This document shows positions 1 to 64,000 of a stretch of DNA of 64,000 nucleotides, piece after piece. The notes under the pieces are model-generated. The model ran no database searches. It had not been told where the DNA came from and was given only the letters and a program-made list of their open reading frames with translations. The DNA comes from Halopelagius inordinatus. Lineage in GTDB: Archaea > Halobacteriota > Halobacteria > Halobacteriales > Haloferacaceae. The position numbers were made by a program, and so were the translations under genes. Each line of letters begins with the position of its first letter. Position 1 is the first letter of the stretch. The DNA lies in the NCBI RefSeq assembly GCF_900113245.1, contig NZ_FOOQ01000001.1, forward strand, positions 1-64,000, read 5' to 3'.

Positions 1-510
1 CACCATCAGGGCTACGTCAACGGCTGGAACTCCGCCGAGGAAACCCTCGAATCCAACCGCGAGGACGGCGACTTCTCCTCGTCGCCCGGCGCCATCCGAA
101 ACGTCACCCACAACGGGTCCGGACACATCCTCCACGACCTGTTTTGGAACTCGATGTCGCCGGAAGGCGGCGACGAACCCGAGGGCGCACTCGCGGACCG
201 AATCGAAGAGGACTTCGGCTCTTACGAGGCGTGGAAGGGCGAGTTCGAGGCCGCCGCGGGCAACGCCGGTGGCTGGGCACTCTTAGTGTACGACTCGTTC
301 TCGAACCAACTGCGCAACGTCGTCGTGGACAAACACGACCAGGGAGCGCTCTGGGGGAGTCACCCGATTCTGGCGCTCGACGTCTGGGAACACTCGTACT
401 ACCACGACTACGGCCCGGCCCGCGGCGAGTTCGTCTCGAACTTCTTCGACGTCGTCGACTGGGACGAACCCTCCGCACGCTACGACCAGGCCGTCGAACT
501 CTTCGAGTAA
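1..510 (+). CDS. sod: Superoxide dismutase (Mn/Fe type), C-terminal part
   Basis: Detoxifies superoxide to oxygen and hydrogen peroxide in the cytoplasm. The reading frame is open from the first base, so the N-terminus lies outside the window. About 169 residues are visible, covering most of a roughly 200-residue enzyme. Seen: the active-site segment GSGHILHDLFW with a metal-ligand histidine, and the C-terminal signature LALDVWEHSYYHDY, whose Asp and His supply the other ligands. The frame ends with TAA at 508-510. It is convergent with the DoxX gene. Mn versus Fe cannot be decided, though haloarchaeal enzymes are usually Mn. Confidence 0.95.
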   Translation, partial: HHQGYVNGWNSAEETLESNREDGDFSSSPGAIRNVTHNGSGHILHDLFWNSMSPEGGDEPEGALADRIEEDFGSYEAWKGEFEAAAGNAGGWALLVYDSFSNQLRNVVVDKHDQGALWGSHPILALDVWEHSYYHDYGPARGEFVSNFFDVVDWDEPSARYDQAVELFE

Positions 511-667
511 TCGGTCACGCCGCCGCCGGCGTCTCTACCGTGGGCGCGCGTCGGCGGGCGGCAGTCCGTGAGACGCCGAGGGCGCCTCGCAGTCGACGCG
601 CCCGCCATCCGTCGGTTCTCAGTTTCTTTTCGGAAAATCCGGCGCAGTACCGCGGAACGGGACGTCC

Positions 668-1105
668 TCAGTTCCGGCTGGCTCGCTTGAAGAAGGCGAT
701 AGTGGCGCCGAGAAGCGTCATATTCTGCAGGAACGACGTCAGTTCTTGGTCGCGCGACTCCTCGTCTACGCTCCAGAAGTCGTGCATGAGGGGCGTGACG
801 CCCGCGAGGAACGTCGCGACGCTTGCCGCCGCCGCCCGGGGGAATTTCCAGAGGCCGATACCGAGACTCCCGCCGAGGAGGAGTCCGCTCGCGGCCGGAA
901 CCAGGGTATCTGCCGCCGGGACGCCCTTCGCGTCGGCGTAGGCGATTCGTCCCTCCAGATTCCGCAGGTTCTGTATCGCGAGCGATGCGAGTCCGCTCGC
1001 AAACAGGAGGCGGCCGATTCGAGACGGGGGACTGTCGTCCCGCGCGCCGGTTTCGGACCCGGGGCGAGACGGCGTACTATCGACTTGTGAGTCGGTTTGA
1101 GACAC
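668..1105 (-). CDS. DoxX family membrane protein
   Basis: A 145-residue protein with about four hydrophobic segments. It starts (after about 35 polar residues) with RIGRLLFASGLASLAIQNL, typical of DoxX; later segments read LVPAASGLLLGG and ASVATFLAG, followed by the conserved TPLMHDFW. DoxX proteins are small membrane proteins of largely unknown role, some linked to oxidoreductase complexes. No ATG precedes the first membrane helix. I chose the GTG at 1103-1105 (MSQTDSQ...). A longer open frame would read through the tRNA-Gln gene and is rejected. Start certainty is moderate. Confidence 0.75.
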   Translation of the reverse strand: MSQTDSQVDSTPSRPGSETGARDDSPPSRIGRLLFASGLASLAIQNLRNLEGRIAYADAKGVPAADTLVPAASGLLLGGSLGIGLWKFPRAAAASVATFLAGVTPLMHDFWSVDEESRDQELTSFLQNMTLLGATIAFFKRASRN

Positions 1106-1217
1106 GCTGTCCTGTACGGGGAGCGGTCGGATAACGAGCGCGCTTGGCGACGCACTTTCCGGTATCTGTGTCGGCGGCGAAAGCGCTGCTACGCGGTCGG
1201 ATGCCGTAGAATTCGAG

Positions 1218-1290
1218 TAGTCCCACCAGGATTCGAACCTGGGTCGTTGCCCCCAGAAGGCAACAGGATTGGCCACTACCCCATGGGACT
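1218..1290 (-). tRNA. tRNA-Gln (anticodon CTG)
   Basis: Seventy-three bases fold as a tRNA. The acceptor stem AGTCCCA (1284-1290) pairs with TGGGACT (1219-1225), and the discriminator base A is at 1218. The anticodon stem TTGCC/GGCAA encloses the loop TTCTGGG with anticodon CTG (plus-strand 1254-1256). The T-arm carries GGTTCGAATCC. No intron and no encoded CCA. In archaea Gln-tRNA is made by amidating Glu-tRNA(Gln). A weak AT-rich promoter-like stretch (TTACAAA) lies about 35 nt upstream. Confidence 0.96.
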
Positions 1291-1423
1291 CGGGTCGCAC
1301 CCCTACCTACCCCGTCTGGGTTTGTAAGCGTTGCGCGTTCGATTCTCCGTGCGAACCCACCGCACGAACCTCGAACGTGCATAATCCAGCACCTATTTAC
1401 CTTCGTCCTGTGCAGGCTCGTGT

Positions 1424-2023
1424 ATGTACGTCGGACGTTTCATCGTCGTCGGCCCCGATTTCGGCGCGTATCGCGTCTCCTCTCGTTCGTTCCCGAACCG
1501 CCGCATCGTCGACCGCGACGGAACGCTCACCGTCGCGCCGACGCCGGACGCGCCGGAGAGCGACAACCCCTACATCTCCTACAACTGCGTTCGCGAGGGC
1601 GGCGACGGCGTCGTCGTCGGCAACGGGTCGCACGTCGACCCCGTCGCGGAGAAACTCGACGCGGGCTACCCCGCCCGCGACGCTCTCGCCGAATCGCTTC
1701 TCGCTCTCGACTACGAGAAAGACGACTACGACACGCCGCGAATCGCCGGAGTCGTCGCGTCGGACGACGCGGACGAGGCGTCCTACATCGGCATCGTCCG
1801 CCGCGACGCCCTCCTCGTCCGCGCCGTCTCGGAACCGACGCTTGTCGCCACCTACGAGGAGGACGCGCCCGCATCCGTCGAATTCGAGGCGGACGACGCG
1901 GAATCCGCCGCGACCGGCGTCTACGAGATGGAGTACGAACACGCCGTCTGCGCCGCGGGCGTCACCTACCGCGGCGGCGAGGTGGAGTTGGCAGTCGAGA
2001 ACGGCCCCGAGGACGGAGCGTAG
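1424..2023 (+). CDS. purO: IMP cyclohydrolase, archaeal PurO type
   Basis: Catalyses the last step of IMP synthesis, closing the purine ring of FAICAR; the archaeal enzyme is unrelated to bacterial PurH. The 199-residue length matches the family. The N-terminus [10 protein letters not shown] followed by [12 protein letters not shown] is the characteristic start, and later [10 protein letters not shown] and GNGSHVDP are conserved. A TATA-like CTATTTACC lies about 28 nt before the ATG, so the transcript is probably leaderless. It stands alone, followed 51 nt later by a phosphoesterase gene on the same strand. Confidence 0.93.
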
Positions 2024-2074
2024 TCGAACGCGACCGGACGCGAATTTTTCCCGGTGGCGGCCCTACCGCGGGAC

Positions 2075-2734
2075 ATGCGAGTCGGCGTCATCTCGGACGT
2101 ACACGGCAACAAGGTGGCATTGGACGCCGTCCTCTCGGATATGCCCGAGGTGGACGCACTCGTCAACGCGGGCGACGTGGTGGGGTACAACCCGTGGCCC
2201 GCGGAGTGCGTCGACGTGATGCGCGAACGCGGCGTCCCGACGGTGATGGGCAACCACGACCGGGCGGTGGCGAGTGGGACCGCGTTTCGGTTCAACTCGA
2301 TGGCGGCCGCGGGCGTCGACTACGCCCGCGAACGGTTAGACGAGGAGGCGTTGGCGTGGTTGGAACGCCTCCCCGACGAACGCCTCGCGTGCGACGACCG
2401 GGTGAAACTCGTCCACGGACACCCGGATGACCCGGACCGCTACACCTACCCCGACGAGTTCGGTTCCGAGATGCTCGGAGACGAGGACGTGTTGGTCCTC
2501 GGGCACACCCACGTCCAGAGTCACGCCACCTTCGACGAGGGCGTCGTGGTGAACCCCGGAAGCGTCGGCCAACCGCGCGACGCCGACCACCGGGCGGCCT
2601 ACGCCGTGGTGGACCTAGACGACCTGACCGTCGAAGAACACAGGGTCGACTACGACATCGAGGAAGTCGTCGACGCGGTGAACGAGGCGGGCCTCCCCGA
2701 GCGAATCGGTCTCAGACTGTACGACGGGCGGTGA
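2075..2734 (+). CDS. YfcE/MJ0936-type metallophosphoesterase
   Basis: A 219-residue calcineurin-fold phosphodiesterase. Metal-binding motifs appear in order: SDVHGN near the N-terminus, GDVVGY, GNHDRA, VHGHPDD and GHTHVQ, with a conserved NPGSVGQPRD near the end. Members hydrolyse phosphodiester model substrates; the physiological substrate is unknown. The start is the ATG at 2075 (MRVGVISDVHGN), because upstream in-frame codons add residues not typical of the family. It is convergent with the VOC gene. Confidence 0.92.
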   Translation: MRVGVISDVHGNKVALDAVLSDMPEVDALVNAGDVVGYNPWPAECVDVMRERGVPTVMGNHDRAVASGTAFRFNSMAAAGVDYARERLDEEALAWLERLPDERLACDDRVKLVHGHPDDPDRYTYPDEFGSEMLGDEDVLVLGHTHVQSHATFDEGVVVNPGSVGQPRDADHRAAYAVVDLDDLTVEEHRVDYDIEEVVDAVNEAGLPERIGLRLYDGR

Positions 2735-2755
2735 CGACGGCCGATAGCGGCCCGG

Positions 2756-3139
2756 TCAGGCGTCCGCGTAGGAGCCTATCTCCACGAGGTTGTCGTCGGG
2801 GTCTCTGACGTACACCGACGTGATCGGGCCCGCCGCCCCGGTCCGTTCGACCGGTCCTCGGACGATTTCGACGTCGAGTTCGCGGAGGCGGCGTTCGACG
2901 TCGCCGATGGGCGTCTCGGTGACGAGACAGAAGTCGCCGCCGCCGGACGTCGGCGACGCCGCGACGACGTCGACGTCGTTGTCGACCGGGTGGAGGTTTA
3001 TCTTCTGGTCGCCGAACTGCACCGCCTTCCGGCCGCCGCCGAACGTCACCACGTCGCCGCCGAGACTGTCGTAGAACGAGCAACTGGTCGCCACGTCTTC
3101 GACGGTGAGTACGAAGTGGTCGATGCCGGTCAGTTCCAC
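2756..3139 (-). CDS. VOC (glyoxalase/dioxygenase) superfamily protein
   Basis: A 127-residue single-module vicinal-oxygen-chelate protein. Seen: the opening GIDHFVLTV with the first metal-ligand His, a central QKINLHP with a second His, and the end YVRDPDDNLVEIGSY with the terminal Glu ligand. These are the expected metal positions of a glyoxalase/fosfomycin-resistance fold, with two βαβββ halves. The substrate cannot be told from sequence. It is convergent with the phosphoesterase gene upstream on the map. Confidence 0.88.
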   Translation of the reverse strand: MELTGIDHFVLTVEDVATSCSFYDSLGGDVVTFGGGRKAVQFGDQKINLHPVDNDVDVVAASPTSGGGDFCLVTETPIGDVERRLRELDVEIVRGPVERTGAAGPITSVYVRDPDDNLVEIGSYADA

Positions 3140-3250
3140 GGACGCCCTCCCCGCGCTTTGCGTCTCATGCCTCCGCTTCGTCGGGCCGGCACAAAAACCG
3201 GGGCGTCGATACGGCCGCGGCGAGAGGGAGAGTCGTCGGTCCGTGCGGAT

Positions 3251-3694
3251 TCAGAGTCCGACCCGGTCGGCCGCGACTCGGTAGCCGCCGCGGTAGACGA
3301 GCACGTACGCCGAGACGAGTGCCGGGACGAAGAACGCGAGCGTGTAGACGAGGAGCGAAAACGGGTCCGGCGGGGCGAAGAGACTCCCGCCGAAAAACGC
3401 CGCGAGACTCGCCGCGGCCCACGTCGCAGCGAGTCGGTCGACGGTCGTCGGCGGGGCGGCCCTCTCGCCGAGTCCTACCCGCCGACGTCGGCGGTAGAGA
3501 TAGTACGGAAGCCCGACGGGGGTGAACACGGCCGCAAGCGCCCACAGTTTCGGCCGACCGCTCCCGCGGGCGCGGGCGTCGCGGACGACCCACAAACCGA
3601 TAGAGAGTACCATCGACACCCAAAGGAGGGCGAAGACGGCAAACGAGACGCCCGCGACCGGACTCGGGTTCGATACCGCGCCGTTCTGTGGCAT
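3251..3694 (-). CDS. Haloarchaeal four-helix membrane protein, function unknown
   Basis: A 147-residue protein with about four membrane segments: SFAVFALLWVSMVLSIGLWVV, KLWALAAVFTPVGLPYYLY, RLAATWAAASLAAFFGG and PFSLLVYTLAFFVPALVSAYV. The motif VVRDARARGSGRP between helices one and two, followed by PVGLPYYLYRRR, resembles a widespread small haloarchaeal membrane family. No catalytic motif is seen. It is monocistronic between the VOC and tryptophanase genes. Confidence 0.72.
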   Translation of the reverse strand: MPQNGAVSNPSPVAGVSFAVFALLWVSMVLSIGLWVVRDARARGSGRPKLWALAAVFTPVGLPYYLYRRRRRVGLGERAAPPTTVDRLAATWAAASLAAFFGGSLFAPPDPFSLLVYTLAFFVPALVSAYVLVYRGGYRVAADRVGL

Positions 3695-3778
3695 CGTGAC
3701 GTGTTCTCGGTTCCCGGACGCTAAGCGTTCCGGGTCGAACGGGACGGGTTCGGTCGGAGAGACGGGTCGGAGACGCCG

Positions 3779-5140
3779 TCAGTCGGCGGCGTGCGAGGCG
3801 GGGACGGGTCGGAGACGCGCAGAGAAATGCCGAAGTTCCGCCATCTCCGGTTCCTCGACTATCTCCAAGCCGCGATACTCCTCGGCGGACTCGCGGACGC
3901 GCCCGGCCGTCTCCGCGACGTGTTCGAGATGTTCCCGCGAGTACGTCCGCCGCGGGAGGGCGAGGCGGACGAGATCGGGTCGGTCGGTGCCGGGGAAGGC
4001 GAATCCGCCGAGTTCGACGCCGCGGACGCCGCCCTCACGGTAGAGAGCGCAGACGAGTGCCTGCCCGGGATACCGGTCTTTCGGGACGTGCGGCAGGACG
4101 CGTTCGGCGTCGACGTAGACGGCGTGGCCGCCGGTCGGTTCGTAGACGGGGACGCCCGCCTCGACGAGGAGTCGGCCGAGTTCCGCCACCTGTTCGACCC
4201 GTTCTTCGACGTACGGCGGTTCGACCGCCTCTCGGAGTCCGACCGCCATCGCCTCCACGTCGCGCCCGGCGAGTCCGCCGTAGGTCGGAAAGCCCTCGTA
4301 GAGGATGGCACGCTGTTTCGCCGCCTCGAACACGTCGTCGTCGCGCATCGCGGCGAACCCGCCGATGTTGACGATTGCGTCTTTCTTCCCGGACATCGTC
4401 ACCGCGTCGGCGTACGAGAGTTGCTCGCGGACGATGTCCGCGACGGTCCACCCCGCGAACTCCGACTCTCTCTCCCGGACGAAGTAGGCGTTCTCGGCGA
4501 ACCGACAGGCGTCCACGACGAACGTGGCGTCTATCTCTTCTGCGAACGCGGCGACCTCTCGGGTGTTCTCGACGCTGACGGGTTGGCCCGCGACGGAGTT
4601 GTTCGTGATAGTGAGGACGACGACCGGAATCGACTCCGCACCGACTTCCTCGACCAGTTCCCACCCCGCGTCGACGTCGAAGTCGCCTTTGAACGGGTCC
4701 GAGGAGTCGGGGTCGCGGGCGGCCGGAAGCGTGCAGTCCACCGGCTCTGCGCCCTGATTTGCGACGTGCGCGCGGGTGGTGTCGAAGTGCGCGTTGTTCG
4801 GAACCACGTCGCCCTCGTCGACGAGGACGCCGTAAAGGACGTTCTCGGCGCCGCGACCCTGATGCGTCGGGACGACGTGCTCGAACCCCATCACGTCGGC
4901 GACCGATTCGCAGAGGCGTCCGAAACTGTCGCTTCCGGCGTACGCCTCGTCGCCGCGCATCAGCGCCGCCCACTGCTCTGCGCTCATGGTCCCCGTCCCA
5001 CTATCGGTGAGAAGGTCCACGAACACGTCGGCGGCGTCTAAGTTGAACGCGTTGTATCCGGCGGCGTCGAGGGCCGCCTCGCGTTCCTCTCGCGAGGGGA
5101 GCCGAATCGGCTCGACCATCTTTGCTTTGTACGAGCGCAT
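3779..5140 (-). CDS. tnaA: Tryptophanase (tryptophan indole-lyase)
   Basis: PLP enzyme splitting tryptophan into indole, pyruvate and ammonia. The 453-residue length fits the tryptophanase/tyrosine phenol-lyase family. Seen: the substrate loop THQGRGAENVLYG (about 92-104), LTITNNSVAGQPVS (about 177-189), the cofactor aspartate in FVVDACRFAENAYF, and the PLP lysine in TMSGKKDAIVNIGG (Lys253, the second of the pair). Tryptophan versus tyrosine specificity is assigned by overall resemblance. The ATG at 5140 was chosen; an internal ATG eight codons later is possible. Transcribed alone, with no leader peptide like that of the bacterial tna operon. Confidence 0.92.
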   Translation of the reverse strand: MRSYKAKMVEPIRLPSREEREAALDAAGYNAFNLDAADVFVDLLTDSGTGTMSAEQWAALMRGDEAYAGSDSFGRLCESVADVMGFEHVVPTHQGRGAENVLYGVLVDEGDVVPNNAHFDTTRAHVANQGAEPVDCTLPAARDPDSSDPFKGDFDVDAGWELVEEVGAESIPVVVLTITNNSVAGQPVSVENTREVAAFAEEIDATFVVDACRFAENAYFVRERESEFAGWTVADIVREQLSYADAVTMSGKKDAIVNIGGFAAMRDDDVFEAAKQRAILYEGFPTYGGLAGRDVEAMAVGLREAVEPPYVEERVEQVAELGRLLVEAGVPVYEPTGGHAVYVDAERVLPHVPKDRYPGQALVCALYREGGVRGVELGGFAFPGTDRPDLVRLALPRRTYSREHLEHVAETAGRVRESAEEYRGLEIVEEPEMAELRHFSARLRPVPASHAAD

Positions 5141-5302
5141 GGCGTCGAATGGCCCGCTGTCGTGAAGGTTCTTGCCGGCGGAAATCGAGGGACTGCGTCC
5201 GGATTCGACGACGGATGGACGGAGTCGTACGTCGGGGTCCAGAGACGGCGAGAAGCGGTCGTTCGCGGGGCGAAGAGGGCGCGAAGGCCCCCGACGAGAC
5301 GC

Positions 5303-6481
5303 TCAGAACTCGTCTTGGACTATCTTCAGCGTCTCCTCTCTGTCGTCCCACGCGACGAAGATGGCGACGGAGGTGGCGGAGGTGATGATGTCGTGGATGT
5401 TGATGCTGGCCTCGGAGATGGGTTGGACGATGTCGAGGATGACGCCCGGCCGGTTCGGGAGTTCGCCGCCCGTGACGCGGATGACGGCCACGTCGTCGTC
5501 GACGGTGACAGAAGAGAGGGTGTCGTCGGCGACGACTTTCGAGTGAAGCAGGTTCTCGGCCTCCTCCGCTCTGTCCTCGGTGACGTAGAACGTCACGGAG
5601 TCCATCCCCGAGGCGACGGCGTCGATGTTGATGTCGGCCTTTCGGAGCGACTCGGAGAGGTCCGCGAGGATACCCTGCCGGTTCCGAATCGAGCGACCGG
5701 CGACGGTGATGCAGGCGAGTGGGTCGTCTTGCATGTCGATGAGGTTCTCGAACTCGCCCTCGATGAGGGTGCCGCCGGTCAACAGGTCGCCGTGTTGGTA
5801 GTGGACGACGCGGACGGCGAGTTCGTCGTCCTTGTACGAGAGCGCAGAGGGCGCGACGACTTCCGCGCCGCGAAACGAGAGGTTCCGGAGTTCGTCGACG
5901 GTGATGCGCCCGACGTTGCGCGCGCCCTCGACGACGCGCGGGTCGCCCGTCATGACGCCCTCGACGTCGGTGACGATGACGACTTCGTCCGCGTCCATGT
6001 ACCGACCGAGCATCACGGCGGTGGTGTCGGACCCGCCGCGGCCGAGCGTCGTAATCTCGCCCGCGTGGTTCTGCGCGAGGAAACCGGTGATGACCGGGAC
6101 GACGCCGTCTAACTCGGCGGCGAGTTCCGCCGCGCGCTTTTGGGTCGCCTCGACGTCGACTTCGCCCAGGTCGTTCGTGATAACGGGCCACTCGTCGGTT
6201 CCGGGTTCGACGAACAGAGCGTCGACGCCGCGAGAGGAGAGGGCGGCCTTCAGCATGCGGACACTGGTCCGTTCGCCCATCGAGACGATTTCGGCGCGGT
6301 CTCTGTCTTCCGCCTCGAACTGAATCTCCTCTAACAGGTCGTCGGTCGTGTTCCCCATCGCGGAGGCGACGACGGCTATCTCGTGGCCCTGACCGACCGC
6401 CGCGGCGATAGAGTCCGCCGCGCGGTTGATGCGGTCACCGCTTCCGAGCGACGTTCCGCCGAACTTCGCGACTACTCGCAT
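5303..6481 (-). CDS. lysC: Aspartate kinase
   Basis: Phosphorylates aspartate, the first step toward threonine, methionine and, in many organisms, lysine. The 392 residues begin VVAKFGGTSLGSG, the kinase ATP/aspartate signature. The amino-acid kinase domain runs to about residue 260 (including LGRGGSDTTAVMLG), and two ACT domains follow (ITVAGRSIRNRQGILADL and VIRVTGGELPNRPGVILDI), implying allosteric feedback control. The flanking genes are not part of the same pathway, so this is a lone gene. Confidence 0.95.
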   Translation of the reverse strand: MRVVAKFGGTSLGSGDRINRAADSIAAAVGQGHEIAVVASAMGNTTDDLLEEIQFEAEDRDRAEIVSMGERTSVRMLKAALSSRGVDALFVEPGTDEWPVITNDLGEVDVEATQKRAAELAAELDGVVPVITGFLAQNHAGEITTLGRGGSDTTAVMLGRYMDADEVVIVTDVEGVMTGDPRVVEGARNVGRITVDELRNLSFRGAEVVAPSALSYKDDELAVRVVHYQHGDLLTGGTLIEGEFENLIDMQDDPLACITVAGRSIRNRQGILADLSESLRKADINIDAVASGMDSVTFYVTEDRAEEAENLLHSKVVADDTLSSVTVDDDVAVIRVTGGELPNRPGVILDIVQPISEASINIHDIITSATSVAIFVAWDDREETLKIVQDEF

Positions 6482-6547
6482 CGGTGTACCTCCGGTTCCG
6501 TTCCCGGACGAGAGCGTAGAGACTGGTGCTCGAACATGGCGGGGGCT

Positions 6548-6581
6548 AACGTGGGATAGCGTATAACTGTGTCTCCACGTT
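6548..6581. promoter_or_regulatory. Inverted repeat upstream of lysC
   Basis: AACGTGG at 6548-6554 and CCACGTT at 6575-6581 form a perfect 7-bp inverted repeat flanking an AT-rich GTATAACTGTG core, about 67-100 nt upstream of the lysC start. The core could act as a promoter with the arms as an operator. This is position-based inference only. Confidence 0.35.
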
Positions 6582-6768
6582 CAACGGTTGCCGAGGCCGA
6601 CAGGTGCAGATACGATAGTGTCCTTCGCGCGGGAAGATGGGTCGGGAGGCGAGCATTCGAACGCGACTCGACCGTCTCTCGAGCGCCCGAGTTACGTTCT
6701 TTCGAATCTGAGTGTCGGTATCTCGGATACGCACGTGTATTTAAGCCGGGGGAAACTGTACGGCCGCC

Positions 6769-7203
6769 ATGGACGCGGACGTACGCGACGCTGTCGAGGC
6801 CGATGCCCCGGAAATCGCCGCCATCGCGGACTCGCCGGTCGACGTGATGCGCAACGTCGTCCACGACAGGACGGTCCGCGTGGCGGAACAGACCGAGAGC
6901 GAACCCGACCCGAACATCGACACGGACACCGAGGACACGGCGCTTCTCGGGTTCGTCTCCTTCGACGTGAACGGACAGACCGTCCACGTCACCCAACTCG
7001 GCGGGTCCATCGAGGCGTGCGAGAGACTCCTCGCGGAACCGGTCCGGTACGCCGCCCGCGAGGGGATGACGGTCGAGTTCGTCGTTCCGGAAAGCGACGA
7101 CGACGTCCGAGAAGCGGTCGAAAACGCGGGGTTCGAAAGCGAGGGCCCCGGACCGCAGTTCGACGGCGGCCCGACGGTTCGGTACCGCCTCGACCCGAAC
7201 TGA
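6769..7203 (+). CDS. Conserved haloarchaeal protein, GNAT-like
   Basis: A 144-residue acidic protein. The pattern (VRDAVEADAPEIAAIADSP near the start, then a β-strand region GFVSFDVNGQTVHVTQLGG, and RYAAREGMTVEFVVPE with DVREAVENAGFESEGPG near the end) resembles a small GNAT acetyltransferase fold, but the acetyl-CoA loop is not clear, so the function is not assigned. A TATA box TATTTAAG at 6737-6744 is about 29 nt before the ATG, implying a leaderless message. It is convergent with polD1, separated by 6 nt. Confidence 0.7.
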   Translation: MDADVRDAVEADAPEIAAIADSPVDVMRNVVHDRTVRVAEQTESEPDPNIDTDTEDTALLGFVSFDVNGQTVHVTQLGGSIEACERLLAEPVRYAAREGMTVEFVVPESDDDVREAVENAGFESEGPGPQFDGGPTVRYRLDPN

Positions 7204-7209
7204 CGGGTC

Positions 7210-8784
7210 TCAGGCGAACTTTCTGACGGTCATATCGAGGGTGTCGAGGTCGACGATGGGTGCGTACCCGGCGTCGGGGTCGATGTTGACGGACTTCTGG
7301 AAGTCGGTCTGGGACTGCCAGCATCCGGAGTTGACCGCGAGGACGTTGTGGTACTTCCCCCACCCGAGTTTGTGGACGTGGCCGGTGTGGAAGATGTCGG
7401 GCACGTCGTCGATGACGAGGTAGTCTTTCTTCTCGGGCGCGAGTCGGAGATGGCCGCCGTACTGCGGGGCGACGTGACGCTTCTTCAGGAGTTGGTACAT
7501 CGCCTTGTGCGGGTCGTCGTAACTGGCCTTCTCCTCCGGGAGTTCGGCGATGACCTCGTCCAAGGAGACGCCGTGGTACATCAGCACGTTCACGCCCTCG
7601 ACGGTGACCGTCGAGGGGTTGCCCGTAATTCGAGCGTCGTGAACGTCCATGATGTCGCGGAGCGTCTCGTCGAACCCGGGTTGCGGTTCCGCGAGGCGGA
7701 CGGCGTCGTGGTTCCCCGGAATCATCACTATCTCCACGTCGCCGGGGACCTGTTTGAGATACTCCGAGAATCGCTCGTACTGCTCGTAGATGTCGATGAT
7801 GTCGAGTTCCTCGTCTTGGTTCGGATAGACGCCGACGCCTTCGACCATGTCGCCCGCGACGAGGAGGTACTCGACGGCGTGGGCCTCCTCGGTGTGGAGC
7901 CAGTCCGTGAAGTTGTTCCACGCGTCGGCCATGAACTCCTGGCTGCCGACGTGGACGTCGGATATCAGCGCCGCCTGCACGTGTCGGTCCGCGGTGTTGG
8001 GTTCGTGCGTCCGCGGAACGTCCGGGAAGTATATCGAATCGACGAACATGATGCCCGAGTCGTCCGCGAGGGTTCCCTCCACGGCGATGCACTCGTCCAT
8101 GAGGAGTTCGTCCACCGCCGACGCGAAGTCGCGGTCCTTCATCACGAGACACGGAAACGTCCCCGTCGTGTCCTCCAGTTCGACGAGCCAGTGTCCGCTC
8201 GCCGTCGAACGGATGTCGTTGACGAGTCCGACCATCGCGGTGTCGCTCCCGCCGGACATCCGCTGAATCGCCTCGGCGGGCCGGTGGTTCACCCGCCCGC
8301 GGAGATGCGAGGACAGCCGTTCGTACCGGTCTTTGAACACCTTCACGAAGTCGGCGTACTCGCCGGTTCCGGTGCTCTGTCCCGTGATGTCGCCCGCGAT
8401 ATCGACCGGTTTCGGCGAGCGAGTCACGTCCCGTCCGCCTCCGTCTCCCGTCGTTTCGCCTGGAGATCGTATCTGTTTCGATGCGCCGTCTTCGGTCGGT
8501 TTTGCAGTCGAAATCGGGGGGTCGGGGGTGGCCGTTCCGCCGTCCGAGGATGTCTCGGTCGGCGACGGCGTCGTCGGAGCGTCCGCCGCACGGTCGGCGT
8601 CCAGAACCGCCCTGACGTCCGCGGCGGTGATGCGGAACGCGTCGTCTTCGGCGTGTTCCACCGCACGCACCAGCGCTGACGAGGGGTTCGCGGCCCCGGC
8701 GATGAGCGTCACAGCCTCTCTCTCTGCGTTGTAGCCGTGGCGAGCGAGTTCTTGGACGATGCGCGACGGCGTCTCCAGAGGCAC
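7210..8784 (-). CDS. polD1: DNA polymerase D small subunit (DP1), 3'-5' exonuclease
   Basis: Small subunit of the replicative family-D DNA polymerase, giving the proofreading 3'-5' exonuclease. The 524 residues comprise an N-terminal helical region, a low-complexity Ser/Thr/Pro linker (about 70-140), an OB-fold and a C-terminal calcineurin-like nuclease. Phosphoesterase motifs are intact: ALISDVHVGS, LLVAGDMVEG, IPGNHDAVRL, YHGVSLDEV and DVFHTGHVHKLGWGK (read as DIFHTGHVHKLGWG). It sits beside signal peptidase and orc1, next to the origin. The partner large subunit is encoded at 56.8-61.9 kb. Confidence 0.96.
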   Translation of the reverse strand: MPLETPSRIVQELARHGYNAEREAVTLIAGAANPSSALVRAVEHAEDDAFRITAADVRAVLDADRAADAPTTPSPTETSSDGGTATPDPPISTAKPTEDGASKQIRSPGETTGDGGGRDVTRSPKPVDIAGDITGQSTGTGEYADFVKVFKDRYERLSSHLRGRVNHRPAEAIQRMSGGSDTAMVGLVNDIRSTASGHWLVELEDTTGTFPCLVMKDRDFASAVDELLMDECIAVEGTLADDSGIMFVDSIYFPDVPRTHEPNTADRHVQAALISDVHVGSQEFMADAWNNFTDWLHTEEAHAVEYLLVAGDMVEGVGVYPNQDEELDIIDIYEQYERFSEYLKQVPGDVEIVMIPGNHDAVRLAEPQPGFDETLRDIMDVHDARITGNPSTVTVEGVNVLMYHGVSLDEVIAELPEEKASYDDPHKAMYQLLKKRHVAPQYGGHLRLAPEKKDYLVIDDVPDIFHTGHVHKLGWGKYHNVLAVNSGCWQSQTDFQKSVNIDPDAGYAPIVDLDTLDMTVRKFA

Positions 8785-8899
8785 ACCCGTCGAACGCGGA
8801 GGCGAAAGAAAAGCGTATTGAAACGTCGAACGGGCCGTCTCGCTCGGCGCGAGGGCCGCCCCAGAAAGTTGAAACCCGGTGACGGCGAACCCGAGAGCG

Positions 8900-9733
8900 A
8901 TGACTCAAGACGAGGGAGAGTCGCGCAGTGACGCCGAGGCGTCGCGACCCTCCCCCGGACCGGCGGACGACGAGGGCGACTCCGACGACTTCGTCACGCG
9001 TCTTCGAACGGCGGAGACGGGCGTACTCGCCTTCGTCCGAGAGGCGTTCGTCAGCGTATCCATCGTCGTCGCCATCGGACTACTCCTCTATCTCGTAAGC
9101 GGCGTCTGGCCGCCGATGGTGGCCGTCGAGAGCGGGAGCATGGAACCACACATGGAACGCGGTGACCTCGTCGTCATCAGCGCTCCCGAACGGTTCAGCC
9201 CGGAGTACGACTTCGAGGAGACCGGCGTCGTGACCGCCGACGTCGGCGAGGAGAGGGGGTACCGGACGCTCGGCGGACACGGGTCCGTCGTCGTCTACGA
9301 CCCACCCTCCCGGTTCGGGTCGCCGATAATCCACCGCGCTCACTTCTGGGTCGAGGAGGGCGAAAACTGGTACGACGAGGCGAATCCCGAGTACGTGAAC
9401 GCGGACGGGTGCGCGGAACTGTCGAACTGCCCCGCACCGCACGCCGGGTTCGTCACGAAGGGCGACGCCAACTCTCAGTACGACCAAGCGAGCGGTATCG
9501 CAGAACCCGTCAAGCGAGAGTGGGTAGAGGGGGTCGCTCGCTTCCGCATCCCCTACCTCGGCTACGTTCGACTGAAACTCACCGGACTGTTCGTCTCCGT
9601 CCCGGCGGGAGATGCTCCGTCCGTCGGTGAATCGGTGCTCGGATACGCTGGCCCCCCTGAGTTCGAGTCCGACCGCGAAACGGTGGCCGAAAAGACCCTA
9701 CAGAGCCCGAATGTCGCGAACGCGTCGGGCTGA
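8900..9733 (+). CDS. sec11: Signal peptidase I (Sec11/S26B type)
   Basis: Membrane protease that removes Sec signal peptides outside the cytoplasmic membrane. The 277 residues have an acidic N-terminus, one membrane helix (about 49-70), then VESGSMEPHMERGD with nucleophile Ser80, and IIHRAHFW with His145 in place of the bacterial catalytic lysine, as in archaeal and ER enzymes. VTKGDANSQYD is the third conserved box. An insertion between the Ser and His boxes is typical of haloarchaea. Start is the ATG at 8900 (MTQDEGE). It is convergent with orc1 (stop codons 3 nt apart). Confidence 0.94.
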   Translation: MTQDEGESRSDAEASRPSPGPADDEGDSDDFVTRLRTAETGVLAFVREAFVSVSIVVAIGLLLYLVSGVWPPMVAVESGSMEPHMERGDLVVISAPERFSPEYDFEETGVVTADVGEERGYRTLGGHGSVVVYDPPSRFGSPIIHRAHFWVEEGENWYDEANPEYVNADGCAELSNCPAPHAGFVTKGDANSQYDQASGIAEPVKREWVEGVARFRIPYLGYVRLKLTGLFVSVPAGDAPSVGESVLGYAGPPEFESDRETVAEKTLQSPNVANASG

Positions 9734-9736
9734 CGC

Positions 9737-11359
9737 TCAGTTGTCGAACCTGGCTTGGACGAACGGTTGTGCGTTCTCGATGTCGCCGAGACGGGAGTCC
9801 GAGAGCAGGACCGCCTCGGTTTCGTCGATCGGAACGGACAGCGATATCTCCTTCGTGCGACCGTACCGCCCCTTCGAGACGACGACGGCGTTGACGATGC
9901 CGAGCATGTCGAGTTCCGAGATGAGGTCGGTGACGCGGCGTTGGGTGAGCACGTCGGCGTCTATCTCCTCGCAGAGGCGCTTGTAGATGTTGAACACCTC
10001 GCCGGTGTTGATGTTGTGGACGCCGTTTTTCTCCAAGAGGATGGTCGAAAACAGCACTATCTTCGATTGAGTCGGAAGCGTCCGGACGACTTCGACGACG
10101 CGGTCGAGTTCTATCTTGTCTTGGGCCTGGCGGACGTGCGCCTCCTCCACCGTATCGGACTGCCCGCGTTCCGCGAGTTCGCCCGCCGTCCGGAGGAGGT
10201 CGAGTGCGCGCCGCGCGTCGCCGTGTTCCTGCGCGGCGAACGCCGCACAGAGGGGGATGACGTCGTCGGTGAGTGCGCCGCCTTTGAACGCCACGTCGGA
10301 ACGGTGCTGGAGGATGTCGCGGAGTTGGTTCGCGTCGTACGGCGGGAACACGATCTCCTCCTCGCCGAGCGAGGATTTGACGCGAGGGTCGAGGAAGTCT
10401 GTGAACTTCAGGTCGTTCGAGATACCCATGATGGAGATGCGAGAGTTGTCGAGTTCCGAGTTCATCCGCGAGAGGTTGTACAGCGTGTCGTCGCCGGACT
10501 TCTCGACGAGTTTGTCTATCTCGTCGAGCATGATGACGACGACGCGTTCGTTGTAGTCTACCGCGTCGAAGAACGTCGTGTACACCCGGTCCGTGGGCCA
10601 CCCCGTCATGGGGACCGCTTCCATCTCCTCGAAGTCCGCTTCGAGTTCGGTTATCTGCTGTTCGACGGCGGCGACGGAGTCGAACTCGGTGTCCGTCAGT
10701 TCGTTCACCGACTCGGCGGCGCGCGCCCGCAAGTCGCGGAGGCGGTCGAGTTCGCGTTCGATGTACGCCTCGTTCTTCTCGATGAACTTGTTCGCGAGTT
10801 GCGCGAGCACGCGGTACTGCGTGTCGGTCACCTCGCAGTTTATGTACTCGACTTCGCAGGGGACATCGTACTTCTGAGAGGTCGACTCCAGTTCCTGGCT
10901 GACGAACTTCGCACTCGCCGTCTTGCCGGTTCCGGTCTTCCCGTAGATGAGGATGTTCGACGGCGTCTCGCCTCGGAGAGCGGAGACGAGAATCGTCGCC
11001 ATCTGGTTTATCTGCTCTGTTCGGTGGGGGAGTTCGTGCGGGGTGTACGACGGTCTGAGTACCTCCTTGTTCTCGAAGATGGGTTCTCCCGAGAGTAGGT
11101 CGTCGAACAGGCCGCGACTGTCGCCGTCGTCGTCGTCGAGGACGACTTCGTCGAGGCTCACGTCCGTCACGTCGTCGGCCGTCTCCTCGGGCGACCCGTT
11201 CGGACCGATGCTCTCGCGGATGTCGATATCCTCGGCGGTGACGGTGTCGTCGTCCGCGTCGGGTGTCGGGGACGCCTCCTCGCCGTCCGGTGCCGCCTGT
11301 TCACCGCGCTCACGATCGTCTTCGCGTTCGTCCCCGTCGCGCGGAGTGTCTTCGTCCAT
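9737..11359 (-). CDS. orc1: Origin recognition protein Orc1/Cdc6
   Basis: Initiator ATPase that binds ORB repeats and opens the replication origin. The 540 residues have a very acidic N-terminal tail (about 1-85), the AAA+ core with Walker A YGKTGTGKT (about 140-147), Walker B VVIMLDEIDKL and sensor 1 IMGISNDLKF, and a C-terminal winged helix (about 450-540, with EVFNIYKRLCEEI). The conserved SYTPHELPHRTEQI precedes the ATPase. Start is the ATG at 11359. It reads away from the adjacent ORB/AT-rich region, the usual arrangement of an initiator beside its own origin. The ORBs within 0.5-1.2 kb upstream could also allow autoregulation (inference). Confidence 0.96.
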   Translation of the reverse strand: MDEDTPRDGDEREDDRERGEQAAPDGEEASPTPDADDDTVTAEDIDIRESIGPNGSPEETADDVTDVSLDEVVLDDDDGDSRGLFDDLLSGEPIFENKEVLRPSYTPHELPHRTEQINQMATILVSALRGETPSNILIYGKTGTGKTASAKFVSQELESTSQKYDVPCEVEYINCEVTDTQYRVLAQLANKFIEKNEAYIERELDRLRDLRARAAESVNELTDTEFDSVAAVEQQITELEADFEEMEAVPMTGWPTDRVYTTFFDAVDYNERVVVIMLDEIDKLVEKSGDDTLYNLSRMNSELDNSRISIMGISNDLKFTDFLDPRVKSSLGEEEIVFPPYDANQLRDILQHRSDVAFKGGALTDDVIPLCAAFAAQEHGDARRALDLLRTAGELAERGQSDTVEEAHVRQAQDKIELDRVVEVVRTLPTQSKIVLFSTILLEKNGVHNINTGEVFNIYKRLCEEIDADVLTQRRVTDLISELDMLGIVNAVVVSKGRYGRTKEISLSVPIDETEAVLLSDSRLGDIENAQPFVQARFDN

Positions 11360-11873
11360 ACGTGTATAACCCCTTGATTTCGACTGGAAAACGGGCCGCA
11401 GACGGCGCATAGTCGGCGGAAGACGGTGTCGTACACCGATATTCCGCCATCACACCGAAGGCGGCGCGTCCAGATGATGCAGACGAACCAGACGAACAGG
11501 TGGTACAAAAAATTGTCTATCGCCACCAACGTTGAACTCTCGGCCGGGCGGATATGTGATATCTGCTGTACGTGAGGCCGGCGTGAACGGCCCGTTCCTC
11601 GGAATGCCGAGAAGCGTCGGACGGTAAGTAAGCCGGAAATCAGCGGATTCCGTCACGTTCGGTGCGACCTCCAGTTCCCTCTCTTCGGATCGAACCGAGT
11701 CGAAGTCGTTCCCCTTTCTTTCCGATTATATCTCCGGAGGGGCATCGTTTCGAGTCCACACGACTCGACTCCCTCACGCGTCTCTACTCGGATTTTAATT
11801 TCGGATCCTTTGTATCCGGATTATAATCTCTGGAGAGACGTACGTTCGAACCGAGAGACGTTTCCGAACGCCA

Positions 11874-11897
11874 ACACCCCTCTATTTCGTGTGGAAC
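11874..11897 (-). repeat. ORB site 1 (origin recognition box)
   Basis: On the minus strand this reads GTTCCACACGAAATAGAGGG followed by GTGT. It shares the GTTCCAC-CGAAA-GGGG frame with the other origin ORBs. It faces orc1 and is the ORB nearest that gene. Confidence 0.82.
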
Positions 11898-12017
11898 GCC
11901 GCCGCCAGATGTCGAGTAGGTTTCGACAATCGGTCACTATGCCCGCTCAAACCGGCGTTCTCTCGCATAGTATGTGGTGTGTTCTCTCTTGTCATTGTGC
12001 GACGAGTCGGTGGAGGA

Positions 12018-12040
12018 GTTCCACACGAAGCAGAGGGGGT
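12018..12040 (+). repeat. ORB site 2, head-to-head with site 3
   Basis: GTTCCACACGAAGCAGAGG followed by GGGT on the plus strand, a variant of the ORB consensus ending in a run of five G. Its G-run is separated from the C-run of site 3 by only three bases, giving GGGGGTAACCCCC at the junction. Confidence 0.78.
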
Positions 12041-12041
12041 A

Positions 12042-12071
12042 ACCCCCACACCCCTTCGTTTCGGGTGGAAC
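12042..12071 (-). repeat. ORB site 3 with G-string
   Basis: On the minus strand it reads GTTCCACCCGAAACGAAGGG then GTGTGGGGGT. It is almost identical to site 4 and lies on the other side of the AT-rich region in opposite orientation, with its ORB core nearest the unwinding region. Confidence 0.88.
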
Positions 12072-12116
12072 GCTACGAACAGGGGGAGGGGGTAAAACCG
12101 CCCTCTTCGAAGCGAG

Positions 12117-12205
12117 GGTTTTATGACTAACCAGATAAAACAAGACCCGTAGAACAGAAAAGGGAGATAATATTGTTGTGGTTGTTGTTTGTATTAACTA
12201 GGATC
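12117..12205. other. AT-rich putative duplex unwinding element
   Basis: About 89 nt with markedly lower GC than the surroundings, including GGGAGATAATATTG, TTGTTGTTTGTATTAACTAG and several A runs. It lies between ORB 3 (ends 12071) and ORB 4 (starts 12244). This is the expected place for the first strand opening; the role is inferred from position and composition. Confidence 0.75.
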
Positions 12206-12222
12206 GCGGCGGTCGCCGCGAA

Positions 12223-12233
12223 CCACCCCCACC
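12223..12233 (-). repeat. Isolated G-string beside ORB 4
   Basis: CCACCCCCACC on the plus strand is the reverse complement of GGTGGGGGTGG, closely matching the G-string at the 3' end of ORB 4 (12261-12272). ORB 4 is therefore bracketed by inverted G-strings, as reported for haloarchaeal oriC1. Confidence 0.6.
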
Positions 12234-12243
12234 CTCTCGGCGA

Positions 12244-12273
12244 GTTCCACCCGAAACGAAGGGGTGGGGGTGT
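12244..12273 (+). repeat. ORB site 4 with G-string
   Basis: GTTCCACCCGAAACGAAGGG followed by GTGGGGGTGT. Best match to the ORB frame in this origin, inverted relative to ORB 3 across the AT-rich region. Confidence 0.88.
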
Positions 12274-12516
12274 GTCCATCGACCGTCTCCCCGAGACGAC
12301 TATCGGCCGACGACTCTCGTTGCCTCTCTCTCGCCTCGACTCGAACCGATCCGTGCTTCGGGCCGGGCGTCCCCGGTTCGACTTCGAGTGTGTTCCTCGC
12401 GAGCCTCGACGCGTGGTTCGTCTCGCGTGCTCGTCTCGCGTGCGCGCGATGACTATCATCCGACCTGAGTTCTCTCTTCGACCCGGGTCCGGTCCGGTGC
12501 CGTTTCGTCGCCGGAC

Positions 12517-12534
12517 GTCCACCCGAAACTGAGG
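12517..12534 (+). repeat. Degenerate ORB-like site 5
   Basis: GTCCACCCGAAACTGAGG retains the left half of the ORB (TCCACCCGAAAC) and is followed after a few bases by a run of six G (12542-12547). It is weaker than sites 1-4 and could be a mini-ORB. Confidence 0.5.
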
Positions 12535-12812
12535 CATCGGCGGGGGGTCGCCGGTTCCGCGACCACGCCAGCGACGTCGATTCGGGTGGGGTCCGCCGGC
12601 ACCGACAGCAGTCTGATCGATCGGGCGACGTCGAGGGCGCGGCCCGCCTGAACCGGAGCGTAGACGGTCCTAAGAGGGGATTAAACCTATTTCAATTCGG
12701 ATAAATGTGGCGTGAAAATGATCGCCGTCTGACGTAGTGCTTAAGTGGGCCCGGAAATGTGGTACCTCCATACGCCCCTCCACGACGGAGTCGGGAGGTG
12801 CGGGAGGCTAGG

Positions 12813-13454
12813 ATGGGTCTGCTCACAGAATTAAGAGACAGCATCTCACGGGTCGTCGACCGGATGTTCTCGGACACGGAGCCGAGACGGATTGGCATTT
12901 ACGGACCGCCGAACGCCGGAAAAACGACCCTCGCGAACCGTATCGCACGCGACTGGACCGGCGACGCCGTCGGGCCCGAGAGCCACATCCCCCACGAGAC
13001 GCGCCGCGCGCGTCGAAAGGAGAACGTGGAAATCGAGCGCAACGGCAAGAAGGTCACGATAGATATCGTCGACACGCCGGGCGTCACCACGAAGGTGGAC
13101 TACAAGGAGTTCCTCGACCACGACATGGAGAAAGACGACGCGGTTCGTCGCTCCCGCGAGGCGACCGAGGGCGTCGCCGAGGCCATGCACTGGCTGCGAG
13201 AGGACGTCGACGGCGTCATCTACGTCCTCGACAGCACGGAGGACCCGTTCACGCAGGTGAACACGATGCTCATCGGCATCATCGAGAGTCAGGACCTTCC
13301 GGTGCTCATCTTCGCGAACAAAACCGACCTCGACGACTCGAACGTCCAGCGCATCTCGAACGCGTTTCCGCAACACGAAACCGTTCCCCTCTCTGCGTTG
13401 GAAGGAAACAACATGGACGAAGTCTACGACAAGATAGCGGAGTACTTCGGGTGA
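12813..13454 (+). CDS. oapA: Origin-associated Era-like GTPase OapA
   Basis: A 213-residue GTPase. Motifs: G1 GPPNAGKTTLANR, G3 IVDTPGVTT and G4 FANKTDLDD; G2 is not sharp. No KH domain follows, so this is not a complete Era. The start is the ATG at 12813, preceded by the strong ribosome-binding sequence GGGAGGTGCGGGAGG, so the transcript has a leader; a TATA-like GCTTAAGT is about 70 nt upstream. It is the first gene beyond the origin, opposite orc1, and its stop overlaps the start of oapB (GTGA). Family members are conserved beside haloarchaeal oriC1; the role in replication or growth is not settled. Confidence 0.9.
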   Translation: MGLLTELRDSISRVVDRMFSDTEPRRIGIYGPPNAGKTTLANRIARDWTGDAVGPESHIPHETRRARRKENVEIERNGKKVTIDIVDTPGVTTKVDYKEFLDHDMEKDDAVRRSREATEGVAEAMHWLREDVDGVIYVLDSTEDPFTQVNTMLIGIIESQDLPVLIFANKTDLDDSNVQRISNAFPQHETVPLSALEGNNMDEVYDKIAEYFG

Positions 13455-13846
13455 GTATCATGCCTGAAGTCACACCCGGAAACACGGACGGCGTTCAAAT
13501 CGACCTGATAAGCGGTGCCCGAATGGAGGGCTTGGCGAGTATGGAGAAGATCAGGCTCATCCTCGACGGCGTCCGCGACGGCAACATAGTCATCCTCGAA
13601 GAGGGTCTGTCGCCGGACGAGGAGTCGAAACTCATCGAGGTGACGATGACCGAAATCAGCCCCGACGAGTTCAACGGTATCGAGATAGAGACGTATCCCC
13701 AGTCGAAGGCGGGGAGCCAAGGGTTCCTCGGGCGACTGATGGGCTCCGAGGAGACGAAGAAGCTCACCGTCATCGGTCCGGCGAACCAGATAGAGACGCT
13801 CCACAAGGACGAAAACCTCATCAGCGCACTCGTCTCCCGACGCTGA
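13451..13846 (+). CDS. oapB: Origin-associated protein OapB (DUF2073)
   Basis: A 131-residue protein of the DUF2073 family, always found next to the OapA GTPase. It is a compact α/β protein; seen are GARMEGLASMEKIRLILDGV, NIVILEEGLSPDEE and LTVIGPANQIETLHKDENLI, with no catalytic motif. The GTG at 13451 overlaps the oapA stop (GTGA), implying translational coupling; an ATG three codons later (13460) is an alternative. The constant pairing suggests a partner or effector of the GTPase (inference). Confidence 0.88.
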   Translation: MSIMPEVTPGNTDGVQIDLISGARMEGLASMEKIRLILDGVRDGNIVILEEGLSPDEESKLIEVTMTEISPDEFNGIEIETYPQSKAGSQGFLGRLMGSEETKKLTVIGPANQIETLHKDENLISALVSRR

Positions 13847-13968
13847 CCGGCGCGCGAACGACACGGAGAGCCCGCTTTGCGGCGACCCACGGCCGGTGTC
13901 CGCCGCGCGAATTCGGGCCACGCAGAGCGATAGACCGGCCACCACTCACACACTCACCGACCACACAG

Positions 13969-14958
13969 ATGCCCCACCAATGCACGAACTGCGGTAAGGT
14001 GTTCCCCGACGGCTCGAAGGAGATGCTCTCGGGGTGCCCCGACTGCGGCGGAAACAAGTTCCAGTTCCGCCCGTCCAGCGCGGGGTCAACCGCCGGTGCG
14101 GCGTCCTCGACGCGAAGCGAGGGGACGGACCGTTCCCCGCCGAGTTCGACTTCGACACCGACCGAGTCCGCCGGAGACCCGGATTCGGACACCGCCTCGT
14201 CCGACTCGCGACCGACAGAAACCGACCCCGGAGACGCCGCCTCCGACGCGTCCCCTTCCACCGGATCAGACCCGTCGAACGCGTCGAAGTCGCCGACGTG
14301 GGCTCGGACCGCCGAACGCGCCGCGGGCGCGGAAGGCGACGACCGACCCGCATCGGACACTCCAGAGAAACCGACCCGACCCGACGCGGCGGAGGACGCG
14401 ACGGAACGAGAGGGCGGTCTCTCGGGCCGAGCGAACCGCGCGGGCAAGTCGGTTCGAGACTGGGTGAGTTCTCGGGGCACCGACTCGGCCGAGGACGACG
14501 ACTCGACCGAAACTCCGCAAGCGCCGGAGAGCCAGCAGGAACCCAAGAGCCAGCAGGAACCCAAGAACCCGCCCGCAAACGTCGAATCCGAAGCCGAAGT
14601 CGAAGTCGACCCCGACCGTGAGGACTCCGCGCAGGCGAGCGCTCGAAGCGCCGTCGTCTCGCCCGACGAGATAGCGGCGGCGGCGGACCGCGCGGCCGTC
14701 GAGGACGCGGACGGTCCGCCCACGGACGCAGACGGGACCGTCATCGAACCGGAGAGCGACGAGCGACCCGCTCTCGACGACCTCCGCGAGGAACTCAACA
14801 GCCAGTTCGAGAGCATCAAAATCGTCGCACCCGGGGAGTACGAGTTGAACCTGATGGAACTGTACGACCGCACCGAGTACATCATCTCGCTTCGCGAGGA
14901 CGGTCGGTACGTCATCGAAGTCCCCGACTCGTGGGACGACCGCGAAGACGACGACTAG
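13969..14958 (+). CDS. oapC: Origin-associated zinc-ribbon protein OapC
   Basis: A 329-residue protein in three parts. An N-terminal zinc ribbon has CTNCGKVF and GCPDCGGNKF (first 25 residues), a long Asp/Glu/Ser/Pro-rich disordered linker spans about 35-255, and a folded C-terminal domain of about 70 residues begins RPALDDLREELNSQFESIKIVAPGEY and ends near VIEVPDSW. It lies 122 nt after oapB on the same strand. The ribbon suggests nucleic-acid or protein binding; the linker is unusually long and compositionally biased. No enzymatic motif is seen. Confidence 0.85.
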   Translation: MPHQCTNCGKVFPDGSKEMLSGCPDCGGNKFQFRPSSAGSTAGAASSTRSEGTDRSPPSSTSTPTESAGDPDSDTASSDSRPTETDPGDAASDASPSTGSDPSNASKSPTWARTAERAAGAEGDDRPASDTPEKPTRPDAAEDATEREGGLSGRANRAGKSVRDWVSSRGTDSAEDDDSTETPQAPESQQEPKSQQEPKNPPANVESEAEVEVDPDREDSAQASARSAVVSPDEIAAAADRAAVEDADGPPTDADGTVIEPESDERPALDDLREELNSQFESIKIVAPGEYELNLMELYDRTEYIISLREDGRYVIEVPDSWDDREDDD

Positions 14959-15141
14959 CCGCGGCCCTCGGAGACGGCGACGTCGCCGCCCTGGGAGACG
15001 ACGAAACGCCGAAACCGCCGATTTTCCCAGTCTCGTTCCGTCAGCCGGTGCTTTGGACCGTCTCCGCTCCGCGCCGTCGCGATTCCGGCGCGCTCACCCG
15101 ATACTGAAGGCTTTAAGCGCACCGGCGAAATGGGTGATACC

Positions 15142-15231
15142 ATGAGTCAGGCGACGAAACTCGTCCTCGGAACCGTCGGCATCTCGGCCGTTCTGTCCAT
15201 CACGCTCATCGCGTTCATCGCGTTCGGCTGA
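15142..15231 (+). CDS. Single-helix membrane micropeptide (29 aa)
   Basis: ATG at 15142 opens a 29-codon frame (MSQATKLVLGTVG then ISAVLSITLIAFIAFG) ending in TGA. After a short N-terminus nearly the whole peptide is one membrane helix. A TATA box CTTTAAGC around 15110-15117 lies about 28 nt upstream, the correct distance for a leaderless transcript, which strongly supports expression. The next gene starts 28 nt later on the same strand and may be cotranscribed. No function is known. Confidence 0.65.
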   Translation: MSQATKLVLGTVGISAVLSITLIAFIAFG

Positions 15232-15259
15232 AGGGCCTCGAACCCGTACACCGAACGAA

Positions 15260-16060
15260 ATGTTCGAGACGCGCGAACTCCCCGACGATGTCGCCGCGGT
15301 CCGAGACGAACACGCCCCAGACAGCCTCGTCCTCGACGTGGCGGCGGACTTCGAGACGATACCGCCCGCCGCGGCGGAGGACCTCGGCCTGCTAGCGGAG
15401 TCTCTCGACCCGGCGACGTACCCCGCAGAGTGGCTCCCCGACGACGCTCCGCAACTGCTCGTTCGCTACGCCGGACGCGACTTCACCATCGGCATGCCGG
15501 GCGACGGAACGGTCGTCTGGACCCGACAGACCGTCCCGCCGACGGTGTTCGCGAAGGCCCGCGCGGAGGGGACGCCCGAGGAGTTCCTCGATTTCCTGTT
15601 GGCTGAGGCGTTCGTCCAGATCGGGACGGGCGCGCCCGAACAGTTCCTTCCCTTTTTCGGCGACCAGTACCGCGAACTCGACGACGCCGTCCCTCTGCCG
15701 CCGAACGACGTCTACCAGATAGCGACCGCTCTCTACGAGGCATGGGTCGGGCTCCAGACGCGGCCGACGTTCGAGTCGTGGGACGGCACCCATCCCCGTC
15801 TGTACGACGCGTGGACGGACGCCGGGGCGCGACTGCAGGGGAGACTCACGAACCTCCCGACGGCCGTCGCGCGCGGACAGACCTCGTTTGCGGACGCGAC
15901 GGAGTTCGCGTGCTCGGCCGTCAAACACGGTCGGGAGTTGCCCGCGCCGTTCGCGGCACTCGACACGCAGGCGTACGTCGAGTACGGCGCGTCCTACGGG
16001 GTTCGGTGGGCGAAAAAGACGTTCGAGCAACTCGGCGGCCGGTCGGAAGCCGAGGAGTAG
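15260..16060 (+). CDS. Conserved haloarchaeal protein, function unknown
   Basis: A 266-residue acidic soluble protein starting MFETRELPDDVA. Patches include YPAEWLPDDAPQLLVRYAG, DFTIGMPGDGTVVWTRQT, FLDFLLAEAFVQIG and a C-terminal YGASYGVRWAKKTFEQLGG. No catalytic motif or membrane segment is recognised. It is probably transcribed with the micropeptide gene just upstream and is convergent with the RecA-like gene downstream. Confidence 0.8.
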   Translation: MFETRELPDDVAAVRDEHAPDSLVLDVAADFETIPPAAAEDLGLLAESLDPATYPAEWLPDDAPQLLVRYAGRDFTIGMPGDGTVVWTRQTVPPTVFAKARAEGTPEEFLDFLLAEAFVQIGTGAPEQFLPFFGDQYRELDDAVPLPPNDVYQIATALYEAWVGLQTRPTFESWDGTHPRLYDAWTDAGARLQGRLTNLPTAVARGQTSFADATEFACSAVKHGRELPAPFAALDTQAYVEYGASYGVRWAKKTFEQLGGRSEAEE

Positions 16061-16111
16061 CGCGTCTCGCTGCCGAATCGACTCACGGCGGCCGGTTCCG
16101 CCGCGGCCGGT

Positions 16112-16690
16112 TCAGAAGTGACCCGAGACGGTCCCGTCGACGTCGAGTTCGATGACGCCGTCGAACAGGTCGCGGAACCGTTGGAGGGTCTCCTCTCCGT
16201 GTACCTCGTTCGAGAGGTGGAACAGGCCGACCGCGTCGTGTTCGCCGAGGAGTTCGAGGAGTTCCTCCGTCGCCTGCAACGCCCTGTCGACGTCGGCGTA
16301 GTACGCCATCTCGGTGACGGAATCGACGCTCACGCGCACTCTGCCCTCGTGGGATTCGAGGAATCGGCGCGTCTGCGTGACGATGCCGTCCAAGTCGTCG
16401 GGCGAGGAGACGTAGTGGACGTTGTCGCTGCCGCGTCGGGAGTATCCCCGTTCGACGGAGAGAGTGTCGAGGATGACGGCGCGGGACTCGTCTACGTCGT
16501 AGTGTTCGAGTTTCTGCTCGACTTCTCGGGCCGTGGTTCGCGTCGAGACGACGAGAAAGTGGTCCGTGTCGGTCTTCAGAAAGTCCGTGTCGATGCGGTC
16601 GGTTTCGCCGATGCTCGGATGTAAGAGCAGAATGCCCGTCCCGCCCGGAACTGTCTCCGGCGTGTTCTCGATGGCGAGGGTGTAATCCAT
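16112..16690 (-). CDS. RecA/KaiC-like ATPase-fold protein lacking a clear P-loop
   Basis: A 192-residue protein starting MDYTLAIENTPETVPGGTG. The alternating strand-helix pattern, LVVSTRTTAREVEQKLEHYDVDESRAVILDTLS and VRVSVDSVTEMAYYADV match the RadA/KaiC superfamily. The usual GxxxxGK(S/T) is replaced by GGTGILLLHPSIGETD, so ATP hydrolysis is doubtful. The ATG at 16690 is preferred over a TTG two codons upstream. Function unknown. Confidence 0.78.
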   Translation of the reverse strand: MDYTLAIENTPETVPGGTGILLLHPSIGETDRIDTDFLKTDTDHFLVVSTRTTAREVEQKLEHYDVDESRAVILDTLSVERGYSRRGSDNVHYVSSPDDLDGIVTQTRRFLESHEGRVRVSVDSVTEMAYYADVDRALQATEELLELLGEHDAVGLFHLSNEVHGEETLQRFRDLFDGVIELDVDGTVSGHF

Positions 16691-16788
16691 ACGCAAGCCT
16701 GCAAGCGAGCGAACTTAATTATGCGGGTGGCGGAATCGGCGGCGTCCGACGCTCCCCTGTTCGATTTTCGCCGAATCGCTCGCGCGGA

Positions 16789-17247
16789 TCAAAACAGCGT
16801 GTCCGCCGTCGCGGCGCCGATGACGCTGAACACCGACCCGATGCTTACGGCCTTCAGCGTCACCGAGATGACGTCCCACTCCAAGGAGACGCCGAGTGCG
16901 GCGTACGACCCCTCGCTCACCAGATCACCGAGGAACGTCCCGGGCGCGTTGAACGAGACGGCGAGGAGAAACACCGAGAGATACGAGACGAGGATGAGAG
17001 AGATGAACCGGACGGGAATCCCGGCCACGTCGTCTTCTCTGTCCGGGTCTCTGCCGTCGTCGGCTTTGTACAGCGTTCCGTATCCGACGGAGAACACGAT
17101 GACCACGGTCAACGCCGCCTGCACCCCCGACATCGCGCGGGCGAGGCTCCACACCTCCTCGGTCACGACGAACGGCCCCGCCAGGAGGAACCCGCCGACT
17201 ATCTGTTGGGCCGTGTCCGAGACGGCGTACCGGCGTCCTCTACCCAT
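16789..17247 (-). CDS. DUF2391 family integral membrane protein
   Basis: A 152-residue protein starting MGRGRRYAVSDTAQQIVGGFLLAGPFVVTEEVW, the hallmark of the DUF2391 family. Four hydrophobic segments follow (GVQAALTVVIVFSVGYGTL, FISLILVSYLSVFLLAVSF and a C-terminal pair). Family role unknown. The ATG at 17247 was chosen because it immediately precedes the conserved motif; a longer upstream frame is rejected as non-coding. Confidence 0.82.
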   Translation of the reverse strand: MGRGRRYAVSDTAQQIVGGFLLAGPFVVTEEVWSLARAMSGVQAALTVVIVFSVGYGTLYKADDGRDPDREDDVAGIPVRFISLILVSYLSVFLLAVSFNAPGTFLGDLVSEGSYAALGVSLEWDVISVTLKAVSIGSVFSVIGAATADTLF

Positions 17248-17339
17248 ACTCCGCCTGTTGGGACCCCGACTGATAAAGAACGCGTCGCGTCCTCGGACGG
17301 AACCCGGGTGATTTAGTCGTGGTAGGTCGTCCGACCGGT

Positions 17340-18023
17340 ATGAGCGTTCGAGACGAGTTCGACGCCTGGGCGGCCGACGGCCGCGACAGAGGGATGGAGG
17401 ACCGCCACTGGCACACCGCAAAGCACGTTCTCGCGCGCGTCCCCGTAGAGGAGGGCGACGTCGTCCTCGATTTGGGATGCGGAAGCGGGTACGCCGGACG
17501 CGCCCTCCGCGAGACGAAAGGCGCCGGGCGCGTCTACGGCCTCGACGGGTCGCCCGAGATGGCGCAGAACGCCCGGTCGTACACCGACGACGGCGCCGAC
17601 GTGGGGTTTCTCGTCGGCGACTTCGACGAACTCCCGTTCGCCGACGACAGCATCGACCACGTCTGGAGCATGGAGGCGTTCTACTACGCGTCGGACCCCG
17701 ACCACACCCTCGAAGAAATCCGCAGAGTGCTCCGCCCCGGCGGCACGTTCTTCTGCGCTGTGAACTACTACGAGGAGAACGTCCACTCCCACGAGTGGCA
17801 AGAGCGCATCGCGGTCAATATGACCCGGTGGTCCGCCGCCGACTACCGCGCGGCGTTCCGCGACGCGGGCCTCCACGTCGCAGAACAGGACAACATCGCC
17901 GACAGGGAGATAGAGATACCGCCCGAATCGGAGTTCCCGACCGAGAACTGGGAGTCCCGCCAAGCGATGGTCGAGCGGTATCGGACGTACGGGACGCTTC
18001 TGACCGTCGGCGTCGCGCCCTGA
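17340..18023 (+). CDS. Class I SAM-dependent methyltransferase
   Basis: A 227-residue protein with the Rossmann SAM-binding motif VVLDLGCGSGYAGRAL (about 43-58), the acidic ribose-binding loop RVYGLDGSPEMAQ, post-motif region FDELPFADDSIDHVWSMEAFYYA and VLRPGGTFFCAVNYY. It resembles UbiE/COQ5-like or small-molecule methyltransferases; the acceptor cannot be named. Start ATG at 17340 (MSVRDEFDAWA). It is convergent with the ABC ATPase gene, 13 nt apart. Confidence 0.88.
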   Translation: MSVRDEFDAWAADGRDRGMEDRHWHTAKHVLARVPVEEGDVVLDLGCGSGYAGRALRETKGAGRVYGLDGSPEMAQNARSYTDDGADVGFLVGDFDELPFADDSIDHVWSMEAFYYASDPDHTLEEIRRVLRPGGTFFCAVNYYEENVHSHEWQERIAVNMTRWSAADYRAAFRDAGLHVAEQDNIADREIEIPPESEFPTENWESRQAMVERYRTYGTLLTVGVAP

Positions 18024-18036
18024 GTCGCTCTCGCGT

Positions 18037-19239
18037 TCACTCCCGACGTCGCGCTTCGACTTCGACGACGTGAGCGTCCGCCGCGTCGAACCCGATTTCT
18101 ACCGCGCCGTCCAGTGGGTCCGTCGTCCGGAGCGTTATCCGGTGTCCGTCGCAGTCGACGCGGACGCGCGTCGTCTCGCCGAGAAACTCCGCGTCCGCCA
18201 CTCGTCCCGTCAGTCGGTTCGCCGCCGTCACCGCTCTCGACGCCGGGGGGTCCGTCTCGCCGCCGTCGGCCGCCCCCGTCTCCGACACCGCGCTTCGGTC
18301 CGCCGACGGTCCGCCCGTCCCGCCCGCGACGACGCGCATCCGTTCGGGTCGGACGCAGAACGTCACCCGGTCACCGGTCTCGACGTCTCGGTCGGTCCCG
18401 ACGAGATACGTCTGTTTTCCGACTGCGACGCGAACCGCGGACCCGGAGGCCCCGTCGGCCGATTCGTCCCCGACCCCCTTTGTTTCGTGTGGAGAGTTGG
18501 CTCCCACCGCCCGCCCGACGAAGACGTTGTTGTCGCCGACGAACTCCGCGACGAACCGCGTCTCCGGACTCCGGTACACCTCCCGGGGCGTCCCCACCTG
18601 TTCGACTCGGCCGTCGCTCATCACCGCGATGCGGTCCGAGACGGCTAACGCCTCCTCTTGGTCGTGCGTGACGTACAGCGTCGTGATATCCAACTCGGAC
18701 TGTATCTCCTTTACCGTCACCCGCAGTCGTTCCCGCAGGCGCGCGTCGAGTGCGCTCATCGGTTCGTCCAAGAGGAGAAGGTCGGGCCCCGGCGCGAGTG
18801 CCCGCGCGAGGGCGATTCGCTGCTGTTGGCCGCCCGACAACTCGGTCGGGTCTCTGTCGGCCGCGTCCGGGAGGCCGACCAACTCCAGCAACTCCGCGAC
18901 GCGTTCGTCGTGGGAGACGCCGCCCGGAGGGTCGGAAAATCGGAGGCCGTAGGCGACGTTCTCGCCGACGGTCATGTGCGGAAAGAGCGCGTAGTTCTGG
19001 AAGACGACGCCGACGCCGCGCGCCTCGGGGGGCACGCCGCGCATCTCCCGCCCGTCGAACTGAATCGACCCCGCCGTCGGGGATTCGAAGCCCGCGACGA
19101 GGCGGAGCGTCGTCGTCTTTCCGCACCCCGAGGGGCCGACGAGGGTGAAAAACTCCCCGTCCTCGATATCGAGGTTCACGTCCGAGAGCGCAGTCGTCCC
19201 GCCGTACACCATCTCCACGTCGTCGAGTTCGAGTCTCAT
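18037..19239 (-). CDS. thiQ: ABC transporter ATP-binding protein (thiamine-type importer)
   Basis: ATPase of an importer encoded with the permease and binding protein immediately upstream in the operon. The 400 residues have Walker A GPSGCGKTT, signature LSGGQQQRIALARAL, Walker B LLLLDEPMSALDA and the switch histidine in YVTHDQEEAL. A C-terminal TOBE-like region starts near residue 245 (VFVGRAVG), interrupted by Gly/Asp/Ser-rich linkers. One linker (SPHETKGVGDES) is encoded by an ORB-like DNA sequence (18473-18494). The frame abuts the permease stop with no gap. The substrate is inferred from the binding protein. Confidence 0.88.
   Translation of the reverse strand: MRLELDDVEMVYGGTTALSDVNLDIEDGEFFTLVGPSGCGKTTTLRLVAGFESPTAGSIQFDGREMRGVPPEARGVGVVFQNYALFPHMTVGENVAYGLRFSDPPGGVSHDERVAELLELVGLPDAADRDPTELSGGQQQRIALARALAPGPDLLLLDEPMSALDARLRERLRVTVKEIQSELDITTLYVTHDQEEALAVSDRIAVMSDGRVEQVGTPREVYRSPETRFVAEFVGDNNVFVGRAVGANSPHETKGVGDESADGASGSAVRVAVGKQTYLVGTDRDVETGDRVTFCVRPERMRVVAGGTGGPSADRSAVSETGAADGGETDPPASRAVTAANRLTGRVADAEFLGETTRVRVDCDGHRITLRTTDPLDGAVEIGFDAADAHVVEVEARRRE
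18473..18494 (-). repeat. ORB-like sequence inside the ABC ATPase gene
   Basis: On the minus strand it reads CTCCACACGAAACAAAGGGG followed by GT. It matches the origin ORBs closely (ORB 1 has CCACACGAAATAGAGGGG). It lies about 6 kb from the origin and falls in a linker-coding region of the ATPase, where protein constraint should be low. Confidence 0.5.
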
Positions 19240-21003
19240 CTACAGTCCACCTCCGCCGCCGTACCGCCCGCCGAACCGCTCTATCACGACGAAACTGACG
19301 CTCGTCACCAACAGGAGGAGACAGCCCATCGCCGTCGCCGGGCCGAGTCGCCGCCCGAGATATCGCTCGACGGCGACGGGCATCGTGTAACTCGTAGCGC
19401 CTTCCGCGAGGATGACGGTCGAGTCGAACTCGCCGATGCTGATGGCGAAGGCGAACGCCGCGCCCGCGACGACGCCCGCGGCGACGAGCGGAAGTTCGAT
19501 ATCGAGGAGGGCGCGGAGTCGCGTCGCGCCGAGACTGCGCGCGGATTCGACGAGTCGCGAGTCGAGATTGCCCAACAGGGGCGCGACGGTTCGCGTCACG
19601 AACGGGTACGCGCCGACGGCGTGGGCGGCGACGATGGCCGCCGCGCCCGTCACCCGCAGGCGGGTTCCGAACGCCTCCACGCCGAAGACGAGTCCGCGGA
19701 GCAGTCCGAGTCCGACGACGATGCCCGACACCGCAAGCGGTGCCATCGCGAGAGCGTCGACGACTTTCCGGCCGCGGAACGTCCGCGTCGTCAACACGGC
19801 CATCGCGACGCCCATCGGGAGGGCGACGGCGAGGGTGGCGACGCCGAACAGAAGCGAGTTGCGGACGGCCGGAAGCGGCCGCACCTGAAACGACGCCCCC
19901 GTCTGCTGGCGTTCGAGCAAGAACAGGTAGTGGTCGAGCGTCACCCCGCCCTGCGGGCCGGTGACGCTTCCGTACACCATCGACGCGATGGGAACGAGAA
20001 ACACGGCGAGGACGACGACTGCGTACGCCCCGACGCCGACGCGGGTGAGAACCTCCCGAAGCGACCGGCTCGAAGGGAGGAGGCGTCGGCGCGGAAGGGG
20101 GCGCGCGCCCCGTCCGGCCCCGCGCTGTCTCCCTTCGTACCGGAGGTAGGCGTACGTCAGACCGAGAGAGAGCGCCGTCTCTATCACCGCGAGCGACGCC
20201 GCACGTCCGTACTCCAGATTCTGCACCTGCGAGTAGATGAACACTTCCACGGTGGCGAGTTGGAACCCGCCGAGAGCGAGGACGATGGGAAACGAGGCGA
20301 AGGTGAAGATGAACGTGAGCGTCGCCCCCACCGCCACCGCCGGGAGCAACTGCGGGAGGACCACGTCGTAGAACGCCCGCGCGGGCGACGCGCCGAGACT
20401 GCGCGCCGTCTCGACGGCGGAGGCGTCCACGCTCTCCCACGCCGACGTGACGACGCGGGTGACGAGGGGGGCGTTGTAGAAGGCGTGTGCGACGACGACG
20501 GCGGGGAGCGTGTACAGCAGGCTCAGTTGCGGGAGCCCGAGGAGTCCGAGAAAGCCGTTGAGCGTCCCGTTCTGCCCGAACGTCGCCACGAAGCCGATGG
20601 CGACCATTATCGATGGCATGACGAACGGGAGGATGGTCAGGGACCGGAGCGTCTCCCGGCCGCGAAAGGAGAAGCGCGAGAGTATCCACGCGCCCGGAAG
20701 ACCGAGTGCGACGGAGGCGACGGTGGAGAGAAACGCCTGATAGGCGGTGAACCAGATGATATCGCGCAGGTAAAACTCCGAGGTGAGGATTTCGAGCAGG
20801 GGGTCCGCCGAAAGTCGGCCCCCGACGAGGACGGCATCCGCGAACACCGTCGCGACCGGGTAGTAGAAGACGACGACGAGGGTGAACGCCGTGGCGGCCG
20901 CTACGAGGGCGAGTGCGCGTCTCTCGGCCCAGCGACCGATCGCGCCGAGAGGCCCCGCCTCACTTGCTGGCGAACTGTCGGGCCCAGGCGTCCGTCCACT
21001 CAC
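19240..21003 (-). CDS. thiP: ABC transporter permease (thiamine-type, fused double module)
   Basis: A 587-residue membrane protein made of two homologous permease halves, as in ThiP and FbpB. Each half has about six helices and an EAA-type loop: ETARSLGASPARAFYDVVLPQLLP (first half) and ESARSLGATRLRALLDIELPLVA (second half). The stop codon abuts the ATPase start, and the 5' end overlaps the binding-protein gene by 44 nt, which supports one transcription unit. Translocates the substrate (probably thiamine) across the membrane. Start certainty is moderate because of the long overlap. Confidence 0.88.
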   Translation of the reverse strand: MSGRTPGPDSSPASEAGPLGAIGRWAERRALALVAAATAFTLVVVFYYPVATVFADAVLVGGRLSADPLLEILTSEFYLRDIIWFTAYQAFLSTVASVALGLPGAWILSRFSFRGRETLRSLTILPFVMPSIMVAIGFVATFGQNGTLNGFLGLLGLPQLSLLYTLPAVVVAHAFYNAPLVTRVVTSAWESVDASAVETARSLGASPARAFYDVVLPQLLPAVAVGATLTFIFTFASFPIVLALGGFQLATVEVFIYSQVQNLEYGRAASLAVIETALSLGLTYAYLRYEGRQRGAGRGARPLPRRRLLPSSRSLREVLTRVGVGAYAVVVLAVFLVPIASMVYGSVTGPQGGVTLDHYLFLLERQQTGASFQVRPLPAVRNSLLFGVATLAVALPMGVAMAVLTTRTFRGRKVVDALAMAPLAVSGIVVGLGLLRGLVFGVEAFGTRLRVTGAAAIVAAHAVGAYPFVTRTVAPLLGNLDSRLVESARSLGATRLRALLDIELPLVAAGVVAGAAFAFAISIGEFDSTVILAEGATSYTMPVAVERYLGRRLGPATAMGCLLLLVTSVSFVVIERFGGRYGGGGGL

Positions 21004-22102
21004 TGAGATTCCCTTTCAGTCGGTCGTACGAAAAGGTGACCGCCTCGGGCGGTTCCTTGGCGTACTGCGCGAACTCCTCGGGTAGTTCGGCGGTGGTCGT
21101 CGCGGGGAACTGCACGTTCCGCACGGCGATTTCCGATTGGACCTCCGGCCGAAGCACGAAGTCCATGAACCTGCGTGCGAGTTCGGAACGGTCCGTGCCG
21201 TCGAAAAGCGCCATCCCCTCGGGGTTGGCGTAGCCTTGGTCGTTCAGGAACCGAACTTGGTGTTTCGACAAGTCCTCGCCGGACTCTTCGGCGTACACCT
21301 GGTCAGTCGAGTAGGAGACGACCATCGGCGCTTCGCCGTTCGAGTAGGCGGCGTACGACGACTCCCAGTCGCCGACGACGCGCACGTCGTTTTGCTTCAA
21401 CTCGTTCCAGTAGTCGAGGTAGCCGTCCTCGCCTTTCGCTTTCACCGTGTGGAGCAGAAAGGCCTGCCCCGTCGCACTCGACGTGGGGTTCTGCGTCAAC
21501 AGGTCGCCCGAGAACTCCTCGCGCAGGAGGCCGTCGAACGTCTCCGGCGCGACGAAGTCGCCGTCTTCGCCCTGCGTCTCGTCGTAGACGAGAGAGATGT
21601 AGCCGGTGTCGTACGGGACGGCGCGTCCCTGCGGGTCGAACTCCAGAGACTCCTTTACGTCGCCGCGCCTGTCGAGTCCGTCGGCGGCGGTAAACAGCGG
21701 TCCGTCCAGTTTCTCGTCCAAGCGGATGAGCATGTTCACGTCGAGGCCGACGTACAGGTCCGCCTCGATGTCCGCGCCGCGCATCGCGCGTTCGATGTAG
21801 TGGTTGACGCCCGACTCCGGCGTCTCGTAGCGTATCGTCGCGTCCGTCTCGGACTCGAACCTCTCTTTCAACCACGCGCCCGGACTCGAACTCGGCGCGT
21901 CCACGAACGCGCCGTACGTCGCGACGACGAGGTCCGACTCCCCGCCGCCCGCCTCGCCCGTCGTCGTTCCGGTCGTCTCGGCGGGTTCGGTTCCGCCAGT
22001 CGTCGTCTCCGTCCCGCCCGTGCCGCCGCCGTCGCCCGAACATCCGGCGAGTCCCGCGACGCCGCCGACGCCCGCCGCCCGGAGGAAAGTCCGTCGTTTC
22101 AT
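20960..22102 (-). CDS. thiB: Thiamine ABC transporter substrate-binding lipoprotein
   Basis: A 380-residue Tat-exported lipoprotein: twin arginine MKRRTFLRAAG, lipobox LAGC, then a Thr/Gly/Glu-rich spacer to about residue 55. The mature domain has the ThiB-subfamily signatures AVPYDTGYISLVYD, NPTSSATGQAFLLHT, YWNELKQNDVRVVGDW, MVVSYSTDQVY and PEVQSEIAVRNVQFP. Binds thiamine or its phosphates outside the cell and delivers them to the permease. The first gene of the three-gene operon, with a leaderless promoter. Close families bind iron or putrescine, so the substrate is not certain. Confidence 0.88.
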   Translation of the reverse strand: MKRRTFLRAAGVGGVAGLAGCSGDGGGTGGTETTTGGTEPAETTGTTTGEAGGGESDLVVATYGAFVDAPSSSPGAWLKERFESETDATIRYETPESGVNHYIERAMRGADIEADLYVGLDVNMLIRLDEKLDGPLFTAADGLDRRGDVKESLEFDPQGRAVPYDTGYISLVYDETQGEDGDFVAPETFDGLLREEFSGDLLTQNPTSSATGQAFLLHTVKAKGEDGYLDYWNELKQNDVRVVGDWESSYAAYSNGEAPMVVSYSTDQVYAEESGEDLSKHQVRFLNDQGYANPEGMALFDGTDRSELARRFMDFVLRPEVQSEIAVRNVQFPATTTAELPEEFAQYAKEPPEAVTFSYDRLKGNLSEWTDAWARQFASK

Positions 22103-22123
22103 TACCCGGTAGTTGTACTGAGT

Positions 22124-22136
22124 GGTATTTAATACC
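22124..22136 (-). promoter_or_regulatory. Palindromic TATA element of the thi operon
   Basis: GGTATTTAATACC is a near-perfect palindrome containing a TATA box, centred about 28 nt before the thiB ATG, as expected for a leaderless haloarchaeal promoter. The symmetry suggests that a repressor could share the site (inference). Confidence 0.6.
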
Positions 22137-22211
22137 CCTGACCTCTCGACGGTTCGTCGTCGAGGGAATCTGTTGGGGAACTGTTTTGTTCCTCCTCGCT
22201 AATCTGTCGCC

Positions 22212-23300
22212 GTGGCTCTGAACCGTCGCTACGCGTTGGGCGGTTTGTTCGTCCTTCTCGCGGTCGTCGCGGGCGTTCTCCTCTGGGAAGTCGTCGGTAC
22301 CGTCTTCTTCGCCGTCACCGTCGCGTACCTCCTCTTGCCGGTCAGACGGCGACTCGTCGGCCACGGACTCTCGCGACGGTGGGCGAGTGTGGCGGCGACG
22401 ACGCTCGCTTTCCTCGCCACCGTCGTCGTCCTCTCTCCGTTAGTCGTCGCCGCGGTCGTTCGCCTCGACACCGTCTTGGAACTTTTCGAACTCGTCCCCG
22501 ACGTCATCCACGTCGAACTGTTCGGGTTCGTCTACGAGGCGACGCTCCAACAGGTGACGACGTTCGCCTCGACGTGGCTTCGACGAATCGGACGGCAGTC
22601 CGCCGCCGCCGCGCCCGTCCTCCTGTTGAAGGCGACGCTGTTTACGCTCCTCGTGTTCTCGCTTCTCTACTACGAGGAGGAGGCGCGAACCGCGGTGTTG
22701 GCCGTCGTCCCGCCGTCGTACCGCGGCGTGGCCGAGGCGCTCAACGACCGCGCGCGCGAGACGCTCTTGGCGATTTACGTCCTGCAGGCGGCCACCGCCG
22801 CCGGCACGTTCGTCCTCGCGTTCCCGGTGTTCTACCTGCTCGGCTACCAGTACGCCGTGACGCTCTCCGTCGTCGCCGCCGTCCTCCAGTTCGTCCCCAT
22901 CCTCGGCCCGAGCATCCTGCTGGCGGGTCTGGCGGCGTACCACCTCGCCGTCGGCCAGGTGGTCCACGCCATCCTCGTCTTCTTTGCGGGCGGGTTCGTC
23001 ATCGGGTGGCTTCCCGACGTTCTCATCCGCCCGCGCCTCGCCAAAGAGACGGCGGACATCCCCGGAAGCCTCTATTTCGTCGGGTTCTTCGGCGGGTTGC
23101 TCACTCTCGGTCCCATCGGCATCGTCGCCGGGCCTCTCGTCGTCGGACTCGTCGTCGAGTCCGCGCTGCTTCTCTCCGAGGAACTGAACGGGATTCCAGT
23201 CGAGGAGAAAGCGGGGCCCGACGGGCGCGAACCGGGCGACGAGAGCGCGCCACCCGACGGCGGCGTTCCTCCCGAAGAGACGCGGACGGACACCGAGTGA
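22212..23300 (+). CDS. AI-2E family membrane transporter
   Basis: A 362-residue protein with about eight membrane helices and the AI-2E/PerM family pattern: a soluble region between helices three and four (about 85-130), YYEEEARTAVLAVVP, and conserved QFVPILGPSILLAG and GPIGIVAGPLVVGLVVE near the end. Members export small molecules or sodium; the substrate here is unknown. A hydrophilic C-terminal tail rich in Pro and Glu follows. The start is a GTG at 22212. It is divergent from thiB with a shared 109-nt promoter region. Confidence 0.88.
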   Translation: MALNRRYALGGLFVLLAVVAGVLLWEVVGTVFFAVTVAYLLLPVRRRLVGHGLSRRWASVAATTLAFLATVVVLSPLVVAAVVRLDTVLELFELVPDVIHVELFGFVYEATLQQVTTFASTWLRRIGRQSAAAAPVLLLKATLFTLLVFSLLYYEEEARTAVLAVVPPSYRGVAEALNDRARETLLAIYVLQAATAAGTFVLAFPVFYLLGYQYAVTLSVVAAVLQFVPILGPSILLAGLAAYHLAVGQVVHAILVFFAGGFVIGWLPDVLIRPRLAKETADIPGSLYFVGFFGGLLTLGPIGIVAGPLVVGLVVESALLLSEELNGIPVEEKAGPDGREPGDESAPPDGGVPPEETRTDTE

Positions 23301-23306
23301 CGACGC

Positions 23307-24095
23307 TCACCCGTCTGCGCCGACGAGGGGGCCGTCGCGTTCCTCCCACTCGGTGAGGCTTCCCTCGTAGAACGCGACGTTCTCGTAGCCCAGATACCGA
23401 AGGACGGTGTACGTGTGACTGATTCTCCGGGCGGTGTTGCAGTACAGCACTACCCGACTCTCCCGTTCGACGCCGTTGGACGCGAGGATGGATTCCAGTT
23501 CCTCCCGGGGTTTCAGCCCCCGCGTCTCCTCGTCGACGAGTTCGCGCCAGTCGAGGTTGACCGCTCCGGGGAGGTGCCCCTCCTCGTACTCCCACGTCTC
23601 GCGCGTGTCCACGACGACGCTCTCCCCGTCGTCGAGCGCATCGAAAACGAAGTCGTACCCGACCAGCGGCGTCGATTCGGGCTCCCGAGTCGCGTACGTC
23701 GTCGCCTCTATCTCGGTTTCGTCGCTCGTCGTCTCGCCTCTGCGGTTCCACGAACTGTAGTCGCCGTCGAGCAGATGCAGGCGTTCGGGCGGGTGGCCGT
23801 ACAGTTCCGCGGTGACGAGAAACCGCGCGGCGAAGACGCCGTGGGTGTCGTCGTAGGCGACGAGGTGGCCGTCCCTCTCGACGCCCGCCTCGCTCAGCAG
23901 TTCCTCCCACGTCTCGACGCCCGGGAGCATCCCCTCGTCTCCCTCCGGACTCCGAAACGAGTCGAACGGCACGTTCACCGCGCCGGGGATGTGGCCGATG
24001 CCGTCGAACTCCCACGCGTCGCGCACGTCTATCACCCGCACCTCGTCAAGTCGTTCGCCGAGCCAGTCGGCTGACACGACGACGTTCTCGCTCAT
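23307..24095 (-). CDS. Tandem-rhodanese sulfurtransferase
   Basis: A 262-residue protein with two rhodanese modules. The first (about 1-120) has VIDVRDAWEFDGIGHIPGAVNVPF and YDDTHGVFA where the active-site cysteine would be, so it is inactive. The second (about 150-260) has VVVDTRETWEYEEGHLPGAVNL and the active loop VVLYCNTARR with the catalytic Cys. Transfers sulfane sulfur from thiosulfate or 3-mercaptopyruvate to an acceptor. The ATG at 24095 was chosen (MSENVVVSADWL); a longer frame from 24146 is possible. Divergent from a second tandem rhodanese, its likely paralogue. Confidence 0.88.
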   Translation of the reverse strand: MSENVVVSADWLGERLDEVRVIDVRDAWEFDGIGHIPGAVNVPFDSFRSPEGDEGMLPGVETWEELLSEAGVERDGHLVAYDDTHGVFAARFLVTAELYGHPPERLHLLDGDYSSWNRRGETTSDETEIEATTYATREPESTPLVGYDFVFDALDDGESVVVDTRETWEYEEGHLPGAVNLDWRELVDEETRGLKPREELESILASNGVERESRVVLYCNTARRISHTYTVLRYLGYENVAFYEGSLTEWEERDGPLVGADG

Positions 24096-24174
24096 GGCGT
24101 CCCGTTGTTCCGGTGATTCCTTAGGTTCGCCCGTTCGGGACGCCATCGCCAGCTGTCAGAGAAAGTCGAACTAC

Positions 24175-24254
24175 TTGCCGGTAAATCGGGACATGTTCTT
24201 CTGTCTGACTGTTCCGTGCGGGCTCTCCGCCGCCGCCGACGGGTAAACCGGCAA
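24175..24254. promoter_or_regulatory. Inverted repeat in the rhodanese divergent promoter region
   Basis: TTGCCGGT (24175-24182) and ACCGGCAA (24247-24254) are a perfect 8-bp inverted pair separated by 64 nt, inside the 240-nt region between the two divergent sulfurtransferase genes. It could be an operator pair for a regulator of both; no further support. Confidence 0.3.
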
Positions 24255-24282
24255 CAATTTCCTGTTAGTGCGATGGGGGGCA

Positions 24283-24333
24283 GTACACGCCGTGGTTGTG
24301 GGGATTAAGCCAATCGAGTACGTAGGCGTGTAC
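24283..24333. promoter_or_regulatory. 9-bp inverted repeat at the plus-strand rhodanese promoter
   Basis: GTACACGCC (24283-24291) and GGCGTGTAC (24325-24333) are perfectly inverted, 33 nt apart, and end 2 nt before the ATG at 24336. They bracket the expected promoter (GGATTAAGCC around 24302). This arrangement would let a dimeric regulator cover the start site; inferred from symmetry. Confidence 0.4.
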
Positions 24334-24335
24334 GT

Positions 24336-25205
24336 ATGACAGACGACGGTTACGCGAAAGACGTTCTCGTCTCGGCGGACTGGGTCGAGGAGCACCTCGA
24401 CGAGTTCCAAAGCGACGACTCCGAGTATCGACTCGTGGAGGTTGACGTGGACACCGAAGCCTACGACGAGGGTCACGCCCCCGGCGCAATCGGCTTCAAC
24501 TGGGAGACGCAACTGCAGGACCAGACGACCCGAGACATCCTCTCGAAGGACGACTTCGAGGAACTGCTCGGCTCTCACGGCATCTCCGAGGACTCGACCG
24601 TCGTTCTCTACGGCGACAACTCGAACTGGTTCGCCGCCTACACGTACTGGCAGTTCAAGTACTACGGCCACGAGAACGTCAAACTCCTCGACGGCGGCCG
24701 CGACTACTGGGTCGAGAACGACTACCCCCTCTCCGAAGAGGCGCCGGAGTTCGACTCCGTCGACTACACGGCGAAGGGTCCGTTCGAGGGTATCCGCGCG
24801 TACCGCGACGACGTCGAGAAGGCGGTGAACAAGGGTCTTCCCCTCGTGGACGTCCGTTCGCCCGAGGAGTTCAGCGGCGAGATTCTCGCGCCCCCGGGAC
24901 TCCAGGAGACGGCCCAGCGCGGCGGTCACATCCCCGGTGCGAGCAACATCTCGTGGGCCGCGACGGTCAACGACGACGGCACGTTCAAGTCGCCGGAAGA
25001 ACTCCGCGACCTGTACGGTGACCAGGGCATCGACGGCGACGAGACCACCGTCGCGTACTGCCGCATCGGCGAGCGCTCCTCTATCGCGTGGTTCGCGCTC
25101 CACGAACTGCTCGGCTACGAGAACACCGTCAACTACGACGGGTCGTGGACCGAGTGGGGGAACCTCGTCGGCGCGCCCGTCGAAACCGGCTCCGGCGACG
25201 AGTAA
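24336..25205 (+). CDS. tssA: Thiosulfate/3-mercaptopyruvate sulfurtransferase, tandem rhodanese
   Basis: A 289-residue double rhodanese. The N-terminal module (about 1-130) has VEVDVDTEAYDEGHAPGAIG and an inactive VVLYGDNSNWFA. The C-terminal module (about 150-280) has LVDVRSPEEFSGE, GHIPGASNISW and the active loop VAYCRIGERSS with the catalytic Cys. The CRxGxRS loop favours thiosulfate sulfurtransferase activity. The symbol tssA is used for the apparent Haloferax homologue in this neighbourhood, from memory. Divergent from the paralogous gene. Confidence 0.9.
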   Translation: MTDDGYAKDVLVSADWVEEHLDEFQSDDSEYRLVEVDVDTEAYDEGHAPGAIGFNWETQLQDQTTRDILSKDDFEELLGSHGISEDSTVVLYGDNSNWFAAYTYWQFKYYGHENVKLLDGGRDYWVENDYPLSEEAPEFDSVDYTAKGPFEGIRAYRDDVEKAVNKGLPLVDVRSPEEFSGEILAPPGLQETAQRGGHIPGASNISWAATVNDDGTFKSPEELRDLYGDQGIDGDETTVAYCRIGERSSIAWFALHELLGYENTVNYDGSWTEWGNLVGAPVETGSGDE

Positions 25206-25306
25206 CGCCGCTCGAAGCCGCGGCTCGACGGTACTAGAACCTCTCTCATTTCGGCAGTGACCAACCCGAAGCGTCGGCTCTCTCCGACTCTTGTCCTAAG
25301 ATCCGC

Positions 25307-25582
25307 TCACGCGTCGAACAGCGTCACTCGACCGCTCTCGTCGATACAGACCTCGTACCCGTGGTACTGGAACTGAACCTGCCCGAGGAACGACGGTCCC
25401 TCGTCCGCGGACCCCTCGAAGAGCGAGTCCAGCGCGTCGGGGTCGATAGCAGAATACAGCGGGCGCAGTTCCGTCGGTTCGACTCCTTCGGCGTCCGCAA
25501 CCGTCTCGACGACGGCCATACTGGTCGGTTGGTCCGGAGTGAGAGAGTACGTGTGGTCACCGTGTCGCGTAGACTGACTCAT
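25307..25582 (-). CDS. HalOD1 domain protein
   Basis: A 91-residue protein that is a single HalOD1 domain: PTSMAVVETVADAEGVEPTELRPLYSAIDPDALDSLF followed by VQFQYHGYEVCIDESG. HalOD1 is a halobacterial output domain found alone or fused to signalling proteins; its target is unknown. A second, shorter HalOD1 gene is at 39.6 kb in this window. A transcript from this minus-strand promoter would start near 25610. Confidence 0.85.
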   Translation of the reverse strand: MSQSTRHGDHTYSLTPDQPTSMAVVETVADAEGVEPTELRPLYSAIDPDALDSLFEGSADEGPSFLGQVQFQYHGYEVCIDESGRVTLFDA

Positions 25583-25903
25583 TCGTTCCTCCCAAAGGAC
25601 TCCCGGGGAATAGGGATTGTAGCTGGATGTACAGCTAGTGGCACTCAGCGTAACTATCTATCTAAACGAGCGGGCGGAGTCGGAACTCGGGGACCCCGGA
25701 CGGGGTGGACGCGCTTTCGGCCCAAATCGGTCTCGGACCAGTAGGTCCCCGAAAGAGTTAGCGATAGTTCGGGCTCGGCCGCCCGCCTTCGCATCGCCGC
25801 ACCTGTCGTGCTCTCGATTCGAGTCGGACGTCGACGACGGGCGCTCGTCGCACGCGTTTCCCGTGCCGATGGTTACAAACCTCGATGCGCCGTAGGGCGG
25901 CGT
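25583..25903. other. 321-nt intergenic stretch, no gene seen
   Basis: Between the divergent HalOD1 gene and the helical protein gene. It holds a small inverted repeat TAGCTG-6 nt-CAGCTA near 25620 and an AT-richer patch AACTATCTATCTAAACG that may belong to the HalOD1 promoter. The open frames here have unlikely composition. Nothing else is recognisable. Confidence 0.5.
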
Positions 25904-26524
25904 ATGAACGGTCAGGACCTCGCCGCCGAACTCCGCGACGACCACGAGACGCCTTTCTCCCGACTCGGTTCCTCGAAAGCGCTGTACGCCCTCACCGGGG
26001 GAGAGATGGACGCCGCCCCCGTCCGCGCCGCCGCCGCGGACGACGCGCGCTCTCTCGCGTCGGTTCTCGACGACTGGGTCGGAGACGAGGACGACGACGA
26101 CGTGGCGTCCCTCTTCGAAGAACTCGCAGAGACGGCCCGCGACCACGCCTCGTCGGTCGCACCCGACGACCACGAGTCGGGCGACGCCCCCGAGATGGAC
26201 GCCGAACTCGCGGGGTTCTCCGACACGAAACCCCGACTCGGCGGCCTCCTCGCGCGCTATCTCGTCACGCTGAAACACGTCGAACAGATGGTCGGGTTCT
26301 TCGTCGGCGACGCCGACCCCCGCACCGCCTCGGAGTTCCGCGACCTGCGCGGCGATATCGAGGACGCCCGCGACAGGGTCGCGGCGACGCTGGACGAACT
26401 GTGCGACGAGGACGACGACTGGGCGAACGCCTCCCGTGCCGCGGACGCCGTCGTCGAGGTCGCCTACGACGACTACGTCGAGACGTTGGAGTCGATGGGC
26501 GTGAAACCGAAGAACGTCTGCTAG
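25904..26524 (+). CDS. Haloarchaeal helical protein, possibly ferritin/rubrerythrin-like
   Basis: A 206-residue, very acidic and mainly helical protein. The N-terminus LAAELRDDHETPFSRLGSSKALYALTGGEMD precedes a long helical region with VAYDDYVETLESMGVKPKNVC at the end. Homologues in haloarchaea are annotated inconsistently, including as antitermination proteins; I see no NusB or NusG features. A helical bundle is suggested by the spacing, but the ExxH iron ligands of rubrerythrin are not evident. ATG at 25904. A strong hairpin with flanking T and A runs lies directly after the stop. Confidence 0.7.
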   Translation: MNGQDLAAELRDDHETPFSRLGSSKALYALTGGEMDAAPVRAAAADDARSLASVLDDWVGDEDDDDVASLFEELAETARDHASSVAPDDHESGDAPEMDAELAGFSDTKPRLGGLLARYLVTLKHVEQMVGFFVGDADPRTASEFRDLRGDIEDARDRVAATLDELCDEDDDWANASRAADAVVEVAYDDYVETLESMGVKPKNVC

Positions 26525-26525
26525 A

Positions 26526-26576
26526 CCTCCACCTTTTTCGAGAGGGTGCTGCGCACCCTCTCCAAAAACCTGGAGG
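26526..26576 (+). terminator. Hairpin terminator-like module after the helical protein gene
   Basis: The stem GAGAGGGTGC/GCACCCTCTC with loop TGC (26540-26562) is flanked by TTTTT on the left and AAAAA on the right, then CCTGGAGGGAAAAA. An outer CCTCCA (26526-26531) can pair with TGGAGG (26571-26576). It starts 2 nt after the stop codon. A module of the same design follows polD2. Confidence 0.7.
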
Positions 26577-26703
26577 GAAAAAGGCCGGTCGCTCACTTCG
26601 TTCGCTCCCGGTGCGGCGACGGTGTCTTCGACCGCTCCCGTCTCCGCACCGCCTCGCCCGTCTTTGCTCGCCCCTTCGTTCACGACGTGGGGACTGTTCT
26701 CAA

Positions 26704-26728
26704 ACTCCACCCGAAACGAAGGGGTTCG
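26704..26728 (+). repeat. ORB-like site outside the origin
   Basis: The core TCCACCCGAAACGAAGGGGT is identical over 20 bases to ORB 4 of the origin, though the following G-string is replaced by TCG. It lies in non-coding DNA between a terminator hairpin and a small minus-strand gene, about 14.5 kb from the origin. The match is far too long to be chance. Confidence 0.75.
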
Positions 26729-26753
26729 AAGCGAGAACGCCGTCAGACGGCCG

Positions 26754-27023
26754 TCAGACGCCCGAGACGCCGCTTCGGTACTCCTCGACGTGGTCGTAGG
26801 CCGACTCGACGCGCTCTCTGACCGTTCCGTCCGCCGCGTCGGCTATCTCGGTGAGTGCGTTCATGTGTCGGGCGAGTCGCCCGTGGTCCGGGCCGCGGTC
26901 GGCGGCGGCGAGGTCGGCCAACTGGTTCGACTGGTCGTAGATGCGCGATTGGAGTTCGCCCGACGCGTCCTCGGCGGCCGCCCGCAGGTCGTCGCTCGCG
27001 GCTTTCAGTTCTTCGTGTGCCAT
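26754..27023 (-). CDS. Small haloarchaeal helical protein
   Basis: An 89-residue acidic, entirely helical protein starting MAHEELKAASDDLRAAAEDASGELQ and including SNQLADLAAADRGPDHGRLARHMNALTEI. It looks like a coiled-coil protein of a family common in haloarchaea with no known function. The start is the ATG at 27023. A much longer frame extending antisense through uvrB is an artefact of GC-rich DNA. Confidence 0.78.
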   Translation of the reverse strand: MAHEELKAASDDLRAAAEDASGELQSRIYDQSNQLADLAAADRGPDHGRLARHMNALTEIADAADGTVRERVESAYDHVEEYRSGVSGV

Positions 27024-27203
27024 GCGCCGTCGTTTCCGTTCTCGTCGCAAAACAGTTCCCCCGGTGGCCGCGTTTGCGGCCATCTGAGACGGCTCCCCCG
27101 CGGACGTTTGGACCGGTTCGGAGGCGTCGTCGAACGGTGTCTCGCGGCCGTCGAAACCGCGCTGACCGTCCCCCTCAAGTACGTCGAACACCAACCGTAA
27201 CCA

Positions 27204-29300
27204 ATGAGCGACACGTCCGGTTCGGAGCAGGGACCGCTCTCTCCAGACCGCCCGGCGGCGGACCGCGACTTCCGCGTGGACGCCCCGTTCGACCCCGCCG
27301 GTGACCAACCGGAGGCCATAGAGAAACTCGCCCGCGGCTACGACGAGGGGATGGACACCCAGACGCTCCTCGGCGTCACCGGGTCCGGAAAGACCAACAC
27401 CGTCTCGTGGCTGATAGAGGAGATTCAGAAACCGACGCTCGTCATCGCCCACAACAAGACGCTCGCCGCCCAGTTGTACGAGGAGTTCCGGAACCTGTTT
27501 CCCGACAACGCGGTGGAGTACTTCGTCTCTTACTACGACTACTACCAGCCCGAGGCGTATATGGAGCAGACGGACACCTACATCGACAAGGACATGTCGA
27601 TAAACGAGGAGATAGACCGACTGCGGCACTCGGCGACGCGTTCGCTCCTCACCCGCGACGACGTCATCGTCGTCGCCTCCGTCTCGGCCATCTACGGTCT
27701 CGGCGACCCGTCGAACTACACCGACATGTCCCTCCGTCTGGAGGTCGGCGACCGGATAGACAGAGACGAACTGTTGGGCCGACTCGTCGATCTGAACTAC
27801 GAGCGAAACGACGTGGACTTCCACCAAGGGACGTTCCGCGTCCGCGGCGACACCGTCGAGGTGTTCCCGATGTACGGTCGCTACGCCGTCCGCATCGAGT
27901 TTTGGGGCGACGAGATAGACCGCATGACGAAACTCGACCCCCTGCAGGGCGAGGTGGTGTCGAAGGAACCCGCGGTGCTCGTCCACCCGGCGGAGCACTA
28001 CTCCATCCCCGAGGACCTCTTGGAGACGGCGATAGACGAGATAGAGCAACTGAAAGAGGAACGCGTCCGCTACTTCGAGAGACAGGGTGACCTCGTCGCC
28101 GCCCAACGCATCGAGGAACGGACGACGTTCGATATCGAGATGCTCCGAGAGACGGGCTACTGTTCGGGCATCGAGAACTACTCGGTCCACATGTCCGACC
28201 GCGACGCGGGCGACCCGCCGTACACGCTTCTCGATTACTTCCCCGACGACTTTCTCACCGTCGTCGACGAGTCCCACCAGACGCTCCCGCAGATAAAGGG
28301 CCAGTTCGCGGGCGACAAATCGCGGAAAGACTCGCTCGTCGAGAACGGCTTTCGCCTCCCGACGGCGTACGACAACCGCCCGCTGACGTTCGAGGAGTTC
28401 CAAGAGAAGACGGACAAGAAACTGTTCGTCAGCGCCACCCCCGGCGACTACGAACGCGAGCAGTCCGACCAGATCGCGGAACAGATTGTCCGCCCGACGC
28501 ATCTCGTGGACCCGAAGGTGACGGTCGAAGACGCCACCGGACAGGTCGACGACCTGATGGCTCGCATCGAGGAGCGAATCGAACGCGACGAACGCACCCT
28601 CGTGACGACGCTGACAAAGCGGATGGCCGAAGACCTCACCGAGTTCTTCGAGGAGTCGGGCGTCTCCGTCGCCTACATGCACGACGAGACGGACACGCTC
28701 GAACGCCACGAACTCATCCGCGACCTGCGCCTCGGCAACATCGACGTGTTGGTCGGTATCAACCTCCTCCGGGAGGGACTCGACATCCCCGAAGTCTCCT
28801 TGGTCGCCATCCTCGACGCCGACCAGGAGGGGTTCCTCCGGTCCGAGACGACGCTGATTCAGACGATGGGCCGCGCCGCCCGCAACGTGGAGGGCGAGGT
28901 GATTCTCTACGCCGACAAGCGGACCGACGCGATGGAGTCCGCCATAGAGGAGACCCAACGCCGCCGCCGAATCCAACAGGAGTTCAACGAGGAGAACGGC
29001 TACGAACCGACGACGATAGAGAAGGCCGTCGGCGAGACGAACCTCCCGGGGAGCAAGACCGACACCTCGCGCGCGACGGGCGACGCCCCCGGCGACGAGG
29101 AGGAGGCCAGAGAGCAGGTCGAATATCTCAGAGACCGGATGCAGGAGGCCGCCGACAACCTCGAATTCGAACTCGCGGCGGACATCCGCGACCGAGTCCG
29201 GGAACTGCGCGAGGAGTTCGACCTGGACGAAGAGGAAGGAATCGAACCCGAGAGCGGTGCCCTCGACGAGGGCGGAATCGCGCCGGACGACGAGTTCTGA
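27204..29300 (+). CDS. uvrB: UvrABC excision repair helicase UvrB
   Basis: Damage-verifying subunit of nucleotide excision repair. The 698 residues carry Walker [13 protein letters not shown] near residue 55, the β-hairpin region [27 protein letters not shown], helicase motifs [34 protein letters not shown] and [14 protein letters not shown], and the C-terminal UVR domain [21 protein letters not shown] that contacts UvrC. UvrB was acquired by haloarchaea from bacteria. Transcribed alone. Confidence 0.97.
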
Positions 29301-29474
29301 CCGCCGAAGACGGACGCCCCCTCGACCGACCTCCCGAACGACAGCGACAAACTCGGTCCGGCGGGCGTCCGAACCGGAGACGACGGACGGGTCACGCGCG
29401 TCGACCTCCCGGGCGTCTGGTCGACGTCCGCGTCTATCTCGATTTCGACTGTCTCGCGGTACGGTCGGATCCGA

Positions 29475-30038
29475 TCACGCCGACGTCGTCGTCTCCGTCG
29501 ACCCGACGGGTTCGTCGCCCGTCGTCTGGGCCTCGTCGCCCTCGACGGAGATGGTGTACGTCCGCACTTCGTTCATCTGGGCCTCCTCGAAGACGACGTC
29601 GAACTGCCACTCCCCGCCGGGGGTGAGCGTATCGGTCTCCGCCTCCTCGGTCTCGTCGATGAACTCGTAGAGGACCTCTCCTTGGTCGTCTTGGAGAGTG
29701 ACCTCGACTTCGGCCGACTCGTACGCCTGTTCGCTCGTGTTCGTGACGGTTCCTCGAAGGCCGACGTTTCCGTCCGTCCGGTAGAGTTCGCGGTTCGTGA
29801 CTTCGAGGTCCTCCGAGGAATCGTCGGCTATCTGCCCCTCGACGTCGGGGGTTCCGGTGCCGGTTCCCTCGGTGGTCTCGGCTCCCTCCGTCGTCTCCGC
29901 CTGCGTCGTCTCCTCTTCGGTAGCGCCGTCACCGGCCGTCGTCTCGGTACCGCCGCCGCCGCCGTCGCCCATGCAACCTGCTGTTATTCCGACTATGCTG
30001 GCCGCTCCTGCCGCTTTGATGAAGTTTCGACGGAACAT
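29475..30038 (-). CDS. Tat-exported lipoprotein with an FxLYD-like domain
   Basis: A 187-residue protein. MFRRNFIKAAGAASIVGITAGC carries a twin-arginine signal and lipobox cysteine, followed by a Gly/Thr/Glu spacer to about residue 70. The mature domain LEVTNRELYRTDGNVGLRGTVTNTSEQAYESAEVEV is a β-sandwich of the FxLYD type, and the C-terminal tail is Thr-rich. Such proteins face the outside and have no known activity. About 150 nt of intergenic DNA separate it from the SPFH gene. Confidence 0.82.
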   Translation of the reverse strand: MFRRNFIKAAGAASIVGITAGCMGDGGGGGTETTAGDGATEEETTQAETTEGAETTEGTGTGTPDVEGQIADDSSEDLEVTNRELYRTDGNVGLRGTVTNTSEQAYESAEVEVTLQDDQGEVLYEFIDETEEAETDTLTPGGEWQFDVVFEEAQMNEVRTYTISVEGDEAQTTGDEPVGSTETTTSA

Positions 30039-30191
30039 GATCTGACGATGCGAGTTCCGTTTTGTTCGTCTGACCGTTAAGCTAAATGGCCACTATTAGA
30101 GAAATTATCTATCCATCTGTCGAGACCATCGCCGACTCGTCGGAGAATCGTCTGCCGGGCCCTCGATTGACCGTCGCCGCGGGAACGACAA

Positions 30192-31337
30192 CTACCGTTC
30201 GTTCCGTTCGCCGTCGTTCGTTTCCGTCGTTCGCCCCGCTATCTGTTCGCCGTTTCCGATGTTGCCGTTCGTCTCCGCCAGTATCTCCTCTACGTCGTCG
30301 AGTCCGAGGAGTTCCCGCGTCTCGGCGTCGAAGTCGTTGCTCTCTAACCCCGCCGACTCCTGGACGTCGCCGTCGGAGAGTTGCCGACCGTACCGGCCGA
30401 GAAGCGAGGTGAGTTCCTGCGGGAGCACGTACGTCGTCGAGGGCGACTCGCCGATGCGGGCGAGACTCTCCAGTCCGCGGTCTACTATCGCGCGTTCGCC
30501 CATCGACTCGGCGGATTTCGCGCGGAGGACGGTGGAGATGGCGTCACCCTGCGCTTCGAGAATCTGGCTCTGTTTTTCGCCCTGCGCGCGGATGATGTTC
30601 GACTGCTTTTCGCCCTCCGCCCTCTCGACGGCGGAGCGACGCTCACCCTGCGCTTCGAGGATCATCGCGCGGCGGCGGCGTTCGGCACCCGCCTGCTGTT
30701 CCATCGCGCTCTCGACTTTCCGCGAGGGTTTCACCTCCCGGACTTCGACGCTCTCGACGCGGACGCCCCACTCGTCGGTCGGTTCGTCGAGTTCGAGGCG
30801 AATTCGCCGGTTTATCTCCTCGCGCCGCGACAGCGTCTCGTCGAGTTCCATGTCGCCGATGACCGCCCGAAGCGTCGTCTGTGCGAGATTCGACACCGCC
30901 CGTTTGTAGTCGTCGACTTCGAGGAACGCACGTTTCGCGTCCATCACCCGGATGTAGACGACGGCGTCGGCGGTGACCGGCGAGTTGTCTTCCGTGATGG
31001 CCTCTTGCGGCGGCACGTCGAGCGTCTGGGTCCGCATGTCGAAGGCGTACGTCTTCGAGACGAACGGCGGGACGACGTTCAACCCCGGTTCGAGCAGTTC
31101 TCGGTACTTCCCGAAGACGGTGAGTGCCCGGCGTTCGTACGCGTTGACGAACTCGACGGCGCTGTACAGCGTCGCGGCGGCGAGTGCGATAACGACCGCT
31201 CCGACCACCGTCACCGGGTCGGGCGGCAGGACGGCGAGAGCGACGGCGATGGCGGCCGCGGCGGCCAGACCGGCGACCATCCAGTCTGGCGGGCCGCGGG
31301 CCGAAAGCCGTCCGAGTGCGCGAAAGACGCTTGCCAT
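30192..31337 (-). CDS. SPFH/Band 7 (stomatin-like) membrane protein
   Basis: A 381-residue protein. N-terminal hydrophobic segments (AGLAAAAAIAVALAVL and VTVVGAVVIALAAATLYSAVEFV) anchor a Band 7 domain with ALTVFGKYRELLEPGLNVVPPFV, TQTLDVPPQEAITEDNSPVTADAVVYIRV and VESVEVREVKPSRKVESAMEQQAGAERRRRAMILEAQGER. A long Ala/Glu-rich coiled coil follows, with repeats of QGEKQS. Such proteins organise membrane microdomains and regulate proteases and channels. It often pairs with an NfeD protein, but none is adjacent here. A TATA-like TTAATG is 26 nt upstream. Confidence 0.92.
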   Translation of the reverse strand: MASVFRALGRLSARGPPDWMVAGLAAAAAIAVALAVLPPDPVTVVGAVVIALAAATLYSAVEFVNAYERRALTVFGKYRELLEPGLNVVPPFVSKTYAFDMRTQTLDVPPQEAITEDNSPVTADAVVYIRVMDAKRAFLEVDDYKRAVSNLAQTTLRAVIGDMELDETLSRREEINRRIRLELDEPTDEWGVRVESVEVREVKPSRKVESAMEQQAGAERRRRAMILEAQGERRSAVERAEGEKQSNIIRAQGEKQSQILEAQGDAISTVLRAKSAESMGERAIVDRGLESLARIGESPSTTYVLPQELTSLLGRYGRQLSDGDVQESAGLESNDFDAETRELLGLDDVEEILAETNGNIGNGEQIAGRTTETNDGERNER

Positions 31338-31452
31338 AGTAGTATGGTACCGTTCAGCAACATTAAGGGTGTCCCGCGAGCCCCTCGATTATATATCAGA
31401 CTCGACTGGTAGATGCAGAAGACACTTCGCGAAAGAGACGAGAGTTCCGGCC

Positions 31453-31653
31453 ATGTCACGCCTCCCTGACCGCGCCTCGGTGGACGTAGAGGACCTGCTG
31501 AAACTCGTGTTGGTCCTCGTAGCCGTCTGGCTCGCCCTCGAAATCGTCGGCGGCGTCCTCGGAATCGTCGCCGACCTGCTCGGTCCTCTCAGACCGCTTC
31601 TCGGAATCGCAGTCGTGAGCCTCGTCGTCCTCTGGTACTTCGATCGAATCTGA
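31453..31653 (+). CDS. Small two-helix membrane protein (66 aa)
   Basis: A 66-residue protein starting MSRLPDRASVDVEDLLKLVLVLVAVWLALEIVGGVLGIV, with a second hydrophobic segment LLGIAVVSLVVLWYF. Two helices are predicted. A TATA box TATATATC at 31388-31395 lies about 60 nt upstream, so a short leader is possible. It is divergent from the SPFH gene. Widespread in haloarchaea but of unknown role. Confidence 0.75.
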   Translation: MSRLPDRASVDVEDLLKLVLVLVAVWLALEIVGGVLGIVADLLGPLRPLLGIAVVSLVVLWYFDRI

Positions 31654-31703
31654 ACCCCTCGGCGTCGGTAGCGTTTTAGTCTCCCTCGCTGAACCGTCTC
31701 GCG

Positions 31704-32564
31704 ATGGAACCCTCGCCCTCCACCGCGAGCAGACGACAGTTTCTCCGTCGGGCCGGCGGCGGCATCGCCGCCGTCGGACTCGCCTCCACCGCTGGCTGTA
31801 CCGCCCTCCGCGGCGTCACGTCCTCGGGCGGTGGGGTGACCGGAACCGAGGGGCCGAAACTCGACGCCTCGCAGTTCGGCGCGTATCTCGACGAGATGCG
31901 GTCGCGGTACGGCCCCCACGGCGTCTTCGGGTCGCGTGGCCCGCCCGACGCCTCGTCGTTCGAAACCGCGTGGACGGAGGAGTTCACGACCGGAAGCGAC
32001 CCGAGTTCGGACGACGGCGGACTCGTCCGCGCCGACTACGCCGTCGCGCGCTATCACCTCGGCGAGAGCGGTGACGGCGACCGGACGGACGCGTGGCTTC
32101 TGTGGGCGGGCGCGCGTCCGACGACGGAGACGACGACGCTACCGGGGATTCCGGGCGGGCACGAACCGAGAGCGGCCGTTCGCGTCCGCGGACTCGGCCT
32201 CCACGTCGAGTTCGACGCGCCCGCCGGTCTCGTTCACTACGACCCCGGCGGCGACGTGAAATCGTCGCAGACGGACGAGTACACCGTCCAATCCGGGGTC
32301 CAGTCCGGTCCCGCCGTCGCCGCGAACGCGCCCCTCGAAACGGGGACGGTCCGACCGCAAGCGCCGAAGACGTGGGACTCCTCGCCCGAGACCGGATTCG
32401 ACTCGGACGGCTACACGGTCGGTTGGCGGGGCCGGTCCGCCGACGCCGTCTCCGTCGTCGCAATCTGTACGACCGCGTTCCCGGCGGACGCGGACGTTGA
32501 CTCCACTGCTCTCCTCCCCTCGTTCGAGTATCACGCCGCCGCGGGTGGCTACCTGTTCGCGTGA
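31704..32564 (+). CDS. Tat lipoprotein, haloarchaeal hypothetical
   Basis: A 286-residue protein with a twin-arginine signal SRRQFLRRAGGG and lipobox ASTAGC within the first 35 residues, then a Ser/Gly-rich spacer. The mature part (about 50-286) has no recognised domain: DASQFGAYLDEMRSRYGPHG, WLLWAGARPTT and a C-terminal FEYHAAAGGYLFA. Extracytoplasmic and membrane-anchored. It lies 50 nt after the two-helix membrane protein, on the same strand. Confidence 0.75.
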   Translation: MEPSPSTASRRQFLRRAGGGIAAVGLASTAGCTALRGVTSSGGGVTGTEGPKLDASQFGAYLDEMRSRYGPHGVFGSRGPPDASSFETAWTEEFTTGSDPSSDDGGLVRADYAVARYHLGESGDGDRTDAWLLWAGARPTTETTTLPGIPGGHEPRAAVRVRGLGLHVEFDAPAGLVHYDPGGDVKSSQTDEYTVQSGVQSGPAVAANAPLETGTVRPQAPKTWDSSPETGFDSDGYTVGWRGRSADAVSVVAICTTAFPADADVDSTALLPSFEYHAAAGGYLFA

Positions 32565-32613
32565 CGCGGCCGAACCCGACGCGTTCTTCACTCGCGGCGG
32601 TCACGTCTCCGAC

Positions 32614-33114
32614 GTGTTCAGCCTGAACATCCTCGCCCCGGGGAGCGTCGAGCGACTCGCCGAGGACCTGTTTCCCCACCTCTCGCCGTTCGAGAGCGTC
32701 CGCGACAGACACACGCTCGTCGTCAAGCGACTGGAGGGCGAAGAGTCGCTCCCGCGGATTCGCGAACGACTTCGGTCCGCCCTCTCGGGGCGGCCCCCGT
32801 TCGAGGTGCGGACCGACGGCATCGACTACTTCGGACGGCCCACCCGAGGGGAGGGACCGGTCGTCTACCTCCGCATCGAGAGCCCCGGCCTCTACGACCT
32901 GCACGAGACGCTCTGTCGGGAGTTCGGCGTCGTCGCGGAGATGGAGGGCGAGGAGTACACGCCGCACGTGACCCTCGCGCGCGGCGGGCGGATTTCGGAC
33001 GCGGAGGAGTTGGCCAAGAGAGACGTAGACGACGTGCGGTGGACGGTGAACCGACTCGCCGTCTGGGACGCGCGCTACCGCGAGGCGGCCGCGCGACTAC
33101 CGCTCCGAGGCTGA
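32614..33114 (+). CDS. 2'-5' RNA ligase/cyclic phosphodiesterase-like protein
   Basis: A 166-residue member of the 2H phosphoesterase superfamily, defined by two HxT motifs: RDRHTLVV near residue 34 and YTPHVTLARGG near residue 115. These form the catalytic pair of RNA 2'-5' ligases and cyclic phosphodiesterases. Other members act on cyclic nucleotides or tRNA splicing products. No ATG is available near the conserved core; the GTG at 32614 (FSLNILAPG follows) is the best start. The upstream lipoprotein gene ends 50 nt before. Confidence 0.75.
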   Translation: MFSLNILAPGSVERLAEDLFPHLSPFESVRDRHTLVVKRLEGEESLPRIRERLRSALSGRPPFEVRTDGIDYFGRPTRGEGPVVYLRIESPGLYDLHETLCREFGVVAEMEGEEYTPHVTLARGGRISDAEELAKRDVDDVRWTVNRLAVWDARYREAAARLPLRG

Positions 33115-33121
33115 ACCGGAC

Positions 33122-34486
33122 TCACTCGCGCTTTCGGAGTCGCATCCCCATCGGTTCGTCGGGGTGCATCGTCAGCGACCCGCGCAGGTCGAACGGCTTC
33201 TCGCGGACGTACTCCAGTTCGTACTGCTGGGCGACGGTGCCGAGTATCAACTGCGCTTCCAGCATCGAGAACCGCTTTCCGATGCAGTGTCGCGGCCCGC
33301 CGCCGAACGGGAAGTACGAGAAGCGCGGCCGGTCGGCCCGCCGTTCGGGAAGCCACCGGTCGGGGTCGAACGTCTCGGGGTCGTCGTACCACCGCGGCGA
33401 CCGGTGGACGACCCACTGCGGGAGCATCACCGCGGAGCCTTCGGGTATCCGGTACCCGCCGAGTCGCACGTCCACCTGCGGTTCGCGGAAGATGACGTAC
33501 ACCGGCGGATAGAGGCGCATCGCCTCCTGTAAGACGCGTTCGACGTAGTCGAACTGCCGAACGTCGGCCATCGTCGGCGTCTCGCCCCCGCAGACCGCTT
33601 CGAGTTCCTCGTGGACCTTCGCCTCCGCCTCGGGGTGTTGCGACAGCAGATACCACGTGTACGTCAGCGTCAACGCCGTCGTGTCGTGGCCCGCAAGCAG
33701 CATCGTCATCATCTCGTCGCGGAGTTGCTGGTCGGACTGCTCTCCTCGCTTTTTCGCCCGCAAGAGCACAGAGAGGAGGTCCATCGGCATCTCTCCGGTG
33801 CCGTTCCCCACCGCCGCGGCGGGACTCTCCTCGGTTCCCGTTCGCTCGGCGACGATGTCGTCGATTACGCCCTCCAACACCCGCACCGACTGCTTGTACT
33901 CGCGGTTCTCTTTCGTCGGCGCCCAGTCGGGGACGAGAAACCGAAACGGGTCGGGTTCGAACCGCTTGCCCAACGGTTCGAGGTTCTCTTGGACCACGCG
34001 CGTCCGTTCGTCGTCTAAGTCTGCGCCGAACATCGCGTCGACGATAATCCGCACCGTGACGCGAGCCATCTCCAACTGCACGTCGCGGACGTCGCCGTCC
34101 TCCCACTCTGCGACCATCGCCGTCGCGTGGTCCGTCATCGCGTCCGACAGCGACGCGATTCGACGGGGGTCGAACGCCGGCTTGGCGAGTTCGCGCTGTT
34201 TCCGCCACGTCTCGCCCTCGCTCAAAAGCAGGCCGTCTCCGAGGAGCGTTCCGATAGCGTCGTCCTGAAAGTCCGGCTTGTGGTACTTCGCGTCCTCGGT
34301 CACCAACACCCGCTCCACGTCCGCGGGGTTGGTGAGCATGTAGGTGTCTATGGGCCCGAGTCCGAAGTGGATAACGTCGCCGTACGCCTCGGCGACGTTC
34401 GTCAGGAACGTGAAGGGGTCCTTCGCGTAGTGACGACTGCTGCCGAACACCGGCACGCCCCTCGGTCCGGGTGGCTGGGTGCTCAT
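33122..34486 (-). CDS. Cytochrome P450
   Basis: A 454-residue soluble heme monooxygenase. All P450 hallmarks are present: I-helix AGHDTTALTLTYT (about 265-277), K-helix ERVLQEAMRLYPP with the ExxR pair, and the heme loop FSYFPFGGGPRHCIGKRFS with the proximal Cys near residue 395. It resembles bacterial class I/CYP174-like haloarchaeal enzymes. The substrate is unknown and no ferredoxin or reductase gene is adjacent. Convergent with the 2H phosphoesterase gene and 74 nt from the helicase gene upstream. Confidence 0.95.
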   Translation of the reverse strand: MSTQPPGPRGVPVFGSSRHYAKDPFTFLTNVAEAYGDVIHFGLGPIDTYMLTNPADVERVLVTEDAKYHKPDFQDDAIGTLLGDGLLLSEGETWRKQRELAKPAFDPRRIASLSDAMTDHATAMVAEWEDGDVRDVQLEMARVTVRIIVDAMFGADLDDERTRVVQENLEPLGKRFEPDPFRFLVPDWAPTKENREYKQSVRVLEGVIDDIVAERTGTEESPAAAVGNGTGEMPMDLLSVLLRAKKRGEQSDQQLRDEMMTMLLAGHDTTALTLTYTWYLLSQHPEAEAKVHEELEAVCGGETPTMADVRQFDYVERVLQEAMRLYPPVYVIFREPQVDVRLGGYRIPEGSAVMLPQWVVHRSPRWYDDPETFDPDRWLPERRADRPRFSYFPFGGGPRHCIGKRFSMLEAQLILGTVAQQYELEYVREKPFDLRGSLTMHPDEPMGMRLRKRE

Positions 34487-34560
34487 CGTGTCGGTGTTGG
34501 GCCGAGCACGTATCAGACGTTCGCCTCGCTACTACGTACCACACCTGTCCCCGACTCCGT

Positions 34561-36738
34561 TCAGGGACTCGGCGGCGCGCCGTCGTACGCGTCGTGGTCG
34601 GCGTAGAAGTTCAACATCGCGAACTTCAGTTTTCTGCGTGAGACGTCTACGAGTTCCGCGCGCTCTTCGGGCGGGAACGTCGAACGGACGCCGTACTTGC
34701 CCATCTCGGAACTCGCCCGCGTGTAGCGTTTGTCAGCCAACACGCGGACGCCGAAGTCGTCGGGCGACCGGATGACGCGCCCGAGGGCCTGCCGGGTCTT
34801 CCGAATCGTCGGAATCTCGACGGCGTAGCGCCACCCGGCCGCTCTCCGGTCGCCGTACGCTCTGTCGTAGGCGTCCTGTATCGCCTCCATCCGCTCGGAG
34901 AGATGCGGGTACGGGACGCCGACGACGACGACGGTTCGCGCGTCGTCGCCGTCGAAACTCACGCCCTCCGCGAGCGTTCCCCAAAGCGAGGTCAGGAGGA
35001 CCGCTCCGTCGCAGTCTACGAACCGCTGGCGCAACTCCTCCGTGGGCGTCCCCGCCTCGTCCAACAGCAAGCGGTCGGTCACGTCCGCCCGGTCGGTCAG
35101 CCGTTCGTGGTAGCGTTCGGCCTCGGCGTACGACGGGAAGAACACCAGCGTGTTCCCCGGCGTGAACCGTGAGGCGTCGGCGAGAACGTCCGTCAGTTTC
35201 TCTTGGGTCCGCGGTTCCTCGCGTTCGCTCTTGAAGAGGGCGGGCGTCTCGACGGTCAGCGTTCGGCGGTTCTCCTCGGGGTACTCCAACCCGTACGCCA
35301 TCGTCTTCGGGTCCGAGAGGCCGAGCACGTCCGCCGCCACGTCGAACGGTCGGAGCGTCGCGCTCATGAGGATGCTCGCGTGCACCTCCTCGAACAGCGT
35401 CTCGGTCACCTCCCGCGGGATGCAGGTGTACAGTTCGGCGCGCCCGTACATCTCCTCGGTACCGCCCTCGCGTCGGACCGAACACATCGGATGCTGGCCG
35501 AGTTTCGCGCCGTCGGCCATCCACGCCTCGACGAACGCCGCCGCCTGTAGCGTCTGGCACTCCTTTCTCGTCGTCGTCTCGCCGTCTTTGTACGCCTCCT
35601 CGTACTCCCTGTCGAGGCGCTTGCCCAACTGGAGGGCGAGGTCGACTTCCGCGTCGATGCCGCGGCCCTCGTATCTATCGAGGAAGCCGAGCGTCAACTC
35701 GTCGCGCCTGTCGCGGTTGGCGATAGACAGGTCGTGCCAGTCGTCGCCGACCTGTTCGCGTTCGCCGAAGCCGAGCGCGTCGTCGTACGTCTCTCGAAGC
35801 GCGCCGAGGAACGCCGAGAGGACGTTCCGCGCCGCCTCGGCCCGGGAGTCATCGGCGTCTTCGAGTTCGTTCAGCGCCTGTTCGAGCGTGTTCTCCGTGA
35901 GGCTCCGACTCGCGTGGTCCCGGGCGGCCGACTCGATGTTGTGCGCCTCGTCGAAGACGGTGATGACGTCCTCGGGGTCGCGGTTCAACCACCGGAAGAA
36001 CTGCTCGCGGATGTTCGGGTCCAACAGGTGGTGGTAGTTACAGACGACGAGGTCGACCTCCTCCATCCCCTCTTTCAGCAGTTCGTAGCCGCACAACTGC
36101 CGTCTGTCGGCGTAGTCGTAGATGTCCTCGGGCGTCCGCACGTCGTCGAACAGCCACTGGAAGAACTCCTCGGTGTTCTCGGTGAGGTTGTTGTGGTAGT
36201 ACTCGCAGATGTTCCCCTCCCGGAGTTCCTCGAGTTCCTCCTCTAGCTGGTCGAGTTCGTCCGTGACGGCGGTTCGGGCCTCCGCCGCACCGTCTTCGCC
36301 CTCCCGCATCCGTTCGACGAGGGCGTTTGCCTGCTCGGACAACTCCTCTCTGTCCTCTTGTTTTTCGACCAGACTGCGCGTCGTGTCCCGGAGCGTCTGG
36401 CACTCCTGATAGTCGACGCCGATGTGACACATCGACGACTTGCCTTTGAACACGACGGCGCGAATCGCCTCCTCGTCGGCGATGGCCCGCGCGTCCTCGA
36501 CGAACTGGCGCATCTGCTGGTGGACGTTCGTCGTGATGACCACCGTCTTGTCTTCCCGCTGTGCGCACTCCAACGCCGGAACCAACGCCGAGAGCGTCTT
36601 GCCCGTCCCCGGCGCTCCTTCGATGAGCACGTCTCGCTCCTCGTCTAACGCCTCGGCGATGCCCGCCATCGCCGCGCGCTGATTCGGATACGGCCGGTCG
36701 TACGGGAAGAACCGCATGTGCCCGCTCGTCTCTGCCAC
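34561..36738 (-). CDS. XPD/Rad3-type ATP-dependent DNA helicase with Fe-S cluster
   Basis: A 725-residue superfamily 2 5'-3' helicase. Walker A is GAPGTGKT (41-48), Walker B FDEAHNIE, and motif VI QALGRVIRSPDDFG. Four cysteines (C104, C113, C178, C216) lie in the inserted domain where XPD binds a 4Fe-4S cluster. The segment between C113 and C178 is a charged coiled coil. An alternative ATG eight codons in (MRFFPYD) is possible. A TATA-like GGTTATAACG lies about 34 nt upstream. Roles may include DNA repair or G-quadruplex unwinding, which is untested here. Confidence 0.92.
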   Translation of the reverse strand: MAETSGHMRFFPYDRPYPNQRAAMAGIAEALDEERDVLIEGAPGTGKTLSALVPALECAQREDKTVVITTNVHQQMRQFVEDARAIADEEAIRAVVFKGKSSMCHIGVDYQECQTLRDTTRSLVEKQEDREELSEQANALVERMREGEDGAAEARTAVTDELDQLEEELEELREGNICEYYHNNLTENTEEFFQWLFDDVRTPEDIYDYADRRQLCGYELLKEGMEEVDLVVCNYHHLLDPNIREQFFRWLNRDPEDVITVFDEAHNIESAARDHASRSLTENTLEQALNELEDADDSRAEAARNVLSAFLGALRETYDDALGFGEREQVGDDWHDLSIANRDRRDELTLGFLDRYEGRGIDAEVDLALQLGKRLDREYEEAYKDGETTTRKECQTLQAAAFVEAWMADGAKLGQHPMCSVRREGGTEEMYGRAELYTCIPREVTETLFEEVHASILMSATLRPFDVAADVLGLSDPKTMAYGLEYPEENRRTLTVETPALFKSEREEPRTQEKLTDVLADASRFTPGNTLVFFPSYAEAERYHERLTDRADVTDRLLLDEAGTPTEELRQRFVDCDGAVLLTSLWGTLAEGVSFDGDDARTVVVVGVPYPHLSERMEAIQDAYDRAYGDRRAAGWRYAVEIPTIRKTRQALGRVIRSPDDFGVRVLADKRYTRASSEMGKYGVRSTFPPEERAELVDVSRRKLKFAMLNFYADHDAYDGAPPSP

Positions 36739-36969
36739 GTCCCCTCTTTGCCCGTCATCGGTTATAACGTCCCGGTTGGACGAGGTTCTCGCGTTCGACG
36801 GACGCGGAACCGAGCCTGTTTCCGACGAAGGCGATTCCGAACGCGCGGGCCTCTGTCCCCCCGCCGATGTCGCGTTCGACCCGGGACTCCGTGTTAACTC
36901 TTTCCCTGTGGTGTGTTACCGATGCTCGTCCGAGGTGGCGTTATCTCCCCGACGCGGCAATCTGCGGGT

Positions 36970-37437
36970 ATGGCGACCGAAACGACGACTGCCACGGCCG
37001 AATCGAACGAGAACTACCAATGGATGGGCGGCGTCGCGGCGGGCGCAGTCGCCGCAATCGCGATGGGCGCGATGATGGCGGTGCAGATGCGCCCCGTCCT
37101 CGAAGTGGCCATCCCCTCGATGTACTTTCTCACCGGCGGCGCGGCGGGATTCGCCGTCCACGTCGCCCACGGCGCGGTACTCGGCGTCGCGTTCGCGGCT
37201 ATCGCGTCCGCGCGTTCGGACCTGACGACGACGAAGAGCGCCGGCCTCGGTATCGCGTACGGCGTGGCCGTCTGGGCCGTCCTCGCCGTCGTGGTGATGC
37301 CGATATGGCTCTCGGCCGTCGGGTCGCCCGCGAACCCGCCGCTTCCGAACGTGAACGTCACGAGTCTGGTGGGCCACGTCGTCTACGGCGCGGTGCTCGG
37401 ACTGACCTATCCGACGCTTCGCGACGCCCTGCGCTGA
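36970..37437 (+). CDS. Four-helix haloarchaeal membrane protein
   Basis: A 155-residue membrane protein with about four helices: WMGGVAAGAVAAIAMGAMMAV, FAVHVAHGAVLGVAFAAIAS, LGIAYGVAVWAVLAVVVMPIW and LVGHVVYGAVLGLTYP. The two Gly-His repeats (HVAHGAVLGV and HVVYGAVLGL) suggest an internal duplication. Homologues have sometimes been called histidine kinases, but no kinase motif is present. Function unknown. ATG at 36970 is preferred over an upstream start. Confidence 0.75.
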   Translation: MATETTTATAESNENYQWMGGVAAGAVAAIAMGAMMAVQMRPVLEVAIPSMYFLTGGAAGFAVHVAHGAVLGVAFAAIASARSDLTTTKSAGLGIAYGVAVWAVLAVVVMPIWLSAVGSPANPPLPNVNVTSLVGHVVYGAVLGLTYPTLRDALR

Positions 37438-37521
37438 AGGACCGTCGAACCGGCCGACAGGAGTTGCGTCGGCCTCCTTTTCCGACGACACCTATTTAAC
37501 AATCTATTGTCAACTTCGGCT

Positions 37522-38271
37522 ATGCGTCCCCGAACCTCCACCGTCGCAGTCGCCCTCCTCCTCGTCCTCGCTGGGTGTGCTGCCGTCTCGAACGCGCCGA
37601 CCGCCGGCAGCGAGTGGGTCTCTCCGTCGGATCCGCTCCCCGACGAACTTCCGCCGGGCGTCTCCGAATCGGGCGTCGATTCCGACGCGTTGCTCGAAGC
37701 GAACCGCGCCGCCCTCGAAGACGAGAGTTTCGCCCTCCGAACCAACGGCACGGATTCCGTCGGGTCGTCCGAAGAAGTAGTACGTGCCGTCGCAGACCGC
37801 TCTCGCGTCCGCTTGGACCTGAAGACGGGCGGACCCGATAGGGAGGTGTTCCTCGACGGAGAGACACTCTTCGTCCGGACGCACCGCGGGAACGACACTG
37901 CCGTGCGGACGGCACCGCGGACGAAAGACGCCGACGTCGTCCCAGACTCGTTTGTCCGCGACGACAGACTCGCGCAGTTCGCCCGCGCCGCAGCGCACGA
38001 ACCGGTCGGAACCGTCGAACGCGACGGAGAGACGCTGGTCGTCCTCGAAGCCGACGAGTCGGACCCCTCCGGGGAGGCGTTCGACGACCTGACCGTCGAG
38101 ACGTTCCGGTCGCAGATTCTCGTCGGGAGCGACGGCGTCGTCCGCGAGTTCCACGGCGTGGTCGAGGGAACCGACGAGTCGGGCGACGAGTTCCGAATCG
38201 ACCACCGATACGCGCTCGAAGAACTCGGCAAGGTGAGCGTCGAGAAGCCCACATGGGCCGAAGCGGACTGA
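37522..38271 (+). CDS. Sec-type haloarchaeal lipoprotein
   Basis: A 249-residue protein with a signal peptide MRPRTSTVAVALLLVLAGC ending in a lipobox cysteine at residue 19. The mature part is acidic with LLEANRAALEDESFALRTNG and a C-terminal VGSDGVVREFHGVVEGTDESGDEFRIDHRY, the pattern of a widespread family of haloarchaeal outer-surface lipoproteins. A TATA box CTATTTAAC is centred about 26 nt upstream, so the transcript is leaderless. Function unknown. Confidence 0.8.
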   Translation: MRPRTSTVAVALLLVLAGCAAVSNAPTAGSEWVSPSDPLPDELPPGVSESGVDSDALLEANRAALEDESFALRTNGTDSVGSSEEVVRAVADRSRVRLDLKTGGPDREVFLDGETLFVRTHRGNDTAVRTAPRTKDADVVPDSFVRDDRLAQFARAAAHEPVGTVERDGETLVVLEADESDPSGEAFDDLTVETFRSQILVGSDGVVREFHGVVEGTDESGDEFRIDHRYALEELGKVSVEKPTWAEAD

Positions 38272-38313
38272 AACCGACTCCGTGACGCTCGTCGATACGT
38301 AGACGACTCGCGG

Positions 38314-39486
38314 TCAGTACCCCAATCCGAGCGCCCTGTTCCCGGCGAGCAATCCGCCGGCGACGGCGAGGAGAGCCATCAGAAACCCGAAGGCGACGCC
38401 CCACCCGAACGAGTCCGCCAGCACGCCGACGACGACGGACCCCGACGCGGCGACGACCATGTACGCCGTCCGAATCAGTCCGAATCCGGAACTCTGCTCG
38501 TCCGCGGAGAGCGAGTCCATGAAGCGGGGGAACACCGCCGCCGCCCACCCCATCCCCAATCCGAGCAGACCGATACCGGCCACCATCCACGGAAGCCCGG
38601 GTCCGACGACGAGCACTCCGATGCCGGCGATGCTCGCGACCATGCACGCCCCCGCCGCGACGTCGCGGCCGAACCGGTCCGCCGCGGCACCGACGCCGAC
38701 CTGTAATACTCCTTGGGCGACGAAGTAGCCCGCAAAGAGACTCCCCGCGAGCGTCTGCGAGTAGCCGTGGTACTGGACGAAGAACGTCGGCAGAAACGAC
38801 GCCAACCCCTGCCAGACGAAGTCCGCGAGGGCGGCGACGACGCTCGTAAACAGTATCGTCGGCCGCGAGAGAAGCGTCGTCATCGGGCCGAGGTCGAACC
38901 GCTCTCGCATCCGCCCGTTCGGCCGTCGCGGTTCGGTCGGCCGAATCCGCCACCAGAAGAGAGCGACGACGGGGACGGCGAGGACGGCGACGAGTCCGAC
39001 GGCCACTCGCCACCCGTAGGAGACGGCAACCCACGCGACGGCGACGGGCGTCACCAGTCCCGCCAGCGGTCCGCCCCCGTTGTGCAGTCCGATGGCTTTC
39101 CCGATGTCGTCGTACGTTCGAGTAATGAGGGCGGTTGCGACGCTGTAGTGCAGGCCCGCGGCCGCACCCAGAAGCACCGTCCCGAGGACGAACACGCCGA
39201 ATCCGGGCGACGACGCTATCAGGAACGTGGTGGCTCCGGTCCCGCCGACGGAGACGAGGATGACGGCGCGTTCGCCGAACCGGTCGGCGAGGACACCGCT
39301 CGGAAACTGGACCAGAGCGTACGCGACCCACATCGCGGTCAACGCGCCGCCGATGAGGGAGTTCGAGATGCCCAGGTCGGCGGCGATGTCGGGGATGATG
39401 GGACTGATGGCTAACCGCCCGACCATGGTCACGAAGAACGCGACGGTACAGAGGGTGAGAACCGTCTCTCGGTATCTCCATCGCAT
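38314..39486 (-). CDS. MFS transporter
   Basis: A 390-residue protein with 12 membrane helices. The inter-helix motif GVLADRFGERAVI follows helix 2 (matching the MFS motif GxLaDrxGxkxxl) and a related AAADRFGRDVAAG follows helix 8. It resembles drug/H+ antiporters, but no substrate can be inferred. The upstream intergenic region (about 80 nt) separates it from the second HalOD1 gene. Confidence 0.9.
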   Translation of the reverse strand: MRWRYRETVLTLCTVAFFVTMVGRLAISPIIPDIAADLGISNSLIGGALTAMWVAYALVQFPSGVLADRFGERAVILVSVGGTGATTFLIASSPGFGVFVLGTVLLGAAAGLHYSVATALITRTYDDIGKAIGLHNGGGPLAGLVTPVAVAWVAVSYGWRVAVGLVAVLAVPVVALFWWRIRPTEPRRPNGRMRERFDLGPMTTLLSRPTILFTSVVAALADFVWQGLASFLPTFFVQYHGYSQTLAGSLFAGYFVAQGVLQVGVGAAADRFGRDVAAGACMVASIAGIGVLVVGPGLPWMVAGIGLLGLGMGWAAAVFPRFMDSLSADEQSSGFGLIRTAYMVVAASGSVVVGVLADSFGWGVAFGFLMALLAVAGGLLAGNRALGLGY

Positions 39487-39565
39487 CTGTTCTACACGGG
39501 ACCCTAGACCGTGAAAACGCTACTTACTGCTCGGCGGCCCTCTCGCCGCAGTCGCGCGCCGACCG

Positions 39566-39784
39566 CTATCGCAGGTTCACGGCCCCAGTACCGGAGACGA
39601 CGACTGTGTATCCGTAGTACGCGAATCTGACTGCGGCCGGACAGTTCTGTGGTTCCTCCCCCTCGAACAACGCGTCCAAGGCGTCGACGTCGATACTCTC
39701 GCCGAGGGGGCGGTCGATTTCGATCGGTTCGACGCCCTCCGTGGCGGCGATGGCCTCTAACACCCTGACACTCGGGGGCTTCAT
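39566..39784 (-). CDS. HalOD1 domain protein, short
   Basis: A 72-residue protein, essentially one HalOD1 domain: PSVRVLEAIAATEGVEPIEIDRPLGESIDVDALDALFEG then VRFAYYGYTVVVSGTG. Paralogue of the protein at 25.3 kb, sharing the EGVEP, IDVDALDALFEG and YYGY patterns. It lies 74 nt downstream of a winged-helix gene on the same strand, suggesting joint expression. Confidence 0.8.
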   Translation of the reverse strand: MKPPSVRVLEAIAATEGVEPIEIDRPLGESIDVDALDALFEGEEPQNCPAAVRFAYYGYTVVVSGTGAVNLR

Positions 39785-39858
39785 GCTCTGGTCTCTCTCG
39801 GTTTCCCCGGCCCGACGAATCGCGCCTCGCCTATCCCGCGTTCACCGTCTCTCGGCGG

Positions 39859-40245
39859 CTATCCCGTCCCCGCCGACGGGGCGGGAAACGGGTCGAACAC
39901 GCTCCCCGAAACCGGCGTCGCCGCTATCTCCGCCAGTAGCGACGTCGACGCGACGTGTCCCGGCTCTCGGTCCCACCGGACGAACCCCGCTCTGTCGAGT
40001 TCGGGGAGATGCAGGTGGACGAGAGCGACGAGTGCGGCCGTCCGCCGTTCGTCCGTCACCTCCGCGACGGTGACGCCGTCTTCCGCGGCGGCGACTTCGG
40101 ACGCGAGTCGGTCCACGCTCACCGGCGACTGGCGCGCGGCCACGCATCTGAGAACGGTCCGCCGGTGAGGATGGGTGAGAGCCTTGTAAACGGCGTTCTG
40201 TAAGTCGTCGGGGCGTGAAATCCACTCTTCCTGGTCTTTCGACAT
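39859..40245 (-). CDS. Winged-helix regulator-like protein (haloarchaeal)
   Basis: A 128-residue protein with a helical DNA-binding-like pattern: LQNAVYKALTHPHRRTVLRCVAARQSPVSVDRLASEVAAA followed by LVHLHLPELDRAGFVRWDREPGHVAST. This matches the common haloarchaeal wHTH family often found beside sensor or HalOD1 genes. ATG at 40245. It may be an operon with the HalOD1 gene; a bacterio-opsin activator-like regulator follows upstream, also on the minus strand. Confidence 0.8.
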   Translation of the reverse strand: MSKDQEEWISRPDDLQNAVYKALTHPHRRTVLRCVAARQSPVSVDRLASEVAAAEDGVTVAEVTDERRTAALVALVHLHLPELDRAGFVRWDREPGHVASTSLLAEIAATPVSGSVFDPFPAPSAGTG

Positions 40246-40336
40246 AGTTGATGGGACGGTACAACGGACCAAAGGTACATCTCATGGGTAGTCATGCCCA
40301 TTATATTCTCGCCGACCGGTCGGCGGACGCGCGGCG

Positions 40337-40999
40337 CTAGTCGTTGTCGTCTGTCCGCGCGGACAGCGCCGACCTGAGAACCTTGTCCGCGCCTCGCCGG
40401 ACGCGTTCGGAGAACGCTTGTACCGACACGCCGAGTTCGTCGGCCAGTTCGTCGAACCCCACCTGTCTGGGCACCTCGAAGTACCCCCGTTCGACGGCGA
40501 GACTCAACGCCTCTCGTTGCGGCGCGGTCAGGCCGTACGCGTCGGTGGGGTGCGACGGCGTCGAGAGGTGGGCGATTCGGTCGAGTCGGTAGGGTATCTC
40601 GTGTCGCTTGCAGTAGACGTTGAACTTCGCGAGGCCGTCGTGGCTCTCGAATCGGATTCGGAACCGCCACCGCACGCCGTCGACGCACGCCTCCAGAATC
40701 GTCGCTCCCATCTCGTGTATCTCGTGCACGAGGCGTTCGGCGGACTCTTCCCACTCTACCTCACAGAGCGAGGAGTCCTCGAACTTGTCGCGGACGACGA
40801 CGGATCTGACGTAGTCGTTTTCGCGCATCGAGGTGACGAACTCCGCTCTGCCGTCGCCGCGCGCCCAGACGTAGGGCATGATTCGCGACCCCGCCGGGAC
40901 GGCGCGTTCGACGTCTATCGACAGACCGGGGGCTGCCGCTATCGTCTCACCGAAGAGAAACTGGTCGGCGGGTACCGAGAACTCGGCGACGATACTCAT
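40337..40999 (-). CDS. Bacterio-opsin activator-like HTH-10 regulator
   Basis: A 220-residue regulator. The N-terminal region (about 1-150) is a Bat-type sensory domain. The C-terminal HTH_10 domain (about 160-215) reads LTAPQREALSLAVERGYFEVPRQVGFDELADELGVSVQAFSERVRRG, the signature of haloarchaeal Bat family activators. No PAS or GAF motif is obvious. The ATG at 40999 was chosen; an in-frame start nine codons upstream is possible. The target is unknown. Confidence 0.85.
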   Translation of the reverse strand: MSIVAEFSVPADQFLFGETIAAAPGLSIDVERAVPAGSRIMPYVWARGDGRAEFVTSMRENDYVRSVVVRDKFEDSSLCEVEWEESAERLVHEIHEMGATILEACVDGVRWRFRIRFESHDGLAKFNVYCKRHEIPYRLDRIAHLSTPSHPTDAYGLTAPQREALSLAVERGYFEVPRQVGFDELADELGVSVQAFSERVRRGADKVLRSALSARTDDND

Positions 41000-41060
41000 C
41001 AGTCTCGGTACGAGTTCCCACGGCATAGAACCCCACGAGAATACCGCTTGGCTACCGACG

Positions 41061-41957
41061 CTACTCCAACAACTCTACGAGAAGCCCCTTTTGGGCGTGC
41101 AGGCGGTTCTCGGCTTGGTCCCAGACGAGAGCGCGGTCCGATTCGAGGACGTCGTGGCTTATCTCCTCGCCGCGGTGGGCGGGCAGACAGTGCATCACCT
41201 TCGCGTTCGTCTCCGAGAGCAGGGTCTCGTTCACCTGATACCCCTCGAACGCCTGCAGTTTCTCGTGGCGTTGGGACTCTTGGCCCATCGAAATCCAGAC
41301 GTCGGTGTACACAACGTCCGCGTCTTCGACGGCCGCCTCGGGACTGTCGACGATGGTCGGTTCGTGGCCGAGGTCCGCGGCCTGTTCGACGACGTCGTCG
41401 TCCATCCCGTAGTCCGACGGCGTCGCCACCGTCAGGTCGAGTCCGGCCATCGCCGCGCCGACGACGAACGACTGGCCGACGTTGTTGCCGTCGCCGACCC
41501 ACGCCGCCTGCACCCCGTCGAACCCGCCGAACTCCTCTTGTATCGTCAGCAGGTCCGCGAGCGTCTGGCAGGGGTGGGCGTCGTCGGTCAGACCGTTCAC
41601 CACCGGCACGTCGGCGTAGTCGGCTATCTCCACGAGGTCGTCGTGCGAGAACAACCGCGCCATCACCACGTCCACGTAGCGCGAGAGGACGCGCGAGGTG
41701 TCCGAGATGGGTTCGCCGTGGCCCAGTTGGATGTCGTCGGGGCCGAGGAAGACGGCGTGGCCGCCCAGTTGCGTCATGCCCGTCTCGAAAGAGATTCGCG
41801 TCCGGGTGCTCGGTTTCTCGAAGAGCATCCCGAGCGTCTGTTCGGGGAGTCGCGAGTCGTCCTCGCCGCTCTTTATCGCGGCGGCGCGGTCGAGTATCGT
41901 CTGTAGTTCGTCCGTCGTGATGTCGTCGATGTCGAGGAAGTGGTCGGTTTCGAGCAT
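41061..41957 (-). CDS. argF: Ornithine carbamoyltransferase
   Basis: Makes citrulline from ornithine and carbamoyl phosphate. The 298-residue length is typical. Seen: the carbamoyl-phosphate site KPSTRTRISFE (about 50-60), the second carbamoyl-phosphate motif HPCQTLADLL, and the ornithine signature HCLPAHRGEEI. Last gene of the argWXCBDEF series, 15 nt after argE. The conserved HCLP (ornithine type) rather than an aspartate-binding loop distinguishes it from aspartate carbamoyltransferase. Confidence 0.96.
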   Translation of the reverse strand: MLETDHFLDIDDITTDELQTILDRAAAIKSGEDDSRLPEQTLGMLFEKPSTRTRISFETGMTQLGGHAVFLGPDDIQLGHGEPISDTSRVLSRYVDVVMARLFSHDDLVEIADYADVPVVNGLTDDAHPCQTLADLLTIQEEFGGFDGVQAAWVGDGNNVGQSFVVGAAMAGLDLTVATPSDYGMDDDVVEQAADLGHEPTIVDSPEAAVEDADVVYTDVWISMGQESQRHEKLQAFEGYQVNETLLSETNAKVMHCLPAHRGEEISHDVLESDRALVWDQAENRLHAQKGLLVELLE

Positions 41958-41972
41958 CCGGATAATCTCAGG

Positions 41973-43046
41973 TTAGTCGGTGAGCGTCTCGCAGACGCTC
42001 GTCAGCACCTCGATGGAACTGTCGTACTCCGCGAGGTCTACGTGTTCGTTCGGCGAGTGGTCCAACTCCGAGTCGCCGGGACCGTACGTCGCCATGGGGC
42101 AGTCCCAGACGCCGGCGAAGATGTTCATGTCGCTCGTCCCCGTCTTCCGGAGCAAGCGGGGGTCGCCCTCCTCCTCGCGGATGGCGACGCGGAACGCCCG
42201 CGCCACCTCGGTTCGGGGACTCGTCATCACGGGCGGGATGGGCTTTTCCCAGTGGACGCTTCCGCGGGTGAGTTCGCCCTCGGCGACTTCGCGCACGTCG
42301 TCGATGGTGTAGCGCGGGGGAACGCGGAACTGCACGTCCACCGTCGCCTCCACCGCGAGGCCGTCCTCGGTGGGGCCGCCGTCGAACGTGACGGGTTTCG
42401 TCGTGACGGTGTCGAAGACGCCGTCGGACTCGTCCTCGTCGAAGAAGTCCGCGACGCGAGACCACCAGTTGACCGCGGACTGGATGGCGTTGTTCTCCGG
42501 GCGCGAGGAGTGGCCGAGTTCGCTCGTCGAGACGTACGTCCCGGAGAGAAACCCGCGGTATCCGAGCGTGATGCCGTCCCAGCCGGAGGGTTCGCCGTTG
42601 ACGACGGCGTCGGGTTGCTCGCGGGTCTCCGCGAGATGCCACGCGCCGCGGGAGTTCGTCTCCTCGCCGACGACGCCGACGAAGGAGACGCCCGTGCGGA
42701 CGGCGGCGACGGCCATCGCCGCGAGGGGGCCGGTGGCGTCGACGCTTCCGCGCCCCCAGAGGACGCCCTCTTCGACTTTCACGGGCACGTCGCCCGGCAC
42801 GGTGTCGATGTGGGAGGTCAAAAGCACCGAGTCGTCGGCGGGCGCGCGCACGTTGCCCACCTCGTCTATCCACACCTCGCGGCCGTGCTCTTCGAAGTAC
42901 GATTTCAGGCGTTCGGCGGCGGCGGACTCGTCGCCCGACGGCGAGGGGATGGAGACGAGGTCAGCCAAGAGCGTCTGCGCTTCCGTCAGCCCCTCGGTCA
43001 GGTCGTCCTGCACGTCGAAGACGTCGTGGTCGAGTTCGATGCTCAT
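41973..43046 (-). CDS. argE: Deacylase releasing ornithine from ArgW (ArgE/LysK, M20 family)
   Basis: Zinc M20 peptidase-family enzyme that cleaves ornithine from the carrier protein ArgW in the carrier route. The 357 residues contain the metal-binding LLTSHIDTVPGD (about 80), GRGSVDATGPLAAM, the catalytic Glu in VGVVGEETNSRG and GTSDMNIFAG near the end. Its start overlaps the argD stop by 4 nt (ATGA), implying coupling. The enzyme may also act on lysine precursors; the arg context favours ornithine. Confidence 0.92.
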   Translation of the reverse strand: MSIELDHDVFDVQDDLTEGLTEAQTLLADLVSIPSPSGDESAAAERLKSYFEEHGREVWIDEVGNVRAPADDSVLLTSHIDTVPGDVPVKVEEGVLWGRGSVDATGPLAAMAVAAVRTGVSFVGVVGEETNSRGAWHLAETREQPDAVVNGEPSGWDGITLGYRGFLSGTYVSTSELGHSSRPENNAIQSAVNWWSRVADFFDEDESDGVFDTVTTKPVTFDGGPTEDGLAVEATVDVQFRVPPRYTIDDVREVAEGELTRGSVHWEKPIPPVMTSPRTEVARAFRVAIREEEGDPRLLRKTGTSDMNIFAGVWDCPMATYGPGDSELDHSPNEHVDLAEYDSSIEVLTSVCETLTD

Positions 43047-44179
43047 CCGAGCACCTCCGCGAACGACTCGACGAACTGGTCGGCGTGCGATTCGTCTATC
43101 ACCAACGGCGGAAGCAGACGCACGACGGTCCGACCCGCGGGGAGCGCCAGAATCTGCTCTTTCAGCGCGAGGTTCTTCAGCACGCGGTTCGCGCCGCGCT
43201 TGACCTGAATCCCGATGAGCAGGCCGTCGCCGCGGACATCCCGCACGGGCAGGTCCTCCTCCTCTGCGACGCGTTCTATCTCCGAGCGGAGGTACTCGCC
43301 GATTTCGGCGGCGTGGCCGGGTAAATCCTCCTCGACGACGGTATCGAGCGTCGCGTTCGCCGCGGCGCAGACGACGGGGCCACCGCTGAACGTGGACCCG
43401 TGGTTGCCGGACTCCTCGGCTATCCAGTCTCGAACTATCGTCGCGCCGAGGGGGAGTCCGTTCGCGATGCCTTTCGCTGACGTTATCGCGTCGGGGACGA
43501 CGCCGGTCTGTTCGCACGCCCAGAGCGTGCCCGTCCGGCCGATGCCCGTCTGAATCTCGTCGAAGACGAGGGCCGCACCCGCGTCTTCCGTCGCCTCGCG
43601 GGCGACGTTCAGATACTCCGTCGTCGCGGGGTGGACGCCGCCCTCTCCCTGTACGGGTTCGAGGAAGACGGCGGCCGTCTCCTCGTCCACCGCCTCGCGC
43701 AGTTCCGCGGCGTCGCCGTAGGAGACGAACTCGACGTCGCCCGCGAGCGGTTCGAAGGACCGTTTGTACTCGTCTTTCCACGTCATCGCGAGAGCGCCCA
43801 TCGTCCGGCCGTGGAACGCGCGCTTCGTGGCGATAATCTTCGAGCGACCGGTGGCCGAGCGAGCGAACTTCATCGCCGCCTCGTTGGCTTCGGTGCCGGA
43901 GTTACAGAGCCAGACGTTCGACAGGTCGCCGGGTGCCACCGTCGCGAGTTTCTCGTACAGTTCGGTGCGCGCGGCGACGGGGTACGACGCCTGCACGTAC
44001 GTCAGTTTGGCCGCCTGCTCCTGTACCGCCTCGGTGACGGCGGGGTGAGAGTGGCCGAGGGCCGCGACGGCGTACGACGCGCCGAAGTCGAGATACTCGG
44101 TGCCGTCGGGGCTGTACAGATACGCGCCCTCGCCGGACTCTATCTCGATGGGTTTCTCGGAGAAGACGAACCCGCTCAT
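43043..44179 (-). CDS. argD: ArgW-glutamate-semialdehyde aminotransferase (ArgD/LysJ)
   Basis: PLP class-III aminotransferase converting the carrier-bound glutamate semialdehyde to ornithine. The 378 residues show [24 protein letters not shown] near the start, [12 protein letters not shown] with the cofactor-binding Asp, and [15 protein letters not shown] with the PLP lysine. It overlaps argE by 4 nt and argB by 4 nt (ATGA-type), so it is cotranscribed and likely translationally coupled. Confidence 0.95.
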
Positions 44180-45216
44180 TCGGCGGTCACCTCCTCCTCG
44201 TCGCCCGTCTCGTCCAGCACCGAATCGTACACGTGCGTCCCGCCGCCCGAGAGCGCGTCGACTATCGGGTCGCGGTTGTTCGCGTCCGCGACGATGACCT
44301 CCGTCGCGCCGCCAGAGAGCGCCTCTTCGGCCGCCATGACCTTCTTGGTCATGAACCCCTCCGCGGCGTCTTCGAGCGCCTCGAACTCCGCTGCGGTCCG
44401 CACGGACTCGATGAGCGTCGAATCGTCGTCGGGGTTCTCGTAGACGCCCGACACGTCCGTGAGAACCACCAGTTGCGCGCCGAGTGCGCCCGCGACGGCC
44501 GCCGCCGCGCGGTCCGCGTCCGCGTTGACCGGAACGCCGTCGTCCGCGAGCATCGGGACGGTGACGACGGGCACGTAGCCGTCGCCCAACAGCGTCGAGA
44601 GAAGCGAGGCGTTCACGTCGGTTATCTTCCCCGAGTGGTCGCCGCGCTTTATCTTCTTCTTGCCGTCCTCTACCACGCGGACGGCCGACTTACGAGGGCC
44701 CGTGAGGAGGCCGCCGTCGACGCCCGACAGGCCCAGAGCGTCCACGCCCGCCTCCCGCAGGGTGGCGACGATATCGGTATTGAGCTTTCCGGGCATCACC
44801 ATCGTGAACACCTCCATCGTGCGCTCGTCGGTGAACCGGCCGACGACGCCGCCCGGCGTCTCGACGTAGGTGGCTTCCTCGCCGAGTTCTTCGAGCGTCT
44901 CGTCCACCGCCGTCGAACCGCCGTGGACGACGACCACCTCGCGGCCGTTGGCGACGAGGTGAGCCACGTCTTGAATCGCGCCCGCGGGGTCTACGGCGCG
45001 CGCGCCGCCTATCTTCACGACGACCGGCGGGTCCTCGTTCGGCGGTTCGTCTTCGTGGTCGTCGATGATCGGCTCTCCGCCGTCGGGTGCTACCCGACAT
45101 GCTCCCGAGCCTGACGGCTCGGGACCGCCGTCAGATGGAATCTGACGTGCTTTCGAGCCTTTCGAGTCGGTCGACTCGCGCGCGGTTCGTGCGTCGGTGG
45201 TATCTGTGGTGTGCAT
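44176..45216 (-). CDS. argB: ArgW-glutamate kinase (ArgB/LysZ) with N-terminal extension
   Basis: Phosphorylates the carrier-bound glutamate. The amino-acid kinase core spans about residues 67-346, with PPVVVKIGGARAVDP, VVVHGGSTAVDETLEELG, VDGGLLTGPRKSAVRVVEDGKKK and VVLTDVSGVYENP. From the ATG at 45216 there is an extra, non-homologous 66 residues rich in Asp, Ser, Gly and Glu. Much of that stretch is coded by perfect DNA hairpins (45082-45147). A GTG at 45018 would give a core starting KIGG, though this would cut into the first β-strand. Which start is used is unknown. Confidence 0.85.
   Translation of the reverse strand: MHTTDTTDARTARESTDSKGSKARQIPSDGGPEPSGSGACRVAPDGGEPIIDDHEDEPPNEDPPVVVKIGGARAVDPAGAIQDVAHLVANGREVVVVHGGSTAVDETLEELGEEATYVETPGGVVGRFTDERTMEVFTMVMPGKLNTDIVATLREAGVDALGLSGVDGGLLTGPRKSAVRVVEDGKKKIKRGDHSGKITDVNASLLSTLLGDGYVPVVTVPMLADDGVPVNADADRAAAAVAGALGAQLVVLTDVSGVYENPDDDSTLIESVRTAAEFEALEDAAEGFMTKKVMAAEEALSGGATEVIVADANNRDPIVDALSGGGTHVYDSVLDETGDEEEVTAE
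45082..45178. repeat. Cluster of DNA hairpins in the 5' part of argB
   Basis: Four successive inverted repeats: GTCGGGT-GCT-ACCCGAC (45082-45098), TCCCGAGCC-TGAC-GGCTCGGGA (45103-45124), CGTCAGAT-GGA-ATCTGACG (45129-45147, an 8-3-8 hairpin) and CGAGTCG-GT-CGACTCG (45163-45178). All are perfect. They coincide with the extra N-terminal segment of ArgB and are absent from the kinase core. Similar hairpins lie at 49075-49112 and 50469-50580. Confidence 0.7.
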
Positions 45217-45237
45217 CGTGTGCGTGGTCGGTCAGTC

Positions 45238-46287
45238 TCAGGGCGATCCGACGGGGTGGAGTCCGGCGAACTCCAGTCCGGCCGTCTCTTCGAGTCCGAG
45301 CGAGACGTTCGCGGCGTGGACCGCCTGTCCCGCCGAGCCTTTCATCATGTTGTCGATGGCCGAGAAGACCACGACGCGGCGGTTCTCGGGGTCTAACTCG
45401 AAGCCGACTTCGCCGTAGTTCGTCCCGGCGACGGACTTCGGTTCGGGGTAGCGGTAGACGCCGCCGCCTCCGGCGACGGTTCGCACGAACGGTTCGTCGG
45501 CGTACGACCCCCGGTACGCCTTCCAGAGGTCGCCCTTCGAGACGGGCGCGTCGGGAAAGACGTGGCAGGTCGCACTCGCGCCGCGGACCATGTCCACGGC
45601 GTGGACGGTGAACGACACAGAGACGCCGAGGAACTGCTCTATCTCCGCTTCGTGGCGGTGGCCGGTGGGCGCGTACGGGCGGACGATACCCGACCGCTCC
45701 GGGTGACTGGAGGCGTCGCCGCCGCCCGCACCGCCCTCCGAGGAACCCACCTTCACGTCGACGACTATCTGTTCGTCGCCCGAGAGATGTCCGGCGTCGA
45801 ACAGGGGCTTGAGACCGAGGATGGTCGCCGTCGCGTTGCATCCCCCGGAGGCGATGAGGTCCGCGCCGGGCAGGTTCTCGCGGTTTATCTCCGGGAGGGC
45901 GTATTCGGCCTGTTCGAGGTACTCGGGGCAGACGTGCCCGTCGTACCACTCGTCGTACTGCGCTTCCGTGTTCAGACGGAAGTCCGCGGAGAGGTCGACG
46001 ACGGTGTCCGCGGCGTCTTGAAACTCGTCTATCTGCTGCATCGAGACGCCGTGAGGCGTCGCCGCGAACAACACGTCCACGGACTCTAACTCCCCCGGAG
46101 AGGTAAAGCGGAGGTCCATCTCCCGCAGGTTCGGGTGGACGTGGCCGACGGTCTTGCGTTCCTTGGAGCGACTCGTCGCCTGCACCACGTCGAAGTTCGG
46201 ATGCTGGTACAGGAGGCGAAGCAGTTCTCCGCCCGTGAACCCGCTTCCGCCGACGACGGCGGCGGTGTACGTCTCACCTGCCGTCAT
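45238..46287 (-). CDS. argC: ArgW-glutamyl-phosphate reductase (ArgC/LysY)
   Basis: NADPH-dependent reductase making the carrier-bound glutamate semialdehyde. The 349 residues begin with the nucleotide-binding AAVVGGSGFTGGELLRLLYQHP, and the catalytic cysteine is in IASGGCNATATILGL; GEVGFELDPENRRVVVFSAIDNMMKGSAGQAVHAANV near the end is conserved. ATG at 46287 overlaps the argX stop (ATGA). 21 nt separate it from argB. Confidence 0.94.
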   Translation of the reverse strand: MTAGETYTAAVVGGSGFTGGELLRLLYQHPNFDVVQATSRSKERKTVGHVHPNLREMDLRFTSPGELESVDVLFAATPHGVSMQQIDEFQDAADTVVDLSADFRLNTEAQYDEWYDGHVCPEYLEQAEYALPEINRENLPGADLIASGGCNATATILGLKPLFDAGHLSGDEQIVVDVKVGSSEGGAGGGDASSHPERSGIVRPYAPTGHRHEAEIEQFLGVSVSFTVHAVDMVRGASATCHVFPDAPVSKGDLWKAYRGSYADEPFVRTVAGGGGVYRYPEPKSVAGTNYGEVGFELDPENRRVVVFSAIDNMMKGSAGQAVHAANVSLGLEETAGLEFAGLHPVGSP

Positions 46288-47153
46288 GCGGTCGCCTCCG
46301 CCACGTGTTTGTCGGCTTTCGCTTCCAGCCAATCGACGACTTCCGCGGGCACGTCCACGTCGACGGCTTCGTTCAGCGCTTTGAACTCGACCGTGTGGTT
46401 GACTTCGTGGACCGTGTAGTCGTCTCCGGTCTCCATCAGGTCGACGCCCAACAAGCCGCCGCCGACGGCGTCGCTGGCCTTCTCTACGAGTTCGAGCGCT
46501 CTGTCGTCTAGCTCGAACGACTCGACTTCGCCGCCCTTCGCGGCGTTCGTCAGCCAGTGGTCCGAGGAGCGAGTCATCGCGGCCACGGGTTCGCCGTCGA
46601 CGGCGAGAACGCGGATGTCACGGCCGGGTTTCTCGACGAACTCCTGGACGTAGAACACCTTGTGCTGGTAGTGCCCGAGCGTCGCTTTGTGTTCGAGGAT
46701 GGCTTCGGCGGCCGACTCGGACTCGACTTTCGCCATCAGACGGCCCCACGACCCGACGACGGGCTTCAGAACGCAGGGGTAGCCGAACCGCTCTATCGTC
46801 TCCATCGCCGAATCGACGGTGAACGCCACCTCGGTGTTCGGCGTGGGGACGCCCGCTTGCTCCAGCGCGAGGCTGTTTTTCACCTTGTCGGCGCAGACGT
46901 CCGCCGTCTCCGCGGTGTTGACCACGGGCACGTCGTAGGAGTCGAGGAACTGCGTGATGTAGAGACTCCGGCTGGTCGCCAGACAGCGGTCCACGACGAT
47001 ATCCACGTCGTCGAACGCCGCCGGCGGTTCGCTGATGTTGAACTGCTCTTTCCGGACGTCTATCTTCGCCACCTCGTGCCCGCGCTCGCGGAGTTCCGAG
47101 AGAAGCAGCTTCTCGTCTCTCCGAATCCGGGAGTAGAGCAGTCCAACCTTCAT
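46284..47153 (-). CDS. argX: Glutamate-ArgW ligase (ArgX/LysX, ATP-grasp)
   Basis: Attaches glutamate to the C-terminal glutamate of ArgW. The 289 residues contain an ATP-grasp core: VLKPVVGSWGRLMAKVES, FYVQEFVEKPGRDIRVLAVDGEPVAAM and VDLMETGDDYTVHEVNHTVEFK. The substrate loop WLTNAAKGGEVE differs from the LysX-type NxARGG pattern, which suggests glutamate rather than aminoadipate preference (inference). Starts 1 nt after the argW stop. Confidence 0.92.
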   Translation of the reverse strand: MKVGLLYSRIRRDEKLLLSELRERGHEVAKIDVRKEQFNISEPPAAFDDVDIVVDRCLATSRSLYITQFLDSYDVPVVNTAETADVCADKVKNSLALEQAGVPTPNTEVAFTVDSAMETIERFGYPCVLKPVVGSWGRLMAKVESESAAEAILEHKATLGHYQHKVFYVQEFVEKPGRDIRVLAVDGEPVAAMTRSSDHWLTNAAKGGEVESFELDDRALELVEKASDAVGGGLLGVDLMETGDDYTVHEVNHTVEFKALNEAVDVDVPAEVVDWLEAKADKHVAEATA

Positions 47154-47154
47154 C

Positions 47155-47334
47155 TCACTCGCCCCAGTCCTCTTCGAGTTCGGGTGCTTCCTCCAGTGTC
47201 ACGGGGTCCAGAGAGACGACTTCGAGTTCCGTGCCAGTGGCGGGACTGTCCACGATTTCGCCGACTTCGACGTCGGCGGGGAGCTGAATCTCTTCTCCGG
47301 TCAGCGGATCTTCGGCGGTAATGGTTTCTGCCAT
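47155..47334 (-). CDS. argW: Amino-group carrier protein ArgW (LysW type), cysteine-less
   Basis: A 59-residue acidic carrier. The pathway intermediates are bound to its C-terminus, which has the required EDWGE. The conserved middle VGEIVDS and GTELEVVSLDP aligns to LysW. The Cys positions expected for the zinc ribbon are replaced: the first CxxC by DPLT (residues 9-12) and the second by SPAT (30-33), so no zinc can be bound there. It lies 1 nt before argX. A leaderless promoter TTAAA is about 31 nt upstream of the ATG at 47334. Confidence 0.88.
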   Translation of the reverse strand: MAETITAEDPLTGEEIQLPADVEVGEIVDSPATGTELEVVSLDPVTLEEAPELEEDWGE

Positions 47335-47362
47335 CGTATCTTCGGCTGAGCGAGGCAGAGAC

Positions 47363-47368
47363 TTAAAC
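47363..47368 (-). promoter_or_regulatory. Leaderless promoter of argW-argX-argC-argB-argD-argE-argF
   Basis: On the minus strand GGGTTTAAGTCTC holds a TATA box about 31 nt before the argW ATG. It separates this seven-gene unit from argGH, which end upstream; a read-through transcript from argGH remains possible. Confidence 0.6.
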
Positions 47369-47474
47369 CCATCGAACTTATCATCGAAATTAAAAGAACG
47401 GAGAAGTCTCTCTCGGCGTCAGAGAGGCGAACAGAACGACCGTGTGGAAAGTATGTCAGATTCCATATGTTATT

Positions 47475-47492
47475 CGTCCCCGAGAGGGGACG
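47475..47492. repeat. Perfect hairpin between argH and argW
   Basis: CGTCCCC-GAGA-GGGGACG, a 7-4-7 stem-loop in the 238-nt gap between the argH stop and the argW start. No T-run follows on the minus strand. It could act in transcript stability or belong to the hairpin family of this arg region. Confidence 0.4.
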
Positions 47493-47572
47493 GCGGTCGT
47501 GGCCGTCGCGGCACTCGTCGAAGTGGCTCTCCGTGGGTCCGTGCGGTAGTCTGGTCCGAGTAGAGTGTGGAT

Positions 47573-49039
47573 TCAGACACGAGCGTTCACCTCCGCCGCG
47601 AGTCGGTCGTCCGCCGATTCGAGGGCCGCGGTCCGTTCTCCGAGACCCTCCTCGTGAGCGTCGAGTTGCGCCGCCGCGTCGTCGAGTTGCGCCGCGACCG
47701 CCTCGGGGGCCGGGCCGCCCGCGGAGTCGCGACTGGCGACGCTGTAGGTCGGGTCGAGCGCTCTCTCGACGTGCTCACGACTCACGTATTCGAACAGGGT
47801 ATCGCCTAAAACGTCCTCTGCGACCGCGTCAAGTGTTGCGAGGTCGGGCGTCCCCCCGTCGATGCGGCCCGCCGCCTCCGCCACCACTTCGTGGGCGGTG
47901 CGGAACGGCAGTCCGGCCATCGCGAGGGCGTCCGCGACGCCCGTCGCCGTCGAGAATCCCTCCGCGGCCGCCGCAGAGAGCGTCTCTTCGGGCCACTCGG
48001 CGGTGGCGACGGCCCCGGCGGCGACTTCCGTCGCGGCCGAGACGTCGTCCACCGCGCGCCACGCGTGCGGCGTCGCGCGTTGCAGGTCGCGGTTGTACGC
48101 GCGGGGCAGGCCCTTCAGCGTGGTCAACAGGCCGTTGAGTCCCGAGATGGCGTCGCCCGCGGTGGCGCGGACGAGTTCGAGCGTGTCGGGGTTGACCTTC
48201 TGGGGCATGATGGACGAGGTAGAGGAGTAGTCGTCCGAGAGTTCGACGTACCCCTTGTTCGCGAAGATGACGAGGTCCTCCGCGAGTCCCGACAGCGTCA
48301 CCGCGTGCGTCGAAAGCGCGGCGAGCGATTCGGCGAGGAAGTCCCGCGCCGACGACGCGTCCATCGAGTTGCCGAGGACGCCGTCGAAACCGAGCAACTC
48401 TGCGGTTCTGTCGCGGTCCACGTCGAACGGCGTGCCCGCAAAGGCCGCCGCGCCGAGAGGCGAGACGTTCGTCCGGTCGTACGCGTCGAGGAGTCGGGCG
48501 GTGTCGCGCGCGAAGGCGGCCTCGTACGACAGGAGAAAGTGCGCGACGGTGGTCGGTTGCGCGGGCTGCAGGTGGGTGTAGCCGGGCATCACCGTCTCGA
48601 CGTGTCTCTCGGCCGTCTCCGAAAGCGACTCGCGGAGCGCGAGCGTCGATTCGACGGCCGAAAGCAGGTCCTCCCGCAGGCGGTAGCGGATGCAGGCGGC
48701 CACCTCGTCGTTGCGGCTGCGGGCCGTGTGCATCTTCCCGCCGTCGGGGCCGACGCGTTCGATGACGGCCGTCTCGATCGCCTCGTGAACGTCTTCGCCG
48801 TCCGGAAGCGCGCCGTGACCCGCGGACTCGACGTCGTCGAGGGCGGCGAGGACGTCGGCGGCGACGTCGGACTCGACGATGCCCTGTTCTTCGAGCATCA
48901 CCACGTGCGCGCGGTCGACGGCCACGTCGGCCGCGAAGATGCGCTCGTCGGCGGCGAGACTCGACATGAACTCGCGGGCGGGGCCGCCGCTGAACCGGTC
49001 GCGGCGGACGACTCCGCTCGACTCCTCTTTGCCCGTCAT
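47573..49039 (-). CDS. argH: Argininosuccinate lyase
   Basis: Final step of arginine synthesis: cleaves argininosuccinate to arginine and fumarate. The 488 residues belong to the fumarase/aspartase family with the signature SSIMPQKVNPDTLEL (about 270), catalytic-loop region TARSRNDEVAACIRYRL and VMPGYTHLQPAQPTT. Transcribed after argG with a 3-nt gap (argG stop at 49043, argH ATG at 49039). Confidence 0.95.
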   Translation of the reverse strand: MTGKEESSGVVRRDRFSGGPAREFMSSLAADERIFAADVAVDRAHVVMLEEQGIVESDVAADVLAALDDVESAGHGALPDGEDVHEAIETAVIERVGPDGGKMHTARSRNDEVAACIRYRLREDLLSAVESTLALRESLSETAERHVETVMPGYTHLQPAQPTTVAHFLLSYEAAFARDTARLLDAYDRTNVSPLGAAAFAGTPFDVDRDRTAELLGFDGVLGNSMDASSARDFLAESLAALSTHAVTLSGLAEDLVIFANKGYVELSDDYSSTSSIMPQKVNPDTLELVRATAGDAISGLNGLLTTLKGLPRAYNRDLQRATPHAWRAVDDVSAATEVAAGAVATAEWPEETLSAAAAEGFSTATGVADALAMAGLPFRTAHEVVAEAAGRIDGGTPDLATLDAVAEDVLGDTLFEYVSREHVERALDPTYSVASRDSAGGPAPEAVAAQLDDAAAQLDAHEEGLGERTAALESADDRLAAEVNARV

Positions 49040-49042
49040 CCT

Positions 49043-50332
49043 CTACTCCTCGCTTTCGTCTTCGCCCGCGCCGTCACCAGACAGCGTCTGGTGGGCAGAC
49101 GAGCTTTGCTCGGCTACGTCGGTGGCGAGTTCGGGCTTGTCCTTCGTCGCGTTCTCGTAGGCGGCGTTCGCGAGGCGCGACTGGAAGCCGTGGTACTTCG
49201 CGACGCCGGTCGCGTCCTGTTGGGTGATGCCGTTGACCGTCTCGGTGTTGAACGACGCGGCTTCCTCGGAGTACGCCGAGAAGTCGCTCTCGCGACTGAC
49301 GGCGCGGGCCATCCCGCCCTCGAACTTGACGGTGACTTTGCCGGTGACTTTCGTCTGGGTCTGCTCTATGAAGCCTTCGAGCGCCTTCATCAGCGGGGAC
49401 TCGACGAGTCCCTCGTAGCCCTTCTGGGACCACTCGTTGTCCACGGTCGTCTTGAAGTCGCGTTCGTCCTTCGTGAGAACGAGCTGTTCGAGTCCCTCGT
49501 GGGCGGTCAGAAGCGTCGTCGCCGCGGGGTGTTCGTAGTTCTCGCGGACCTTCAGCCCGAGCATGCGGTCTTCCATCATGTCCGTGCGGCCGACGCCGTG
49601 TTTGCCCGCCTCCTCGTTGAGATGTTCGATGATGTCCGCGGGCTCCATCTCCTCGCCGTCGATGGCGGTGGGGTAGCCGTTCTCGAACGTTATCTCGACG
49701 AGGCCCGTCCCCGTCTCGTTCGCCGGGTCGTCGGTCCACTCGTAGATGTCCTCCGGCGGGACGTAGCTCGGGTCTTCGAGCTGTCCGCCCTCGATGGAGC
49801 GACTCCAGAGGTTCGTGTCGATGGACCAGACGCCGTCGTTCCCGCTCTGGACGGGCAGGCCCTTCTCCTCTGCGTACTCCATCTCCCACTCGCGGGTCAG
49901 ACCCATCTCGCGGACGGGCGCGACCACGTCGAGGTCGGAGGCGCGCCAGACCGTCTCGAAGCGGAGTTGGTCGTTACCCTTCCCGGTACAGCCGTGTGCG
50001 ACCGCGTCGCAGCCCTCCTCCTTTGCGACGTCGAGGATGGCGTTCGCGATGACCGGACGCGCCAGCGCCGTCCCGAGCGGGTAGCCTTGGTACGTCGCGT
50101 TCGCGCGAACCGAGTCGAAACACAACTCCGCGAACTCGTCTTTCGCGTCGACGACGTGCAGGTCGAGTCCGTGCGCGTTCGCCGTCTCTTCTGCCTCTTC
50201 GAACTCCGACTGTGGTTGTCCGACGTCCACCGTCACGCCGACGACTTCGTCGTAGCCGTACTCCTCTTTCAGGAGCGAGACGCAGACTGTCGTGTCGAGG
50301 CCACCGGAGAACGCGAGTGCAACGCTTGTCAT
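49043..50332 (-). CDS. argG: Argininosuccinate synthase
   Basis: Condenses citrulline and aspartate using ATP. The 429 residues start MTSVALAFSGGLDTTVC with the PP-loop SGGLDT, and show TVDVGQP, AHGCTGKGNDQLRFE and MEDRMLGLKVRENYEHPAATTLL. The final 25 residues (SSSAHQTLSGDGAGEDESEE) are a low-complexity acidic tail beyond the core. Part of it is coded by a hairpin (49075-49093). A TATA box GGTATAAATT about 30 nt upstream makes the message leaderless. Confidence 0.96.
   Translation of the reverse strand: MTSVALAFSGGLDTTVCVSLLKEEYGYDEVVGVTVDVGQPQSEFEEAEETANAHGLDLHVVDAKDEFAELCFDSVRANATYQGYPLGTALARPVIANAILDVAKEEGCDAVAHGCTGKGNDQLRFETVWRASDLDVVAPVREMGLTREWEMEYAEEKGLPVQSGNDGVWSIDTNLWSRSIEGGQLEDPSYVPPEDIYEWTDDPANETGTGLVEITFENGYPTAIDGEEMEPADIIEHLNEEAGKHGVGRTDMMEDRMLGLKVRENYEHPAATTLLTAHEGLEQLVLTKDERDFKTTVDNEWSQKGYEGLVESPLMKALEGFIEQTQTKVTGKVTVKFEGGMARAVSRESDFSAYSEEAASFNTETVNGITQQDATGVAKYHGFQSRLANAAYENATKDKPELATDVAEQSSSAHQTLSGDGAGEDESEE
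49075..49112. repeat. Two hairpins in the 3' end of argG
   Basis: CACCAGAC-AGC-GTCTGGTG (49075-49093), an 8-3-8 hairpin with the same stem as the fourth hairpin of the 50.5-kb array but a different loop, and CGAGC-TTT-GCTCG (49100-49112). They code for the acidic C-terminal tail of ArgG. Confidence 0.65.
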
Positions 50333-50357
50333 ATACTTCGGAGTGGTGGCCTCTTCG

Positions 50358-50366
50358 GTATAAATT
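50358..50366 (-). promoter_or_regulatory. Leaderless promoter of argG-argH
   Basis: GTATAAATT on the plus strand (AATTTATAC on minus) is centred about 30 nt upstream of the argG ATG, matching a TATA box of a leaderless haloarchaeal transcript. The nearby TTGAATTTACGAAATAAAG is also AT-rich. Confidence 0.65.
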
Positions 50367-50468
50367 ACACGGTTTGAATTTACGAAATAAAGGCGCAGAG
50401 ATGTCTATAGGGTCGCTAAAAGCTATTGAGTTCGTTTCGTCGAAACCGTCGAAGAGTGTAGTATAGTT

Positions 50469-50655
50469 GGCCCTAAAGGGCCGGTCGTCGCCGTCGCAGG
50501 GCGTCGCCCTGCGGCCCGTCGGACTGCGTCCGACGACGTCGCGAGACTGCGTCTCGCGGGCCACCAGACGTAGTCTGGTGACGCCGCCGCGCGTCAGCAA
50601 CCGAACGCGACGAGGTGAGGAGAACGGCCGTCTCGGGGTCCGTCTCACCGAGACG
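50469..50655. repeat. Array of short hairpins in the argG upstream region
   Basis: Within a 451-nt gene-free interval between the argG promoter and the antiporter gene. Hairpins: GGCCCT-AA-AGGGCC (50469-50482); then four 19-nt hairpins with an 8-bp perfect stem and 3-nt loop at 50495-50513 (loop GTC), 50517-50535 (TGC), 50540-50558 (TGC) and 50562-50580 (GTA). Start-to-start distances are 22, 23 and 22 nt. A further CGTCTC-ACC-GAGACG hairpin is at 50641-50655. The stem sequences differ, but structure and spacing are kept. Nothing in the rest of the interval is recognisable. Confidence 0.85.
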
Positions 50656-50783
50656 CGCGGCTCCGGGGACGCCGAACCGAGCGGCCTCCGAGAGCCTCGT
50701 CATCGGTAGTCAGTATCGAACGCACCGTATTAAACGCTTTCGGGGGTGCAAAGCTTGCCACTCGCGTCGCCGCTTGACTTCGA

Positions 50784-51974
50784 CTACTCCGACCCCGGAC
50801 TCCGCCGGAACACGAGTCGTTCGACCAGGTCGGAACGCTCCATCAGTACGGTTCCGAGCGCACTCATCACGAGGACGTAGCCGACGGCGAAGGCGGGGAT
50901 GACCTCTCGCATCACCTGCGTGGACCCGCCGGCGGCCAACGCCGCGATGACCAACGAGAACTCGCCGCGCGGGACCATCCCGACGCCGACGCGGACCGAC
51001 CGCCGCGCCGAGAGGTCGTACACTCGCCCGCCGAAATAGCCCGTCAGAACCTTCGTCGGCGTGGTGACGACGACGGCGACGACCACGGGGACGACGACTG
51101 CGGCCACCAGTCGCGGGTCGGTTCCGACGCCGATCCAAAAGAAGAACACGGCCGCGAACACGTCTCTGACGGGTGCCAGCGTCCGCTCGATTCGCTCGCG
51201 GTGACCGCTCGTCGAGAAACCCATGCCGACGAAGAAGGCCGCCACCGCTTCGCTCACGCCGAGCGAAAGCGCCGCGCCCGCGACGGGGACGACCACCCCG
51301 AGCGTTCGGAGGACGAACGGTTCCGGGTCCGAAACGTCGAGGACGCGCGCGAAGAAGGCCGTCCCGTACTGCACGGCGAGAAACAGGACGCCGAGAAATC
51401 CGAAGGCGATTGCCACGCCCTCGGCGACGGAGCCGAGTCCCTCGCCGCCGACGACGAGGGAGGTGACGAAGGCGAGATACGCCGCCATCACGAGGTCCTC
51501 GAAGACGAGCGTTCCGAGTATCGGTTCGGACTCGGGGTTGGCTATCCAGCCGAGGTCTATCACCGTCTTCGTGATGATGGCCGACGAGGAGACGTAGACG
51601 ATGCCGCCCAAGAGGAGCGATTCGACCACAGACCACCCGAGGAGGAGGCCGATACCGACGCCGACGGGGAGGTTGACGGCGATATCTATCGCGCCCGCGC
51701 GAGTAATTTTCGTCCTCGACTCGAGGAGTCGGTCCAAGCTGAACTCCAACCCGAGGAAGAAAAGCAGGAGGACGATACCCACCTCAGCCAGAAGCGTCAC
51801 CGTCTCACCGCCTTCGACGTACGGAAGCCCCGCCCGCCCGGCGACGTACGGTCCGGCGAGGACGCCCCCGACGACGTACAGGGGGATGACGGAGAGTCCG
51901 AGACGGAGTGCGACTGCGCCCGCGACGGCGACGACGACGAACAGTTCTCCCAGCGATAGCAGTCCCGCCGCCAT
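50784..51974 (-). CDS. CPA2-type cation/proton antiporter
   Basis: A 396-residue membrane protein with about 12 helices. The family signatures include LLLFFLGLEFSLDRLLESR, SSSAIITKTVIDLG, GTLVFEDLVMAAYLAF with the ED pair, and VRVGVGMVPRGEFSLVIAALA. It matches the KefB/NapA CPA2 family, exchanging K+ or Na+ for H+. An RCK_C-type subunit gene lies 3 nt upstream on the same strand, as in KhtTU systems. Ion specificity is not decided. Confidence 0.92.
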   Translation of the reverse strand: MAAGLLSLGELFVVVAVAGAVALRLGLSVIPLYVVGGVLAGPYVAGRAGLPYVEGGETVTLLAEVGIVLLLFFLGLEFSLDRLLESRTKITRAGAIDIAVNLPVGVGIGLLLGWSVVESLLLGGIVYVSSSAIITKTVIDLGWIANPESEPILGTLVFEDLVMAAYLAFVTSLVVGGEGLGSVAEGVAIAFGFLGVLFLAVQYGTAFFARVLDVSDPEPFVLRTLGVVVPVAGAALSLGVSEAVAAFFVGMGFSTSGHRERIERTLAPVRDVFAAVFFFWIGVGTDPRLVAAVVVPVVVAVVVTTPTKVLTGYFGGRVYDLSARRSVRVGVGMVPRGEFSLVIAALAAGGSTQVMREVIPAFAVGYVLVMSALGTVLMERSDLVERLVFRRSPGSE

Positions 51975-51977
51975 CGA

Positions 51978-52463
51978 CTACTCGCCCTCGACGTACGCCG
52001 CAACCTGCTTGCAGGCGTCCTTCTGCCCGATGACGACGAGCGTGTCGCCCGCCTCGATTCGGGTGTCGCCGCCGGGCGACGCGAACACCTCGTCGTCGCG
52101 TTCGACGGCGATGACGGACGCGCCCGTCTCTCTCCGCAGGTCGGACTCCGCCAGCGTCGTGCCCGCCAGAGGCGAGTCCTCGTCGACGTGCACCCACTCT
52201 AACGTGGTGTTGTCGCCGAGTCTCGTCTCTATCGCCTGCGTCTGGACGGGTTGGAAGTACGCCCCTTCGAGCAGGGTTCCGACCTGCCGCGCCAACTGGT
52301 CCGACATCTCGAACAGTTTCTCGGAGTCGCTGTCTCTGTCCGGACGCCGGTACACCTCCCGCTTTCCGGTGTTGTGCGTGACGATGACGAGTCTCGACCC
52401 GTCGCCCAACTCCACCTCGTGTTTTTTCCCGACGCCGGGGAGGTCGCTCTCGTAGACTGTCAT
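51978..52463 (-). CDS. RCK_C/TrkA-C regulatory subunit of the antiporter (KhtT-like)
   Basis: A 161-residue protein. The N-terminal half (about 1-75) starts MTVYESDLPGVGKKHEVEL, as in KhtT. The C-terminal half is an RCK_C domain: LEWVHVDEDSPLAGTTLAESDLRRETGASVIAVERDDEVFASPGGDTRIEAGDTLVVIG. It gates the adjacent antiporter in response to ligand. Its ATG overlaps the stop of the polyprenol kinase-like gene (ATGA), and its stop is 3 nt before the antiporter start. Confidence 0.9.
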   Translation of the reverse strand: MTVYESDLPGVGKKHEVELGDGSRLVIVTHNTGKREVYRRPDRDSDSEKLFEMSDQLARQVGTLLEGAYFQPVQTQAIETRLGDNTTLEWVHVDEDSPLAGTTLAESDLRRETGASVIAVERDDEVFASPGGDTRIEAGDTLVVIGQKDACKQVAAYVEGE

Positions 52464-53122
52464 ACCGCGACGTACGGTAGCACCGGTGAAAACACCTCGT
52501 GGAGTTCCCACCCGACGACGAGGAGGACGCCCGCGGCGGCGAGACAGGCCGTCGGCGGAATCGACAGGTTGTCGTCGATGACGTAGCCCGCGACGACGGG
52601 TTTCATCCCGTCTGCGAGCGTCGCGCCCACCGCACCTGCGGCGGCGGCGACGCCGCCGACGACCGGTCCCGCCGCGGGGACGAGAAACGGGAGTCCGAGC
52701 GCGAGACAGACGAGAAACATCGCGGCGAGCGTCGAGACGCGCTTTCGTTCGCCCGCCTTCCGCGTCCGCCCGAGCAGACCGCTCACCGGGTCGCCGACGG
52801 CGAGCATCAGCATGCCCGGGACGGCGATTGCGGGCCGGAACACGAGGACGACGGCCGTCGTGCTGAAGATGTACAGCGCGTACCCCGCGGGGTTCGACTC
52901 CTCGTAGGACCGGGTGAGTTCGTCGAACACCGTCCAGTCGAGGCCGACCACGAGCCGAATCGTCTCCAGACCCGCGACGACCGCGGAGAGACCCACCATC
53001 AGCCATCCGAGTTGCGTCCACGTGACGAAGTCCAGCAGGTAAAGGAGGGGCAGTCCGACGCCGGAAGCGTGAACGAGGCGACGTTTCACCTCGCTGTTGC
53101 TCGGACGGGTGGGTGAACTCAC
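52460..53122 (-). CDS. Dolichol/polyprenol kinase-like membrane protein
   Basis: A 220-residue protein with about six membrane helices. EVKRRLVHASGVGLPLLYLL at the start and GDPVSGLLGR, ATLADGMKPVVAGYVIDDNLSIPP near the end match the diacylglycerol/polyprenol CTP-kinase family, whose DDNLxIP loop is conserved. It probably phosphorylates an isoprenoid alcohol for lipid-linked glycan synthesis. The start is a GTG at 53122, and the stop overlaps the KhtT-like ATG (ATGA). Sharing a unit with an antiporter is odd for this family. Confidence 0.85.
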   Translation of the reverse strand: MSSPTRPSNSEVKRRLVHASGVGLPLLYLLDFVTWTQLGWLMVGLSAVVAGLETIRLVVGLDWTVFDELTRSYEESNPAGYALYIFSTTAVVLVFRPAIAVPGMLMLAVGDPVSGLLGRTRKAGERKRVSTLAAMFLVCLALGLPFLVPAAGPVVGGVAAAAGAVGATLADGMKPVVAGYVIDDNLSIPPTACLAAAGVLLVVGWELHEVFSPVLPYVAV

Positions 53123-53128
53123 GCTCTG

Positions 53129-54922
53129 TCAGGCGTCCGCGGCGGTGACTTCCTCGTACGTCTCGGCCACCTCGTCGAACGTCCGGTCGCCCGCCGTGAG
53201 GGCGCGGAGTTGCCCGACGAGTTCCGAGACGGGGACGCGAACCTGCCGTCCGGAGTCGCGAGCGCGGACGGTGACGGTGTCGGGGCCGTCTCCTTCGATA
53301 CCGTCTCTGTCGACGGTGACGCAGAACGGCGTCCCGACTTCGTCCTGTCTCCGATACCGCCGTCCGATGCTCCCGGAATCGTCGTAGACGACGGAAAAGC
53401 CGGATTCGCGCAGTGTCTCGACCACGCTCTCTGAGCGCTCTAACAGCGCGTCGACGTTGCTGACGAGGGGGAACACGCCCACGTCGGTGGGGGCGACGCC
53501 GGGGTCCAACGAGAGATACGTCCGTTCCTCGCCGTCGACCTCGTCCTCGCTGTAAGCGTGCGCGAGGAGCGTGTACACCGTCCTATCGACGCCGAACGAC
53601 GGTTCGACGACGTGCGGGGTGATGTGTTCGCCCGCGACGGTCTGCTGTTCGACGCTGAAGTTCGCCACCTCGGCGTCCACGCGGAACTCCTCGCCGTCGA
53701 CTTCGACGGTCACCTCGTCGCCCTCGAAGGCGTCGGGGTCACGTCCTGCGAGAGAGTCGAGCGCCTCCGCGATATCTCCGGCCTTCCCGCCGAACTCGGG
53801 GCCGAGAACGCTCATGTCGGGGTCGACGACGGCGCGTTCGACCGTCTTCGGTTCGTCGTACTGGCGGAAGATAGTGAAGTCGTCGTCGCCGTGTTCGCCG
53901 TGCTTCGAGAGGTCGTAGTCGCCGCGGTAAGCGAAGCCCGCGATTTCGATCCAATCGCCGTCGACTTCGCTCTCCGCGTCCCAACAGTCCGCGGCGTAGT
54001 GGGCGCGTTCGCCCGCGAGATGCTGGCGGAACCGGAAGCGGTCCATGTCCACGCCGACCCGTTCGTACCACTCTTGGGCGATACCGAGGAAGTAGCCGAC
54101 CCACGCGTCGCCGATGATACCCTCCGAAACCGCCTCGCCGATAGTCGTCTCGACGTACTCGCCGTCTTCGCTCTGCTGTTCTGCGGCGGGATAGAGCGTC
54201 ACCGTCACGTCTTCGACGGCCGAGAGGTCGGGTTCGTCGCGTTCGGGGTCGACGAACTGCTCTAGCTCGGCCTGCGTGAACTCGCGGGTGCGGACGATGC
54301 TCTTTCGCGGCGAAATCTCGTTTCTGTAGGCGCGACCTATCTGGGTGACGCCGAACGGGAGGCTGTTCCGCGCGTACTCTTTGATGCGCGGGAACTCCAC
54401 GAAGATGCCCTGCGCCGTCTCCGGACGGAGGTAGCCCGGCGTCGAAGAGCCCGGACCGATGGTCGTCTCGAACATGAGGTTGAAGTCCTCGACGGACTCG
54501 CCCGCGAGTTCCGCGCCGCAGTTCGGACACCGCAGGTCGTTGTCCGCGATGAGCGATTCGACTTCCTCGACGGGGTACGACTCTGCGTCCTCGATGTCGG
54601 TTTCGTCCTCGATGAGGTGGTCCGCGCGGTGGGACTCTCCGCACTCGGGGCACTCGACGAGCATGTCGTCGAAGCCGTCGAGGTGGCCCGACGCCTCGAA
54701 GACGGGTTCGGGCATGACGGTGGGTGCCTCGATTTCGAGGTTCCCCTCCTGGACGGTGAACCGGTCGCGCCACGCGTCTTCGACGTTGCTCTTCAGCGCC
54801 GCGCCCTGCGGACCGAACGTGTAGAAGCCCGCCGCGCCGCCGTAGGCCGCGTTCGACCCGAAGAAGTAGCCGCGGCGCTTTGCCAGTTCCGCGAGGCGTT
54901 CGCCCTCGGTCTCACCGCTCAT
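53129..54922 (-). CDS. glyS: Glycyl-tRNA synthetase
   Basis: Class II synthetase charging tRNA-Gly. The 597 residues begin LAELAKRRGYFFGSNAAYGGAAGFYTFGP. The catalytic core has TIGPGSSTPGYLRPETAQGIFVEF (motif 2 region) and GVDRTVYTLLAHAYSEDEVDGEERTYL (motif 3). A Cys-rich patch (VECPECGESHRADH and LRCPNCGAELAGESVEDF) in the N-terminal insert suggests a zinc site. Eukaryote/archaeal-type single chain α2. It ends 6 nt before the polyprenol kinase gene and follows the CBS gene by 1 nt. Confidence 0.96.
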   Translation of the reverse strand: MSGETEGERLAELAKRRGYFFGSNAAYGGAAGFYTFGPQGAALKSNVEDAWRDRFTVQEGNLEIEAPTVMPEPVFEASGHLDGFDDMLVECPECGESHRADHLIEDETDIEDAESYPVEEVESLIADNDLRCPNCGAELAGESVEDFNLMFETTIGPGSSTPGYLRPETAQGIFVEFPRIKEYARNSLPFGVTQIGRAYRNEISPRKSIVRTREFTQAELEQFVDPERDEPDLSAVEDVTVTLYPAAEQQSEDGEYVETTIGEAVSEGIIGDAWVGYFLGIAQEWYERVGVDMDRFRFRQHLAGERAHYAADCWDAESEVDGDWIEIAGFAYRGDYDLSKHGEHGDDDFTIFRQYDEPKTVERAVVDPDMSVLGPEFGGKAGDIAEALDSLAGRDPDAFEGDEVTVEVDGEEFRVDAEVANFSVEQQTVAGEHITPHVVEPSFGVDRTVYTLLAHAYSEDEVDGEERTYLSLDPGVAPTDVGVFPLVSNVDALLERSESVVETLRESGFSVVYDDSGSIGRRYRRQDEVGTPFCVTVDRDGIEGDGPDTVTVRARDSGRQVRVPVSELVGQLRALTAGDRTFDEVAETYEEVTAADA

Positions 54923-54923
54923 C

Positions 54924-55769
54924 TCACAGTGCCTCCAACAGGTCGATGTCGCGGACGATGCCGAGCAGTTGGTCGCCGCCCATCAGCGGAATCTGCTCTA
55001 TGTCTTCGGTTATCATCGCCTGTGCGGCCTCTTTGGCGGATTTTCGCTTCGAGACGGTCACCATCTCGGTGCTCATGAACTCGGAGACGGGTTCGGCGGG
55101 CATCTCGACGTTCCGGGTCGGAACGTAGCGGTTGCCGATGCCCTTGATTCCCTCCCACATCCAGTCGTCCTCTTGACCGGCCATCGAGTCGCCGGTACCG
55201 TCCTCGCCTTCGACGACGCGCGCGACGGCGATGATGTCCACCTCGGTGAGGATGCCCGCCATCTGTCCGTCGTCGCCCAGCGCAACCGCGTAGGGGACGT
55301 TCGCGTAGTATATCTCGCGCTCGGCCACGGTCAACGGCGTGTCGACCCACGTCGTGTTCACGTCGTGGGTCGCGACGTCGTCGGCCATCGCGTCGCAGTC
55401 GACTTCGCCGCGGGCGACGGCGCGAACCACGTCCGTGACGGTGACGATGCCTTCCAGTTCGCCGTCGACGACGGGGATGCGACGGAAGCCCTCCTCGACC
55501 ATCAGACGCGCTATCTCCTCTACGGACGTGTCTCTCGTCGTCGTCGGAACGTCGTTCATCAAGACGGCGAGTTGGTCCTCGTCTGGGTGTTCGATGAGGT
55601 CTTCTCGCGAGACGAGTCCGCGGTACTCCTCTCCGTTCTCGCCGCGCTTGACGACCGGAACGGAGGAGAAGCCGCGCTCTTTGAGATATTCGAGAACGTC
55701 GTCGCGCGTCCCCGGGAGTTCGACCGTAACGACGTCCTCGCGGGGGGTCATCGCGTCGGCTACGTGCAT
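54924..55769 (-). CDS. Four-CBS-domain protein
   Basis: A 281-residue protein built of two Bateman modules. CBS 1 begins MHVADAMTPREDVVTVELPG; CBS 2 (about 70-120) has LMNDVPTTTRDTSVEEIARLMVEEGFRRIPVVDG; CBS 3 (about 125-190) has DDVATHDVNTTWVDTPLTVAERE; CBS 4 (about 220-281) has FMSTEMVTVSKRKSAKEAAQAMITEDIEQIPLMGG. CBS modules bind adenine nucleotides such as AMP or SAM. The stop is 1 nt before the glyS ATG, so the genes form one unit. Confidence 0.92.
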   Translation of the reverse strand: MHVADAMTPREDVVTVELPGTRDDVLEYLKERGFSSVPVVKRGENGEEYRGLVSREDLIEHPDEDQLAVLMNDVPTTTRDTSVEEIARLMVEEGFRRIPVVDGELEGIVTVTDVVRAVARGEVDCDAMADDVATHDVNTTWVDTPLTVAEREIYYANVPYAVALGDDGQMAGILTEVDIIAVARVVEGEDGTGDSMAGQEDDWMWEGIKGIGNRYVPTRNVEMPAEPVSEFMSTEMVTVSKRKSAKEAAQAMITEDIEQIPLMGGDQLLGIVRDIDLLEAL

Positions 55770-56036
55770 ACCGCGCCATACTGCCCGCCACCTCTTGTAG
55801 TCTGCGAAGGTGTACGACCGCCTCCCGCACCGATACGACCGGTCTCTGCCGTCGGTGCTCCCGGCTCGAACCTCCTCTCGCTCCCTGCCCGTACGTCGAC
55901 CGCCTCACCTCATAACTCGATAAAGGACGGTGTATTATCCGGATCGACCCGCGTTAGTTCATTTTCTATCGAAGATATCCGAAAAGAGAATTCCCGTTCC
56001 GACGACTTTATATGTGACTGTTACACAGTATCAAAC

Positions 56037-56204
56037 ATGACGCCGAATGCGACGGCGAATATCGGTGCGACGCGCGCCGAGGTCATGGCCTCGGTGGACT
56101 CCAGTTCGTCCCACTCGGAGTTCATCATCGCAGACATCTCCTGCGACGAGGCGTGGATATCGATGCGGGTAGAGGACGCACCGTCGCTTCGAGACTGGGC
56201 CTGA
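56037..56204 (+). CDS. Small conserved haloarchaeal protein (55 aa)
   Basis: A 55-residue protein MTPNATANIGATRAEVMASVD... with SHSEFIIADISCDEAWISM in the middle. A TATA box TTTATATG at 56007-56014 lies about 27 nt upstream of the ATG, the geometry of a leaderless promoter, which supports a real gene. Function unknown. The stop codon falls inside a 20-bp perfect palindrome (56197-56216). Confidence 0.75.
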   Translation: MTPNATANIGATRAEVMASVDSSSSHSEFIIADISCDEAWISMRVEDAPSLRDWA

Positions 56205-56216
56205 CGCGTCAGGCCC
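56197..56216 (+). terminator. 20-bp perfect palindrome at the end of the 55-aa gene
   Basis: GGGCCTGACGCGTCAGGCCC is perfectly self-complementary and overlaps the TGA stop (56202-56204). No T-run follows, unlike typical archaeal terminators; it may instead be an RNA structure or a protein-binding site. A further small inverted repeat, CGGCCCG-T-CGGGCCG, is near 56277-56291. Confidence 0.45.
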
Positions 56217-56404
56217 GCCGGGCCGGGGGCGCCGCCACGTCCCCGGTCCGGTCTCACCGCTTCGACGTTCGAGGCCCGGCCCGTCGGGCCGCAGTTTCTC
56301 TTCGACCGACTGACGGCGAGAACGGACATCCGTGAGCGACGGCGGACCGTCGCGGCCCCGTCCAGACTGAAGGATTTTTGGTGTCGTCTTCCGTTGCGTG
56401 TTCC

Positions 56405-56824
56405 ATGAACTATCGGGAAGTCGAGTCCAGTCGCGAGTTTCTCGTCTCGTTGGACAACGGCGCGGACTGGCGCGAAGAGATAGAGGAGTTCGCCGAACTC
56501 GAAGATATCGAGTCGGCGTGGTTCAACGCGATGGGCGCGGTACAGGACGCGGACGTCTGGTTCTACGACCAAGACGACAAGGAGTACCGCTCCGTGACGT
56601 TCGACGAACCCCTCGAAGTCGCCGCCTGCGTCGGTAACGTCGCCCTCCTCGACGGCGAACCGTTCGCACACACCCACGCGGTTCTCTCCCGACGAAGCGG
56701 GCAGTCGCTGGCGGGTCACCTCAACGCCGCCACCGTCTTCGCTGGCGAGGTGTACATCCGCGCGTTCGACGACCCCCTCGAACGGGAGCACGACGACGTG
56801 ACCGACCTCGACCTCTGGTTGTAA
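56405..56824 (+). CDS. PPC/DUF296 domain protein
   Basis: A 139-residue protein with a single plant-and-prokaryote conserved (DUF296) domain. Seen: EFLVSLDNGADWREEIEEFAELEDIESAWFNAMGAVQDADVWFYDQ and the signature GEPFAHTHAVLSRRSGQSLAGHLNAATVFAGEVYI with the GxLxxGxVxA-like core. In bacteria and archaea it is usually a trimer without the AT-hook of plant proteins; function unknown. ATG at 56405. It ends 3 nt before polD2 and is probably cotranscribed. Confidence 0.88.
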   Translation: MNYREVESSREFLVSLDNGADWREEIEEFAELEDIESAWFNAMGAVQDADVWFYDQDDKEYRSVTFDEPLEVAACVGNVALLDGEPFAHTHAVLSRRSGQSLAGHLNAATVFAGEVYIRAFDDPLEREHDDVTDLDLWL

Positions 56825-56827
56825 GCC

Positions 56828-59800
56828 GTGAGAGAAGAGGACGAACGGTACTTCGCGCGCATCGAAGATCGCCTCGACGAGGCGTTCGACACGGCGCGCG
56901 CGGCGAAATCGCGGGGATACGACCCCGAGACGGAGGTGGAGATACCGGTCGCCAAAGACATGGCCGACCGCGTCGAGAACATCCTCGGAATCCCGGACGT
57001 GGCCGAACGCGTCCGCGAACTCGAAGGGGAGATGTCCCGCGAGGAGGCCGCCCTCGAACTCGTCACCGACTTCGTCGAGGGGACCGTCGGCGACTACGAC
57101 TCCCGCGCGGGGAAGGTCGAAGGCGCGGTTCGGACGGCCGTCGCCCTCCTCACCGAGGGCGTCGTCGCCGCCCCCATCGAGGGCATCGACCGCGTCGAGA
57201 TTCTGGAGAACGACGACGGCACCGAGTTCGTCAACGTCTACTACGCGGGGCCGATTCGCTCCGCGGGCGGGACGGCGCAAGCGCTCTCGGTTCTCGTCGC
57301 CGACTACGCCCGGTCTCTCCTCGGTATCGACGAGTACAGAGCCAGAGACATCGAGGTAGAGCGATACGCCGAGGAGATAGCCCTCTACGACAAAGAGACC
57401 GGCCTCCAGTACTCGCCGAAGGACAAGGAGACGAAGTTCATCGCAGAGCACATGCCCATCATGCTCGACGGCGAGGCGACGGGCGACGAGGAGGTGTCGG
57501 GGTTCCGCGACTTGGACCGCGTCGACACCAACTCCGCGCGCGGCGGCATGTGTCTCGTCATGGCCGAGGGTATCGCCCTCAAGGCCCCGAAGATTCAGCG
57601 GTACACGCGCCAACTCGACGAAGTCGATTGGCCGTGGCTACAGGACCTCATCGACGGCACCATCGATAAAGACGGCGCGGACGACGCCGAGACCGACGAC
57701 TCCGAGGCCGACGACGGCGACGGCGAGGACGCGGAGGCGGACGAGACGGAGGCCGAGGACTCCCCCGCCGAACCCGCCGGTCCCGCCCGCGTCGAACCGG
57801 CGACGAAGTACCTTCGCGACCTCATCGCCGGTCGCCCCGTCTTCGGACATCCGTGCGCCGAAGGCGGGTTCAGGCTCCGATACGGCCGGTCTCGAAACCA
57901 CGGCTTCGCGACGGCGGGTGTCCATCCCGCGACGATGCATCTGGTGGACGACTTTCTCGCCACCGGGACGCAGATAAAGACCGAACGGCCCGGGAAGGCG
58001 GGCGGCGTCGTCCCCGTCGACTCCATCGAGGGGCCGACGGTCCGACTCGCGAACGGCGACGTGCGGCAAATCGACGACCCGAAGGAGGCCCTGGAGGTCA
58101 GAAACGGCGTCGAGAAGATTCTGGACCTCGGCGAGTACCTCGTCAACTTCGGCGAGTTCGTCGAGAACAACCACCCGCTCGCCCCCGCCTCGTACGTCTA
58201 CGAGTGGTGGATTCAGGAGTTCGATGCCGCTGGCGCGCCCGTGCAGGCGTTCGAGGACGACCCGAGCGTCGACCTCGAACACCCCTCCCCCGAGGACGCC
58301 TTAGAGTGGGCCGAAACGTACGACTGCGCGCTTCACCCCGAGTACACCCACCTCTGGCACGACGTCACGGTCGAGGAGTTCGAGACGCTCGCGGACGCCG
58401 CCGCCGACGGCCGACTCGTGGACGTAGAATCCGACGGCGGGGTGGCGGTCCACCCCGAAGGCGCACAGGGCGGCGACGCCGTCCTCGAACTCGACCGGAC
58501 GGAGGCGGTCCGCCGAACGCTCGAACACCTCCTCGTCGAACACACGCAGACCGACGAGACGATTCGCGTCCCCGAGTGGCGGACGCTCGTTCGCTCTCTC
58601 GGACTCACGGCCGACCTCGAACGCACGTGGGCGGACCTCTCGCCCGCGGCGCGCGAGTGGGAGGGCGGCGAGAACGCCGTGAAGGCCGTCAACGAAGTCG
58701 CGCCCTTCGAGATTCGCGAACGCGCGCCGACGCGCATCGGCAACCGGATGGGTCGCCCCGAGAAATCGGAGTCGCGGGACCTCTCGCCTGCGGTCCACAC
58801 GCTCTTTCCCATCGGCGAGATGGGCGGCAACCAACGCGACGTGAGCGAGGCCGCCCGCGCCCGAAACGACGACGGCGTCCGCGGCGAGGTGAACGTCCGC
58901 GTCGGCGACAGGGCCTGTCCGGACTGCGGCACACACACGTTCAAGTCGAAGTGTCCCGCCTGCGACGCCCACACCGAACCGCACTACGAGTGCGAGGACT
59001 GCGGCACCGTCCACGAACCCGACGAGTCCGGACGGGTCTACTGCGACCGGTGCGAACGCGACGTAGAGAGCACGGACTGGTTCGGCATCGACCTCTCGAC
59101 GGAACTGCGCGAGGCCCTCGAAAACGTGGGCGAACGCGAGTCCTCGTTTCCGATTCTGAAAGGCGTGAAGGGGCTGACCTCCTCGAACAAGACGCCCGAA
59201 CCCATCGAGAAAGGCGTCCTCCGCGCGAAAAACGGCGTCTCGTCGTTCAAAGACGGCACCGTCCGCTACGACATGACCGACCTGCCGGTCACCTCCGTCC
59301 GCCCCGAGGAACTCGACGTGACCGCGGGCCACTTCCGCGAACTCGGCTACGAGACGGACATCGACGGCGAACCGCTCCAGTTCGACGACCAACTCGTCGA
59401 ACTCAAAGTCCAAGACATCGTCCTCTCGGACGGCGCGGCCGAACACATGCTGAAGACGGCAAACTTCGTCGACGACCTGTTAGAGCAGTTCTACGACCTC
59501 GACCCGTTCTACGAAGTCGAGGAACGCGACGAACTCATCGGCGAACTCGTCTTCGGGATGGCACCGCACACCTCCGCCGCCGTCGTCGGCAGAGTCGTCG
59601 GATTTACCTCGGCGGCGGTCGGATACGCTCATCCGTACTTTCACGCCGCGAAACGCCGGAACTGCTTTCACCCCGAGACGAAAGTCTGGTACCGCGACGA
59701 GGACGACTCGTGGCACCACGAGCGGATTCGAGAGTTCGTCGAATCGCGTCTCGACGACCCGACGACGGACGACTTCGGAACGCTCGTGCAGGAACTCGAC

Positions 59801-61939
59801 GGCGACGTGTTCGTACCGTCCCTCGACGACTCCGGTGGGGAGGTTCTGAAGCCGGTCGAAGCCGTCTCGAAACACCCCGCGCCGGACCACATGGTCCGTA
59901 TCGAGACGCGGGGTGGGCGGGAGTTGACCGTGACGCCGGACCACGAGGTACACGTGTTCGACGGTGACGGTATCCGCTCGAAGCGGGCCTCCGCGTTGAC
60001 GACCGAAGACCACGCCATCACGCCCGAACATCTAACTGCGGTCGACGCGAGCCACGAGACTCCCGAGTTCGACCTTCTCGACGAGTTCCTCTCGCTCGAC
60101 GAATTCCCGGCCGACAGACTCACCATTCGCGGTCTGGACAAAGACGTGCTGTACGACCTATTCGAGAGCGCTCTCTCCGACGAGTGGGACGGTACGTTCT
60201 ATCCGCTTCAGAGTACTGCTGACTATCTTGGACTGACGAAAAAGGGGCTCAGCAACTACCTCTATCGGGAGAGTATCCCCGTCTCGATTCTGGCTGAACT
60301 GTTCGAAACGCGAGAGGAACTCCTCTCGCAAATCCCGGACGACGTTCAACTCGGGATGAAACGCGACCGTACCGCTATCGACAGGCGTGTGGTCGTGGAC
60401 GAAAACGCCGCCACTCTGCTCGGCTACTATGCCGCAGAAGGATTTGCACGGGAACAACAGACGCCGAAAGGGGCCGTCCACCAGACGACCATCTGCGGTA
60501 CGGAAGCGGAAGCTCGCGGCTTCTTCGTGGAGACGCTCGAAGATACGTTCGGTGTCGAACCGTACCGCGAAAACGAGGCAAAAGTCACGGTCTCCGGGCG
60601 TCTGCTGAGGACGTTCTTCGATACCGTTCTCGATGCCGGTGTATTCGCGGACGAGAAGTGCGTCCCACAGTTCCTCTTCGATTCGTCGGATTCCCTCGTC
60701 GAAGCGTATCTCCGGGGCTACTTCAGCGGGGACGGCTCCGTCGTTTCTAACGCCTTAGAAGTCACTGCGACGACTGTCAGCCCCGAACTCAAAGAAGACA
60801 TCCTCGCGCTACTCACTCGCATAGGAATCGCCGCGAAAGCTGACATCGTAGAACCAACACCTCTGTGCGAGAAATTCCCCGACTACTACGATATCGACGA
60901 TCAGTCGATGTCGGCTCCTTCCTACGTCGTCCACGTCACCTCGTCCGACGCCGCGCGGTTTGCTCGACGAGTCGGGTTCCATCTAACGCGGAAAGAGCAG
61001 CAGCTTCGGTCCCAGTTGGACTCCGTCTCACCGGCCGCTCGACGGGTCTTCGACGGCGGCACCGGGGAGTACTTAGTCGAGTCTATCGACTCAGTGGAAC
61101 ACGTAGTCTCGGATACTGACCACACGTACTGTCTCACTGTCGCGGACACGCACTCGTTAATAGCGAATGACCTGTCGGCAAAGCAATGTGACGGCGACGA
61201 GGACTGCGTGATGCTGCTCATGGACGGTCTTCTCAACTTCTCGAAACAGTTCCTCCCCGACAAGCGCGGCGGACAGATGGACGCGCCCCTCGTGATGTCC
61301 TCGCGCATCGACCCCTCCGAGATAGACGACGAGGCGCACAACATGGACATCGTCCGGCGCTATCCTCGGGAGTTCTACGAGGCGACGCTCTCGATGGCGG
61401 ACCCCGGCGAAGTCGAGGACCTGATCAAACTCGGCGAGGACACCCTCGGCACCGACGACGAGTATCGGGGGTTCGACCACACCCACGACACCACGGACAT
61501 CGCTCTCGGCCCGGACCTCTCGGCGTACAAGACGCTCGGGTCGATGATGGAGAAGATGGACGCGCAGTTGGCCCTCTCGCGGAACCTCCGTTCGGTGGAC
61601 GAAACCGACGTGGCCGAACGCGTCATCGAGTACCACTTCCTGCCTGACCTCATCGGCAACCTCCGCGCGTTCGCCAGACAGGAGACGCGGTGTCTCGACT
61701 GCGGCGAGAAATATCGGAGAATGCCGCTGACCGGCGACTGCCGCGAGTGCGGCGGCCGGGTCAACCTGACCGTCCACCGTGGGTCGGTGAACAAGTACAT
61801 GGACACCGCGATTCGGGTGGCCGAGGAGTTCGGCTGCCGCGACTACACGAAACAGCGACTCGAAGTGCTCGAAAAGAGCCTTGAATCCATCTTCGAGAAC
61901 GACAAGAACAAAGCCTCGAAGATATCGGACTTCATGTAA
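56828..61939 (+). CDS. polD2: DNA polymerase D large subunit (DP2) with intein
   Basis: Catalytic subunit of the replicative DNA polymerase D. The precursor has 1703 residues; after splicing out the 508-residue intein the mature subunit would be 1195 residues. N-terminal region [23 protein letters not shown], an acidic low-complexity insert at about 281-315, zinc-binding clusters [19 protein letters not shown] (about 699) and [10 protein letters not shown]...CREC near the end, and the catalytic [24 protein letters not shown]. The start is a GTG at 56828, 3 nt after the PPC gene stop. Partner of polD1 at 7.2 kb. Confidence 0.96.
   Translation: [1703 protein letters not shown]
59663..61186 (+). 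other. Intein with LAGLIDADG homing endonuclease in DP2
   Basis: Residues 946-1453 of the precursor. The N-terminal splice residue is Cys ([16 protein letters not shown]), followed by splicing blocks [22 protein letters not shown] (blocks B) and a C-terminal [27 protein letters not shown]. The last residue is Gln rather than Asn, and the +1 residue is Cys. Two LAGLIDADG-type motifs, [12 protein letters not shown] and [11 protein letters not shown], are intact, so homing is possible. It is inserted between Asn945 and the CDGDED catalytic motif. Base composition looks slightly less GC-rich than the flanking exteins. Confidence 0.95.
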
Positions 61940-61944
61940 CCCAC

Positions 61945-61985
61945 TTTTTTCGGGGGCGCGCCGCGCCCCCGAAAAACCTGGAGGA
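61945..61985 (+). terminator. Hairpin terminator-like module after polD2
   Basis: TTTTTT, then the perfect stem CGGGGGCGCG-C-CGCGCCCCCG (61951-61971), then AAAAACCTGGAGGAAAAA. It lies a few bases after the polD2 stop. The same architecture and the same AAAAACCTGGAGG tail occur after the helical-protein gene at 26526-26580. Confidence 0.75.
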
Positions 61986-62136
61986 AAAACCGCACTGCCG
62001 AGGGCGAATCGGCTTCTCGCTATCTGACCGTTCTTTCGACTCTCAGTGCCGTCAGTGGACGTTCGACAACCGCGGCGAGTCGCTTCGAGAGATGTCGGCG
62101 AGGAGAGTTATCAGACTGGGGGGCGAACGTCGGTCC

Positions 62137-62442
62137 ATGTCCGAAGAGAAATCGTCCCCGACTATCGGAATGACAGTGTACACAGACGACGGCCGCCCCC
62201 TCGGCAGCATCCGCGGGTTCGACGACGACGGCTTCTACGTCACGACCGAGGACGGTATCGAGGCGATGTCCGTCGAACACGAACGGGCGGGCCACGAGTT
62301 CGGCGAGGCGGAACTCATGTGGCGGTGCACGAACTGCGGCGAGATGGGCGAGTTGGACGACGACGACGACCAACCCCTCCCGGACACCTGTCCGAACTGC
62401 GGGACGGAGAAAGAGAACCTGATGTACTGGACCGAAGACTGA
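62137..62442 (+). CDS. Zinc-ribbon protein with PRC-like N-terminus
   Basis: A 101-residue protein. The N-terminal half (GMTVYTDDGRPLGSIRGFDDDGFYVTTEDGIEAMSVEHERAG) looks like a small PRC-barrel β-domain. The C-terminal half is a zinc ribbon with CTNCGEMGE and DTCPNCGTEKE, typical of a rubredoxin-like haloarchaeal family. The spacer between the Cys pairs is an Asp run. Function unknown. Start ATG at 62137. Confidence 0.78.
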   Translation: MSEEKSSPTIGMTVYTDDGRPLGSIRGFDDDGFYVTTEDGIEAMSVEHERAGHEFGEAELMWRCTNCGEMGELDDDDDQPLPDTCPNCGTEKENLMYWTED

Positions 62443-62524
62443 GGCCGAATCGGTCGTGGACGGAAGAGAGACCCACCGAACAGCATCCAACCGCTTTTTC
62501 CGGTCGGCCGTGGTCGAGTCCGGT

Positions 62525-63421
62525 ATGGAGATTCTCGTCTTCGGCGCGGGCAGTCTCGGCTCTCTCGTCGGCGGCCTGTTGGCGCGCGTCCACGACGTGA
62601 CCCTCGTCGGCCGCGACCCGCACGTCTCGCGGGTTCGCGAGGACGGCCTCCGCGTCACCGGCGCGGAGACGGCCCACACCGCACCGAAGGCGGTCACCGA
62701 CGGCGAGGGACGCGCCGCCGAACTCGCCGTCGTGACGGTGAAGTCGTTCGACACCGCCGAGGCCGCCGAAACGCTCGCGACGGGGTCGTTCGACGCCGTG
62801 CTCTCGCTACAGAACGGCCTGACCGAGGAGACGCTGGCGTCTCGACTCGATTCGACGGTTCTCGCCGGAACTGCGACGTACGGCGCGCGTCTCGCAGAAC
62901 CCGGGCGCGTCGAGTGCACCGGCGTCGGCCGGGTCGTTCTGGGGCCGCGACCCGGCGGCACCCACCCCGCCGCGGAACGCGCCGGCAAGGCGTTCCGCGA
63001 CGCCGGGATTCGAACGCTCGTCGCGACGGACGTCCCCCGCCGACGGTGGGAGAAGTTGGCCGTCAACGCCGGTATCAACGCCGTCACCGCTCTCGCCCGC
63101 GTCGAGAACGGCGCTCTCGCTGACGGTCCGGGCTCGGAGGCGGCCCACCGCGCGGTGCGCGAGACGGTTCGCATCGCCCGCGCCGAGGGCGTCCGCCTCA
63201 CCTACCGCGGCGCGCGCGACGCACTGGAGGAGGTGATTTCGGCTACCGCGGCCAACCGGTCGTCGATGCTTCAAGACGTGGAGTCGGGCCGCCGGACCGA
63301 GGTGGACGCGATTCACGGCGAGATCGTCGAACGCGCCGACCGGCACGGCGTCGACGCGCCGACGAACCGGACGCTCGCGGACCTGGTGGGCGCGTGGGAG
63401 TCCGGCCGCGGCGTCCGGTGA
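62525..63421 (+). CDS. panE: 2-dehydropantoate 2-reductase (ketopantoate reductase)
   Basis: Reduces 2-dehydropantoate with NADPH in coenzyme A synthesis. The 298 residues start MEILVFGAGSLGSLVGGLLA with the GxGxxG nucleotide fold, then VTVKSFDTAEAAETL and LSLQNGLTEETLASRL. The catalytic Lys is in RRRWEKLAVNAGINAVTALARVENG, and the C-terminal SSMLQDVESGRRTEVDAIHG is conserved. ATG at 62525. Transcribed just before the SMR gene (64 nt gap). Confidence 0.9.
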   Translation: MEILVFGAGSLGSLVGGLLARVHDVTLVGRDPHVSRVREDGLRVTGAETAHTAPKAVTDGEGRAAELAVVTVKSFDTAEAAETLATGSFDAVLSLQNGLTEETLASRLDSTVLAGTATYGARLAEPGRVECTGVGRVVLGPRPGGTHPAAERAGKAFRDAGIRTLVATDVPRRRWEKLAVNAGINAVTALARVENGALADGPGSEAAHRAVRETVRIARAEGVRLTYRGARDALEEVISATAANRSSMLQDVESGRRTEVDAIHGEIVERADRHGVDAPTNRTLADLVGAWESGRGVR

Positions 63422-63485
63422 CGCCTCTCCGACCGGGGCGACCGATTCCGTGCCGGTCAAGAGGCCGTCTCTCGAACTGACGCGC

Positions 63486-63812
63486 ATGAACCAACAGACC
63501 GCGTGGCTCGTTCTCCTCGGGGCCGCCTGTTTCGAGACGGTGTGGGCCGTCGGACTGGAGTACGCGGACGGCTTCTCGAACCTCCGCGCGACGGCGGTCG
63601 TCGTCGTCGCTCTCGTCGTGAGCATGGCCGGTCTCGCGAAAGCCGTCGAAATCCTGCCCGTCGGGACGGCCTACGCGGTGTGGACGGGAATCGGTGCGGT
63701 CGGAACCGTCATCCTCGGAATCGTCCTGTTCGGCGAGTCCACGTCGCCCGCCCGTCTGGTCTGTCTGACGGCTATCGTCGCGGGCGTCACCGGACTGCGT
63801 CTGGCGGGCTGA
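63486..63812 (+). CDS. Small multidrug resistance (SugE/Gdx-like) transporter
   Basis: A 108-residue protein with four helices. The N-terminal helix ends WLVLLGAACFETVWAVGLEY with the conserved membrane Glu, and the rest (ATAVVVVALVVSMAGLAKAVEILPVGTAYAVWTGIGAVGTVILGIVLFGE) matches the SMR family. GLEYADGF after helix 1 favours the SugE/guanidinium-export branch over EmrE. Start ATG at 63486. Pumps cationic substrates out with proton exchange. Confidence 0.88.
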   Translation: MNQQTAWLVLLGAACFETVWAVGLEYADGFSNLRATAVVVVALVVSMAGLAKAVEILPVGTAYAVWTGIGAVGTVILGIVLFGESTSPARLVCLTAIVAGVTGLRLAG

Positions 63813-63902
63813 ACGCCGAGGCGCGGTTCGCTCGCCGCGTTCGGTCGCGGTTCGCGCACACTCTCTGTGAACCCTCTCGCCCGAAATAGCGCGTCGAAGA
63901 GG

Positions 63903-64000
63903 ATGGCTTCGGCGGATTCTTATCGCTTCTTCCAGCGACTCCGCGGTGATTCGGCCGCTACGGAGGTCGGCTTACCGACCGAGCCAAGAGTCGTTCGGAA
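63903..64000 (+). CDS. Possible start of a gene running out of the window
   Basis: ATG at 63903, preceded by GAAGAGG as a possible ribosome-binding site, opens a frame (MASADSYRFFQRL then RGDSAATEVGLPT) with no stop before the window ends. About 32 codons are visible, too little to recognise. The coding DNA also holds a 6-4-6 hairpin GGTCGG-CTTA-CCGACC (63965-63980). Could equally be chance. Confidence 0.25.
   Translation, partial: MASADSYRFFQRLRGDSAATEVGLPTEPRVVR

Follow-up and report, generated by a model that had tools for sequence, protein, structure and literature searches.

Upstream of argG, in the 64,000-nt window of the Halopelagius inordinatus genome analysed here, four perfect hairpins follow one another that share their geometry and differ in sequence. 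What is this array, and why do its arms pair so exactly? The first-pass annotation had described four exact hairpins with 8-bp stems and 3-nt loops at 50495-50513, 50517-50535, 50540-50558 and 50562-50580, and we could confirm both their coordinates and their period: the start-to-start distances are 22, 23 and 22 nt, and the spacers are GCC, ACGT and GGC. Folded as single-stranded DNA, a 121-nt stretch with the array reaches −41.7 kcal/mol (z = −3.1). Thirty simulated windows of 64 kb (Markov-1) contained 312 single 8-bp hairpins, one pair and no longer cluster, as compared to one cluster of four in the real window. The exact arrangement 8-3-8, GGC or GCC, 8-3-8 was found in 11 hairpin pairs in a 464-kb sample of the genome and in none of the order-5 Markov simulations (n = 20). 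Tandem Repeats Finder gave no result on the array, which is expected because the copies differ in sequence. A search of Rfam with the array at a relaxed threshold returned chance-level matches, with no family above the threshold.

Unrelated loci of the same format, found by similarity search and then collected, revealed that the true unit is a hairpin pair. The dispersed unit reads CGT-(19-nt hairpin)-GGC-(19-nt hairpin)-ACG, i.e. 41 nt plus 4, giving a net length of 45 bp. The array contains two such units in opposite orientation with one ACGT in common (Table 1), and its true period is 45 bp with two hairpins per period. Our main conclusion, to which we give a probability of roughly 0.8, is that the array represents two tandem, oppositely oriented copies of a dispersed 45-bp mobile palindromic element of haloarchaea. 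It is not private to this locus and is probably coding, with two in-frame copies of a dispersed insertion rather than a stand-alone non-coding element.

Table 1. Palindromic units and argG-associated features in the window
Feature	Position	Strand	Details
Palindromic unit A	50491..50539	-	Exact stems; R1 match 66 bits, E 3e-15; plus-strand letters (CGCAGGGC-CGT-GCCCTGCG) GCC (CGTCGGAC-TGC-GTCCGACG), flanks CCGT / ACGT
Palindromic unit B	50536..50584	+	Exact stems; R1 match 70 bits, E 2e-16; letters (CGCGAGAC-TGC-GTCTCGCG) GGC (CACCAGAC-GTA-GTCTGGTG), flanks ACGT / ACGC
Third unit copy	49071..49119	+	Inside 3' end of argG; R1 E 5e-14
argG, argininosuccinate synthase	49043..50332	-	429 aa
argG TATA-like box (AATTTATACC)	50358..50367	-	About 27 nt upstream of argG ATG; from sequence
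Hairpin GGCCC-TTTA-GGGCC spanning leader stop codon	50469..50482	-	C-G to G-C covariation in relatives
Predicted leader ORF	50473..50703	-	76 codons, ending RRRRPAL before the stop; conserved in relatives
BRE/TATA-like promoter (CCGAAAGCGTTTAATA)	50728..50743	-	TATA about 30 nt upstream of leader ATG; similar in most of 53 leaders
Cation/proton antiporter-like gene	50784..51974	-	Upstream of leader; name from the first-pass annotation and sequence

The distribution of the unit was followed with a covariance model, R1, built from 19 units selected for good pairing. Expressed as lower bounds, since only part of the candidates was scored, about 47 distinct places in the own genome match R1 at E ≤ 1e-4, 32 of 60 relatives match at E ≤ 1e-8, and 104 of 194 sampled genomes of Halobacteria, from 39 of 65 genera, match at E ≤ 1e-9. 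Among 197 genomes drawn from the phylum, 15 had R1 matches, all from the same order as the own genome, and none outside the class Halobacteria. A covariance search had been proposed in the annotation as a check on the array; arrays of this format occur in other genomes too and, by the simulations, far above random expectation. A further cluster of three hairpins (17-22 nt) lies at 45074-45155 of the window and matches the unit model weakly.

The format is kept strictly. In 53 copies from two sister genomes the GGC/GCC joint is present 48 times, and in most copies the left flank and the first base of the stem together spell CGTC (C in 51/53, G in 45/53 and T in 42/53), mirrored at the other end; part of this terminal CGTC is paired or target-derived. 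The stem has 8 bp and the loop 3 nt throughout the modelled set, and the first two stem pairs are in most copies C-G and then G-C. The two hairpins of a unit are placed tail to tail, 3 nt apart, and heads meet only where units abut. While about one position in three differs between copies, 94% of stem positions form Watson-Crick pairs. Nearest neighbours within the own genome are identical at 31-36 of the 41 nt, and no pair is closer than 36/41. The earlier view of a constrained format with free sequence is borne out. The pairs covary, 15 of 16 having double changes, although these counts are inflated by the preselection of rows for good pairing. Longer arrays of related hairpins occur at L017/L053 (genome G003), L018/L058 (G033) and L038 (own genome, C1:1270469); their stems have 9-10 bp, their spacers alternate, and there are as many as six hairpins. 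They are probably an apex-extended form of the unit family.

The annotation had also concluded that folding is under selection at this locus. Our results point elsewhere: the array is restricted to its own species, none of the ~60 further argG leaders inspected having it; units are inserted whole, as 45 bp; and the small number of copies whose changes could be followed at one site show no compensation. Furthermore, G.T and A.C mismatches are equally rare in the stems (11 each in the 53 copies), so there is no wobble signature and nothing indicates an RNA strand. These findings bear on another possibility, namely that selection maintains RNA folding here and the array acts as a structured RNA or as a regulatory 5' region of argG. 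The position within the argG leader and the compensated changes between copies would fit such an RNA, but its absence from the other leaders, the occurrence of the same units in both orientations inside unrelated enzymes, the mismatch counts and the lack of an Rfam family above threshold make it highly improbable. A single-copy structured RNA was rejected in view of the dispersed copies.

Evidence of insertion comes from empty sites. For sixteen units the two flanks were joined, leaving the unit out, and used as a query in the sister species; the corresponding site was found for 14 of them, and all 14 were empty. Seven cases are clean (L061, L064, L067, L069, L070, L071 and L084), the filled site being longer by exactly 45 bp, at a CGT or ACGT target and with a 3-4 bp repeat. 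In one of these, CTCGTCGG followed by CGTCCGT has become CTCGTCGG followed by CGT, the 41-nt insert and ACGTCCGT. Outgroup genomes are empty at most sites tested, with the exception of purH, which is filled in G044 and empty in G001, G041 and G020. The argG copy in Table 1 encodes 15 extra amino acids, VAEQSSSAHQTLSGD, that are missing from the ArgG orthologues shown. Since sister sites and most outgroup sites are empty, and the ArgG orthologues and the ~60 leaders are without the insert, the traced units are gains in this lineage, and the copies in argG and in the argG leader are derived there. Tandem 45-bp units occur elsewhere too, in histidine kinases of G044 and G049, where they form 15-aa repeats.

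Units are mostly intragenic and in frame. Their hosts include genes that we take, from reading the sequences, to be purF, purH, trpE, a MATE transporter, ABC exporters and histidine kinases. The frame of the surrounding ORF could be called with confidence for 39 among the 56 copies examined, and 38 of these 39 use one phase; frames were assigned by composition, because third-position substitutions gave unreliable calls. In-phase copies encode peptides like V-[AD]-E-x-x-S-S-A-x-Q-T-x-S-G-D; a number of copies lie between genes or use another phase. This recurrent polar 15-aa peptide, shared across genera in a single phase, could mean that the units are protein-coding repeats under selection and that the palindromes are a by-product. 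However, in the same genes 37 of 40 GACGTC sites and 156 of 202 ACGT sites already sit in the phase that the unit prefers, so most of the phase bias can be put down to the target. Coding constraint also needs no base-for-base match between stem arms, copies outside the preferred phase exist, and at the sites tested the orthologues are as a rule free of the insert. Selection for the peptide is for these reasons very unlikely as the source of the units, and one-phase use was dropped as a sign of protein-level selection.

Certain positions carry units in several genomes. In ABC exporter ATPases, units stand at one position after Walker A, at R.YD^V, in three families (L135 in G133, L145 in G071 and L154 in G005). 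In histidine kinases, 45-bp units sit at the motif FRNAVEHG (L197 and L198 in G044, L199 in G049, L160 in G116), and the native GTCGAGCACGGCTC sequence of the kinase seems itself to form one hairpin of the unit.

Why, then, do the stems differ and still pair? Insertion of the tested copies postdates the split from the sister, which is ~83-92% identical in the stretches compared. In-place evolution could be followed in four comparisons in all: loops changed and stems took single changes that were left uncompensated (L137/L237/L238; trpE L151/L158), and in the merA pair L140/L239 all 41 nt are identical within flanks of 87% identity, which could reflect conservation or recent re-insertion. Same-site pairs across genera (purH L064/L150; ABC exporters L135/L145) differ in their stems by compensated changes only. 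For purH, the idea of compensatory evolution of one orthologous copy was set aside, the empty outgroups making independent insertions at one target likelier; old insertion followed by selection on pairing is a lesser but conceivable explanation of the purH and ABC exporter pairs. One could also suppose that quasi-palindrome correction, i.e. strand-switching repair, keeps the palindromes perfect in place and that mobility is not the source of their perfection. The 94% Watson-Crick stems agree with this, and so does one merA site at which the second hairpin of L162 (G065) differs from L240 (G236) and L239 (G227) by a symmetric apex insertion of 3 nt on each side. Copies followed in place nevertheless show uncompensated stem changes together with loop changes, and the tested copies are recent, leaving little time for several compensated changes each. 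We regard such correction as quite unlikely. The simplest reading is that palindromes are perfect when made and then decay, and are not kept by selection on folding.

How perfect stems would arise at birth can be stated tentatively. Fold-back synthesis in a hairpin intermediate would copy one arm from the other; mutations of the parent would reappear in the copy as compensated pairs, and sequences would diversify while the format stays. We put the chances of this scheme at a little short of even. As for the movement itself, it is fairly likely that a trans-acting enzyme would recognise the geometry of the hairpins, in DNA that is probably single-stranded or cruciform, and insert copies at GACGTC-like sites, and that the ACGT left at the insertion junction would act as a new target, leading to tandem 45-bp arrays such as the one in the argG leader.

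Units could instead be cis-elements of resident transposons of the IS200/IS605 type, true REPs moved by RAYT or by the Y1 transposase TnpA. Their hairpin format resembles REPs and IS605 ends, and in genome G006 copies lie within a larger repeat of IS605-like appearance. However, the Y1 transposase family PF01797 has no match in either the own genome (G000) or its sister (G001), the two genomes richest in units; recent loss of the enzyme would be compatible with this. A Y1 or RAYT origin is unsupported for the own genus by this search, and as a general account we consider it unlikely. Regarding G006, eight unit copies there have identical scores, and the three compared (L004, L015 and L020) sit in repeated sequence of ~0.5 kb that looks like an IS605-type or MITE-like end.

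Palindromes of related design are known. CGTC-tagged REPs are defined by CGTC at one end, a stem of 8-9 bp, a loop of 4-5 nt and complementary A/T residues at stem positions 1 and 2; they have a short unpaired tail, mostly CCA, occur predominantly as head-to-head dimers and were found in bacterial phyla only in the survey, which identifies two families of Rickettsia palindromic elements (RPEs) with CGTC REPs (Di Nocera et al. 2013, PMC3733652). The unit of haloarchaea is like them in its CGTC at the outer ends, 8-bp stems, paired organisation, sequence-heterogeneous families, intragenic copies and lack of a dedicated transposase. In contrast to them it has a 3-nt loop, lacks A/T at the first two stem pairs, has the GGC/GCC joint in place of a CCA tail, and keeps its heads outward in a fixed length of 45 bp. 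Because of these differences in loop, first stem pairs, tail and dimer orientation we do not class it as a CGTC REP. With RPEs the unit shares palindromic structure, in-frame location within genes and absence from orthologues; it has 45 bp and two hairpins, and the likeness is one of format. BIMEs and REPINs with RAYT are likewise mosaics of inverted hairpins in tandem, whereas the unit is mostly intragenic rather than extragenic and differs from RAYT-moved REPs by the lack of a detected Y1 enzyme in G000 and G001. In haloarchaea, the SMRs of Haloquadratum have ~80-110 bp, inverted termini, often over 95% identity within a type and no target duplication, and PATEs carry palindromes near their ends and are related to IS605 (PMC3119063). 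Like SMRs and PATEs the unit is a small transposase-free repeat, but it is sequence-diverse, 45 bp long and flanked by a 3-4 bp target repeat.

In its way of working, this in-frame insertion family of hairpin pairs resembles REPs and RPEs. Short palindromic insertions within genes are already known from bacteria (REPs, RPEs); we found no published description of the 45-bp unit, or of such in-gene palindromes in archaea, in the open-access papers searched. For the origin of sequence-diverse and still perfect palindromes the unit family offers a clean system, with exact empty sister sites, a fixed 45 bp that preserves frame, dozens of differing copies and no Y1 enzyme (G000, G001). All traced copies are recent, and with this family it should be possible to follow how palindromes come into being.

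At argG itself, the array had been annotated as non-coding. It lies instead within the predicted leader ORF, to which it adds 30 codons. The ORF of the sister has 45 codons and, without the array, reads MTRLADAGRFGG...VPRRRRPAR before the stop. In relatives the start is variable and the end arginine-rich (RRPAL, RRPGL, RRPGR, RRRAL), the stop lies 130-190 nt before argG, within or next to a GGSCC-NNNN-GGSCC hairpin that shows C-G/G-C covariation, and a TATA-like box precedes the ATG by ~30 nt in most cases. This distance suggests a leaderless transcript. The rare arginine codon CGA makes up 73 of 208 among the last eight codons before a conserved CCG, compared to 0.52% in four genes of the window. 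The array would only lengthen the variable middle of the ORF by its 30 codons, touching neither the CGA-rich end nor the hairpin at the stop codon, and we lean towards its local effect being near neutral.

A model of the leader region, R2, has a single match in each of 47 genomes among 79 Halobacteria, and the 30 matches fetched all lie upstream of argG. In relatives the leader stands ~150 nt before the gene (L085-L114 and L204-L233). The leader is also present in named species of Haloferax, Halogeometricum, Haloplanus, Halobaculum and Natrinema. A simple pattern finds it in 43 of 80 named loci and, among these 80, not in the Halorubrum examples listed. Relatives of Haloferax volcanii carry the leader MATRSTFATFAPLRAAAVRPRRRAL; the start-site study of Haloferax volcanii lists 16 uORFs, none at argG, for 5'-UTRs of 150-250 nt (PMC4983044). 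The argG leader ORF is apparently undescribed, and we found no published account of an argG leader in the open-access papers searched.

Bacteria have amino-acid leader peptides and attenuators (for example at speF, PMC6386406), and fungi have the arginine attenuator peptide; these are short ORFs with codons for the end product near the stop, placed before a biosynthetic gene. The argG leader ORF has both properties, an arginine codon run near its stop and a position before a biosynthetic gene; it differs in being archaeal and apparently leaderless and in that argG has its own promoter. The obvious guess, an arginine-sensing leader peptide, stays a candidate, and argG has its own TATA box nearby. 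With a conserved arginine-rich leader in front of argG, archaea would offer a test of ribosome-dependent control over amino-acid synthesis. It is doubtful, though possible, that everything proposed holds jointly: a mobile element defined by geometry and not by sequence, fold-back birth, a non-Y1 enzyme acting at GACGTC, 15-aa inserts in host proteins, and an arginine-codon leader that would control argG as the first archaeal attenuator-like leader of a biosynthetic operon. The first 30 nt past the stop-codon hairpin are G-poor and C/T/A-rich in relatives (13% G, against a regional 30%) and may serve for termination or factor loading.
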